A DNA stretch of 35,212 nucleotides, taken from assembly GCA_017514975.1 (NCBI GenBank), contig JAFWIF010000004.1, forward strand, positions 1 through 35,212, written 5' to 3'. The notes under the pieces were generated by a model, which was given only the letters and a program-made list of their open reading frames with translations, did not search any database and was not told the origin of the DNA. Shown piece by piece: positions 1-35,212 of this stretch. The position numbers were made by a program, and so were the translations under genes. Positions within the stretch are counted from its first letter, which is position 1. Every line of letters starts with the position of its first letter. The stretch is from Candidatus Saccharimonadota bacterium (GTDB lineage: Bacteria > Patescibacteriota > Saccharimonadia > Saccharimonadales > Saccharimonadaceae).

Positions 1-98
1 CTCTTTTAGCGCAGAAACGAAAAAAACGAGATTTTGAAACCAAAAAAAATCGGAAAAATTGGGAAATAAAGGCTTGAAAGCAGAAAGGGGCGGAAAAA

Positions 99-1166
99 GT
101 GAAAAATAACCTATACTTTGACGCCGATTTTAATTTTCTGCTTTTGGAGTGCGAAGAGAGCAGCAACAACAGCATTTATTTGGTTTTCCATACCAGCGAA
201 GCCGCAAACCAGGTCTTGAAAATATCCGTTGACGGCGGAGCGGAACAGACCGAAGCGCTCGAAAGTGACGCCGACATTAATCTCCTACTCGATGGAACAT
301 ATTGGGCGTATGACGGCGACACGACCATATATTTGAGCAACAGCGACGGCGACAGCGACCCTATAACGATAACTTTCCCGGAGACGATCGAGACAAGCGC
401 GGCGCTCAACAAAGAAAGCGACGGCGCGTTCTTATTCCAGGCACAACAGGAATCCGGCGGCGGCAGCAGCGCCGACAAAATGGGCGTCGTTTACTACATA
501 AACGGCAGACCCTACACCGTGGGAACGAGCCAAACAAGGCTGGCACAAATAACTTTTACCGTCGGAGAAGTAACGACCGCCCTTGTGGCTTGTACGTTCC
601 TGGCGGAAATAACGGGCGTTGAAGAAGCGGCGGTTTTGACCGTCCGCTTGCGTGTTAACAGGAGCTGGGAAGAATTTTTTGTCCCGCAGCAGACCGTTGC
701 AAACGGGCGCTATATTATTACTTTTACTTTCCCGTTGCCCGATTGCGCACCTACCGACGCAAACATGGTAGACATTTACGCCACTATGAGCGAGGGGACC
801 GCTTTTATCGATCAACAGCAATTCAAGGCAAGTATCACGGCGTCCAGCTTGCAGACTTCCGGCGAGTGGACAGGCGAACTAGAGCTTGAGGACAGCTTCG
901 ACCTCATAACCTTAACCGCGTTAGAAATCGTTGATTTAACAGATACTTTTGAAACGGAACAGCAAACGCCGACACCGTTAAGCATAAGCGACAGCATAAC
1001 GGATATAGAGCTTGCGCCGCTTATTATAACGGAGTTATCGGAGCAGATAGACGCAACGCCGGAAAGCATTTACGAGGTTATCGGCGCGGAAAATGTATCG
1101 TTGATTATATTATCGCCGCTTGACGTAGTACCGCTTACGGACAGCATAACCACAGCAACAGAATAA
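99..1166 (+). CDS. Putative tail-tip/baseplate protein
   Basis: 355-residue acidic protein from a GTG start with a purine-rich ribosome site (AGGGGCGG) just upstream. I recognise no named family. The N-terminal part (about 1-110) is a beta-rich, Asp/Ser-rich stretch like Ig-type domains of tail proteins. A Gly/Ser linker near residue 121 (GGGSS) leads to a second beta-rich region (130-255). The C-terminal 100 residues hold about three degenerate repeats of the form LI-x-L-x2-L-(E/D)-(I/V)-V-x-LTD. It overlaps nothing and is followed 23 nt later by another tail-like gene. If the molecule is circular it lies in the late operon behind the lysis genes. A structural role is inferred from beta-rich composition and position; no enzymatic motif is visible. 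Confidence 0.5.
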   Translation: MKNNLYFDADFNFLLLECEESSNNSIYLVFHTSEAANQVLKISVDGGAEQTEALESDADINLLLDGTYWAYDGDTTIYLSNSDGDSDPITITFPETIETSAALNKESDGAFLFQAQQESGGGSSADKMGVVYYINGRPYTVGTSQTRLAQITFTVGEVTTALVACTFLAEITGVEEAAVLTVRLRVNRSWEEFFVPQQTVANGRYIITFTFPLPDCAPTDANMVDIYATMSEGTAFIDQQQFKASITASSLQTSGEWTGELELEDSFDLITLTALEIVDLTDTFETEQQTPTPLSISDSITDIELAPLIITELSEQIDATPESIYEVIGAENVSLIILSPLDVVPLTDSITTATE

Positions 1167-1189
1167 AAAGAAAAAGCGAGGGTTTGCAG

Positions 1190-2596
1190 ATGAAACACAT
1201 TAAGGGACATACACAGATACTTTTAACAGACGTTAAAACGGGCAAGGTTGAGAAGATCGAGAGCGACAACCTTGTAACGAATGCCGTAAAAGAATTTTTG
1301 AGCTTTTGGCAGCCGCTTTTGGGGTGGAACGCAATAGCAACATATTTTATGCCATTATGGCAAAAAATGTACGGCGGCTTATATCTTTTTGATACCGCTT
1401 TAACAGAGAGCGCGGCAAACACATTTTTGCCGAACGTAGCGGACGCAAAGTTGACGGGTTACGCCGGAAACGCAACAAGCGGCGGCGAAGATACAAAGCG
1501 CGGCAGCTTTAACGCGAACGAAAGCGAGGCACTTTCAAACGGCTATAAATTTGTTTGGGACTTTGGAACGAGCGAAGGAAACGGCACTATTGCCGCCGCT
1601 TGCTTGACTAATCCGCTTGCGGGTTATCATGGTTATAACTATGACCCTTACGGCGCATTATTTTCTGCTATAAATGAAACGGGCAACACGGGAGCTAATT
1701 ATAAAGGAATGGGGTGGAGCGCAAATCAAGACCTAGACAGCATTAGGAATCGTCCTTTTCCGTATTTTAACTTTATGACCAATAGATACGTGCTCGAGTT
1801 TGAAGCAACAAGCAATAAAATTAAACGCAGATCACTATATTATAATGGCACAAATTGCACAATAGGAACAGCCGAGTTAAAAACAAATTCTATGAATATT
1901 AAGGACACGTACGGGGCGATTGTGCAAACATCAGAAACTGTATCTGCGAGTGGTGGATATGGCGGCGACGGTATAGCATTTGACACGGGAGATAAAATTA
2001 TATATCTTACGACGCCAAATACGCAAATAATAAGGATAACCGAGTTTAACAGAAACACGTTTGAATATGAAACACGTTACGAAATACCGTTTTATACTCA
2101 AACGGGAAAAGATGTACGCGGTTTAGGCTTTTCGCCTAGTTATTATACCGATGGTGGCGGCGCGGTATATAAAAACGGGTTTATTTATGTATTGGCTTTT
2201 GATAGCGGGGACGGCAGAAACGCCGGTTATGTCGCAAAAATAAATATTTCTACTAAAGAAGCGAGCATAATAACGCCGAAATTCAGCCAAACAGCAAGAT
2301 ATGGCTATGCGCAAAACATTATGCTTATTGACGTAAACGGAAATATTTTAGCGGGGGGATATTTAATATACGGAAACGATGAATATTTACCGATTGAGTC
2401 AAGCAACAGTAGATTGTATTACAACGCCGAATATAAAGTATCAAATTACGCGTATGAACTGTTAAATTCTGACCACTACAATGTAATCATGCCAAACTTA
2501 CAGTATCTCGCGACAATCAACAACCTTGCAACGCCCGTTATAAAGACCGCAAGCAAGACCATGAAAGTCACCTACACATTGACCGAGGCGACATGA
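1190..2596 (+). CDS. Putative receptor-binding/tail-tip protein
   Basis: 468 residues. The ATG at 1190 is preferred over an in-frame TTG at 1184 because GAGGG lies 8 nt upstream of the ATG. The protein is rich in Gly, Tyr, Asn and Thr. The N-terminal 120 residues (NLVTNAVKEFL, then an aromatic-rich segment) resemble the leading part of many Clostridia phage tail-surface proteins. The rest looks like a beta-structured body with many YDNG/GNG turns, as in propeller or sheet-rich binding domains (for example DTGDKIIYLTTPN). Base composition is more AT-rich than its neighbours, which fits a frequently exchanged host-recognition gene. Its stop overlaps the start of the next small gene (ATGA). The function is an inference from composition and context. 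Confidence 0.45.
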   Translation: MKHIKGHTQILLTDVKTGKVEKIESDNLVTNAVKEFLSFWQPLLGWNAIATYFMPLWQKMYGGLYLFDTALTESAANTFLPNVADAKLTGYAGNATSGGEDTKRGSFNANESEALSNGYKFVWDFGTSEGNGTIAAACLTNPLAGYHGYNYDPYGALFSAINETGNTGANYKGMGWSANQDLDSIRNRPFPYFNFMTNRYVLEFEATSNKIKRRSLYYNGTNCTIGTAELKTNSMNIKDTYGAIVQTSETVSASGGYGGDGIAFDTGDKIIYLTTPNTQIIRITEFNRNTFEYETRYEIPFYTQTGKDVRGLGFSPSYYTDGGGAVYKNGFIYVLAFDSGDGRNAGYVAKINISTKEASIITPKFSQTARYGYAQNIMLIDVNGNILAGGYLIYGNDEYLPIESSNSRLYYNAEYKVSNYAYELLNSDHYNVIMPNLQYLATINNLATPVIKTASKTMKVTYTLTEAT

Positions 2597-2772
2597 TGAA
2601 GCAGCGCAAGAAGATCAAGCGGGAAACCTTTTCAACCGCGCCGCGACACCTTAACCGCAGGCAGCGGGCGGCGTATGAAGTGAAGCACCGCGAAGATTTG
2701 CAGGCGGCGGAGCGTATAAAGAGAATGTTATGTTACGGCGGCGGACTGAACAGCGGCGGGGTTTATTACTGA
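2593..2772 (+). CDS. Small basic protein, unknown
   Basis: 59 residues starting MMKQRKKIKRETFST and ending GLNSGGVYY. The start overlaps the previous stop (ATGA, 2593-2596) and the stop lies 4 nt before the small-terminase start, so it is tightly coupled on both sides. The first half is strongly basic (Lys/Arg), as in nucleic-acid binding proteins, and the middle (about 24-47) is a predicted charged helix. No family is recognised. Continuous packing in the operon and matching base composition support it as a real gene. Confidence 0.55.
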   Translation: MMKQRKKIKRETFSTAPRHLNRRQRAAYEVKHREDLQAAERIKRMLCYGGGLNSGGVYY

Positions 2773-2776
2773 CAAT

Positions 2777-3091
2777 ATGGACAGAAAAGCGGAACTTTTA
2801 GAGATCATTTGCAAGGCTGGCGACGCGGACCGCGTGAAAGCCGAGAAGCTTGTCGACGAGGTTGTATTTCTCGAAAAAAACCTTGCAGAATTGCGCCTGC
2901 TGCCTTTTATCAAGATAAACCCGAAAGACCCGACAAAACAAAAGGCGACACCAGCGGCGAAGCAATACAAAGAGTTATTGCAGCAATACAACAACACGAT
3001 GAAGCTTTTGTTGAAGATCAGCGGCGATTTGGGAGAAACCGAAGAGACAAGCCCTCTCCGTGAGTGGCTTAAATCGAGGGGCAAGGAATGA
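2777..3091 (+). CDS. terS: Terminase small subunit, P27-like
   Basis: 104 residues. The small subunit recognises the packaging site and loads the large subunit onto phage DNA. The sequence is nearly all helix. It has a charged N-terminal half (RVKAEKLVDEVVFLEKNL) and the motif LPFIKINPKDPTKQKATPA followed by AKQYKELLQQYNN, as in short P27-family small terminases of Firmicutes phages. It lies directly upstream of the large terminase and overlaps it by 4 nt (ATGA at 3088-3091). It is shorter than the usual 130-170 residues of P27 proteins and has no obvious N-terminal HTH. A second TerS-like HTH protein is encoded at 33967-34470, so which one binds DNA is open. Confidence 0.7.
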   Translation: MDRKAELLEIICKAGDADRVKAEKLVDEVVFLEKNLAELRLLPFIKINPKDPTKQKATPAAKQYKELLQQYNNTMKLLLKISGDLGETEETSPLREWLKSRGKE

Positions 3092-5892
3092 GCGCGGAAA
3101 CGTGGACGGCTGATAATTGCTATTTGCTCGAATACAAAGGGCGCATAGAATCGGGCGAGATAATCGCCGGGCAAGAGCTATACATGGAGCTTTGCAACCT
3201 GGCGGAAGACCTCAAGAACACCGACCTGTATTTTTACGACAGAACGGCGGCGCTTTTGCGGTTTGATTTTATGGAACATTGCGTAAGACTGACGAAAAGC
3301 CCGTTTTATAATCAGCCCATGCGGCTTATGCTTTGGCAAAAAGCCTTTATTGAAACGCTTTACAGTTTCAAACTTGCCGGAGAACAGACCCGCAACGGGG
3401 ATCCCGTGGACCGTTTCAAGAGCGCTTTGTTACTTATCGGGCGCAAAAATGGAAAGGCGCTTGCACTTGACACAAGGATCCCGACACCGAACGGCGACAA
3501 GACAATGGCGGATATTAAGCCGGGCGACTTTGTTTACAACGAAAACGGGTACCCCGTCGAAGTCCTTGCAACAAGTGAAATATTCAAAGACCGCACTTGT
3601 TACGAATTTACATTTGAAGACGGCGAAAAGATCATTTGTGACGCTAACCACAAGTGGACGGTACAAACCAAAGATGCAAGACGCCGGGAAAATTACACGC
3701 CTAAAACTGGAAGAAAAAGCGGCGCAAAGCACCCGTTAGAAAATGGGGCATTGTTAACTATGCAAGCCTTTGAGATGGTTGAAGACTACAAACGCCAAAG
3801 GCGTGATGGCAAAGGTATGGAATATAAATACCGCGTACCGCTGGCAAAGCCGATAGAATACCCTAAAAAAAAGCTTTTTAGTCCGTATGTTTTGGGGCTA
3901 TGGTTGGGCGACGGCGACAAAAACGACAATCGGATTGCTGTTGGCGTTGATGATTTGGAAACCCTTTTGAAAGAGCTTAAAAAAGAGGGCGTGCACGTTC
4001 AAAGCGTAAAAATGTTTTCGGGAAAATACGAAGTAAGAATCGGAGAAACCCGCAGCCATAAAACCGACACGCGCGATGCTTTTAGAGCGTTGGGCGTTTG
4101 GAAGAATAAGCACATACCCGAGGAATATTTTACCGCAAGCATTGAGCAGCGCCGCGACCTTTTATGCGGGCTTATGGACACCGACGGAACATGCAGTAAA
4201 GCGGGACAATGTGAATTTACACAGAAAAGCGAACGCATAATTAAAGATTTTTCGCGGCTGCTTACGTCATTAGGAATAAAGCACACAATAAAAGACAACG
4301 TGACGACTTGCAACGGCAGAATATTCAAAAGTTTTGTCGTTAGATTTTGGACAACAAAAAGCTTTTCGTGCTTTAGGTATCCGCGAAAGCATGAACGCCT
4401 AAAAGATCAGCTTGCAAGCCGGATGCTTTACAAGTCGATTGTTGACATAAAAGAAGTGGCAAAGCGCGATACAAAGTGCATTTGCGTAAACAGTAAAACG
4501 GGGCTTTTTTTGTGCGGAGAGCGGAACACCGTCACGCATAACTCCGAAACGTGCTCGGGACTTGCAAACGCGGAATTTATCGCGGGCAATGAGGGCGCGG
4601 ACATTGTTTGCAGCTCAAACGACGACGCGCAAGCCAGTATTGTTTACGACGCGATCGACACAATGCGGGCGCTATACGACCCAAACAGCGTCGACACGAA
4701 ACGAAACCAGCGCTTTATTCTGAACAAGGCGACAAACACAAAGATTTTCAAGCTATCGGACCGCACCCGGAACAAAGAGGGGCGAAACATAGACTGGGCG
4801 ATACTTGACGAAGCCCACGAAATGAAAAACAACGTTATCGCCAAGAGCATAGAGCAAAGCCAAAGCGTCAAAGATAACCCGAAATTTATCAAGATCACGA
4901 CCGAGGGTTTTGTCGTGGGCGGTTATCTCGACGAAGAGCTCAAAGGAGCGCGGGCGATCATCTACGGCGAGGACACCAGCATAAGCGGGCGGCGCAAGCT
5001 CCCGTGGCTATACACCCAGGACAGCGAAACGGAAATTTTCACAAACCCGCGAAGCTGGCAAAAGAGCAACCCGACAATCGGGGTTATAAAGCGCTTTGAT
5101 TATCTCGAGGAACAAGTAGACCTTGCGAAGAAATCAAAGGCGGACCGCATTTTCGTTTTGTCGAAAGACTTTAACTATAAACAGAACGGGGCGCAATCCT
5201 GGCTAAACGTCGAGGACTACGACTACGGCGCAACGTTCGATATTGAGGATTTACGCGGGGCGTTTTGTTTGGGACACGTTGACCTCGCGGAAACGACCGA
5301 CCTTGTTTGTGCAAAGGCGCTTGTTATACGTCCGGGGGACGCGACCAAGTACATTTTGACGCAGTATTTTATCCCGGAGAACAAGCTGCAGCCGGAGAAC
5401 GACGATCACACCGCAGGCGCACACTATAAAGAGTGGGTGGAAAAAGGATTTATCACCCTTAACGAGGGCAACGAAGCGGACCTGGCAAACGTGGCGGCGT
5501 GGTTTTATAAGCTCTACAAAGAACACGGGATAAAGCTTTACAAATGCGGATACGACCAAAAGTTCGCGAAAGAGTGGCTTGCTGCAATGGAAGACTACGG
5601 ATGGACAAAGGCAGCGGGCGACGTTGAAATGATTTTGCAGAACGCGCAAACGCTGTCAAATGCAATAAATCTTTGCGAAGCTGATTTTAAAAGCCGCTTA
5701 ATCAATTACAACGACAATCCCGTCGACAAATGGAATTTGTCAAACGCTTGTTTAAAGCTGAGCGAACAGCGGCAAGCGCTTATTATCAAAACCGAGAACG
5801 CCAAGAAGATCGACGGCGCCGTAACGCTGGCGAGCTTGTACGAAATGTGGCGGCGGTATAGATCAGACCTAAAGAAACTGACAGGGGGCTAA
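3088..5892 (+). CDS. terL: Terminase large subunit precursor, interrupted by an intein
   Basis: 934-residue precursor. Removing residues 124-485 leaves a 572-residue packaging motor of normal Terminase_1 (HK97-type) length. The ATPase domain has Walker A GRKNGK-S split exactly between K123 and S486 by the intein. Walker B is ILDEAHE at 572-578 with catalytic E575. The C-terminal RNase H-like nuclease has acidic residues in HVDLAETTDL (D732, D738) and KIDGAVTLA (D909). The motor pumps DNA into the prohead through the portal encoded next and cuts concatemers. The start has GAGGGG 6 nt upstream and overlaps the previous stop. Splicing must occur for the P-loop to form, so packaging activity depends on the intein. 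Confidence 0.95.
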   Translation: MSAETWTADNCYLLEYKGRIESGEIIAGQELYMELCNLAEDLKNTDLYFYDRTAALLRFDFMEHCVRLTKSPFYNQPMRLMLWQKAFIETLYSFKLAGEQTRNGDPVDRFKSALLLIGRKNGKALALDTRIPTPNGDKTMADIKPGDFVYNENGYPVEVLATSEIFKDRTCYEFTFEDGEKIICDANHKWTVQTKDARRRENYTPKTGRKSGAKHPLENGALLTMQAFEMVEDYKRQRRDGKGMEYKYRVPLAKPIEYPKKKLFSPYVLGLWLGDGDKNDNRIAVGVDDLETLLKELKKEGVHVQSVKMFSGKYEVRIGETRSHKTDTRDAFRALGVWKNKHIPEEYFTASIEQRRDLLCGLMDTDGTCSKAGQCEFTQKSERIIKDFSRLLTSLGIKHTIKDNVTTCNGRIFKSFVVRFWTTKSFSCFRYPRKHERLKDQLASRMLYKSIVDIKEVAKRDTKCICVNSKTGLFLCGERNTVTHNSETCSGLANAEFIAGNEGADIVCSSNDDAQASIVYDAIDTMRALYDPNSVDTKRNQRFILNKATNTKIFKLSDRTRNKEGRNIDWAILDEAHEMKNNVIAKSIEQSQSVKDNPKFIKITTEGFVVGGYLDEELKGARAIIYGEDTSISGRRKLPWLYTQDSETEIFTNPRSWQKSNPTIGVIKRFDYLEEQVDLAKKSKADRIFVLSKDFNYKQNGAQSWLNVEDYDYGATFDIEDLRGAFCLGHVDLAETTDLVCAKALVIRPGDATKYILTQYFIPENKLQPENDDHTAGAHYKEWVEKGFITLNEGNEADLANVAAWFYKLYKEHGIKLYKCGYDQKFAKEWLAAMEDYGWTKAAGDVEMILQNAQTLSNAINLCEADFKSRLINYNDNPVDKWNLSNACLKLSEQRQALIIKTENAKKIDGAVTLASLYEMWRRYRSDLKKLTGG
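3457..4542 (+). mobile_element. LAGLIDADG intein in terL, class 3 type
   Basis: 362-residue in-frame insertion, terL residues 124-485. The N-terminal block starts ALALDTRIPTPNGDKTM, so position 1 is Ala rather than Cys or Ser. It ends VTHN followed by Ser+1. The Hint B block reads CDANHKW (H188, W190). The F block reads KCICVNS with C464 at the site normally Asp, and the G block has T483 before HN. Trp-Cys-Thr at these places together with a non-nucleophilic first residue is the known signature of class 3 inteins, which start splicing from the internal F-block Cys. The centre holds a two-motif homing endonuclease, LGLWLGDGD (269-277) and LLCGLMDTDG (358-367), both with their acidic residues, so it may still be mobile. 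Confidence 0.93.
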
Positions 5893-5895
5893 ACA

Positions 5896-7152
5896 ATGGG
5901 AATTTTCGACAGACTATTCAAAAGGGCACCGAGGGGAACAAAGTTTGCGCCCATGTTAAACGGTTGGTTACCCATTTACGGACAGAACGGCACGACGATC
6001 TACGAAAGCGACGTAGTACAGCAGGCGCTTAAATGTATCGTTGACGAAATAAAAAAGCTTATCCCGACCCATATACGCATGAACGGGTCCGACCCGGTCC
6101 CGGTTGTGGGGAATATCCAGGAAGTTTTGAACGACCCCAACCCGCTTATGACAACAAGCGAATTTTTGGAGAAAACGACGTGGCTTTTGCTGCTTAACTA
6201 CAACGCTTTTATAATTCCGACCTATTACACATGGAAAGACGAAAAAACAGGCGTTGAGCGCCGCAGATATGAAAGCCTTTACCCGATAAAGCCGATGCAG
6301 GTTGATTTTATCGAGGATGCGAGCGGGGAGCTTTTCGTCACGTTTTGGTTTGAGAACGCGGAAAAAACCACGATACCCTACAAAGACGTTATACACCTTA
6401 AATACAATTACAGCGTTTCACAGTACATGGGCGGCAATGAATGCGGGCAGCCGAACAACGAAGCGTTATTAAAAACGTTGGAGCTTAACAGAACATTGCT
6501 TACAGGCATAGCAAAGGCTATGAAAGCAAGTTATGCAGTAAACGGCGTTGTAAAGTATAACACGCTTATGGACGACGGCAAAATGGCTGTAGCGCTTGCC
6601 GAGTTGGAGCGAAAGCTTGATGAGGGGCAGAGCGGATTTTTGCCGCTTGATTTGAAAACGGATTTTACGCCGCTAGAGCATAAAACCGAGATCGTAAACG
6701 CCGAAACGTTGCGTTTTATCGACGAAAAAATATTAAGAAATTGGCGAGTTCCCCTGCCGATACTGATGGGCGATTTTACAAAAGATCAGTATGAAGCATT
6801 TTATCAAACCGCCCTTGAACCCATTATTATAGAGTTTTCGCAGGCGTTCACCAAGCACATATTTACGCAGCGCGAAAAGGCGTTCGGGAACATGATAAAG
6901 CTTTACCCGAAAGAGCTTGTTTTCATGAGCGTAGCGCAAACGCTTGAAATGATAAACATACTCTCACCGACCGGGGCGCTTTTTGAGAATGAGAAGCGCA
7001 CGGCGTTAGGCTTGAAGCCCTTGCCGGAGCTTGAGGGTAAGCGTTATATGTCTCTTAACTGGATAGACGCGAACAACGCGGCGCAGTATCAGACCGGCGC
7101 AAAGGTTAATATTGACGTCGTGGACGAATCAAAAGAGGAAAGCGAGGTATAA
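5896..7152 (+). CDS. Portal protein, HK97 family
   Basis: 418 residues. The portal forms the dodecameric ring at the head vertex through which DNA passes. It begins MGIFDRLFKR, as many HK97-type portals do, has the alpha/beta crown region with ALKCIVDEIKKL near residues 45-56, and the typical C-terminal part IDEKILRNWRVP and GDFTKDQYEAFYQTALEPI. The tail of the protein (NEKRTALGLKPLPE) is also family-like. Length is usual for the family. GGGGG at 5883-5887 precedes the ATG. It sits between terL and the protease in the canonical packaging-capsid order. Confidence 0.93.
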   Translation: MGIFDRLFKRAPRGTKFAPMLNGWLPIYGQNGTTIYESDVVQQALKCIVDEIKKLIPTHIRMNGSDPVPVVGNIQEVLNDPNPLMTTSEFLEKTTWLLLLNYNAFIIPTYYTWKDEKTGVERRRYESLYPIKPMQVDFIEDASGELFVTFWFENAEKTTIPYKDVIHLKYNYSVSQYMGGNECGQPNNEALLKTLELNRTLLTGIAKAMKASYAVNGVVKYNTLMDDGKMAVALAELERKLDEGQSGFLPLDLKTDFTPLEHKTEIVNAETLRFIDEKILRNWRVPLPILMGDFTKDQYEAFYQTALEPIIIEFSQAFTKHIFTQREKAFGNMIKLYPKELVFMSVAQTLEMINILSPTGALFENEKRTALGLKPLPELEGKRYMSLNWIDANNAAQYQTGAKVNIDVVDESKEESEV

Positions 7153-7158
7153 AACAAA

Positions 7159-7839
7159 ATGCCGAAAATGATTGAAAAGGAATGCGGTGGGCTTGTAACG
7201 CGCGACTATAAAACCACGCTTGAAACCCGCGAGGAAAACGAGCTGGGAATCATCGAGGGGCGCCCGATAGTTTACGGGGCTTTTGCTGATATCGGCGGAA
7301 TGTTCCGGGAAATAATCATGCCGGGAGCGCTCGACAAATGCGATTTAACAGACGTTCGCCTCTGCCTTAATCATGATACGGGTTATGTGTACGCCCGCAG
7401 CCGTAACAATACGGCAAACAGTACGATGCAGCTCACGCCGGATAATATGGGCTTATATTTCCGCGCGGGGCTTGCGATCAAGGACAGCCCGAGAGCAAAA
7501 GACTATTATTCCGCAGTAACGCGCGGCGATATGGATAAAATGTCGTTTATGTTTGCTATCGCTGGCGAAGAGTGGGAAGACCTGGACACGGACTACCCCA
7601 CCCGCAAAATCATTTCACTTGCTACCGTTGTAGAAATCAGCGCCGTTACATTTCCGGCGTATGAAGCTACCTCGATAAATGCCCGAGACAAGGCGGCACT
7701 GGAGAGCGCCCGGCTTGCGTTGGAGAACGCGAAGCGGTCAAACGGCAAAACGCTGGACAGCGTAACCAGTAACCCGTTGGAGCTTGAAAAAGCAAAATTT
7801 GATTTTATCACAAAATTTACAAGGAGCATGAAAGCATGA
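7159..7839 (+). CDS. Prohead maturation protease, HK97 family
   Basis: 226 residues. This serine protease of the herpesvirus-assemblin fold removes the capsid delta domain during head maturation. The catalytic triad can be placed at H72 (CLNHD), S129 (DKMSFMF) and E159 (VVEIS), matching H65, S115 and E148 of HK97 gp4. The start of the domain, GIIEGRPIVYGAFADIG, is typical. The C-terminal 60 residues are a Lys/Ala-rich helix that probably acts as a scaffold-binding tail. Its stop overlaps the capsid gene start (ATGA at 7836). Confidence 0.93.
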   Translation: MPKMIEKECGGLVTRDYKTTLETREENELGIIEGRPIVYGAFADIGGMFREIIMPGALDKCDLTDVRLCLNHDTGYVYARSRNNTANSTMQLTPDNMGLYFRAGLAIKDSPRAKDYYSAVTRGDMDKMSFMFAIAGEEWEDLDTDYPTRKIISLATVVEISAVTFPAYEATSINARDKAALESARLALENAKRSNGKTLDSVTSNPLELEKAKFDFITKFTRSMKA

Positions 7840-9128
7840 GAAAGAAATTACTTGAAAAGAGACTCGCAAAGCTCAATGCAAAGCTTGCCGAGATCAGAAG
7901 CAAGGTACAGACCAGCACCGACGCCGCAGAGGTTAGAGAGCTAACCGAACGCGCCGCAGAGATCACCGACGATATCGACGATATCACCGCAGAACTTGCG
8001 ATTATCGAGGACGAGGAAAAGAGAGCCGCAGCGCAGACCGCAAACGAGCAGCGCGGCACCGTTCCCGCAGGCGCACAGCTTGTAAACCCCATTTCTATGG
8101 GCGGCGCAAGCTTTGGCACACCCGAGAAGCGCGAAGACGAGGACATTTACGCGGGCATGGAGTACCGCAGAGCGTTCAAGGAATACGTGCAGCGCGGAAC
8201 AGCGATCCCGGAAAAGTTCGAGCAGAGACAGGCAGCGGCGAACACAAACAGCCTCGGCGCGATCATTCCGACCACCATTCTTAACGAGCTCACAAACGAG
8301 ATCCGCAAGGTGTATGGCAACCTTTATTCAAAGGTCCGCAAGCTCAATATCCCCGGCGGCGTAAAGATCCCTGTTGGTAAGCTTCAGGCTACCTTCAAGT
8401 GGATCACCGAAAAGACCGTAAGCCCCAGGCAGAACGCCGGAACAACCGAAACCGTTGAGTTCTCTTACAACGTGGGCGAAATCCGCATAGCCGAGACTCT
8501 TCTTGCATCGATCGTAACCCTTGACGCTTTCGAGCGCGAGGTTGTAAAGGTTATGCTTGAAGCGTTCCTCCAGGCTATGGATATCGGAATCGTACGGGGA
8601 ACAGGCAACGGACAGATGCTCGGAATCCTTAACGACAGCCGCGTACCCGCCGGAAACGTCGTAACCTTTACCGCTGCCGAGATCAACGACTGGACCAAGT
8701 GGCGCAAGAAGTTCTTCGCAAAGCTGCCGCTGGGCTATCGTTCGGGCGACTTTATTTTCCCGCTTTCGACCGTTGAAAGCTACCTCGAGACAATGGCGGA
8801 CAACAACAACAACCCCATTTTCAGACAGGCTACCGGGCTTGAGATGGGCGACGGCGACGCAGCAGCGCCTAACGGTCGGTTCTTCGGTCGTACGATCGAC
8901 GTAGTAGAGCCCGACGTTGTCGAGGACTTCGACGCAGCAAACGCCGGTGACGTTGTCGGTGTATTCTGGCAGCCCGAAGCGTACGCGATCAATTCGAACA
9001 TGCAGTTCGGCATGAAGCGTTACTTTGATGAAGAGGCGAACGAGTGGGTAAACAAGATGCTTGTTATCGTTGACGGCAAGCTCGTAAATCCCGCGGGCGT
9101 ATGGCTTATCAAGAAAAGCACCACTTGA
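7836..9128 (+). CDS. Major capsid protein, HK97 fold, with N-terminal delta domain
   Basis: 430 residues. Residues 1-70 are a charged coiled coil (LAKLNAKLAEIRSKV, then AEITDDIDDITAELAIIEDEE), the delta domain that acts as internal scaffold. The mature domain probably starts somewhere around residues 90-110, near KREDEDIYAG. It continues with the HK97 pattern: an E-loop-like segment, AETLLASIVTLDAFERE and GTGNGQMLGILND, and ends in GVWLIKKSTT. AAGGAG lies 10 nt before the ATG, a stronger ribosome site than most here, as expected for the most abundant product. The exact protease cut cannot be read from sequence alone. Confidence 0.95.
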   Translation: MRKKLLEKRLAKLNAKLAEIRSKVQTSTDAAEVRELTERAAEITDDIDDITAELAIIEDEEKRAAAQTANEQRGTVPAGAQLVNPISMGGASFGTPEKREDEDIYAGMEYRRAFKEYVQRGTAIPEKFEQRQAAANTNSLGAIIPTTILNELTNEIRKVYGNLYSKVRKLNIPGGVKIPVGKLQATFKWITEKTVSPRQNAGTTETVEFSYNVGEIRIAETLLASIVTLDAFEREVVKVMLEAFLQAMDIGIVRGTGNGQMLGILNDSRVPAGNVVTFTAAEINDWTKWRKKFFAKLPLGYRSGDFIFPLSTVESYLETMADNNNNPIFRQATGLEMGDGDAAAPNGRFFGRTIDVVEPDVVEDFDAANAGDVVGVFWQPEAYAINSNMQFGMKRYFDEEANEWVNKMLVIVDGKLVNPAGVWLIKKSTT

Positions 9129-9146
9129 TAAAGGGGGGCGGACACT

Positions 9147-9380
9147 ATGACGAACGTTGAAGCATTAAAAGCCCTTTATGTGGCTTTAGGCGGTAACGCT
9201 GACGACGTTGCGGGAGCAAACAGCAACGCGGAGTTAATCGCCGCCCTTGCGGGCGTAATGCCCGAGAGCGGCGCAACATTGCCGGAAGTAACGGCAGCAG
9301 ATAACGGCAAGGTCTTGACCGTTGCCGACGGCAAGTGGGCAGCCGTAGCGCCTACAACAGCCGCAACGCCTACAACCTAA
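9147..9380 (+). CDS. Head fibre-like protein
   Basis: 77 residues. The N-terminal half (NVEALKALYVALGG and NSNAELIAALAGV) is helical. The C-terminal half carries LPEVTAADNGKVLTV followed by DGKWAAVAP, a module seen in phage head-fibre and capsid-surface proteins. It follows the capsid gene by 18 nt behind AGGGGGGCG and matches the common Clostridia phage order capsid, head-fibre-like protein, decoration protein. The low-complexity Ala/Thr/Pro end (TTAATPTT) is typical. A structural surface role is inferred from this resemblance. Confidence 0.6.
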   Translation: MTNVEALKALYVALGGNADDVAGANSNAELIAALAGVMPESGATLPEVTAADNGKVLTVADGKWAAVAPTTAATPTT

Positions 9381-9404
9381 TAAAAAACAGGAGGAAATTT
9401 TATC

Positions 9405-9767
9405 ATGATTAACGCAAATAAGATCGTACCCGTAACAAAGAGCGACCTGCTTTCAATCCTCGCAAACGCGGCACTTCTTGCGGCAAAGACCGTGACCGCG
9501 CTTGCGGCGACCGCGCCCGGCGTTTTCTCGATCAGCGAAAACCCCGCGACCGATGTTACCATCTGCAATGAGCCCGTAAAGTCGTTTGACTTCGCAAGCG
9601 GCTCGAGCGCTGCAACGGTTTATTTCATTGCGGATTATGCTTACGAGGGTTTCAAGGTTGCGGGCACAGCCGTAACCACCAGCGGCGCGACCGTGGATCC
9701 TAACAGCGCTACGCTTTACAAAGCAACGCTTTCAAGCGGAGCCGTTACAATCGCGGCTTGCTACTGA
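9405..9767 (+). CDS. Probable capsid decoration protein
   Basis: 120 residues starting MINANKIVPVTKSDLLSILAN, a start I recognise from many Clostridia phage genes placed just after the capsid gene. After a helical first third the protein is a beta-rich Ala/Thr/Ser body (VYFIADYAYEGFKVAG, then TLYKATLSSGAVTI). The ribosome site is a perfect AGGAGG at 9389-9394, the strongest in the operon, which suggests high expression as for a cement or decoration protein. No enzymatic motif is visible. The 90-nt gap after it contains only a weak GCTT/AAGC hairpin followed by five T. Confidence 0.55.
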   Translation: MINANKIVPVTKSDLLSILANAALLAAKTVTALAATAPGVFSISENPATDVTICNEPVKSFDFASGSSAATVYFIADYAYEGFKVAGTAVTTSGATVDPNSATLYKATLSSGAVTIAACY

Positions 9768-9857
9768 TACATTTTTACGGAGTGGCAAGAGCTTGAAAAG
9801 CCTTTTTGTTACTTTAATCTCCTTTTCCCATACTTTCACAAAATCGGGGGCGACACT

Positions 9858-10109
9858 ATGACACAAGAAATGCTTGCAGGCGTAAAAGACGCTTTAGGAA
9901 TCGGCGGCAATTACCAGGACAACACTATCTCGACGTATATCGAAGAAGTTTTGGACTATTTAGAGGGCGCCGGGATTGACGTTTCCAAGGTAAAGCCGGG
10001 GCTTGTGGCGCGTGGCGTTTCCGATTTGTGGAATTATGGATCCGGCGGCGGTAAGCTTTCGGAATACTTCATGCAGAAAGCCACGCAAATGAGCTATAAG
10101 GGGGCTTGA
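9858..10109 (+). CDS. Head-tail connector, gp6-like
   Basis: 83 residues, all helix, starting MTQEMLAGVKDALGI with YIEEVLDYLEGAGID in the middle and LVARGVSDLWNYGSGGGKLS near the end. This is the pattern of short HK97 gp6-type adaptor proteins that bind under the portal. GGGGGCG stands before the ATG. It starts the set of four connector and tail-completion genes that ends at 11328, and overlaps the ribosome site of the next gene. Confidence 0.75.
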   Translation: MTQEMLAGVKDALGIGGNYQDNTISTYIEEVLDYLEGAGIDVSKVKPGLVARGVSDLWNYGSGGGKLSEYFMQKATQMSYKGA

Positions 10110-10111
10110 TT

Positions 10112-10474
10112 ATGGCGTATGTATCAGTAAAACCCTACAAGCCGTCCGCGCCGTTTTCCGTTCCGTTCAAAATCGGAACGCCGACGAATGAAACCCTCAA
10201 GGGCGTTCCGACAAAGACCTACACGGAATCCGAGCCGGTATATTTTGGCAACTTGCGAACTTTTCTAGGTACCGAAAGTGTAAAAGACGGACTTTACAGC
10301 GTTATAGACACGGCGACGCTTGAAACGTGGTACACGCCCGAATTAAAGGCGGATTGCCGCGTGCATTTGCTGGAAAGCGACGAATTTTACGAAGTAGTCG
10401 GAACGCCCGAGGATATACAAAAGCGGCACCAGTACATGAAAGCACGCTTGCAAGCCGTAAAAGGGGGCGCGTAA
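10112..10474 (+). CDS. Head closure/head-tail adaptor protein
   Basis: 120 residues. The ATG at 10112 is used rather than an in-frame TTG at 10106 because AGGGGGC (10099-10105) is spaced 6 nt from the ATG. The protein has a beta-rich body with LRTFLGTESVKDGLYSV and the ending YEVVGTPEDIQKRHQYMK, as in SPP1 gp16-like head closure proteins, in which V-G-x-P-E-D/N-I-x2-R-x2-Y is typical. Its place between the gp6-like and gp10-like genes agrees. Confidence 0.72.
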   Translation: MAYVSVKPYKPSAPFSVPFKIGTPTNETLKGVPTKTYTESEPVYFGNLRTFLGTESVKDGLYSVIDTATLETWYTPELKADCRVHLLESDEFYEVVGTPEDIQKRHQYMKARLQAVKGGA

Positions 10475-10477
10475 GTT

Positions 10478-10963
10478 ATGGCAAAGAAAAAGGGCTGGGG
10501 AATCAACTTTGAGGGCTTCACCGAACTTTCGGAAAAATATGTAAAATTGGGCGGCGACCTAAAAGAAATCGCGGGCGACTGCTTAAAATTTATTCCGAAA
10601 AAAGTTAATCCGCAGCTAAAAAAAGCCATGGCAAAGCATGAGCGCACAGAGAAAACGGTTAAGACGCTTGTTGAGGGGCAAACACCCTCATGGGCGGGCG
10701 ACATTGCCACAATACAGGTCGGCTTTGATATATCCCACGGCGGGCTTGCTTCGGTCTTTTTGATGTATGGGACGGCGCGGCACACGCCCGTCAATCAATA
10801 CGGAACACCGAAAAAGGCGGGAGCAAAAGACAACCCGGGAATGGAAGCCGATAAAAAGCTCTATAATGCAATTTACGGGACAGCCGTTAGAAAAGAGATC
10901 AGCAAAGAGCAAGAACAGATTTTTATAAAAGCAATTGAGGAAAAGCTTGAAACTAAAGCATAA
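10478..10963 (+). CDS. Tail component, HK97 gp10-like
   Basis: 161 residues. The N-terminal helix INFEGFTELSEKYVKLGGDL and the block TPSWAGDIATIQVGFD followed by a GTARHTPVNQYGTP stretch match the HK97 gp10 tail-component family, where a YG-T-x2-x2-P segment is normal. The C-terminal helix KEISKEQEQIFIKAIEEKL is typical. The family links the connector to the tail during assembly. The start follows the previous stop by 3 nt. Confidence 0.75.
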   Translation: MAKKKGWGINFEGFTELSEKYVKLGGDLKEIAGDCLKFIPKKVNPQLKKAMAKHERTEKTVKTLVEGQTPSWAGDIATIQVGFDISHGGLASVFLMYGTARHTPVNQYGTPKKAGAKDNPGMEADKKLYNAIYGTAVRKEISKEQEQIFIKAIEEKLETKA

Positions 10964-10974
10964 AGGGGCAAAAC

Positions 10975-11328
10975 ATGGAAGATACATTGCTTGAAATTTT
11001 GGGGGCTTTTGAAGTTCCTGTTATACGGCAAGGGAGCCTCGCACCCGAAGCGCCGTACCCGGAAACGTTTTTCACCTTTTGGAATAGATCGGAAGAAGAA
11101 CAAACCGCCTACGACAACGAGGACGCGGCTTTTGTCGTTCATGAATTTGATGTAAATGTATATTCGACCAACCCCGCCACAGTTTACAGCCTGTTAAAAA
11201 ACGCGCGGGACGCGTTGAAGAAAGCAGGCTGGGAGACACCCGACAGGGGGCACGACATAGCAAGCGACGAAATAACGCACACCGGGCGCGGCTTGACTTG
11301 TGTTTACCTGGAAACAATAACAGAGTAA
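10975..11328 (+). CDS. Tail terminator/completion protein
   Basis: 117 residues with EDTLLEILGAFEVPVIRQGSL at the start, TFFTFWNRSEEEQTAYDNED in the middle and a C-terminal FDVNVYSTNPATVYSLLKNA. This is the alpha/beta pattern of tail-terminator (gp17/gpU-like) proteins of Firmicutes phages, which cap the tail tube. It sits directly before the major tail protein, as expected. AAGGGGC precedes its ATG. Confidence 0.7.
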   Translation: MEDTLLEILGAFEVPVIRQGSLAPEAPYPETFFTFWNRSEEEQTAYDNEDAAFVVHEFDVNVYSTNPATVYSLLKNARDALKKAGWETPDRGHDIASDEITHTGRGLTCVYLETITE

Positions 11329-11340
11329 AGGAGCATAAAA

Positions 11341-12222
11341 ATGGAAGTTTTCGAATTTAGAGGCGTTGATAATCTTTACGTTGCAAAGGTAACGAAAGAC
11401 GACAGCACCGGCTACACTTGCGAAACACCCGTGAAGCTTGCACCCGTAGCCGAGATCGGCAAGACCACCGAAAGCAACAGCGAGGCGCACTACTATGATA
11501 ACAAGGCTTTAATCGTTATCAACAGCGAGGGCGCCGACGAAATCACGCTGACAATCGCACCGCCCGAGCTTGAAATGCTGGCGAAGATCACGGGCAGAGC
11601 TTTCGACGAAACAACAGGAATGTTAATTGATACCGTCCGCGACAATGCCTATTACGCGATCATGTACCGCACAAAGGGCACCGACGGAAAGTATCGTTAT
11701 GTATCGCGCTTAAAGGGACAGTTCAATATCCCGGACGAAACAAACGCGACCGAGAACGATGGCACCGACACCAACAACACACAGATCACCTTTACGGGCA
11801 TTTACACCGAGCACGAGTTCACAAAGGGCAAGTATAGCGAAACCACACAGACATGGGAGCCCGGCAGCGCGAAAGGAATCGTTGTTGACACCCGTTACGG
11901 GCTGGCGAACGTTTCCGGCTTTTTCGCACAGGTACAGACGCCCGACACCGTGAGCGCAAGCGGAACGGTTAATGTTACGGGCGTAACCCTTACACCCAGC
12001 ACCGCAGCGCTTGAAGTTGATGAAGAGCTGCAGCTCACCGCGACAGTAACACCCGCAAGCGCAACCGACAAGAGCGTAAGCTATGCAAGCAGCAACAACA
12101 GCATTGCAACAGTAACCGCGGGCGGCAAGGTAAAGGGAATCGCGGCGGGATCGGCGGTTATTACAGTAACCACCACGGACGGCAGCTTTGAGGACGTTTG
12201 CGCCGTCACCGTTACAAGCTGA
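11341..12222 (+). CDS. Major tail protein with C-terminal Big_2 domain
   Basis: 293 residues. Residues 1-210 form the tube subunit of the phi13/TP901-1 type (EFRGVDNLYVAKVTKDD, then MYRTKGTDGKYRYVSRLKG). Residues about 213-293 are a bacterial Ig-like Big_2 domain: VTGVTLTPSTAALEVDEE, then LTATVTPASATDK, YASSNNSIATV and GKVKGIAAGSAVITVT. Such domains project from the tail tube and are thought to bind cell-surface glycans weakly. A GGAG ribosome site precedes the ATG. A terminator follows, so some late transcripts should end here, leaving more tube protein than downstream products. Confidence 0.9.
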   Translation: MEVFEFRGVDNLYVAKVTKDDSTGYTCETPVKLAPVAEIGKTTESNSEAHYYDNKALIVINSEGADEITLTIAPPELEMLAKITGRAFDETTGMLIDTVRDNAYYAIMYRTKGTDGKYRYVSRLKGQFNIPDETNATENDGTDTNNTQITFTGIYTEHEFTKGKYSETTQTWEPGSAKGIVVDTRYGLANVSGFFAQVQTPDTVSASGTVNVTGVTLTPSTAALEVDEELQLTATVTPASATDKSVSYASSNNSIATVTAGGKVKGIAAGSAVITVTTTDGSFEDVCAVTVTS

Positions 12223-12254
12223 CAACTCACCCCATATATACCTTCTTTCGGATA

Positions 12255-12286
12255 GGGCGGCGGCAATTTGAAGCTGCCGCCCTTTT
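12255..12286 (+). terminator. Intrinsic terminator after the major tail gene
   Basis: Ten-base stem GGGCGGCGGC (12255-12264) pairs with GCTGCCGCCC (12273-12282) with one G-T pair, an 8-nt loop and four T. The next gene has only a ribosome site and no visible promoter, so this is probably a partial terminator setting expression of the tail tube above that of the distal tail genes. Confidence 0.8.
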
Positions 12287-12322
12287 CCAAAAGATAACCA
12301 CACAAAAAGGAGAAAAGCAAAA

Positions 12323-12646
12323 ATGGAATTAAAGCTCAATATTTACAGCGCCACAGAAAAAGGCAAGATAGAAAGGACATATACAGCCGAGGGCTACGAC
12401 CTCATGCTGGGAACGATCGACAACCTTGTTTCGATAATCGACCTTGACAAGATCGAAGACGACAAGGCAGTCGCCGGAATGATTATCAAGGGTTACAGAC
12501 AGATAAAGCCGCTTTTGCACGACGTTTTCGGAGCTACCGAGGAGGAGTTGAACCGCACCCGCGTTTCCGACCTTATCCCGTTAATTATCGATATCTGCCG
12601 CGCAAGCCTTGCGAGCTTTGAAATCTTAAAAAGCCAAAAAAACTGA
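12323..12646 (+). CDS. Tail assembly chaperone, gpG-like
   Basis: 107 residues; all-helical middle (DNLVSIIDLDKIEDDK, then IKGYRQIKPLLHDVFG) and TRVSDLIPLIIDI near the end, as in tail assembly chaperones encoded between major tail and tape measure genes. It binds the tape measure during tail assembly. A small fraction of ribosomes should shift -1 at 12637-12643 near its end to make a longer gpGT-like product including the frame to 12867. AAGGAG lies before the ATG. Confidence 0.85.
   Translation: MELKLNIYSATEKGKIERTYTAEGYDLMLGTIDNLVSIIDLDKIEDDKAVAGMIIKGYRQIKPLLHDVFGATEEELNRTRVSDLIPLIIDICRASLASFEILKSQKN
12637..12643 (+). other. Programmed -1 frameshift site A AAA AAC
   Basis: The last sense codons of the chaperone read CAA AAA AAC before TGA, giving the canonical slippery heptamer A-AAA-AAC in the correct register. 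After a one-base backward slip the ribosome reads CTG ACG GGC and stays open to the TAA at 12865-12867. Frameshifting at this place is the established way tailed phages make the gpG/gpGT pair. Confidence 0.88.
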
Positions 12647-12867
12647 CGGGCGGGGTATTTACTGATAATACCCCGATGAATGTTGTTTTATTTGACCTTG
12701 AAATGACCTTGACGGAGCGTTTCACGGGTACAACGCCGCTCACATGGAAAAGGGAAAAGGCGCGGGACGTTTTCGCGCTTTTGGTAAGCTTTAACTCATG
12801 GAGCAGGCGGAACACGAAAAAGAAAAAGAACGTTATACGCCGACCTGCCGGAGATGATTGGTTTTAA
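12643..12867 (+). CDS. C-terminal extension of tail chaperone (gpT-like), made by -1 frameshift
   Basis: About 74 codons in the -1 frame relative to the chaperone, open from the slip site and ending in RRPAGDDWF. An internal ATG at 12676 exists but has no convincing ribosome site, so synthesis as a 181-residue fusion is more likely. The extension is basic near its end (NTKKKKNVIRR), and its size matches gpT-type domains, which recruit the major tail protein to the tape measure. It finishes 28 nt before the tape measure start. Confidence 0.82.
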   Translation: MTGGVFTDNTPMNVVLFDLEMTLTERFTGTTPLTWKREKARDVFALLVSFNSWSRRNTKKKKNVIRRPAGDDWF

Positions 12868-12895
12868 GGCGGCGGCGTAAAGAGAGGGCGGCAAA

Positions 12896-15508
12896 ATGGC
12901 GGACATTAAGAACAATATAACGACCAGTTTCAAAGCGGACATCTCACAGTTAAAAAGCGGCATAAGCGAAGCGAACAGACAAATAAGGCTGGCAAACGCC
13001 GAATTTAAAGCGGCGGCGTCAAGCCTTGACTTTATGGCGAACAGCGCCGACGGAATCCGGGCGAAGCTGGACCAGCTCAACAAGGTATTAAACAACCAAG
13101 AGAAGATCCTCGACGCCTACAAAAAACAGCTTGAATTGACCGTAAAAGAGCAGGGCGACGGGAGCAAAGCCGCCGATGATTTACGGATAAAGATTGCAAA
13201 CCAGCAAGCCGCCGTTAACGACACGAAAAAACAGATACAAGACTACGACGCCAAGCTTGAAGAGGCAGAAAAGAGCATGAAAGACGGCGCAAAAGCTGCC
13301 GACAATTTGGGCGATGCGGTGGACGATGCCGGAGACAAAGCAAAAAGCGCTGGGGACGGCGGCTTTACGGTATTAAAGGGCGCAATTGCTGACCTTGTGG
13401 CGAACGCGATCAGCAAGGCGGTCGAAGCTTTAAAAGACTTCGCGAAAGAAGTCGTAAACGTCGGCATGGAATTTGACACCCAAATGTCAAAGGTTAAGGC
13501 TATAAGCGGAGCGACCGCCGACGAAATGACAGCGCTACGCGATAAAGCCAAAGAAATGGGCGAAAGCACCAAATATACGGCGACAGAAGCCGGCGAAGCT
13601 TTCGAGTATATGGCAATGGCGGGCTGGAAGTCTTCGGAAATGCTGAACGGTATCGAGGGCATAATGAACCTCGCGGCAGCTTCGGGCGAAAATTTAGGCA
13701 CGACCTCGGACATTGTAACGGACGCATTAACCGCGTTCGGATTGTCAGCGAAAGACGCGGGACACTTTGCCGACGTATTAGCGGCAGCCGCGACAAATTC
13801 AAACACAAACGTCGGCATGTTGGGACAGTCTTTCAAATACGTTGCGCCGCTTGCCGGGGCTATGAGTTACTCGGCGGAAGATATAGCCGTCGCTTTGGGT
13901 CTTATGGCTAACGCCGGAATAAAGGCTGACATGGCGGGCACAAGCTTGCGAAACGTTCTGCAGCGTATGGCAAAGCCCACCAAGGAATCCGCGAACGCAA
14001 TGACGGAGCTCGGGCTTGCATTGTACGACGAAAACGGGAAAATGTATTCTTTGATGGAGATCATGCAGCAAATGCGTGGCGCGTTTTCAAATATCATGAT
14101 CCCGATTGAAGAATACGACGCCGCCGTTGCGGAACTAGATCAACAGTTAGCCGACGGAACGATAAAACAGAAGAAATACGACGAAGCCCTAGAAGAATTA
14201 AATTTACGAGCTTTCGGAGCAGAGGGAGCAGAAAAAGCAAGAGCCGCCGCAATGTTAGGCGGAGCGCGTGCGCTTGCCGGGCTTTTGGCTATTGCAAACG
14301 CTACCGAGGAAGACTTCGACTCGCTGACCGCTTCAATTTACAATTGCGAGGGAGCCGCGCAAACTATGGCGGACACCATGCTCGACAATTTGGGCGGCGA
14401 TATGACCATTTTACAAAGTAAGCTCGCCGGGGTAAAACTGGCATTATATGAGCAGCTCGAGCCCGCTTTGCGGTCCGGCGTTGAAGTTTTGGGGAAAATG
14501 GTTGAGGTTTTGAAGTGGATTGTGGACCATAGCGCGGCGATTGCGGCAGGGCTTAAAGTTATAGCGGCGGGCGTCGCGGCTTATGTGGCATATACTACCG
14601 CGTTGAAGATCATGAAAGACGGCTTTATGTCGTTAACGATCGTCACAAAGGCGGTTGCTGCTGCCCAGGCGGTATTAAATGCCGTAATGGCGGCTAACCC
14701 CATTGGACTTATAATTGCGGCAATTGCGTCGCTTGTGGCGGCGTTCGTGATATTGTGGAACAATTGCGAAGAGTTCCGCGAGTTCTGGATCAACTTGTGG
14801 GAGAACATTAAAGAAGTCGCAAGCATTGTCGGCGAAGCAATCGCGGGCTTTTTTGCAAACGCATGGGACGCGATCAAGAACGCGTGGAGCGCCGCCGGGG
14901 ACTTTTTCGGGGGCGTTTGGGACAGCGTCAAAAATGCTTTTGCGAACGTTGGCGAGTGGTTTTCTGACGTTTTCACGACCGCATGGGAGAACATTAAAAG
15001 CGCTTTTGCAAACGTCGGGGAGTGGTTTAAGGGCGTTTTTGAGGGCGCAAAGAACATAATCGAAAAGATATGGGAGAGCGTGACCGAGATCGTAAAAGCG
15101 CCCATAAATTTCTTGATTAGGGGGCTTAATAAGTTCATTGACCAGCTCAACAAAATACAGATACCCGATTGGGTACCGGGCGTTGGCGGTTATGGGCTTG
15201 ATATCCCGCGGATAAACGAGCTCGAGCGCGGCGGAGTTTTGAAGCGCGGGCAGATAGGATTTTTAGAGGGCAACGGCGCCGAAGCGGTCGTACCGCTTGA
15301 AAACAACGCGGCATGGATAAACGCAACCGCCCAGGCAATGAAACAGGCGCTTGAAAGTGAGGGCATTATCGCCGGAGCGGCATCCGCGCCTGCTGCCGGA
15401 CAGGGAATTGTATTTAACCAGTACAACAACAGCCCGAAAGCTCTTTCGCGGCTGGACATTTACCGGGCGACACAGAATCAGCTTAATTTTGCAAGGGGGA
15501 CAATCTGA
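12896..15508 (+). CDS. Tape measure protein
   Basis: 870 residues; sets tail length and is ejected with the DNA. The N-terminal 150 residues are coiled coil (DISQLKSGISEANRQIRLAN). The TP901-type conserved domain follows, with GESTKYTATEAGEAFEYMAM, NVGMLGQSFKYVAPLAG and GTSLRNVLQRMAKP. Hydrophobic segments lie at about 555-575 and 600-625 (NPIGLIIAAIASLVAAFVIL). From about 640 to 740 there are Trp-rich helical repeats of the type FFANAWDAIKNAW and FANVGEWF. The C terminus has FLEGNGAEAVVPLENNAAW, usual in this family. At about 1.5 angstrom per residue the tail would be near 130 nm. Confidence 0.93.
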   Translation: MADIKNNITTSFKADISQLKSGISEANRQIRLANAEFKAAASSLDFMANSADGIRAKLDQLNKVLNNQEKILDAYKKQLELTVKEQGDGSKAADDLRIKIANQQAAVNDTKKQIQDYDAKLEEAEKSMKDGAKAADNLGDAVDDAGDKAKSAGDGGFTVLKGAIADLVANAISKAVEALKDFAKEVVNVGMEFDTQMSKVKAISGATADEMTALRDKAKEMGESTKYTATEAGEAFEYMAMAGWKSSEMLNGIEGIMNLAAASGENLGTTSDIVTDALTAFGLSAKDAGHFADVLAAAATNSNTNVGMLGQSFKYVAPLAGAMSYSAEDIAVALGLMANAGIKADMAGTSLRNVLQRMAKPTKESANAMTELGLALYDENGKMYSLMEIMQQMRGAFSNIMIPIEEYDAAVAELDQQLADGTIKQKKYDEALEELNLRAFGAEGAEKARAAAMLGGARALAGLLAIANATEEDFDSLTASIYNCEGAAQTMADTMLDNLGGDMTILQSKLAGVKLALYEQLEPALRSGVEVLGKMVEVLKWIVDHSAAIAAGLKVIAAGVAAYVAYTTALKIMKDGFMSLTIVTKAVAAAQAVLNAVMAANPIGLIIAAIASLVAAFVILWNNCEEFREFWINLWENIKEVASIVGEAIAGFFANAWDAIKNAWSAAGDFFGGVWDSVKNAFANVGEWFSDVFTTAWENIKSAFANVGEWFKGVFEGAKNIIEKIWESVTEIVKAPINFLIRGLNKFIDQLNKIQIPDWVPGVGGYGLDIPRINELERGGVLKRGQIGFLEGNGAEAVVPLENNAAWINATAQAMKQALESEGIIAGAASAPAAGQGIVFNQYNNSPKALSRLDIYRATQNQLNFARGTI

Positions 15509-15510
15509 CA

Positions 15511-16284
15511 ATGCAGGTAAAAGCGACAAACCAGTACGGCAATTTTGCGACGTATCACCTTAACGACAATATTTCCGCGCTTATCAGCGTTACGGGCTTA
15601 AACCCGCCCACGGCGAACATATCGACAAGCCCGATTGCTACGAAAGATGGATCCGTTTTCACGAACGCGCAGGCAGAAAACAGAAACATTGTTTTGACGT
15701 TCGCGGCGACGGGTCCCAACCCCGGATCATTGCGCACGGCGTTATATTTCATTTTCAAAGTGAAAGAGCCGATATCGCTCGAGATCAAGGCGAACGGACG
15801 CACCGCAAATATAGACGGCTACGTCGAGAGCATAAGCGCGGACCCGTTCGCAAAGAAACAGCGCGTGCAAATTTCTATCATCTGCCCGGACCCCTATTTT
15901 TTGAGCGAAGAGGAAAGCCACGTCGTTATATATCCGCAAAGTAATATAGTTACCTTTTCAGACACCGCACACGGGGCTATTTTCGAGCTTAACGTGTCGG
16001 GCAGTATAACAGGGGGGTTAACTATCGGAAACGCCCTTACGGGGCAAAATTTCACGATTGACGGGGATTATCAGAGCGGCGACAAGATCACACTTGACAC
16101 AAGGCAAGGTTTAAAGGCGCTGACGCTGACCCGGAACGGCGAAACAACGAACATTCTGCAATATATGAACGCGACCGAACACGACTGGTTGCAGCTTATA
16201 CCCTACGACAACAATTTAATCACGCTTTCAAGCTCAAATTGTAGCGGGCTTGTGCGCTGGCAGACCCATTATGAGGGGGTGTAA
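15511..16284 (+). CDS. Distal tail protein (Dit)
   Basis: 257 residues; forms the hub ring at the tail end, joining tube and tail fibre. The N-terminal domain has YHLNDNISALISVTGLNPP and IVLTFAATGPNPGSLRTALY, followed by the belt-domain ending IDGYVESISADPFAKKQRVQ and CPDPYF, which is diagnostic for Dit-like proteins. The C-terminal galectin-like half includes LTIGNALTGQNFTIDGDY and DWLQLIPYDNNLITL. It follows the tape measure with a 2-nt gap and precedes the tail-associated protein, the usual order. Confidence 0.88.
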   Translation: MQVKATNQYGNFATYHLNDNISALISVTGLNPPTANISTSPIATKDGSVFTNAQAENRNIVLTFAATGPNPGSLRTALYFIFKVKEPISLEIKANGRTANIDGYVESISADPFAKKQRVQISIICPDPYFLSEEESHVVIYPQSNIVTFSDTAHGAIFELNVSGSITGGLTIGNALTGQNFTIDGDYQSGDKITLDTRQGLKALTLTRNGETTNILQYMNATEHDWLQLIPYDNNLITLSSSNCSGLVRWQTHYEGV

Positions 16285-16287
16285 ATC

Positions 16288-17361
16288 GTGGCTTTAATGT
16301 TTTATTTGCTCGATAGTCAAATGAAAATAAAGCGGGTTATTGAAACATACAAAAGCGCTATATGGACTGAGCGTTATAACGAGCGGGGCGACTTTGAGCT
16401 CTATATCCCCGCGACTGCCGACATAATCGCGGACGTAAATTTCAACAGCACGAACACAACGCAATATATCTGCCGCGCCGATGATACCAAAAAATGCGGC
16501 ATGATTGAATCAATCAAGATCAGCACCGACGCGGACGAGGGCAATTATCTGACCGTTTCGGGACACATGATAGAATCCGCGATTTTTCGCCGCGTGGTTT
16601 TATCACAGTTCACCTATACCGGCAGCGCTGCAAAGACGATTGAGCGCCTTTTGTATCGCAGCATTATCGCGCCGGGCGACAGCCACAGAAAAATAAACGG
16701 TTTCACATTCAAAAACAGCCTTACGACTGCCGACCGCGACTTGACCAACCAGTACAACGGCGAGAACGTGGGCGAAGCGATCGAAGCAATATGTAAAACC
16801 CTTGATATCGGGTACCGGGCAAATTTTGACCTTGAAAGCGGCGCTATAGAGTTTGAAATATACGAGGGAACAAACCGCACCCTCGGACAGACCGAGGTCC
16901 CGCCCGTGATTTTCTCGAATGATTTTAATAATCTGCTTTCGAGCGCCTTAACCGTGAACGTGGAGCCGTGGAAAAACACCGCAATGGTTTTAGGCGAGGG
17001 ACAAGGCACAAGCCGAGTGAAAGCCCTTTTTGCGGGCTATCAGATGGGAATCGAGCGGCGCGAAATGTACGTGAACGCGGAGCAGACCAGCACGAACGGC
17101 AACGAAATGACCCCGCAAACGTATTTTAACGCCCTTTATGACAAGGGACAACAGGCGCTGGGGGAAAGTAAGGTATTGACCGAAACCGAAGCCGATGTGG
17201 CGCCGAATTACGGGTTTAAGCTCAACCAGGATTATTTTTTGGGCGATTGGGTAAGCGTACGCAATGAGTACGGCATGGAGAGTAACCCGCGCGTGGTTGA
17301 GATCATCGAAGCCCAGGACGAAACGGGCTACAGTATTATCCCGACATTTTCAACAGAATAA
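16288..17361 (+). CDS. Tail-associated protein, ReqiPepy6 Gp37-like
   Basis: 357 residues from GTG (GAGGGGG 8 nt upstream). The opening LMFYLLDSQMKIKRVIETYK and AIWTERYNERGDFELYIPA, then YLTVSGHMIESAIFRRVV and YNGENVGEAIEAICKTLDIG, match the Gp37-like/Tal N-terminal hub proteins of Gram-positive siphoviruses. These form the trimeric tail plug beneath Dit. It lacks the peptidase or fibre extension seen in long Tal proteins; host binding may rest on the genes at 99-2596. It is the last gene of the structural operon before a terminator. Confidence 0.88.
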   Translation: MALMFYLLDSQMKIKRVIETYKSAIWTERYNERGDFELYIPATADIIADVNFNSTNTTQYICRADDTKKCGMIESIKISTDADEGNYLTVSGHMIESAIFRRVVLSQFTYTGSAAKTIERLLYRSIIAPGDSHRKINGFTFKNSLTTADRDLTNQYNGENVGEAIEAICKTLDIGYRANFDLESGAIEFEIYEGTNRTLGQTEVPPVIFSNDFNNLLSSALTVNVEPWKNTAMVLGEGQGTSRVKALFAGYQMGIERREMYVNAEQTSTNGNEMTPQTYFNALYDKGQQALGESKVLTETEADVAPNYGFKLNQDYFLGDWVSVRNEYGMESNPRVVEIIEAQDETGYSIIPTFSTE

Positions 17362-17379
17362 AGGCAGAAAAACAGGAGA

Positions 17380-17409
17380 AAAGCCCCGGCGGTTATGCCG
17401 AGGCTTTTT
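17380..17409. terminator. Bidirectional terminator closing the late operon and the repressor gene
   Basis: Stem AAAGCCCCGGC (17380-17390) pairs with GCCGAGGCTTT (17397-17407) with one mismatch, a 6-nt loop, and T runs on both strands. It lies 18 nt after the last late gene and about 70 nt after the end of the leftward repressor gene, so it can serve both. Confidence 0.78.
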
Positions 17410-17477
17410 GTTTTGGGGAAATGCCGATTGTTGCAGACAAATCAACGGGAATATTATACCCTTTTCGGGTCCGAAAA

Positions 17478-17705
17478 TCAAGACACCGCGCGGACCTTTT
17501 CCGCGAGTTCGGAGCTTTCGAGGATATCGGGAATTTTGCACCCGAGAACGGCAGCTATTGCCGCGAGGGTTTCAATCTTTGCCCCGTCAATATTTCGGTT
17601 TCCTTGTTCGTAATGCTGATAGGCGCCCAGGTTAAGCCCCGCCGCTTTGGCGAGCTGGCTTTGAGACAGCCCCGCCGCTAGTCTTTTGTTTTGTAAATTA
17701 CTCAT
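17478..17705 (-). CDS. XRE-family repressor of the accessory cassette
   Basis: 75 residues from the ATG at 17705 (AGGAGG at 17717-17722); an in-frame GTG at 17729 would add 8 residues but includes the ribosome site. The HTH is clear: LQNKRLAAGLSQSQLAKAAGL, then AYQHYEQGNRNID, with a further helical part KIETLAAIAAVLGCKI. It lacks the C-terminal peptidase of CI-type repressors, so control is probably by autoregulation, not by RecA cleavage. It is divergent from the ArdC-like gene across a 200-nt region packed with dyads and two promoters. Aca-type regulators of anti-CRISPR operons have similar size and placement, but no specific relation can be claimed. Confidence 0.88.
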   Translation of the reverse strand: MSNLQNKRLAAGLSQSQLAKAAGLNLGAYQHYEQGNRNIDGAKIETLAAIAAVLGCKIPDILESSELAEKVRAVS

Positions 17706-17737
17706 GCGTAATAAAGCCTCCTTTTCCACTATTCAAA

Positions 17738-17767
17738 ATTATATATCATTTTGTATATATATATCAA
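17738..17767 (-). promoter_or_regulatory. Leftward SigA promoter for the 17478-17705 repressor
   Basis: On the minus strand: -35 TTGATA (17762-17767), 18-nt spacer, -10 TATAAT (17738-17743). The spacer is filled by a TATATATCA-type dyad (17740-17761), so the repressor probably shuts off its own gene. Confidence 0.65.
17740..17761. promoter_or_regulatory. Operator-like dyad 1 (TATATATCA type)
   Basis: TATATATCATTTTGTATATA inside the leftward promoter. The same motif recurs at 17834-17853, 18733-18752 and 18767-18786, each within or next to a promoter. This supports a binding site for the adjacent XRE protein. Confidence 0.6.
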
Positions 17768-17775
17768 TTGACATA

Positions 17776-17807
17776 TTGCACAAAGTTTCCGGCTTAAATT
17801 TGTGCAA
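17776..17807. repeat. Inverted repeat TTGCACAAA / TTTGTGCAA between divergent promoters
   Basis: Perfect 9-bp arms at 17776-17784 and 17799-17807 with a 14-nt centre. It is unrelated in sequence to the TATATATCA dyads and lies upstream of both divergent promoters, so it may bind a second regulator, perhaps of host origin. Confidence 0.6.
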
Positions 17808-17826
17808 CATTTGATATATATTTTTC

Positions 17827-17855
17827 TTGACTATGTATATCTTTTGATATATAAT
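17827..17855 (+). promoter_or_regulatory. Rightward SigA promoter for the ArdC-like gene
   Basis: -35 TTGACT (17827-17832), exact 17-nt spacer, -10 TATAAT (17850-17855), 48 nt before the ArdC-like start at 17904. A dyad of the operator type (TGTATATCTTTTGATATATA, 17834-17853) fills the spacer and overlaps the -10. Confidence 0.85.
17834..17853. promoter_or_regulatory. Operator-like dyad 2 (TATATATCA type)
   Basis: TGTATATCTTTTGATATATA; its complement has the same order as dyads 1 and 3. A half copy (TTGATATATA) also lies at 17811-17820. Overlap with the -10 element predicts repression of the ArdC-like gene. Confidence 0.6.
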
Positions 17856-17903
17856 GAATACAGAACAAAGGAAAACAACAACAAAGCAAAGGAGCACAAA
17901 ATC

Positions 17904-18224
17904 ATGACAAACGCACAGATTATTTTATCAAACAGTATCAAGCTTATGGAAGACGGGATCCTCAAAGGGTCCGGCATACTGGCAACAGTAACCGACAGCG
18001 AGGGAAACACAAAGCAGATCGAGCTGCCCGAAACAATCCACACTTTCGCAGCATGGAAGAGCCTGGGCTACATCGTGAAAAAGGGACAGAAAGCAAAAGC
18101 GGCTTTCACAATTTGGAAATACGCCGAGAGCAAGAAGCAGAACGACGAAGAAGAAGCCGAGGGCAGAATGTTTATGAAAACGGCGCATTTCTTCACAAAG
18201 GACCAGGTCGAGAAAATAGCATAA
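17904..18224 (+). CDS. ArdC-like antirestriction (ssDNA-binding) protein, N-terminal domain only
   Basis: 106 residues. The ATG at 17904 with GGAG 10 nt upstream is preferred over upstream in-frame starts inside the promoter. The pattern HTFAAWKSLGYIVKKGQKAKA followed by FTIWKYAE and later MKTAHFFTKDQVEKI matches the N-terminal ssDNA-binding domain of ArdC-type proteins, in which the W-x2-L-G-x2-V-K-K-G-x-K segment is conserved and a phenylalanine-rich end with Q-V follows. Full ArdC proteins have a C-terminal metallopeptidase part that is absent here. A role in protecting incoming phage DNA from host restriction is inferred from the family. It is first in an operon from its own repressed promoter. 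Confidence 0.68.
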   Translation: MTNAQIILSNSIKLMEDGILKGSGILATVTDSEGNTKQIELPETIHTFAAWKSLGYIVKKGQKAKAAFTIWKYAESKKQNDEEEAEGRMFMKTAHFFTKDQVEKIA

Positions 18225-18276
18225 AGCACACAAGCCGACGGGCGGCGGCAAAACCGCCCGAGAAAAGGAGCAGAAA

Positions 18277-18636
18277 ATGAACGCAACAATAAAAATTCAA
18301 AACGTTTACGACGAGATTTTGGAAGAGACAGCCCCGGAGCTTGTAATAACAACAGGCAAAAAGACTTTTATTGGCGCCCTCTTCTTTCCCCGTGAAAAGT
18401 GGCAGAAGCCCCGCAAGGTTTTGGAGCAGATCGAAGCCGAGGGCGAGCCGCTGAAAATATTACTTGACGCCTACGACCTGTTAAAGCGCCACAACATGAC
18501 AAAGGCAGACGACAAGACATTTCAAACGATGGTGCATTGGCAGTATGTAAACGGATTTTCTGACGAAATGGCAACAGAAAATTATAAATATAAAAACGAT
18601 ACCGAGTATTTAAACCATTTGAGGGCGGGGGCTTGA
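18277..18636 (+). CDS. Unknown cassette protein (119 aa)
   Basis: 119 residues, no family recognised. The first 25 residues are acidic, then a short hydrophobic strand TFIGALFFPREKW, a charged helix RKVLEQIEAEGEPLKILLDA and a C-terminal aromatic part (WQYVNGFSDEMATENYKYK). No signal peptide or membrane segment. It follows the ArdC-like gene by 52 nt with an AAAAGGAG ribosome site and precedes a terminator, so it is the second gene of a two-gene unit. An antidefence role is possible by association with the ArdC-like gene only. Confidence 0.65.
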   Translation: MNATIKIQNVYDEILEETAPELVITTGKKTFIGALFFPREKWQKPRKVLEQIEAEGEPLKILLDAYDLLKRHNMTKADDKTFQTMVHWQYVNGFSDEMATENYKYKNDTEYLNHLRAGA

Positions 18637-18662
18637 TCCCCGTTCCCGGACGATCAGAAAAG

Positions 18663-18687
18663 GGGCGGCAAAAGTAGCCGCCCTTTT
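18663..18687 (+). terminator. Terminator ending the ArdC-like unit
   Basis: GGGCGGC (18663-18669) pairs with GCCGCCC (18677-18683) across AAAAGTA, then TTTT; a run of A before the stem would extend pairing. Confidence 0.82.
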
Positions 18688-18732
18688 GTTATACAAACCC
18701 ACCAAAATTGCGGGGCAATATTTGTCTATAAT

Positions 18733-18752
18733 TATATATCAAAAAGTATATA
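18733..18752. promoter_or_regulatory. Operator-like dyad 3 (TATATATCA type)
   Basis: TATATATCAAAAAGTATATA, just upstream of the -35 of the second cassette promoter and only 14 nt from dyad 4, so cooperative binding is plausible. Confidence 0.58.
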
Positions 18753-18759
18753 AAACCGC

Positions 18760-18788
18760 TTGACAATATATATCATTTGATATATAAT
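18760..18788 (+). promoter_or_regulatory. Perfect-consensus SigA promoter for the three small cassette genes
   Basis: -35 TTGACA (18760-18765), 17-nt spacer, -10 TATAAT (18783-18788): full consensus at both boxes. A consensus promoter in a temperate phage usually needs strong repression, and dyad 4 fills the spacer. Confidence 0.9.
18767..18786. promoter_or_regulatory. Operator-like dyad 4, the most symmetrical copy
   Basis: TATATATCATTTGATATATA: nine-base arms TATATATCA / TGATATATA around TT, covering the promoter spacer and most of the -10. It is the best candidate for the ideal operator of the 17478-17705 repressor. Confidence 0.65.
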
Positions 18789-18838
18789 AAAGTCACAAGG
18801 TAAACAAAAGAACACCACACGAAAGAGAGGGCGAGAAA

Positions 18839-18979
18839 ATGACGATCAAGACCAGCAGCAAAAAGAATTTTGAAGCAGCAATTAAGGAATACCGGGCGAG
18901 GGGTTATAACTTAATAACCTACACAGCAAAGCTTGCGGAGCTGGAAAAGGAAAACGAAATTGTTATTATCACAAGATAA
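18839..18979 (+). CDS. Small unknown protein (46 aa)
   Basis: 46 residues, MTIKTSSKKNFEAAIKEY through KENEIVIITR. Basic helical first half, short beta end. The ribosome site AAAGAGAGGGCG leads into the ATG and the gene lies 51 nt behind the perfect promoter at 18760-18788, so it should be strongly made when derepressed. No family recognised. It is the first of three short genes sharing nearly the same leader sequence. Confidence 0.6.
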   Translation: MTIKTSSKKNFEAAIKEYRARGYNLITYTAKLAELEKENEIVIITR

Positions 18980-19033
18980 CAGGGCGCGGGGCAAAGCCCC
19001 CGCCGGACACGATCAGAAAGAGAGTGCGACAAG

Positions 19034-19207
19034 ATGACAAATAACAAAACCGTAAGCGTAGAATTGACAAGGGCTGAAATTTGCGACTTGATTATAACCT
19101 GCAACATTAGACAGAGCGAAAAGGACGGCAAAAAGTGGAGCGTGTTATATAACAAGCTGATGAAGCAGTTAAAAGAATTTGACGCGGCAAACGGCAAGAA
19201 GCACTAA
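19034..19207 (+). CDS. Small unknown protein (57 aa)
   Basis: 57 residues: MTNNKTVSVELTRAEICDLI, then a charged helix ending FDAANGKKH. The VSVELTRAEICDLI opening resembles short phage proteins in which a strand is followed by a helix, but I cannot name a family. The ribosome site is AAAGAGAGTGCG. It lies in the same run as the 46- and 62-residue genes, all between the promoter at 18760 and the terminator at 19409. Confidence 0.6.
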   Translation: MTNNKTVSVELTRAEICDLIITCNIRQSEKDGKKWSVLYNKLMKQLKEFDAANGKKH

Positions 19208-19232
19208 AGCAAAAGAAAGAGAGGGCGACAAA

Positions 19233-19421
19233 ATGAGCGAAGCAAAGAAGAGTTTTAAAAAGCTTGTTGAAGACCTGGCGGAGCTGGACAGCATGAACGA
19301 GAAAACCGTCGCGGAATGGTTTACACGTTGCGACTACAGTTACCAGCGCGAGGGAATAAGCTACAAAGAGTTAGAGCTTTTGTTGAAGCTTGCAAACAAG
19401 ATCGGGGCGGCGGTTAAATAA
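19233..19421 (+). CDS. Small unknown protein (62 aa)
   Basis: 62 residues from the ATG at 19233 (AGAGAGGGCG upstream): MSEAKKSFKKLVEDLAELD, EKTVAEWFTRCDYSYQREG and KELELLLKLANKIGA. All helix, amphipathic. An in-frame upstream start at 19179 would overlap the previous gene and is not favoured. It ends inside the terminator hairpin. Function unknown; small acidic helical proteins behind repressed promoters are common among anti-defence proteins, but nothing specific is seen. Confidence 0.6.
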   Translation: MSEAKKSFKKLVEDLAELDSMNEKTVAEWFTRCDYSYQREGISYKELELLLKLANKIGAAVK

Positions 19422-19433
19422 CCGCCCTTTTTT
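19409..19433 (+). terminator. Terminator ending the accessory cassette
   Basis: GGCGGTTA (19409-19416), two-base loop, TAACCGCC (19419-19426), then C and six T. The stop codon of the last cassette gene is part of the stem. Confidence 0.85.
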
Positions 19434-19504
19434 GTGGTACATTGTACGACAAAAATACGACACCAGGGCAAAAACCGCCCTTTTTAGTGTCGTATGCAAA
19501 AACA

Positions 19505-19541
19505 CCCGCAAGCCCTTATTTATCAAGCCTTGCGGGGTTTT
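19505..19541 (+). terminator. Terminator-like hairpin in the left att arm
   Basis: CCCGCAAG (19505-19512) pairs with CTTGCGGG (19529-19536) around a 16-nt loop, followed by G and four T. The loop begins with the same CCTTATTTAT-like sequence as two other hairpins at 19601 and 19692. Confidence 0.6.
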
Positions 19542-19600
19542 ATCAAAAAATCAGTACGACACCGAGCTGGGACACGTTGGAGACAAAAAGAAGCAAAAAG

Positions 19601-19636
19601 AAAAACCCCGAAAGCCTTTATTTTTCGGGGTTTTTT
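19601..19636. terminator. Bidirectional terminator in the left att arm
   Basis: AAAAACCCCGAAA (19601-19613) pairs perfectly with TTTCGGGGTTTTT (19623-19635), loop GCCTTTATT. Thirteen base pairs with T runs on both strands. It protects the att core from transcription from the left. Confidence 0.82.
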
Positions 19637-19640
19637 GCAA

Positions 19641-19688
19641 TGAGCCACTCGGGACTCGAACCCGAGACAACTTGATTAAAAGTCAAGC
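19641..19688 (-). other. tRNA-Lys (UUU) 3' half, att core; not a whole tRNA
   Basis: Read on the minus strand: anticodon arm CTTGA-CTTTTAA-TCAAG (19671-19687, anticodon TTT at 19678-19680), variable TTGTC, T arm TCGGG-TTCGAGT-CCCGA (19649-19665), and acceptor end GTGGCTCA (19641-19648). The D arm and 5' acceptor strand are missing, so this is a fragment kept for identity with the host gene, as in phages that integrate into tRNA genes. Confidence 0.88.
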
Positions 19689-19691
19689 GCC

Positions 19692-19724
19692 AAAATCCCG
19701 CAAGCCTTTATTTATGCGGGTTTT
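19692..19724. terminator. Terminator next to the integrase gene end
   Basis: CCCGCA (19697-19702) pairs with TGCGGG (19715-19720), with T runs on both strands. It lies 29 nt past the integrase stop on the minus strand and probably ends that transcript. Confidence 0.68.
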
Positions 19725-19752
19725 CGGTTTCGTGTACGACACCTATACGACA

Positions 19753-20805
19753 CTAGGCAAAAATGCGGTCCAGCTTTTCGGCTGCATTTTCTTTCAATTC
19801 GTCCAAATGGGCATAAATCCTATTTATCATTGTCGTGTCGGCGTGTCCCATAAGTTCCGCCGCCTTTTTCGGGCTTACGTCCGAATAATAAAGCATTGTA
19901 CCATAGTTATGCCGGAAAATGTGCGGCGTGAGCGTTTCGGCGTCGGGCGTTTCCAGGGCGAGCGCCTTTTGTATCTTTTCCCAAAATCGGCGGAAAGATG
20001 ATTTTGTAAGCGGGGATCCGTCGGGCATGGAGAACAGCAAGCCGCCCTTGTCTGCCGTGTAAGCCCGTAAAACGGGCAGAAACGGCGCGGGAATCGGGAT
20101 GTCTCTAATACTATAACTATTTTTCGTCCGCTCGATTTTAGGGGCGTTTCCGTCGAATACAAGGGCGCGGCGGACATATACAACCTTTTTCTTTAGATCG
20201 ACGGCGGACACGTCGAGCGCGAGGCACTCTTCGCGACGCAGACCGCAATAATAAAGCATGAGCACGAAAACCCGCTCCCGTTCCGTGAGATCGGCGGCAA
20301 AAAGCGCCGCCTTTTCTGCTGCCGTGAGCGCCCGCTTTTCGTTTCTGACCTTTTTGGGGGCTATCAGCTTTTTTATATTGACGCCGCGCCGGATATCAAT
20401 TTCGGCGTCACCGGCTGCCGCGTATATCTGCCGGAGCGTCAACTTTATTTTATTGCACGTTTCGGGCTTGTGGAAATTATCGTCGACAATCGCCTGTAGG
20501 TCCGCTTGCGTTATTTCGGAGAAATAGAGGTCGCCTATTTCGGGCAGCAGGTGCCGCTCTATTACGTTTGAATACATAGCGCGGGTATTTATCGCAACGT
20601 GGGCTTTTTCGGTCCTTAACCAGCGCCGCGCGAAAGCCCCGAACGCGAAGTCGTTACCGGGGCGGGCGTTTTCGGCTAGATATTTCTGCTTTGCCGCAAA
20701 GGCTTTCTTTTCCAGTTCCGCTTTTGTGGCGGCGTAGATCGAGCGGCGGACGAGACGCCCGTCCGCGTCCCGCCCGAGTGTTATTTTCTTCTCATAGCGT
20801 GGCAT
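19753..20805 (-). CDS. int: Tyrosine-type site-specific integrase
   Basis: 350 residues. The N-terminal arm-binding region (1-45, ITLGRDADGRLVRRSIYAAT) is followed by the SAM-like core-binding domain (about 52-115, FGAFARRWLRTEK) and the catalytic domain. Active-site residues can be placed: R190 (CGLRREE), K228 (RTKNSYSIRD), H295 and R298 (HIFRHNYGT), H321 (MGHADTT) and the nucleophile Y331 (INRIYAHL). It recombines the adjacent attP with a host tRNA-Lys gene. It is transcribed leftward behind the repressor at 20809-21129 with a 3-nt gap, so both are made in the lysogen. Ends in TAG. Confidence 0.96.
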   Translation of the reverse strand: MPRYEKKITLGRDADGRLVRRSIYAATKAELEKKAFAAKQKYLAENARPGNDFAFGAFARRWLRTEKAHVAINTRAMYSNVIERHLLPEIGDLYFSEITQADLQAIVDDNFHKPETCNKIKLTLRQIYAAAGDAEIDIRRGVNIKKLIAPKKVRNEKRALTAAEKAALFAADLTERERVFVLMLYYCGLRREECLALDVSAVDLKKKVVYVRRALVFDGNAPKIERTKNSYSIRDIPIPAPFLPVLRAYTADKGGLLFSMPDGSPLTKSSFRRFWEKIQKALALETPDAETLTPHIFRHNYGTMLYYSDVSPKKAAELMGHADTTMINRIYAHLDELKENAAEKLDRIFA

Positions 20806-20808
20806 TGT

Positions 20809-21129
20809 TTAACCCCCTTTATAATCGCGGAGCATTTTGGCATATTCCAAAAGCCGCGCTTGCTGGCTTTCGTCCATTGACCGCGCTATCGTGTCAATTT
20901 CCACAACAAGGTCCGGGGGGCGTTCTTCTTTATCCCACCCCATGAGCACTTGCGGCGATAGGTGCAGAATTTCGGCAAGCGGTAACACGATATCGAGCGG
21001 AAACTTTTTAATTTCTTCGCTTTCATAACGATAATACGTGGCGCGGTTTATATGGAGCTTTTCGGCTATATCGTCAACGGACAGCCCAAGTTCTAGCCGC
21101 CTGGCTTTAATGCGTTCGTTTATTTCCAT
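20809..21129 (-). CDS. XRE-family lysogeny repressor (CI-like, no peptidase domain)
   Basis: 106 residues. HTH in the first 60: ERIKARRLELGLSVDDIAEKL, RATYYRYESEE, LPLAEILHLS and the typical ending PQVLMGWD. The rest is a short helical tail (ESQQARLLEYAKML) that may dimerise. There is no LexA-type peptidase, so induction may need an antirepressor or another route. It is divergent from the early operon across 185 nt that contain two promoters and TGTCGC dyads. Confidence 0.9.
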   Translation of the reverse strand: MEINERIKARRLELGLSVDDIAEKLHINRATYYRYESEEIKKFPLDIVLPLAEILHLSPQVLMGWDKEERPPDLVVEIDTIARSMDESQQARLLEYAKMLRDYKGG

Positions 21130-21153
21130 TTAATCACCCCGCTTTCTACCGTG

Positions 21154-21182
21154 ATTATATAACAGAAATTGCAGAAAAGCAA
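21154..21182 (-). promoter_or_regulatory. Leftward promoter for repressor and integrase
   Basis: Minus strand: -35 TTGCTT (21177-21182), 17-nt spacer, -10 TATAAT (21154-21159), 25 nt before the repressor start at 21129. The weak -35 suggests moderate strength or activation by a bound protein. Confidence 0.65.
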
Positions 21183-21208
21183 CAAAAAATGCCGACATTG
21201 AAAAATTT

Positions 21209-21226
21209 TGTCGCAAAAAAGCGAAA
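21209..21226. promoter_or_regulatory. Operator O1 (TGTCGC type)
   Basis: TGTCGC-AAAAAA-GCGAAA, an imperfect copy of the dyad, lying between the divergent promoters and 6 nt upstream of the rightward -35. Confidence 0.6.
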
Positions 21227-21232
21227 AAACTG

Positions 21233-21261
21233 TTGACACGGTTTTTGTGAAGTGTTATTGT
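21233..21261 (+). promoter_or_regulatory. Main early rightward promoter
   Basis: -35 TTGACA (21233-21238), 17-nt spacer, -10 TATTGT (21256-21261). It precedes the Cro-like gene at 21315 and the whole early operon to the terminator at 31201-31231, about 9.9 kb with no other clear promoter. Confidence 0.85.
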
Positions 21262-21266
21262 TGAAT

Positions 21267-21284
21267 TGTCGCAAGAACGCGACA
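21267..21284. promoter_or_regulatory. Operator O2 (TGTCGC type)
   Basis: TGTCGC-AAGAAC-GCGACA, perfect six-base arms, starting 5 nt after the -10, so a bound repressor would block the start site. Confidence 0.72.
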
Positions 21285-21314
21285 GCGAAAACGGCAAAGA
21301 GAGGGGGCGACAAA

Positions 21315-21530
21315 ATGGTAAACGTTAATAAGTTTAAAGCTAAAATGGTTGAGTGCGGGCTTAACGTCGACAAGCTTTCCGAAGCAACAGGCATAAGCAG
21401 AGCCACAATTTACAGGCGTTTAAACCACCCGGAAGAAATCACGATCGAAGAAGCGGACGGGTTTGCGGTTGCGCTGGAAATGACGGGCGCAGAAGCGGCG
21501 GCGATTTTTTTTAATCAATTTGTCGCATAA
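21315..21530 (+). CDS. Cro-like HTH regulator
   Basis: 71 residues from the ATG at 21315 (GAGGGGGCG upstream). HTH pattern KAKMVECGLNVDKLSEATGI, then RATIYRRLNHPEEITIEEAD. It is the first gene of the early operon, opposite the lysogeny repressor, the usual Cro position. It probably shares operators O1 to O3 with that repressor and lowers its synthesis during lytic growth. Its stop codon lies inside operator O3. Confidence 0.82.
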   Translation: MVNVNKFKAKMVECGLNVDKLSEATGISRATIYRRLNHPEEITIEEADGFAVALEMTGAEAAAIFFNQFVA

Positions 21531-21538
21531 ATGCGACA
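21521..21538. promoter_or_regulatory. Operator O3 overlapping the Cro-like gene end
   Basis: TGTCGCATAAATGCGACA: eight-base arms, the most symmetrical copy, covering the Cro-like stop codon (21528-21530) and the leader of the next gene, about 270 nt downstream of the promoter. Confidence 0.72.
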
Positions 21539-21554
21539 GAAAGAGGGCGACGGA

Positions 21555-21806
21555 ATGAGAAAACCAAAAGAGCCGAAGCCGCTGACCCTGGCAGACGTGA
21601 AAGGAATTTTGAACGACGTTTTAGAGGTTTTGGACATGGACCCGAGGCGCTTTGCGGCAGAATACGCGCCGGACGTAAAGACCCACAACGAAACACTATT
21701 ACGAATATTCACCGACGGCGAACGGATCCGGCTTGCCAAGAGCTTTATAAAAGGGCTGGCGGACCTTATCACGAAGGACGAAGAAAGGCGGCGGGGCAAT
21801 GGTTGA
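21555..21806 (+). CDS. Unknown early protein (83 aa)
   Basis: 83 residues from the ATG at 21555 (AAAGAGGGCG upstream); an earlier ATG at 21531 lies in operator O3 and lacks a ribosome site. Sequence LTLADVKGILNDVLEVLDMDP, then RRFAAEYAPDVKTHNETLLR and a charged helical end LITKDEERRRG. All helix, no family recognised. Its end overlaps the start of the excisionase-like gene by 8 nt, so the two are coupled. Confidence 0.6.
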   Translation: MRKPKEPKPLTLADVKGILNDVLEVLDMDPRRFAAEYAPDVKTHNETLLRIFTDGERIRLAKSFIKGLADLITKDEERRRGNG

Positions 21807-21993
21807 GAGCTTAACGAAGTATTTAAGCGTTTCCGAGATTGCCGAGCGTTACGGCTTTACAGAAAAAGCCGTGAGGGATCTTTGTCACGCCCGAGGACAA
21901 AAGTTTGCTTTCAAGCTCAAAGAAAAGGGGCGCTACTACATCGACCACAAAAAATTCAAAGCGCACCTAGAGCGCAAACGGCGAGAGGGTTAA
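21799..21993 (+). CDS. Excisionase-like HTH protein
   Basis: 64 residues: KYLSVSEIAERYGFTEKAV, then a basic stretch, YYIDHKKFKAHLERKRREG. The winged-helix pattern L-S-V-x-E-I-A-x2-Y-G-x-(S/T)-x2-(T/A)-V followed by an I-D-x2-K-F ending is that of MerR/Xis-type small DNA-binding proteins. As an Xis it would direct the integrase to excise the prophage. It lies in the early operon rather than next to the integrase. Other DNA-binding roles are possible. Confidence 0.6.
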   Translation: MVESLTKYLSVSEIAERYGFTEKAVRDLCHARGQKFAFKLKEKGRYYIDHKKFKAHLERKRREG

Positions 21994-21996
21994 GCA

Positions 21997-22179
21997 ATGG
22001 CATATTACAACACCTGCCCGATTTGCGGGGCAACACTGGATTGCGGGGAGAAATGCGACTGTCAAGAAATCAGCGCGAGGAACGCGGCGAAATGGGAACA
22101 CTTAACGAAGCAAGAGGACGGCGGGCAATTCCGCCTGCTGCCGGAGACAATAACAAAGAACGGAGATTTGGAGAAATGA
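21997..22179 (+). CDS. Small zinc-ribbon protein
   Basis: 60 residues with C-x2-C (CPICGATLDC) and a second C-x3-C-x-C group (CGEKCDCQE), so it may bind one zinc ion. The rest is polar helix. It starts 3 nt after the previous stop and its own stop overlaps the next start (ATGA at 22176). Similar short Cys proteins are frequent in early operons of Firmicutes phages; the role is unknown. Confidence 0.65.
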   Translation: MAYYNTCPICGATLDCGEKCDCQEISARNAAKWEHLTKQEDGGQFRLLPETITKNGDLEK

Positions 22180-22346
22180 GCGAAGCAGCAAAAAACACCA
22201 TGAACAGTCTAACAATCGAAGAGCTTGACGCTTTGCACGTCGGTTGCGGTTTCGTGGCGATCATCAGCAACGGCACACTTTGCGCCGTAGTACCCGAGGA
22301 AAAGGCGGAGCAGGCAGAAACGGAGCGTGTAAATCGTGGCTTTTAA
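22176..22346 (+). CDS. Small unknown early protein (56 aa)
   Basis: 56 residues from an ATG overlapping the previous stop: MSEAAKNTMNSLTIEELDAL, then CGFVAIISNGTLCAVVP and an acidic end. Helix then beta hairpin. Its last codons overlap the start of the YqaJ gene by 11 nt, so the three genes are translated as a coupled block. No family recognised. Confidence 0.6.
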   Translation: MSEAAKNTMNSLTIEELDALHVGCGFVAIISNGTLCAVVPEEKAEQAETERVNRGF

Positions 22347-22998
22347 TTTGAAACGGTTTGAAACCGAAGCGGAATGGCTAGAAGCCCGCAAAAACTACAT
22401 AGGTGGAAGTGACAGCTCTTGTATCATCGGGCTCAATCCGTGGAAAAGCAATGTAGAGCTTTGGCGGGAAAAGACCGGGAGAAAAGCGCCGGACGATCTG
22501 CACGGCAACGCGGCGGTCGAGTTTGGCAAGGCAGCCGAGGAACATTTGCGCGAGCTTTTCGCGCTGGACTATAGGGAACGCGGAATCCGCGTCGATTATG
22601 CCCCTTTTAATTTTTGGACAAATACCGCATACCCATGGGCGCACGCAAGCCTTGACGGCTGGCTCTTCGAGTTCGGAACGGGCAAAAAGGGAATCTTTGA
22701 AGCGAAGACCGCGACCATAAACAGCACCGCCCAGGCGGAAAAATGGAGAAACGGGATCCCGCAAAACTATCTTTGCCAACTGCTGCACTATTTCGCAGTA
22801 ACCGGCGCGGACTTCGCGATCTTAACCGCTTATTTGCGTTATTCGTTTGAGGGCGAAGAGATCGACGTAATAGTGCGCCGCTACCGTTTAGAGCGGGAGC
22901 AGGTACAAGAACAGATTGACTATTTGATGAAGAAAGAGCGCGAGTTTTGGGAGCACGTGAAGAACGACACCGAGCCGCCGTTGTTTCTGAACATTTAA
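22336..22998 (+). CDS. YqaJ-like phage recombination exonuclease
   Basis: 220 residues from GTG at 22336. PD-(D/E)XK nuclease of the lambda Exo/YqaJ family: IGGSDSSCIIGLNPWKSNVE (22-41), acidic E62 (AVEFGKAAEE), D107 (HASLDGW), and E122-x-K124 (GIFEAKTA), then QNYLCQLLHYFAVTG, where Gln is conserved. It degrades 5' strands of double-stranded DNA ends to give 3' tails for the RecT annealing protein at 23943. The pair drives replication-linked recombination of the phage. Confidence 0.92.
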   Translation: MAFNLKRFETEAEWLEARKNYIGGSDSSCIIGLNPWKSNVELWREKTGRKAPDDLHGNAAVEFGKAAEEHLRELFALDYRERGIRVDYAPFNFWTNTAYPWAHASLDGWLFEFGTGKKGIFEAKTATINSTAQAEKWRNGIPQNYLCQLLHYFAVTGADFAILTAYLRYSFEGEEIDVIVRRYRLEREQVQEQIDYLMKKEREFWEHVKNDTEPPLFLNI

Positions 22999-23014
22999 GA
23001 GAAAAGAGGTTTAT

Positions 23015-23938
23015 ATGGAGTTTTCAATCATCCCCGGAGCTGACGGGAATTTAACTTTTAAGGATTTTGAGCAGATAAAGACCGAGCTTTCGGCAGCGTT
23101 AAAGACCTACAAAGGGATCGTTTTTCAGCCCGAAGACATAAAGGCAGCGAAAGACTACCGGGCGCACCTTAACAAGACCGCCGCAGCCTTAAAAGACAAC
23201 TTTGCGGAGAAGAAAAAAGAGTTATACGCCCAGCTTTACACGCTGGAATCGCAGACAAAAGAGCTCGTTGACATCGTGAACGACTGCACAAGCACGATCG
23301 ACGCGCAGATAAAGGCATTTGAAGCCGAGGAAAAGGCGGCGAAGCTGGCGGAGTGCAGGAAGATTTTCGACGAAGAGTTTAAGGAAATGCACGAAATATT
23401 GGTAATCCCGACATTTGAGCAGATACAGAACGAACGCTGGCTAAATAAAACCTTTACGCTTTCAAAGGTTGCGGAAGAAATGAAAGCAAGGCGCGAAGAG
23501 ATCGAACGCGACCTCGACACCCTGGATAGGCTTGAAGCGTTTAGCTTTGAAGCGAAAGAAGAGTATTTCCGAACCCTTGATATCAACAGGGCAATCGCAG
23601 AGGGGCAGCGGCAGGCAGATATACAGCGCCGCAAGGAAGAAGCAAGACGGCTCGCGGAAGAAGAAGCAGCGCGCAAGGCGGCAGAAGCCGCCGCCACGAA
23701 GCCCACAACGCCCGCAGAAGCCCCCGAAGAGGTTAAGGCGGACAACAACACCCCCGAAACCTTAACGGCGGAAATTGCCCCGTTTATCGCGGGAGAAACC
23801 ACACATATTTTGATAATGACGGTTGACAGCAAGGGGTTCCGGGCGATCATCAACGAAGAGCAGAAAGCGGAGCTCAACAGAGTTATTAAAGATTTTATCA
23901 CACGCAGCGGCGTGAAGATGGAAAGAATAGGGGGCTGA
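23015..23938 (+). CDS. DUF1351-like protein of the recombination module
   Basis: 307 residues. Residues 20-230 are a long coiled coil (DNFAEKKKELYAQLYTLESQ; REEIERDLDTLDRLEAF; QADIQRRKEEARRLAEEEAA). An Ala/Pro/Thr-rich linker (about 230-255) joins a small C-terminal alpha/beta domain with ILIMTVDSKGFRAIINEEQ. This layout, between YqaJ and RecT, matches DUF1351 proteins, whose role is unknown but which always accompany this pair. A structural or loading role in recombination is a guess. Confidence 0.8.
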   Translation: MEFSIIPGADGNLTFKDFEQIKTELSAALKTYKGIVFQPEDIKAAKDYRAHLNKTAAALKDNFAEKKKELYAQLYTLESQTKELVDIVNDCTSTIDAQIKAFEAEEKAAKLAECRKIFDEEFKEMHEILVIPTFEQIQNERWLNKTFTLSKVAEEMKARREEIERDLDTLDRLEAFSFEAKEEYFRTLDINRAIAEGQRQADIQRRKEEARRLAEEEAARKAAEAAATKPTTPAEAPEEVKADNNTPETLTAEIAPFIAGETTHILIMTVDSKGFRAIINEEQKAELNRVIKDFITRSGVKMERIGG

Positions 23939-23942
23939 CAAT

Positions 23943-24797
23943 ATGGCAGAAATCAAGAACACGAACATTATGCCCGTAAACGAGGGCAAAGGGGGCTTCA
24001 CGGCTTATTTATCCGGCGAAGCGGTAAAAAGGCAGATAAACGCCACTTTGGGCGGAGACAACGGGCAGCGCTTTTGCGCCGCGCTCATTTCCACAGTAAG
24101 CGCGACAGCAGGTCTTAAAGAGTGCAACAACGCGTCAATCGTGGCGGGCGCCCTTTTGGGCGAGAGCTTGAAGCTTTCCCCGCTGCCGACGTTGGGGCAA
24201 TATTACCTGGTACCGTTCAACAAAAAAGCGCAATTTGTGCTCGGGTATAAGGGCATGATACAGCTTGCCGCACGTTCCGGGCAGTATTCGAAAATAAACG
24301 TTGTAGCGATCAAACAGGGCGAGCTGGTTAAATATGACGCCTTGAATGAGGAAATCGAGGTAAATCTCATCCAGGACGAAGAAGCACGCGAGAACGCGCC
24401 CACGACAGGCTACTACGCAATGTTTGAATACGTCAACGGCTTTAAAAAGACCCTTTATTGGAGCCGCGCGAAAATGGAGAAGCACGCCGAGCGCTATTCA
24501 AAGGGCTACGCGGCGCACAAAGGCTACACCTTTTGGGAAAAGGACTTTGACGAAATGGCAAAAAAGACAATGCTCCGACAGATTATCAGCAAATGGGGCG
24601 TTATGAGCGTTGACTTACAAACAGCATATATGGCTGACGGCGCCACGATCAAAGAGGATTTAACCCCCGAGTTTATCGAGATCGAAGAAAACGCGCCCGC
24701 CGAGGTTGCCGCGGAAGAGCCGCCGAAAGAGATAACGGCAAAAGATATCCGCAAGACCGCCGAAGCGGCGGCAAATGCTACCGACGACCTTTTTTAA
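23943..24797 (+). CDS. recT: RecT-family single-strand annealing protein
   Basis: 284 residues. Recognised by NATLGGDNGQRFCAALISTV, CNNASIVAGALLGESLKLSP, TLGQYYLVPFNKKAQFVLGY and GMIQLAARSGQYSKINVVAI, then FEYVNGFKKTLYWSRAKMEKH and FDEMAKKTMLRQIISKWG. These are the conserved blocks of RecT, in order. It coats 3' tails made by the YqaJ nuclease and pairs them with homologous DNA. The acidic tail (about 245-284) with EEPPKE may bind host SSB or the nuclease. The start follows the previous stop by 4 nt. Confidence 0.95.
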   Translation: MAEIKNTNIMPVNEGKGGFTAYLSGEAVKRQINATLGGDNGQRFCAALISTVSATAGLKECNNASIVAGALLGESLKLSPLPTLGQYYLVPFNKKAQFVLGYKGMIQLAARSGQYSKINVVAIKQGELVKYDALNEEIEVNLIQDEEARENAPTTGYYAMFEYVNGFKKTLYWSRAKMEKHAERYSKGYAAHKGYTFWEKDFDEMAKKTMLRQIISKWGVMSVDLQTAYMADGATIKEDLTPEFIEIEENAPAEVAAEEPPKEITAKDIRKTAEAAANATDDLF

Positions 24798-24844
24798 AGG
24801 TATTGTATCTCCTTTGGAATATATCACTACCCGAAGCAGGCGGC

Positions 24845-24880
24845 GCGGGTCCGGCATAACCCGCCCGCCCGTGCGACGGG
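24845..24880 (+). repeat. Tandem GC hairpins before the DUF1064 gene
   Basis: GCGGGT (24845-24850) pairs with ACCCGC (24859-24864), and CCCGT-GCG-ACGGG (24868-24880) forms a second hairpin with a three-base loop. No T run follows, so they look like mRNA stabilising or spacing structures in the 104-nt gap rather than a terminator. Confidence 0.5.
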
Positions 24881-24901
24881 TAAAGCAACGGGGTTTTATT
24901 T

Positions 24902-25318
24902 ATGGCTTATTACAGACGATCCGCCCGGAACAAATACGGGAACAAAAAAGTTATATCGGGCGGCATGACATACGACAGCAAGGCGGAAGCAATGCGCGGG
25001 CGTGAGCTGGAATTGCTGCAGGCAGCAGGCAAGATTGAGAAACTACAGCGGCAAGTCAAATTTACACTTATCCCCGCACAATATGAGCTTTCGGACCAGG
25101 TTTACACGCGGGGCAAGCTTAAAGGACAGCCAAAGCGCGGAAAGCTTATTGAGCGTGAGGTCGTTTATACTGCAGATTTTGTTTACATCAACGAGAACGG
25201 CGAGAAGATCGTCGAAGACGTAAAAGGCTTTGCTACCAAAGATTATATTTTGAAACGCAAATTAATGCTTTTTTTCTTTGGGATCCGCGTTCACGAAATA
25301 AGGGGGCGCACGCGATGA
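24902..25318 (+). CDS. DUF1064 nuclease-like protein
   Basis: 138 residues: KYGNKKVISGGMTYDSKAEA near the start, ELLQAAGKIEKLQRQVKFTL, YTADFVYINENGEKIVEDVK and KDYILKRKLMLFF. This is the DUF1064 pattern, a PD-(D/E)XK-like fold (candidate residues E35 of SKAEA, the D of YTADF and E-D-V-K) often assigned as a Holliday-junction-type or replication nuclease in phages. It overlaps the next gene by 4 nt (ATGA). Confidence 0.85.
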   Translation: MAYYRRSARNKYGNKKVISGGMTYDSKAEAMRGRELELLQAAGKIEKLQRQVKFTLIPAQYELSDQVYTRGKLKGQPKRGKLIEREVVYTADFVYINENGEKIVEDVKGFATKDYILKRKLMLFFFGIRVHEIRGRTR

Positions 25319-25599
25319 CAGTTCCCGACATATTTTACGAGCGGGACGGAATACGCAAGCTCACGGCAAACGCCGTAAAGCTCTATTTTCACATTCTGAC
25401 ACTAGAGGAAAAGTACGGCGGCGCGTTCCTCTACTCATGCGAGCGGTTTATGCAAGATTTAAACATAGCGCGGGGGACATTTTTCAAGGCACGCGCGGAG
25501 CTTATAAGCCGGGGTTTTATTGCGATCAGCAGCACGGCGGACAGAGACAGCGACGGAACGTTCCGGCAGAGCGTGCGGTATTACGTCAAAGAAGAATAA
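25315..25599 (+). CDS. Winged-helix protein, candidate replication initiator
   Basis: 94 residues: KLTANAVKLYFHILTLEEKY, FMQDLNIARGTFFKARAELI and SRGFIAISSTADRDSDGTFR, ending in a strand SVRYYVKEE. It has the order of the N-terminal winged helix of phage replication initiators (DnaD/RepA_N-like), including the recognition helix GTFFKARAELI and wing. Such proteins usually continue into a C-terminal domain that is absent here. The DnaA-box and iteron-like repeats begin 5 nt after its stop, which supports binding to the origin. Confidence 0.6.
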   Translation: MTVPDIFYERDGIRKLTANAVKLYFHILTLEEKYGGAFLYSCERFMQDLNIARGTFFKARAELISRGFIAISSTADRDSDGTFRQSVRYYVKEE

Positions 25600-25604
25600 A
25601 AAAG

Positions 25605-25765
25605 TTATCCACTTAATAACACCGAGTTCAAAAATTGATACACGGAAACCGAGTTCAAAAATTGATACGCATATATGTGTATCAAAATTTGGTACACGGT
25701 CCGAGTTCAAAAATTGATACACAAAAAAAGATATATATTTAGTTATTTATTTATTTATCTATAGG
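25605..25765. other. Putative replication origin: DnaA box, iterons and AT-rich region
   Basis: A DnaA box-like TTATCCACT (25605-25613) is followed by three copies of CCGAGTTCAAAAATTGATAC at 25622, 25649 and 25701. Between copies two and three lies the near-palindrome GATACGCATATATGTGTATC (25664-25683), followed by an inverted partial copy (GTATCAAAATTTGGTAC). An AT-rich stretch (25721-25763) with TTAT repeats, suitable for strand opening, follows. This is the usual make-up of an iteron-type origin; it carries no gene. Confidence 0.75.
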
Positions 25766-25778
25766 AGCACGTGGGGAA

Positions 25779-25955
25779 ATGAACGAAGAAAAAATAATTT
25801 TAACGCCCGACCAGGTTGCGGCGGTTTGCGATCATTATTGCCGCTTTCCGCGAGAGTACGACGAAGACCTGCACGGGGTCCCGCTGGCGGAAAGCCACAT
25901 CTGCAAAAACTGCCCGCTGACGCTGGCGGCAGAAAGAGAGAACACGGAATCATGA
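25779..25955 (+). CDS. Small Cys-containing early protein
   Basis: 58 residues from ATG at 25779: LTPDQVAAVCDHYCRFPREY, then a GVPLAESHICKNCPLTLAAE ending. Two Cys pairs (C-x3-C and C-x2-C) with His suggest zinc binding. This short family is common next to the methyltransferase or replication genes of Clostridia phages; its role is unknown. The stop overlaps the methyltransferase start (ATGA at 25952). Confidence 0.7.
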   Translation: MNEEKIILTPDQVAAVCDHYCRFPREYDEDLHGVPLAESHICKNCPLTLAAERENTES

Positions 25956-27364
25956 ACGGATTAATTATTGATTGTTTTGCAGGCGGCGGGGGCGCGTCCG
26001 TCGGAATTGAAATGGCGCTCGGGCGTTCGGTTGATATAGCTATCAATCACGACCCGCAGGCAATACTCATGCACAAGACAAACCATTGTAAAACGTTGCA
26101 CTTGACCGAGGACATTTTCGAGGTTGACTTAAAAAAATACGTTAAGGACAAGCGCGTGGCGCTCATGTGGGCGAGCCCCGATTGCACCAGCCACAGCAAA
26201 GCAAAAGGCGGGCAGCCTAGAAACCAGGGTTTGAGGATACTGCCCTGGGCGGTATATAAGCACGCAAAAGCGATCTTGCCGGACGTTATCATCATGGAAA
26301 ACGTCGAAGAGATACAGCAATGGGGACCGCTTGACGAAAACGGGCACCCGATAAAAGAGCGCATGGGCGAAGAATACAAGCGTTTTATAACGGCTATGAA
26401 GTCGCTGGGCTACGTGTTTGAGAGCAAAGAGCTTGTTGCGGCAGACTACGGAGCACCGACCACCCGGAAACGTTGGTACGCGATTTTTCGACGTGACGGG
26501 CGCCCGATCATCTTTCCCGCGCCCACTCACAGCAAGACGGGATCCGACGGGCTGAAAAAGTGGCGCCCGGTTTCCGAGGTTTTAGACTTCGGCAATTTGG
26601 GTAAATCCATTTTCGACAGAAAAAAGCCCCTGGCGGAAAACACGCTCCGCAGAATCGCGCGGGGTATAGAAAAATTCGTTGTAAACGGCGGGGACCAAGA
26701 ATTTATTATCCAGTACCATTCCGAAACCGCAAAGGGCGATTTTAGGGGGCAAAGCGTAGCGGGTCCGCTCATGACGATAGACACCAGCAACCGCTACGGG
26801 CTTGTTTCTGCTTTTATCTCGAAGTTTTACAAAACGGGAATCGGGCAAAGCTGCCTCGAGCCGCTGCACACGATCACGACCAGCGCCGGACACTTCGGGC
26901 AGGTTAGTGTCTTAATGACCGAGTGGGAAAAGTTAAAGGCGGCGGGCGTCGATGAAGAAACGGCGAAGAAATGCACGGCGGTTTCCCGGTTTATAGTGGA
27001 ATACTACGGCAGCGGGACCGCTCAAAGCGTCGACGAGCCGTTGCACACGATTGTAACAAAAGACCGCTTTGCATTGATAACGGTTTTAGGCAAAGAGCAC
27101 GTTATCCTTGATATTTTCTTGCGTATGCTCACGCCGGAAGAATTGAAGCTGGCGCAAGGTTTCCCGAAAGACTACATCATAGACCGCGACTATAAATGGC
27201 GACCCTACCCGACAGCGGAGCAGGTAAAGAGGATCGGGAACAGCGTCGTTCCGATTATGGCACAAGCCCTCGTTTCTGCAAATTGCCCGTATCTCAAAGA
27301 GGGCGAACGGGAGCCGAATTTGATGATTGAGGAAGACGACAACAGGCAAATGTGCTTTGCATAG
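25952..27364 (+). CDS. dcm: C5-cytosine DNA methyltransferase
   Basis: 470 residues from the ATG at 25952; a longer frame exists upstream but is covered by the 58-residue gene. Motif I FAGGGGASVG (9-18) binds S-adenosylmethionine. The catalytic loop is ASPDCTSHSKAKGG (C78) instead of the usual PPCQ. Motif VI is IMENVEEI (E116), motif VIII APTTRKRWY, and the end has LTPEELKLAQGFPKDY and RIGNSVVP (motif X). Between 245 and 385 there are two related blocks, FISKFYKTGIGQSCLEPLHT and FIVEYYGSGTAQSVDEPLHT, probably in the target recognition region. It probably masks phage DNA from host restriction; no partner endonuclease is seen. Confidence 0.93.
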   Translation: MNGLIIDCFAGGGGASVGIEMALGRSVDIAINHDPQAILMHKTNHCKTLHLTEDIFEVDLKKYVKDKRVALMWASPDCTSHSKAKGGQPRNQGLRILPWAVYKHAKAILPDVIIMENVEEIQQWGPLDENGHPIKERMGEEYKRFITAMKSLGYVFESKELVAADYGAPTTRKRWYAIFRRDGRPIIFPAPTHSKTGSDGLKKWRPVSEVLDFGNLGKSIFDRKKPLAENTLRRIARGIEKFVVNGGDQEFIIQYHSETAKGDFRGQSVAGPLMTIDTSNRYGLVSAFISKFYKTGIGQSCLEPLHTITTSAGHFGQVSVLMTEWEKLKAAGVDEETAKKCTAVSRFIVEYYGSGTAQSVDEPLHTIVTKDRFALITVLGKEHVILDIFLRMLTPEELKLAQGFPKDYIIDRDYKWRPYPTAEQVKRIGNSVVPIMAQALVSANCPYLKEGEREPNLMIEEDDNRQMCFA

Positions 27365-27374
27365 GGGGCAATCA

Positions 27375-27941
27375 ATGAAGATTGAAGACCTAACCGAGAT
27401 CGAGGGGCAAATAAGCCTTGACGACCTTATGAAGCAGACCGAGACACCGCGCTACGGCTTTAGAGGTTGCGCGGGCTGCACATGGTACAGACTGGACAAA
27501 GACGGCAACCGCCGCTGTTATTGGGCGATCACAAAAGACCGGGCATACCGCCCGAAAGCGGATTATATTTACCCGCATTGCGACGATAACAGCCCGCATT
27601 TCGAGCCGTGCGCTTACAAGGTCCCGAGAATGTGCGGCAACTGTAAATACTGCAATCAATTTGTTTACGAAAACAAAGAGGAATACGGGACGGCATACAC
27701 CAGGGCGGCAGCAGATGACCCGAAAGAAACGCCGAACATTTACTGCACGCACCCGCAAGGGAGCCTAAACCGCCGGACAGCTTATAAAGATTTGGAGTGG
27801 GCGGGTTTTGGCGTCGGGCATTATGACCGCCAGCACGAGTGGGACACTTGCGACCGTTGGGAGCTGGACCAGGGCGGCTATAGAACATTTAGTTTTACAA
27901 AAGAGCAAATGGAAAACAAGGGGGCAGACAATGACACTTGA
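27375..27941 (+). CDS. Cys-rich unknown protein (188 aa)
   Basis: 188 residues from ATG at 27375. Many Cys and His pairs: FRGCAGCTWYRLD, CYWAITKDRAYRP, YPHCDDNSPHFEPC, MCGNCKYCNQFVYE, IYCTHPQG and WDTCDRWELD. They could fold around two or more zinc ions. Short phage proteins of this Cys-Trp kind exist in many Clostridia phages without known function. It lies between the methyltransferase and the 229-residue gene, the latter overlapping its end by 11 nt. Confidence 0.65.
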   Translation: MKIEDLTEIEGQISLDDLMKQTETPRYGFRGCAGCTWYRLDKDGNRRCYWAITKDRAYRPKADYIYPHCDDNSPHFEPCAYKVPRMCGNCKYCNQFVYENKEEYGTAYTRAAADDPKETPNIYCTHPQGSLNRRTAYKDLEWAGFGVGHYDRQHEWDTCDRWELDQGGYRTFSFTKEQMENKGADNDT

Positions 27942-28620
27942 AGAAGAAAAGATATTGCAGGAATGCGCCCGCGAGTTATTGGGTGAAAAAGCTATCAAGC
28001 TGATGGAACATTGCATAGGCTACGACCCCGGGCGCGTTTATTGGCGCCACGGCAAGAAATATTATAAGCCCTGGCGAAACCATTTTTGCGCGGGCGGATC
28101 CGACCTTGAAGTATGGGACGGCTTAAAGAAACAAGGCTTTGCGGAGAGCGGAGCGGCAAACAAGGTCAATTTTTGGCTTAACAACGCGGGGCTTTCGATT
28201 TTATCCGCTGCCGAGCGGGTTTACATCTATAACGACGCGGCAAGCGGGAACGAGGTCGACGCAAGCCCCGAGGTTATCCGGGTCCTTTTGGACCACGCCG
28301 TATTTTGCGGCTATGGAAATTGGATCCCGCCGGGGTCCGAGGGCATAGCAAAGGCGGCACGGCTGCCGCTAAAGCTGACCCGCGAAACGCTCAAATATTT
28401 GAGGGACGAAAGGGGCTATGTAAAACACATTTACGACGGCGGCGCGGACGACGAGGGGTTTCCGTATTGCACCCACGGCTGGATTTTATCGGAAAAGTGG
28501 ATAGAGGAACACCAGGAACGCTACAAAGCGGCGCAGCTTGCCGAATATGGGCGCATGAAACAGGTAGGCTACAACGTAGAAAAGGAAATGGAGAAGCAAA
28601 GAGAGGGGGCGATTATATAA
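27931..28620 (+). CDS. Unknown early protein (229 aa)
   Basis: 229 residues from the ATG at 27931 (GGGGGCAGAC upstream). Opening MTLEEEKILQECARELLGE; middle GRVYWRHGKKYYKPWRNHFC; then SPEVIRVLLDHAVFCGYGNW, a winged-helix-like part LPLKLTRETLKYLRDERGYV, and a charged helical end EKEMEKQREG. I do not recognise a named family; the central and later parts suggest a DNA-binding role. The start lies inside the previous gene and its stop abuts the HNH start. Confidence 0.6.
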   Translation: MTLEEEKILQECARELLGEKAIKLMEHCIGYDPGRVYWRHGKKYYKPWRNHFCAGGSDLEVWDGLKKQGFAESGAANKVNFWLNNAGLSILSAAERVYIYNDAASGNEVDASPEVIRVLLDHAVFCGYGNWIPPGSEGIAKAARLPLKLTRETLKYLRDERGYVKHIYDGGADDEGFPYCTHGWILSEKWIEEHQERYKAAQLAEYGRMKQVGYNVEKEMEKQREGAII

Positions 28621-28908
28621 ATGCCTATAAAGCCGGAGAATAAAAAAAGATATCCGAAAAACTGGAAAGAGATACGGGCGGCAATACTGAAAAGAGCCGC
28701 AAACAAATGCGAGTTTTGCGGAATTGAAAACGGAGTTATCAAGGGAAACGGGAGCAAGGTTGTTTTAACAATCGCACACCTAGACCACACGCCGGAGCAT
28801 TGCGACCCTAACAATTTACGCGCACTTTGCCAAAAGTGCCACAATACCTACGACGCAAAACATCGCGCAGAAACAAGACGGAAAACACGAGAGGGGGCTT
28901 GCACATGA
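28621..28908 (+). CDS. HNH endonuclease
   Basis: 95 residues. Zinc ligands C30/C33 (CEFCG) and C70/C73 (CQKCH) frame the active site IAHLDHTPEHCDPNNLRALC, with H53, D55, H56 and N64/N65 as HNH residues, and the ending YDAKHR. It starts directly after the previous stop (TAA-ATG). Small HNH nucleases of this kind serve phage recombination, packaging or homing; placement in the early operon leaves the role open. Confidence 0.9.
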   Translation: MPIKPENKKRYPKNWKEIRAAILKRAANKCEFCGIENGVIKGNGSKVVLTIAHLDHTPEHCDPNNLRALCQKCHNTYDAKHRAETRRKTREGACT

Positions 28909-29237
28909 TCGAGAGAAGACCGGGCGAAATAACGACCCTTGAAACCAGGGCGGCGGCAAATGAAGAGGTCGACCGCAATTTGAGATACAAACAGATTTTG
29001 GAAATCATGGGACGCGACAAGGACCTGCCGTTCCCCGGCTGGACTGCAAAGGGGCTGGCGGTTGAAATGAACAGACTAGGCTACACGCCGACGGACGAAA
29101 GAAACTTTGCAGCCCCGCGCCTTACGGAGTTAGGCAAGCGCGGCATTGTGGAACCGATAGGGAAAGCGACCTGCCCTTACACCGGGCGCCGCGTCACGGT
29201 TTGGGGCTTGTGTGAAAGAGAGGGGGCAAAAACGTGA
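28905..29237 (+). CDS. Winged-helix-like unknown protein (110 aa)
   Basis: 110 residues from the ATG at 28905, overlapping the HNH stop. Sequence RYKQILEIMGRDKDLPFPGW, TAKGLAVEMNRLGYTPTDER, LTELGKRGIVEPIGK and TGRRVTVWGLC resemble a winged helix: recognition helix before FAAPRLTEL, then the wing ending in a strand VWGL. The family is common in Clostridia phages. Its end overlaps the next gene by 4 nt. Confidence 0.65.
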   Translation: MIERRPGEITTLETRAAANEEVDRNLRYKQILEIMGRDKDLPFPGWTAKGLAVEMNRLGYTPTDERNFAAPRLTELGKRGIVEPIGKATCPYTGRRVTVWGLCEREGAKT

Positions 29238-29560
29238 TTATTTACAAATGCGATTTGTGCGGGGCGTCAATGAGGGCGGCGGACGTGGTAACGGTCCGCG
29301 CCGTGAGGGCGGATATTTCGCGCGGGTTTGATGTTTGCGGCGATTGTTTCGCCAAGATCGAAGAAAAGGCAAAGGCGGTTGAGGAAAAAGGCAAAGAGCC
29401 GGAAGAGGATCCCGAAGTCTGCATAATGAAAAGACTTTTTGACGGGATAAAGTGCGACTCATGTTTTAACCGTTTTGATTGCTGCAAAGAGGAAAAGGAT
29501 CCCGAAATAACCGGGATAAAATGCGTACCGCAAAAGGACGGAAGGGGGCGCAGAGAATGA
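29234..29560 (+). CDS. Zinc-ribbon protein (108 aa)
   Basis: 108 residues from GTG at 29234. N-terminal ribbon CDLCGA (C-x2-C) and FDVCGDCFAKIE (C-x2-C) form one zinc site. A Glu/Lys linker leads to a second group CIMKRLFDGIKCDSCFNRFD followed by CC. It overlaps the previous gene by 4 nt and the next one too, in the same coupled block. No specific role known. Confidence 0.65.
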   Translation: MIIYKCDLCGASMRAADVVTVRAVRADISRGFDVCGDCFAKIEEKAKAVEEKGKEPEEDPEVCIMKRLFDGIKCDSCFNRFDCCKEEKDPEITGIKCVPQKDGRGRRE

Positions 29561-29730
29561 AGCGGATTTTTAAAAGCCTTTTTGACTATGAAATCGTCGG
29601 GGAATACTACGACAGAATATCACAGCCGAACGGAACCACGACAAGGGTAAAAAGATATTTGCGCAAATGGTTTTTTGTACCGCTCAAAAAATACCGGGAG
29701 AACAAAAGAGGGGGCAGAAATGAAGAATAA
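29557..29730 (+). CDS. Small basic unknown protein (57 aa)
   Basis: 57 residues, MKRIFKSLFDYEIVGEYYDR, then TTTRVKRYLRKWFFVPLKKY and a basic end KRGGRNEE. High Lys/Arg and Trp-Phe-Phe core. It overlaps the previous stop (ATGA) and the next start lies 11 nt inside it. It may bind nucleic acid or membrane; no family recognised. Confidence 0.55.
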   Translation: MKRIFKSLFDYEIVGEYYDRISQPNGTTTRVKRYLRKWFFVPLKKYRENKRGGRNEE

Positions 29731-30193
29731 CGAGCGCTTGATGATTGCCGCGCGGCTTTTCCTTGTGGTTATCCTGGCAATTATCCTCGCGGCGGCGGGA
29801 TCCTGTTTACGATCAGCAAAGGCGGCAACCGGTACGGAGCCGCCGGAGCTTTTCAGCGTCGACGACATTTTGTTACTGGCGGCGGCGATGGAGCTTGAAA
29901 ACGGTTGTAACAGCGATTTGTGTTTGCTTTATACGGGATCCGTTATTATCAACCGCGTAAACAGCCCTCGGTTCCCGGACACCATTTACGGAGTGCTTCA
30001 CCAAAAAGGACAGTACGCCGCGTGGACCTTGCGGCATTTGGATACGGTAAAGATTAGCGAGCGAACGTTAAGCCTTGCCTTAAAACTGGCAATGTGCGGG
30101 AGCCTTGACACCGAGATAATTTTTCAATCAATGCACCCGGAGCTGGGGCGCGTTAAATATCACATAGACACCGAGTATTTCGCGACGGAATAA
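29720..30193 (+). CDS. Membrane-anchored SleB/CwlJ-like cell-wall hydrolase
   Basis: 157 residues. Residues 9-27 are a membrane helix (LMIAARLFLVVILAIILAA) with Cys at 29 (AGSCLRS), so it may be a signal anchor or a weak lipobox. The domain LLAAAMELENGCNSDLCLLY, GSVIINRVNSPRFPDTIYGV and LHQKGQYAAW is the Hydrolase_2/SleB pattern, with E58 as likely catalytic Glu. It is shorter than usual. A murein hydrolase in the early operon, away from the lysis genes, is unusual; wall remodelling, surface exclusion or a SAR-type lysin are options. Confidence 0.72.
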   Translation: MKNNERLMIAARLFLVVILAIILAAAGSCLRSAKAATGTEPPELFSVDDILLLAAAMELENGCNSDLCLLYTGSVIINRVNSPRFPDTIYGVLHQKGQYAAWTLRHLDTVKISERTLSLALKLAMCGSLDTEIIFQSMHPELGRVKYHIDTEYFATE

Positions 30194-30212
30194 AACAAGG
30201 GGGTTTGTTTAT

Positions 30213-30419
30213 ATGGACGTTAAGTGCATGATTAAAGACTTTTTAGCGGAAAGAATACACAACACGAACGACGGCTCGGACGGCGTAAAGCTCGAGAGCG
30301 TACACGGACACGGCGACCAGGTCCGCTTAACGTCCGGCAACGGCGTGTCTTGTGTGGTAGATATTGAAGAGCTGATATCAGCGGCGACAAAATGCAGATT
30401 GAACAGCATAGGGAGATAA
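30213..30419 (+). CDS. Small unknown protein (68 aa)
   Basis: 68 residues: MDVKCMIKDFLAERIHNTND, VHGHGDQVRLTSGNGVSCVV and DIEELISAATKCRLNSIGR. Short helix, two or three beta strands, helix. AAGGGGG stands 11 nt before the ATG. It is followed by a gap of 9 nt to the next gene. No family recognised. Confidence 0.6.
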   Translation: MDVKCMIKDFLAERIHNTNDGSDGVKLESVHGHGDQVRLTSGNGVSCVVDIEELISAATKCRLNSIGR

Positions 30420-30428
30420 AAAGCGATC

Positions 30429-30812
30429 ATGGACTACAAAAAAGAGCTTGATTTAATCAAAATGGCGGAAGACAGAGCGCAGCAGTTAAGCAAGGCAGCA
30501 GGCAAGCTAAAACTCACGCTTGCGGCGCTTGAAGAGCTCGAAGACGGCGCACAGCTCACGCTCCGCATTGATTGCGGCGAGGGCGCCGAAATGAACATCG
30601 ACCGGGCATTGAACCGCGAGGGCATAACAAAGCATTTCAAAGGCATTTTAGAAGAAGCAGCGCGGCGGCAGTTCGTGACGCTGGCGAAAGTGTACGGGAA
30701 CGACCAGCGCGGCGAGGAAACACCCGAGAAGATAAAGACCGAACTTGTAATGGAGATCCCGGAGAGAAAAACGGCGGGGCGTGTTTATCAATTCGAGAGG
30801 GGGGCAAAATGA
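30429..30812 (+). CDS. Unknown protein (127 aa)
   Basis: 127 residues: N-terminal coiled coil DYKKELDLIKMAEDRAQQLS and KLKLTLAALEELEDG, then an acidic alpha/beta part (QLTLRIDCGEGAEMNID) and a C-terminal EIPERKTAGRVYQFERG. It overlaps the ArpU-like gene by 4 nt (ATGA at 30809). No family recognised. Confidence 0.6.
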   Translation: MDYKKELDLIKMAEDRAQQLSKAAGKLKLTLAALEELEDGAQLTLRIDCGEGAEMNIDRALNREGITKHFKGILEEAARRQFVTLAKVYGNDQRGEETPEKIKTELVMEIPERKTAGRVYQFERGAK

Positions 30813-31204
30813 CAGACCAGGAAACGAGGGCGCTCATTTCCGAAACGATCGAGGCGACCGTGGAACGGTTAAAAGCTGCCGGACTGCTACAGCAGACAAA
30901 GCGGAGCGCAAGGGAAAAGACCGAGGAGCTTTTGCGGCAATACCCTCTTTTCAAGCTCATAAAGGGCAAGCGCAGAACGATCGAGCTTGTGGCGCGAGTG
31001 GATGAAGCACTCGCAAAGATTGCGGCGGACCCATATTACAAGATCATTGAAAAGCACTATTTCAACCGCGAGGGGCTGGAAAATATCGCTTTTGATTTGG
31101 ACATAAGCACGAAAACAGCCCGGAAACATAAACAGCGGCTTTTGGGCGTTCTGTCTTCTCTTCTCTTTTCGGACGAAACAATACAGGAAATCTTTTTTAA
31201 ATAA
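30809..31204 (+). CDS. ArpU/RinA-type late transcription activator
   Basis: 131 residues. N-terminal helix LISETIEATVERLKAAGLLQ, a middle KTEELLRQYPLFKLIKG with VARVDEALAKIAADPYYKII, and a C-terminal sigma-like HTH NREGLENIAFDLDISTKTAR followed by KHKQRLLGVLSSLLF. This order and length match the ArpU/RinA family, which turns on late genes in Firmicutes phages. It is the last gene of the early operon, directly before the terminator and the late leader, the normal place. Confidence 0.88.
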   Translation: MTDQETRALISETIEATVERLKAAGLLQQTKRSAREKTEELLRQYPLFKLIKGKRRTIELVARVDEALAKIAADPYYKIIEKHYFNREGLENIAFDLDISTKTARKHKQRLLGVLSSLLFSDETIQEIFFK

Positions 31205-31231
31205 CGGGGCAAACAGCCCTGTTATTTTTTT
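31201..31231 (+). terminator. Terminator ending the early operon
   Basis: ATAACGGGGC (31201-31210) pairs with GCCCTGTTAT (31216-31225), loop AAACA, then six T. The stem overlaps the ArpU-like stop codon. Confidence 0.88.
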
Positions 31232-31598
31232 ACCCGTGCCACGCTTGCGCATTTGGGGCAGATTTGGGCGCTACTACCCTAACCCGATAAAATACCCGCC
31301 GAAATGATAAAAGGGACTTAAAGGGCGTTTAAATCGATTTAAAGGCTATAAAGCAAAAAATATATATCAAAAATTCGACCCGATTTGCACAAGATCAGCA
31401 ACGCCGCAAGCGGAATCCGACAACCTGGCAGAAAACCCCGCAAGCCGCACAAACAGAGAGGTTGTTGCTACTGCCCTATTTTTTCAAAAGTTCCCTTTTT
31501 GGGTCCTTTTCCGTTCCTTTTCCCGTTCCTTGTGGGGTTTTGGCACTTTTGCTACGATGAAAACGACAAAAAATCTATAGAAAAGGGGCTTTTTTACA
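31232..31598 (+). promoter_or_regulatory. Late control region/structured leader (367 nt, no gene)
   Basis: No credible reading frame lies between the terminator and the first lysis gene. It holds a perfect 16-bp palindrome TTTAAATCGATTTAAA (31328-31343) flanked by TTAAAGG repeats, a candidate binding site for the ArpU-like activator. At 31361 TATATATCAAAAA matches half of the cassette operators. Further right, AAAACCCCGCAAG (31432-31444) can pair with CTTGTGGGGTTTT (31529-31541), closing a 110-nt RNA domain, and ACAACCT (31420-31426) with AGGTTGT (31459-31465). A pyrimidine-rich stretch repeats CGTTCCTT. No clear -35 is seen, in keeping with an activated promoter. Confidence 0.6.
31328..31343. 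repeat. Perfect 16-bp palindrome in the late control region
   Basis: TTTAAATCGATTTAAA with direct TTAAAGG neighbours at 31318-31324 and 31339-31345. It is the best candidate activator site upstream of the late genes. Confidence 0.6.
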
Positions 31599-31898
31599 AT
31601 GACAATCGAGGTCGCGTTGCTTATATCGATATTATCCGTTGGGGCTGCAATCATTTTTGGCTTTGCCGCGTTCCGTCGCGGGCAGAAAGCCGACGACCGC
31701 AGCGAACAGGACAGCATGACCCGCGTTATTGTAAAGCTTGAAAGCATAAACGCCGACACGAACGAGATCAAGAACGACATAAAAAGCGTAAAAGCCGACG
31801 TGAGGCACAATTCCGAACAGATAATCCGCGTTGATGAATCATTAAAAAGCGCATGGAAACAGATAAACGAAATAAACGCACATATAAAAAGGGGGTAA
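31599..31898 (+). CDS. Membrane-anchored coiled-coil protein of the lysis module
   Basis: 99 residues. One N-terminal membrane helix (about 3-25, EVALLISILSVGAAIIFGFA) followed by a basic turn (RRGQKADDR) and a long coiled coil (KLESINADTNEIKNDIKSVK and IIRVDESLKSAWKQINEINA). Such proteins regularly precede the holin in Firmicutes phages (XhlA-like layout). It may help the holin or attach lysin to the membrane. AAAAGGGG lies 10 nt before the ATG; the next gene starts 5 nt after its stop. Confidence 0.7.
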   Translation: MTIEVALLISILSVGAAIIFGFAAFRRGQKADDRSEQDSMTRVIVKLESINADTNEIKNDIKSVKADVRHNSEQIIRVDESLKSAWKQINEINAHIKRG

Positions 31899-31903
31899 CG
31901 CTT

Positions 31904-32110
31904 ATGGGTACAAACTGGAAAAAGTGGGCTAAAGCGGCACTTATCCGCGCAATCCGCACTTTTGCGGAAAGCGCACTTGCTTACATCGGGACGGGCGCCC
32001 TTGTTTTGGGCGACGTAAACTGGCTCGGCGTTCTGTCTGCCGGAGCGTTCGGCTTTATCCTGGCAATCCTTATCGCCTTAACGGGTCTGCCCGAGGTTGA
32101 CGAAGAGTAA
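31904..32110 (+). CDS. Holin, r1t-like
   Basis: 68 residues from the ATG at 31904 (GGGGG upstream). Sequence WKKWAKAALIRAIRTFAESA, LAYIGTGALVLGDVNWLGVL and SAGAFGFILAILIALTGLPE gives two membrane segments (about 21-36 and 42-60) with a charged N terminus, the pattern of phage r1t holins. It makes the lesion that releases the lysin encoded next. Position and size agree. Confidence 0.85.
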   Translation: MGTNWKKWAKAALIRAIRTFAESALAYIGTGALVLGDVNWLGVLSAGAFGFILAILIALTGLPEVDEE

Positions 32111-32141
32111 GCAGCGCACAAGATCGAAAGAGGGTTGAAGC

Positions 32142-32678
32142 ATGGGAAGAATCGCAAGCTTTTGTAAATGGCTTGATAAACAGGTTGCAAACCACAGCTT
32201 GTATTTGTGGGGCGGACAGGGCGAGTTCGTCGAAAAGGACGGGCTTGTGGACGTAAACATGGTCGCCGTTATGGAACAGACCGCAGAAACCGCAAAGCGC
32301 GTGCTTGACCGTCTGATAGATTGCTATTTGGCGGGGTATGATATGTCAAAAGCCCGCTTTTTCGATTGTTCCGGGTTAGGCGTGACCTATTTCCTTGCTA
32401 AAGGCTATATATCACACGACACCACAGCGGACGGGCTTTACAAGCTTTGCAGCGTTCACCCGAGTTTCGAGAAGCTCAAAAAGGGTGACATGGTATTCAA
32501 GTCAAAGACCAGCAAAGGCACGTGGGGTCACGTTGGCTACGTCTCGGGCGTTGATGAAAACGGCGCTTTACTTGTCACCGAAGCACGCGGACGCAGCTAC
32601 GGCGTAGTGACCCGACCGCTCGACGTTGGCGGCTGGATAGGAACAGGACGCCCGGATTTTTGGAGCAAGGCAGCATGA
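32142..32678 (+). CDS. NlpC/P60-type endolysin
   Basis: 178 residues. Active-site Cys C76 in RFFDCSGLGVTYFLAKGY and His H130 in GTWGHVGYVSG, with YLWGGQGE (21-28) near the start, match NlpC/P60 cysteine peptidases that cut peptide stems of peptidoglycan. The third polar residue is probably in LVTEARG. No signal peptide, so release needs the holin. It lacks a separate wall-binding domain. Its stop overlaps the ParB-like start (ATGA at 32675). Confidence 0.88.
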   Translation: MGRIASFCKWLDKQVANHSLYLWGGQGEFVEKDGLVDVNMVAVMEQTAETAKRVLDRLIDCYLAGYDMSKARFFDCSGLGVTYFLAKGYISHDTTADGLYKLCSVHPSFEKLKKGDMVFKSKTSKGTWGHVGYVSGVDENGALLVTEARGRSYGVVTRPLDVGGWIGTGRPDFWSKAA

Positions 32679-33091
32679 GCAAAGAAGCTATAATCGAGCT
32701 TGAATATTTACCCGTTGACGCCTTAACGCCTTACGAGAACAACACCAGGGCGCACGGCGACACCGACGTCGACGCGATTTGCGAGAGCATTTCGCAATTT
32801 GGATTTTCGGACCCGATCGGCGTTTGGGGCGCGGAAAATGTGATTGTAGAGGGACACGGCAGACTGACCGCCGCAAAGCGGCTCGGGCTTGACACCGTTC
32901 CCGTTATCCATTTGGACCATTTAACCGACGAACAGCGCCGGGCGTATGCTATAGCGCACAATAAAACCGCCGAGCTTTCAAAGTGGGATTTTGAAAAGCT
33001 GGACCTTGAAATGGCAAGCCTTAAACAGATTGATTTTGTGGCTTTGGGTTTTGCCCCTATTTCTAACGTAGAGGGGGGGGGCGCAGCATGA
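32675..33091 (+). CDS. ParB/Srx-like domain, first part of a DNA-modification protein
   Basis: 138 residues from the ATG at 32675 (GGAG 9 nt upstream, overlapping the lysin stop). ParB-type fold: LEYLPVDALTPYENNTRAHG, AICESISQFGFSDPIGVW, IVEGHGRLTAAKRLGLDTVP, AYAIAHNKTAELSKWDFEKL. This domain commonly forms the N terminus of phage adenine methyltransferases, ending with a short linker (ALGFAP). Here the frame stops just after a run of nine G, and the methyltransferase continues in the +1 frame. Read without a shift it ends VEGGGAA; losing one G joins both parts into about 424 residues. Confidence 0.85.
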   Translation: MSKEAIIELEYLPVDALTPYENNTRAHGDTDVDAICESISQFGFSDPIGVWGAENVIVEGHGRLTAAKRLGLDTVPVIHLDHLTDEQRRAYAIAHNKTAELSKWDFEKLDLEMASLKQIDFVALGFAPISNVEGGGAA

Positions 33092-33950
33092 GTGGTTTAA
33101 CCGCGAAGAAAAGGACGGAAACGCCCACGAAGAGGGAAACGACGAATATAACGCTTTTGTCGATAAATTCGAGCAGCCGAAAACTACCGACGATTGCTAC
33201 ACGCCGGACAACGTTTACAACGTTGTAGCCGAGTGGGTTGCGAAAGAATACGGGAAAAATAAAGCCGATTTTGTGCGCCCGTTCTATCCGGGCGGCGATT
33301 ATCAGAACGAAAACTATAAAAAAGGCTGCACCGTGGTTGATAATCCGCCTTTTAGTATTCTTTCGGAAATCCTTAAATTTTACAACGCAAAAAAGATTGA
33401 TTATTTCCTATTCTGCCCTGGTCTTCTTTTGGGGACCGCTTGCAGGAACGGCGCGACGATCATTTGCACCGACGCGCAGATCATGTACGAAAACAAGGCG
33501 ATAATCAAAACGAATTTTGTCACCAACATGGAGCCGGACTTAATCGCGCGAGCGGTCCCGGAGCTTTTCGAGCTTATCAAAGAAGCTGACACCGCAAACC
33601 GCGCGGAACTGACGCGCACCAACCCTGTTTATAAATACCCGCCGAATTTACAGACGGCGGCAAGCCTTAATTATTTAGCGCACTACGGCGTGCCGTTCGC
33701 GATCAAGAGAAAAGCCGCCGTTGTGGTTGATGATTTGGACGCTATGAAAGCATACCAAAAGACCATATTTGGCGACGGGCTTTTGATATCTGACGAAGCG
33801 GCGGAGAAAGCAGCCGAAGCGGCGGAGAAAGCAGCCGAAGCGGCGGAGAAAGCAGCCGAAGCGGCGGCAAACGTCGAGGGCAGCGCAAAAAATCCGATTA
33901 TTTGGGAATTGTCGGAACGTGAAAAGGACATTATAAAAGGACTGGCATAA
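33072..33950 (+). CDS. DNA methyltransferase part (DNPPF motif), in +1 frame to ParB domain
   Basis: Open from 33072 to the stop at 33948-33950, with no ATG, GTG or TTG before GTG 33273. The family-like stretch before that point (HEWFNREEKDGNAHEEGN, KTTDDCYTPDNVYNVVAEWV) is normally part of the protein. RPFYPGGDYQ and VVDNPPFSIL (about 33339-33353) form the N6-adenine-type motif IV. The C-terminal region has an AEKAAEA repeat and ends SEREKDIIKGLA. Translation probably depends on slippage at the G9 run, giving a ParB-methyltransferase fusion. A start at GTG 33273 would yield a 225-residue protein lacking the conserved start. Confidence 0.75.
   Translation, partial: RGGAQHEWFNREEKDGNAHEEGNDEYNAFVDKFEQPKTTDDCYTPDNVYNVVAEWVAKEYGKNKADFVRPFYPGGDYQNENYKKGCTVVDNPPFSILSEILKFYNAKKIDYFLFCPGLLLGTACRNGATIICTDAQIMYENKAIIKTNFVTNMEPDLIARAVPELFELIKEADTANRAELTRTNPVYKYPPNLQTAASLNYLAHYGVPFAIKRKAAVVVDDLDAMKAYQKTIFGDGLLISDEAAEKAAEAAEKAAEAAEKAAEAAANVEGSAKNPIIWELSEREKDIIKGLA
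33073..33081 (+). other. G9 homopolymer at the ParB/methyltransferase junction
   Basis: Nine consecutive G. In-frame reading leads to TGA after seven more bases. One G fewer (or two more) gives continuous reading into the methyltransferase. Options are transcriptional slippage, phase variation, a real mutation, or a length error in the read. Confidence 0.8.
33795..33867 (+). repeat. 21-bp tandem repeat coding AEKAAEA heptads
   Basis: Three full copies of a 21-bp unit beginning GAAGCGGCGGAGAAAGCAGC (33795, 33816, 33837) and a partial fourth. It codes for a uniform Ala/Glu/Lys helix within the methyltransferase tail. Identical copies suggest recent expansion. Confidence 0.85.
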
Positions 33951-33966
33951 AAAGGAGTGGTTTTTT

Positions 33967-34470
33967 ATCGAGAAAAAGCAGAACGCAAAGAAGCCCCAAA
34001 AGAAGAAAATGGGGCGCCCGAGCGTATATGAAGACAGAATAAAACCATACTTGCCAAAAATCCACGAGTGGATCCAAGAGAAGTCCGAAAATCAGATAGC
34101 CCAAATATTGGGCGTAAGTATATCAGCGTGGCGGAAATACAGGGAACAGCATCCCGAATTTAAAGAAGCTTTGAAGCACGGGCGCGACGACCTTGTAAAG
34201 ACACTTTACAGCACACTCATAAAAAAAGCCGAGGGGTTCCAGTACACGGAATCCAAGACCATTGAGGAACGAAACCCCGATACGGGCGCCCTTGTGGTGA
34301 CACGCAAAGAGACATACACGCGAACAGCGCTCCCGGACGTTGCGGCGCTTAATTTACTTTTAAAGAACTACGACCGCGAAAATTGGGCGAATGACCCTCA
34401 AATGCTCGAATTAAGGAAACAGGAAATCGAGATACAGAAGCAGAAAGCGGAAGACGCGGGGTGGAGCTGA
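33967..34470 (+). CDS. HTH protein, TerS-like (second small-terminase candidate)
   Basis: Core from the ATG at 34009 is 153 residues: GRPSVYEDRIKPYLPKIHEW, KSENQIAQILGVSISAWRKY and EHPEFKEALKHGRDDLVKTL, followed by KAEGFQYTESKTIEE and ALPDVAALNLLLKNYDREN. This HTH plus central domain resembles small terminases of the GRPSKY type. A good AAGGAG (33952-33957) fits a start at ATC 33967, adding 14 basic residues (EKKQNAKKPQKKK); the ATG at 34009 has only a poor site. With the P27-like protein at 2777 the phage has two TerS-like genes. Confidence 0.7.
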   Translation: MEKKQNAKKPQKKKMGRPSVYEDRIKPYLPKIHEWIQEKSENQIAQILGVSISAWRKYREQHPEFKEALKHGRDDLVKTLYSTLIKKAEGFQYTESKTIEERNPDTGALVVTRKETYTRTALPDVAALNLLLKNYDRENWANDPQMLELRKQEIEIQKQKAEDAGWS

Positions 34471-34477
34471 TAAAGAT

Positions 34478-35170
34478 ATGTTTAGGCTTGAAACCTTTTA
34501 CCAGTCTAAAGAGTGGCTGGCTTTTCGTATGCAGGTTATAGAAGCCCGGACAGCCGAGGACGGGTATGTGTACGACGAAGTGACACACAAGCCCATTTTG
34601 AGGGCTTACGACCTTATACTACACCATAAAATTGAGCTGACGGACGAAAACGTCAACGATTTTAATATAAGCCTTAACCCCGACAATATTTTGATTGTTT
34701 CACATAAGACCCACAACAGGATCCATGATAATTTCGGGACGATCAGACGGCAGCAGGTTTTTATCGTTTACGGTCCGCCTTTATCCGGCAAGACAACCTG
34801 GGTGCATGAGAACAAAGGCGCCGGGGATTTGGTTGTTGATATGGACAGCATTTGGGAGTGCATAAGCGGCGGCAAAAGATACGACAAGCCGAACAGGCTA
34901 AAAGAAAACGCTTTCGCGGTCCGTGACTGTCTTCTTGATTGCGTTAAGTATCGGCGCGGCAAATGGAACAACGCCTATATAATCGGCGGCTATCCGCTGC
35001 AGAGTGAGCGCGACAGAATAGCCCGAGATTTGGCGGCGCGGCTGATATTTATTGACACCAGCGAAGCGGAGTGCTTAACACGTTTAGACGCTGACGAAGC
35101 ACGGCGCGGGATCCCGGAGTACGCGGGATATATTAAAGAGTGGTTTAATCGCTACAGACTGACGGGCTAA
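34478..35170 (+). CDS. HNH-like/P-loop kinase fusion protein
   Basis: 230 residues. Residues 1-88 have the phage HNH layout FYQSKEWLAFRMQVIEAR, LHHKIELTDENVNDFNISL and LNPDNILIVSHKTHNRIHDN (H49, H50, N70, H79, H83), but the zinc Cys pair usually found between the second and third block is missing (VYDEVTHKPIL in its place). Residues 93-230 form an AAA/kinase-like domain with Walker A YGPPLSGKTTW (G99-T106), a D-x-D in VVDMDSIW, and IFIDTSEAECLTRL. Such fusions appear near terminase genes; HNH proteins help packaging in cos phages. It starts 7 nt after the HTH gene and is the last gene before the right end. Confidence 0.8.
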   Translation: MFRLETFYQSKEWLAFRMQVIEARTAEDGYVYDEVTHKPILRAYDLILHHKIELTDENVNDFNISLNPDNILIVSHKTHNRIHDNFGTIRRQQVFIVYGPPLSGKTTWVHENKGAGDLVVDMDSIWECISGGKRYDKPNRLKENAFAVRDCLLDCVKYRRGKWNNAYIIGGYPLQSERDRIARDLAARLIFIDTSEAECLTRLDADEARRGIPEYAGYIKEWFNRYRLTG

Positions 35171-35212
35171 ACCCCGCCCCCCTACCTTGCTATTTTGAAA
35201 ATTTGGCGGAAG

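Follow-up and report, generated by a model that had tools for sequence, protein, structure and literature searches.

What interrupts the large terminase gene (terL) near the left end of the window (the whole 35,212-nucleotide stretch of DNA analysed, a contig assigned to Candidatus Saccharimonadota), and by what route could an intact packaging enzyme still be made from it? The gene (3088..5892, + strand) is a single open reading frame with an ATG start and no internal stop, encoding a precursor of 934 residues, of which 572 are expected to remain after splicing. Its N-extein (residues 1-123; 3088..3456, +), delimited by comparison with empty sites, ends in LLLIGRKNGK, the Walker A motif through its Lys; the insertion (precursor residues 124-485, Ala124 to Asn485; 3457..4542, +) comprises 362 residues that begin ALALDTRIPTPN and end NTVTHN; and the C-extein (4543..5892, +, stop codon included) opens with the Walker A Ser (Ser+1, the presumed nucleophile of the second branch) and carries the remaining ATPase and the nuclease domain. 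In the C-terminal flank Pfam recognizes a TerL nuclease domain (3.9e-21) and a TerL ATPase domain (1.1e-6); its matches within the insertion are to LAGLIDADG_3 (3.4e-9) and Hom_end (9.4e-5), and there Pfam, alignment and predicted structure together place intein blocks A/B and F/G on either side of a LAGLIDADG endonuclease. An in-frame intein insertion in terL is thereby confirmed. The coordinates and residue numbers given in the earlier note agree with the open reading frame and the junctions, its placement of the split exactly between Lys and Ser of GRKNGK-S is borne out by the flanks GRKNGK and SETCSG, and translation and alignment alike give Ala as the first intein residue, as it had stated.

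Relatives of the gene display the same site unoccupied. At 105 of 106 close TerL loci (about 102 contigs, four loci being second cuts of contigs already counted) the gene is uninterrupted at the insertion site, and an intein match occurs in none of them; the one other locus (L008), whose TerL is 97% identical across the portion present, begins downstream of the site. The window flanks, when joined, align with an inteinless TerL (L002) at 89% identity over 566 columns with the junction unbroken and its residues (IGRKNGKSET) identical, and with five further TerLs at 72-77% identity, again with an unbroken junction. A search with the precursor as query recovered seven close TerLs, six of them empty and one starting past the site; the query of the wider TerL searches was built from inteinless TerLs and may favour inteinless matches, and one search for TerL relatives kept the best 80 of 186. 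The intein-free sister alleles, up to 89% identical, would serve well alongside the window allele in a test of homing. At the position preceding the Walker A Lys, the close inteinless TerLs (L002-L007, L068-L166) also differ among themselves: Thr stands there in 77 of 105, giving an unusual RKNTKS P-loop, and Gly in no more than 14. Escape from homing was considered as an explanation of this replacement and dropped, because V, I, A or T occurs at the same position in some intein-bearing TerLs.

Class 3 inteins are distinguished by Trp at B:12, Cys at F:4, Thr at G:5 and Ser or Thr at +1, and splice through two successive branched intermediates (PMC5222942), a description with which PMC7664689 and PMC6195587 agree. 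The window intein has each of these residues together with a position 1 that is not a nucleophile: Ala1 (3457..3459, +; shared by 80 of the 102 distinct complete inteins, its own counted); His65 at B:10 (3649..3651, +; 102 of 102); Trp67 at B:12 (3655..3657, +; 101 of 102); Cys341 at F:4, the presumed initiating nucleophile (4477..4479, +; 102 of 102); Thr360-His361-Asn362 at G:5-7 (4534..4542, +; Thr and the His-Asn end each in 102 of 102); and Ser+1 (Ser or Thr in 101 of 102). Trp67, Cys341 and Thr360, which make up the W-C-T triplet, are W190, C464 and T483 of the precursor. The set of 102, in which the window is counted, consists of inteins matched at both ends (132 loci, 120 complete, 102 distinct); it retains Vibrio D128 (L067), with Asn for Trp, and excludes LfeInf (L063), which has Phe, Cys and Ser at the three positions and thus counts against a uniform triplet. 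In a smaller alignment of 35 distinct inteins (that of the window, 16 taken from viral contigs, 17 belonging to named phages and one from another genome), C is present in all 35, W in 33 and T in 34, the exceptions being Vibrio D128 and LfeInf; identical inteins are collapsed in it, the partial loci L044, L047 and L066 are omitted, L022 and L023 are without their N-terminal part, and L035 and L038 begin late as aligned.

Solved class 3 inteins of bacterial DnaB, from Mycobacterium smegmatis and M. chimaera, and a Gaia-type TerL served as comparators in place of the Deinococcus radiodurans Snf2 intein. The insertion aligns ungapped with residues 1-70 of 6bs8 and residues 1-69 of 6rix and 6riy (E 2.5e-14 to 1.6e-13), so that the match to inteins is far beyond chance. 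The segment from C341 to THN lies on blocks F and G of the same three structures, as a short stretch whose own score is close to nil (-0.7 to 2.7 bits). A class 1 reading was rejected, as position 1 is Ala rather than Cys, Ser or Thr and the triplet is present; the triplet discriminates between classes, since three changes (C1A, F65W and D107C, according to the title of entry 6riz) were required for class 1 gp41-1 to bear it. The earlier assignment to class 3, with W, C and T at the B, F and G positions, accordingly holds in the alignments with 6bs8 and with the 102 inteins.

The predicted structure supports a fold made up of an intein and a LAGLIDADG endonuclease. An AlphaFold2 model of the intein, computed from a 17-row alignment (mean pLDDT 88.9, pTM 0.86), has the Hint fold with blocks A, B, F and G and superposes by VIA-align on class 3 M. 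smegmatis DnaB (6bs8_C) with Z 23.2 and an rmsd of 1.2 Å over 125 of 125 residues, and on PI-SceI (1ef0_A) with Z 29.0 and 3.5 Å over 335 residues; PI-SceI entries rank first in Foldseek, which also matched 6bs8 and I-DmoI. The absence of a family from the VIA-align rows was given no weight as evidence. Class 1 gp41-1 (6qaz) superposes closely as well (Z 19.7, 1.6 Å, 125 residues), and a lower score (Z 16.1) comes from 6zgq, a split intein of class 3; therefore the fold alone cannot fix the class, which rests on the residues. The endonuclease is identified by its Pfam LAGLIDADG_3 match, by the resemblance of the predicted structure to PI-SceI and I-DmoI, and by two motifs, LGLWLGDG with catalytic Asp152 (3910..3912, +; kept in 99 of 102 inteins) and LCGLMDTDG with catalytic Asp243 (4183..4185, +; kept in 101 of 102); both Asp residues are intact, in line with the earlier note's reading of the motifs. 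Taken together, these features argue very strongly for a class 3 intein, complete in length and equipped with a LAGLIDADG homing endonuclease, that splits the Walker A motif of TerL between Lys and Ser in a siphovirus-like, probably temperate phage.

Projected onto this anatomy, conservation, predicted fold and set of empty sister alleles, splicing of the window intein would proceed in the class 3 order of steps: attack by Cys341 (F:4) on the Lys123-Ala1 peptide bond, giving a thioester-branched intermediate; acceptance of the N-extein by Ser+1, giving a second branched intermediate; cyclization of Asn362 with the assistance of His361; and an acyl shift yielding an intact TerL of 572 residues with GRKNGKS restored. 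Homing would consist of cleavage of intein-free terL alleles by the endonuclease and copying of the intein into them. Slow splicing or a dead endonuclease could be invisible in a sequence such as this one.

A TerL precursor with a split P-loop should be inactive, and splicing of TerL has been argued to be necessary for formation of the active site and of the complex (PMC5050341). The precursor may be unable to bind ATP, and splicing may control packaging, as the earlier note proposed. An elaboration, which would add to the class 3 reading rather than replace it, is that the intein is regulated, an oxidized pair of Cys48 and Cys341 (perhaps with Cys343) keeping TerL as an inactive precursor until conditions suit packaging; we consider this unlikely. 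Cys48 (3598..3600, +) aligns with the redox-active Cys48 of the M. smegmatis DnaB intein DnaBi1, in which a Cys48-Cys118 disulfide forms under H2O2 and splicing is inhibited (PMC6195587); the window intein has Cys at both of these positions, and Cys48 is found in 62 of the 102 inteins, its own counted. However, Cys48 may serve splicing as such, every Cys48 mutant tried in DnaBi1 having lost splicing, and the two Cys residues are 11-12 Å apart in the DnaBi1 crystal (PMC6195587); moreover, five phage TerL inteins spliced readily in a reporter, with precursor readily visible for one only (PMC5050341). In its specific form, a reversible Cys48-Cys341 disulfide beside Cys343 (4483..4485, +; second Cys of a CIC sequence, the CxC arrangement occurring in 2 of 102 inteins, those of the window and L167) would keep the P-loop of TerL split until the cell interior is reducing. 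We regard such a redox-gated switch as decidedly unlikely; if it were real, packaging would wait on conditions. The combination of Cys48 with the F:4 Cys is the strongest pointer to possible regulation and makes redox control testable in a packaging enzyme.

It is very unlikely that the insertion is a splicing-dead relic that now just breaks terL in a defective prophage. The contig belongs to a draft genome of 39 contigs, and the intein has a long end branch (0.72) in the intein tree; against this, the frame of 362 codons is open, the catalytic residues for splicing and both endonuclease Asp residues are intact, and open reading frames for portal, head protease, capsid, tail and integrase are present. 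TerL is essential for packaging, and a dead intein should therefore be purged from a live phage. A class 2-type intein, whose Ser+1 would act straight on the N-terminal junction with C341 in a helper role only, would fit Ala as first residue, class 2 like class 3 being without a nucleophile at position 1 (PMC5222942), but it was rejected and deserves hardly any credence, as the W-C-T triplet, described as exclusive to class 3 in PMC7664689 and PMC5222942, is complete in 101 of the 102 inteins including that of the window.

The class 3 intein appears to have entered this terL horizontally. In a tree of TerL exteins built from 40 chosen rows, the TerL of the window is sister to the empty L002 (SH-aLRT 98), with the empty L146 alongside (100), deep among empty relatives, and three changes of the intein label are needed; in the intein tree the window joins L170 (96). 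Both are quick trees of chosen rows, the extein tree being without bootstrap and having long branches elsewhere. Among the matches listed, the most similar intein (L167) is 51% identical to that of the window, in an extein only 32% identical, and eight TerLs with inteins 45% identical to the window's have exteins just 18-26% identical to its own. The simplest reading of these sequences is a fairly recent horizontal acquisition, after this TerL and L002 had diverged; repeated loss of the intein in the sister TerLs is a possible alternative. Base composition is a weak sign of foreign origin, because the overall and third-position GC contents of the intein (0.45/0.49), lower than those of the exteins (0.49/0.59 and 0.50/0.64), have a near counterpart in the adjoining portal gene (0.46/0.57). 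DNA identity to L002 is 77-80% just upstream of the site, 87-92% across the first four 60-base steps downstream and 67-95% elsewhere, a profile too noisy for a co-conversion tract to be claimed.

The phage is probably temperate, because the window encodes a phage integrase (19753-20805, - strand; Pfam 4.2e-25) and, beside it, a small repressor-like protein (20809-21129, -). At the right end lie two open reading frames (34009-34470 and 34478-35170) with matches to terminase small subunit families and, for the second, to HNH endonuclease and AAA_33 models as well; since terL lies at the opposite end, the contig could represent a permuted circle, although no terminal repeat or overlap marking a complete circular phage genome was found in it. 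Consecutive open reading frames for a YqaJ exonuclease, DUF1351, RecT and DUF1064 (22336-25318) form a phage recombination cassette. A C-5 cytosine methylase of 512 residues with a TTG start (25826-27364) matches a 324-position model across residues 47-483, possibly on account of an insertion or a long target-recognition region. The relatives of the window TerL come largely from animal-gut metagenome-assembled genomes; TerLs at least 71% identical to it occur in metagenome-assembled genomes labelled Alphaproteobacteria, Bacteroidota, Elusimicrobiota and Clostridia, and no close TerL was found in 44 genomes of the same genus, of which four gave any match, the best being 31% identical across a portion of the protein. 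Among the matches with a named host, the nearest are the Butyrivibrio phages Arian and Bo-Finn, 43.9% identical over the C-extein, and the TerL of Arian carries no intein. Similar TerLs thus span unrelated phyla and none is close in the same genus, and the contig may be misbinned.

Inteins of this kind are widespread in phages. The insertion has matches in 762 of 50,697 phage records at E<=0.01, of which 517 cover at least 80% of it, the 762 including matches to the endonuclease part only and not each having been checked for class; viral contigs hold at least 574 intein relatives, of which the best 80 were kept. The description of class 3 in the earlier note as rare is therefore wrong for phages, these 762 records standing beside an inspected set in which all but one of the 102 inteins bear W, C and T. 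Insertion junctions in that set fall between Lys and Ser or Thr in 82 cases, with Gly before the Lys in 68. Where the host is TerL-like, 42 of 45 inteins (window counted) have the Lys-Ser or Lys-Thr junction, which indicates that class 3-like inteins of TerL genes prefer this point in the P-loop. The original class 3 paper reportedly names the Bethlehem DnaB intein in its title. Mycobacteriophage Bethlehem gp51, which had been suggested as a class 3 yardstick, is an unsuitable one: PMC5050341 presents gp51 as an RDF intein, treats it alongside class 1 and gives gp10 as the Bethlehem TerL1-c intein, at a class 3 site.

TerL is described as the commonest intein host in mycobacteriophages, with site a a classic P-loop insertion between Lys and Thr and sites c and e class 3; two endonucleases of the TerL inteins examined cut, and Gaia gp2 and Bethlehem gp10 are among the five that splice in the reporter, the endonuclease of Bethlehem gp10 cleaving intein-free terL (PMC5050341). 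Gaia gp2 (TerL1-e), read here through Nebkiss gp2 (L048), which has the same match scores, is 36.0% identical to the window intein over 362 of 362 residues, lies in TerL and splices (PMC5050341). Nebkiss gp2 has, like the window, Ala1, W, C and T and the junction THN followed by S, whereas TerL1-e sits in the Walker B motif of TerL (PMC5050341) and the window intein at the P-loop between Lys and Ser. Mosby gp8 (L061) shares with the window the Walker A site before Ser or Thr, Ala1 and the W, C and T residues, but its intein is 29% and its extein 19% identical and its +1 residue is Thr. From its junction, RKNGK followed by T, Mosby gp8 is probably of the TerL1-a type, and site a is outside the five TerL inteins reported in PMC5050341 as tested for splicing.

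The DnaB inteins of M. smegmatis (intein 1, 6bs8) and M. chimaera (DnaB1, 6rix) resemble that of the window in their class 3 splicing domain, Cys48 and F:4 Cys, and DnaBi1 of M. smegmatis also in its P-loop position before Ser (PMC6195587); they differ in being small (139 and 145 residues) and in residing in a bacterial replicative helicase, and DnaBi1 of M. smegmatis is described as being without an endonuclease (PMC6195587). Three TerL inteins from IMG/VR (L167, L169 and L170), the most similar among the matches listed (51, 48 and 49% identical), occupy the same site, RKNGK before S or T, and have W, C and T, L170 starting with Asp as aligned; unlike their inteins, their TerLs are distant from that of the window (32-44% identical), and thus intein and TerL are without one close shared history. 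PI-SceI, the VMA intein, has the same combination of a Hint domain with a two-motif LAGLIDADG endonuclease; unlike the window intein, it is a class 1 intein with Cys1 and interrupts the yeast V-ATPase. P-loop inteins of TerL and class 3 inteins of TerL are thus already published, and to these the window adds what appears, by its residues, to be a clean class 3 intein of full length whose endonuclease is apparently intact.

Follow-up and report, generated by a model that had tools for sequence, protein, structure and literature searches.

A self-repressed, swappable cassette beside the attachment site of a temperate siphophage, with a probable part in counter-defence

Known self-repressed operons and the place of the cassette

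In anti-CRISPR operons, whose core promoter contains an inverted repeat, an autorepressor permits a burst of expression in a cell that is free of the repressor (PMC9410906). On plasmid p576, the regulator Reg acts on its own promoter, on the strong promoter of ardC and on two others that together serve four genes; among the relatives of this plasmid, conservation is limited to ardC and reg (PMC8708921). In archaeal viruses, strong shared regulatory sequences have successfully led to anti-defence genes (PMC11065993).

The stretch analysed here (35,212 nt; the window) is the whole of contig C36 of an 885-kb, 39-contig MAG and carries the gene set of a rumen siphophage (that is, terminase, portal, capsid, tape measure, Dit, tail protein, integrase and a CI-like repressor). 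The phage also has a DNA methyltransferase gene, which its sister L016 is without. Read base by base, the cassette at 17,478–19,433 comprises a leftward XRE gene, a rightward operon in which promoter P1 is followed by an ArdC-N-like gene, orf119 and a terminator, and a second rightward operon in which P2 is followed by orf46, orf57, orf62 and a terminator, after which come the attP core and the leftward integrase gene (Table 1). This reading bore out the gene coordinates of the initial annotation, which had described the region as a candidate anti-defence island. A search with the DNA of the cassette found no match in INPHARED. The tRNA-Lys attP core was not found outside the phage in G000 or in the MAG of L016, and the closest chromosomal attB match, present in 4 of the 48 genomes of one family of the class sampled around a Clostridia MAG, differs by 2 mismatches.

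As in p576 (pLS20 clade II; PMC8708921), one self-regulating repressor has operators both at the promoter of its own gene and at those of the cargo (here at the level of sequence), ardC is retained among variable cargo, and further small operons are present. However, p576 is a conjugative plasmid with a ribbon–helix–helix Reg, whereas here a siphophage carries an XRE/HTH_3 regulator, the ArdC-N comes without the protease and the repressor itself is exchanged in the nearest sister, L016. With acr–aca operons (PMC9410906, PMC7648647), the cassette shares small cargo proteins of no known fold, an HTH regulator encoded with the cargo and an inverted repeat within the core promoter, and L016 resembles them further in having an HTH as the final gene of the operon; unlike them, the cassette has a divergent XRE and two operons under its putative control, and no known Acr was found. 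The earlier suggestion that the design is that of anti-CRISPR and antirestriction operons holds in comparison with acr–aca operons and with the establishment operons of plasmids (PMC9410906, PMC8708921). The design is already known and the carrier is new, as are an HTH rather than RHH repressor, a protease-free ArdC-N, the exchange of cargo and repressor between close sisters, and a fixed operator geometry.

Table 1. Features of the cassette and its flanks, in window coordinates
Feature	Position	Strand	Evidence or remark
Late-operon terminator, left-hand insulation of the cassette	17378..17409	+	hairpin −18.4 kcal/mol then T run; z −2.0
XRE/HTH_3 putative repressor, 75 aa, without peptidase domain	17478..17705	-	Pfam HTH_3 E 2.9e-10
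Promoter of the XRE gene	17738..17767	-	TTGATA-18-TATAAT, 11/12; overlapped by operators
Predicted operator O1	17740..17759		18/20; on −10 of XRE promoter
Predicted operator O2	17758..17777		17/20; on −35 of XRE promoter
Predicted operator O3	17801..17820		16/20; one good half-site; just upstream of P1
Promoter P1	17827..17855	+	TTGACT-17-TATAAT, 11/12
Predicted operator O4	17834..17853		18/20; inside P1
ArdC-N-like protein, 106 aa, ssDNA-binding (Rad4 beta-hairpin-domain-like) fold	17904..18224	+	PF08401 and predicted structure
Intercistronic hairpin ahead of orf119 start	18240..18261	+	also in sister L016
orf119, 119 aa	18277..18636	+	coding score
First-operon terminator	18659..18687	+	−19.7 kcal/mol, z −4.5
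Predicted operator O5	18733..18752		17/20; upstream of P2
Promoter P2	18760..18788	+	TTGACA-17-TATAAT, 12/12
Predicted operator O6	18767..18786		perfect 20-bp palindrome inside P2
orf46, 46 aa	18839..18979	+	leader common to orf57, orf62; coding score
orf57, 57 aa	19034..19207	+	shared leader; coding score
orf62, 62 aa	19233..19421	+	relatives in L016, L013/L014, L127; coding score
Second-operon terminator	19403..19435	+	−17 kcal/mol, z −2.8
attP core, 3' half of tRNA-Lys(TTT) gene	19641..19686	-	exact in sister L016
Tyrosine integrase, neighbouring anchor gene	19753..20805	-	Pfam PF00589 E 4e-25

Promoters, operators and their geometry

P1, P2 and the XRE promoter are the top three sigA-type promoters of the 35-kb window and the only ones that score at least 11/12. 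All three are overlapped by a predicted cassette operator, TATATATCA-TT-TGATATATA, which is present in six copies; of the 7 matches of at least 16/20 in the 35-kb window, 6 fall in the cassette, on or beside its promoters. The folding of each of the three terminators of the cassette region beats that of shuffled sequence, as expressed by z in Table 1. The CI-like switch at 21 kb has a separate palindrome, TGTCGCANNANTGCGACA, at 21,209, 21,267 and 21,521 (a count matched by 0 of 100 shuffles), which was not found within the cassette. Much of the initial annotation thus withstood closer inspection: two strong SigA promoters under repeated operators, terminators of the cassette's own, independence from the lysogeny switch, and an XRE regulator of its own, here a divergent gene with operators on its own promoter, P1 and P2 as far as sequence can tell. 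The XRE start is placed at an ATG with a full Shine–Dalgarno sequence, which gives 75 aa; an upstream GTG would give 83 aa.

Spacer shuffling of single promoters, a test that is weak for AT-rich operators, gave no significance for P1 or the XRE promoter alone, and the fixed position of the dyad across loci was therefore compared with control promoters. A scan of IMG/VR with an XRE alignment yielded 35 loci, and in 10 of 19 XRE locus groups, window included, at least one strong promoter close to the XRE carries a palindrome whose centre and the −35 start are exactly 16.5 nt apart (6 of 15 when the 4 groups that had prompted the test are excluded). A strong palindrome at this fixed position occurs in 11 of 81 promoters near XREs, compared with 0 of 876 in control phage loci, which differ from the XRE loci in base composition. 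Four phages have four distinct operators at the same promoter position, with XREs 47–48% identical to that of the window. Such constant geometry combined with widely differing operators is what would be expected if each XRE had its own recognition helix; XRE and operator appear to go together, and the repressor presumably binds there. Given that the same type of XRE also lies beside IS30 transposases (for example, in Faecalibacterium phage FP_Lagaffe and relatives), we regard it as a general autorepressor and no mark of anti-defence.

The ArdC-N-like protein and the exchanged cargo

The leading gene of the first operon encodes a protein with a Pfam ArdcN match at residues 46–97 (PF08401; E 2e-5, above the gathering cut-off), and a ten-sequence alignment (A5) of ArdC-N-like proteins shows a conserved MTN start, HT..W...GY.V.KG and FF...QVE. 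For its AlphaFold2 model (pLDDT 88.5), Foldseek placed R388 ArdC and Rad4/XPC first, at E-values that are weak (0.03 or higher), and VIA-align superposed 83 residues on ArdC 49–131 (6i89; Z 6.2, 19% identity) and 75 residues on Rad4 (Z 7.6), 16 of 17 rows being ArdC or Rad4/XPC; ArdC-N and Rad4 have been unified in published work (PMC5512222). The protein shares with R388 ArdC (PMC7213743; 6i89, 6sna) the fold of the ssDNA-binding domain and the FxxxQ 'squiggle' region but, at only 106 aa, stops after this first domain, so that the zincin metalloprotease half with HExxH is missing. It is thus modelled as the ssDNA-binding beta-hairpin domain alone, and its identification as a full ArdC was rejected for want of the protease domain; of the ArdC-like antirestriction protein first proposed, the N-terminal domain stands and the protease half does not. 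Because the antirestriction activity of R388 ArdC works without its protease activity (PMC7213743), the lone domain could still act in antirestriction; we found no tested activity of a stand-alone ArdC-N in the literature.

Relatives of similar length occur on Butyrivibrio plasmids (49% and 40%) and in elements of Clostridia MAGs, and shorter matches in phages of Butyrivibrio and Lactobacillus delbrueckii; the 'family' of G000 gave one weak match, in another genome, and nothing else. ArdC-N is the first gene after a strong promoter in phage LL-Ku, Butyrivibrio phage Bo-Finn and L003. The promoter-repeat units of Bo-Finn and Arian (MN882552, PMC7372960) resemble the cassette in having an ArdC-N-like gene first, a repeated promoter/operator and a position between terminators, although these phages are virulent, their operator is another one and no XRE homolog was identified alongside.

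The small ORFs carry an in-frame coding signal: each scores positive for the phage's own codon usage in its own frame and negative in the other five; orf46, orf57 and orf62 have in common one 32-nt start leader (repeat D4). In line with what had been noted from the letters, none of the four proteins belongs to a family recognized in Pfam, PHROG, NCBIfam or PADLOC, so that no match to an ordinary structural or metabolic family was obtained, nor any to a known anti-CRISPR or antirestriction family; the PADLOC scan returned generic HTH matches only. For orf119, no relatives were found in IMG/VR (peptide patterns), INPHARED, PLSDB or 391 Clostridia genomes, and a single-sequence AlphaFold model was useless (pLDDT 49.7). 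Neither orf57 nor orf62 has relatives in INPHARED, and an orf62 profile found no match in the 391 Clostridia genomes. Relatives of orf62 do occur in an unrelated Blautia-MAG element (L013/L014), where an ArdC-N gene precedes it by about 570 bp, and in another phage (L127), as the first small gene after a lysin.

Comparison with sister phages, which had been proposed as a check for swapped gene content, showed that cargo is exchanged at one site. In L007 (IMG/VR; tail protein 99%), the XRE is identical and ArdC residues 1–38 are present up to the contig end. The nearest sister, L016, from another rumen MAG, has an identical attP and head and tail genes colinear with those of the window (portal 84%, capsid 76%, tail protein 66%, integrase 77%); its cassette retains ArdC (82%) and orf62 (63%) and replaces the XRE, the operator, orf119, orf46 and orf57. 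A different palindrome, TAGCCCAATGGGCTA, marks the single promoter of the L016 cassette, two different small ORFs are present, and the gene of a 65-aa HTH, which closes the operon, substitutes for the divergent XRE. The distant sister L011 (tail genes ~30–64%) has a 48% identical XRE at the same site, promoters with three sites (17–20/20) of the palindrome TATATAACAAATGTTATATA and a cargo of six unrelated small ORFs. In further sisters, a 47% identical XRE accompanies an SprT-like protease under TTGACACTATACTACATTTGTAGTATAGT in L027, another (47%) comes last, after two small ORFs, under TTGACAATGTAACACAATTGTGTTATAAT in L038, and in L149 an XRE and a palindromic promoter lie directly 3' of the tail genes. 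Slot, regulator type and promoter design thus recur among the sisters while the cargo differs, and the genes do not form a core conserved in all relatives. That this is an autonomous, self-repressed and swappable accessory cassette is well supported.

Candidate function and its alternatives

We consider it probable, with moderate confidence, that the cassette serves the 'establishment' of a temperate siphophage as an autonomous unit and carries counter-defence cargo. The XRE would act as an autorepressor that binds the 20-bp palindrome over the spacer and −10 of its own promoter, P1 and P2, so that the set point of cassette expression in a lysogen would be low. On entry of naked DNA into a cell free of XRE, the two strong promoters would fire immediately, and the resulting burst would yield ArdC-N and the four small proteins before XRE turns the promoters off. 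The probable role of the ArdC-N-like protein is to cover phage DNA that is single-stranded or opened and to shield this DNA against restriction or degradation, and the four small proteins, as exchangeable cargo, would most likely inhibit host defences; both the burst kinetics and the anti-defence activity of each protein are what we infer from these parts. The establishment reading draws on the single operator of the three promoters and the fixed position of the dyad near XRE relatives, on the swapping of cargo at one site among sisters, on the match of the ArdC-N fold to R388 ArdC together with the dispensable protease of the latter (PMC7213743), on the position of ArdC-N genes behind strong promoters in LL-Ku, Bo-Finn and L003, on the renewed proximity of orf62 and ArdC-N in an element that is not related, and on the DNA methyltransferase gene of this phage, absent from its sister. 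Since the cassette shares parts with acr–aca operons and the p576 regulon, counter-defence during establishment appears the most likely function. The candidate anti-defence island of the initial annotation is accordingly kept as regards an autonomous, swappable, self-repressed cassette with an ArdC-N domain. For anti-defence as such the support is indirect, drawn from a domain in the case of ArdC-N and from context in the case of the other proteins; the failure of the small proteins to match any known anti-defence family points the other way.

The location between the late genes and the attachment site, own promoters and terminators, and a content that differs among relatives are also features of phage moron (accessory) sites, and the proteins could accordingly serve the lysogen (for example, in superinfection exclusion or anti-phage defence) at a low expression set by XRE. 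We consider such lysogenic conversion unlikely: a gene that the lysogen needs steadily would hardly be expected to be under strong autorepression, the lead gene encodes a protein of the DNA-entry type, and family searches found no membrane or known exclusion protein in the cassette. Less probable again is an auxiliary early DNA-metabolism cassette with no anti-defence role, in which ArdC-N would assist replication or recombination by binding ssDNA and the other proteins would be host-takeover factors. The fold, that of an ssDNA-binding beta-hairpin domain, agrees with this, and SSB or replisome genes directly follow the ArdC-N gene of LL-Ku and Bo-Finn, a position that fits a role in DNA replication and counts against anti-defence; here, however, the ArdC-N gene lies kilobases from the recombination genes (22–25 kb) and under a separate repressor, and the cargo at the site is exchanged.

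An addiction (toxin–antitoxin) module, in which XRE would be both antitoxin and regulator, seems highly improbable. The XRE weakly resembles the HTH of Y4mF/HipB-type antitoxins, the terminal HTH of L016 likewise that of the MqsA type, and genes that read as toxin–antitoxin-like from their sequence occupy other late-gene/integrase sites (HEPN-MNT in L036, DUF4065-like in L028); yet the five cargo genes form two operons, none is toxin-like or belongs to a toxin family by family searches, and L016 swaps the XRE while retaining ArdC and orf62.

On the counter-defence reading, the cassette would be the phage counterpart of plasmid ardC–repressor establishment regulons, and counter-defence genes are hardly known in rumen phages. 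A broader proposal, which we put forward tentatively and with more doubt than conviction, is that phages of rumen and gut Clostridia may share an exchangeable 'establishment slot' on the attP side, governed by a small XRE family with bar-code-like operators at a fixed promoter position, the cargo of which would be a reservoir of undescribed defence inhibitors. In that case ArdC-N on its own would be a minimal antirestriction protein, and the operator geometry would be a key to more. The stand-alone ArdC-N raises the question of whether antirestriction can be achieved by the ssDNA-binding half without the rest of ArdC, and the fixed position of the dyad may offer a simple sequence key to similar cargo genes without recourse to homology. 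The cassette would thus be a good place in which to seek proteins that turn off bacterial defences right after infection.

Genome ends and MAG assignment

The window contig and its sister contig (L169/L170), which come from different MAGs, start and stop at homologous positions (99 versus 89 at the start and 35170 versus 32906 at the end), and this correspondence suggests that both have true linear genome ends and represent free phage rather than integrated prophage. Given that attB, when looked for in the MAGs of both the window and its sister, was found in neither, the binning of these two phage contigs is doubtful.

Possible regulatory features of the cassette

Features of the window
Feature	Position	Strand	Details
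Promoter-like sequence (10/12)	17453-17481	-	Overlaps palindrome TTTTCGGACCCGAAAA; directly behind XRE stop
Inverted repeat TTGCACAAA...TTTGTGCAA	17773-17810		Upstream of P1
GC-rich hairpin	18240-18261		Just 5' of orf119 ribosome binding site
GC-rich hairpin	~18985-19004		Just 5' of orf57 ribosome binding site
DNA methyltransferase gene	25952-27364		phrog_116, E 3e-86
Large terminase	3088-5892		934 aa; LAGLIDADG-type insertion

The leftward promoter-like sequence and its palindrome are also present in L134. Beyond the inverted repeat upstream of P1, the motif TTGTGCAACATTT is shared with Butyrivibrio phage Bo-Finn (L125), whose promoter units are repeated and contain it. This phage carries several tandem units of one promoter/operator repeat (L125 6840-8240), each comprising the repeat, small genes and a terminator, and in one unit its ArdC-N gene comes first. 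Both hairpins have counterparts in L016, the nearest colinear sister phage, and may stabilise or insulate cistrons.

Relatives of XRE also occur in a module of a 41-aa ORF, the XRE gene and an IS30 transposase (L136, L139, L140, L144 and L171); gut contigs with this module have a palindromic promoter, and Faecalibacterium phage FP_Lagaffe carries one such module too.

Terminase and methyltransferase

The terminase insertion (approximately residues 343-405), being of the LAGLIDADG homing-endonuclease type, is probably an intein; the best match of the terminase to L016 spans only part of the reading frame. The methyltransferase has no counterpart in L016, which is otherwise colinear, and is likely to be a second antirestriction measure of the phage.
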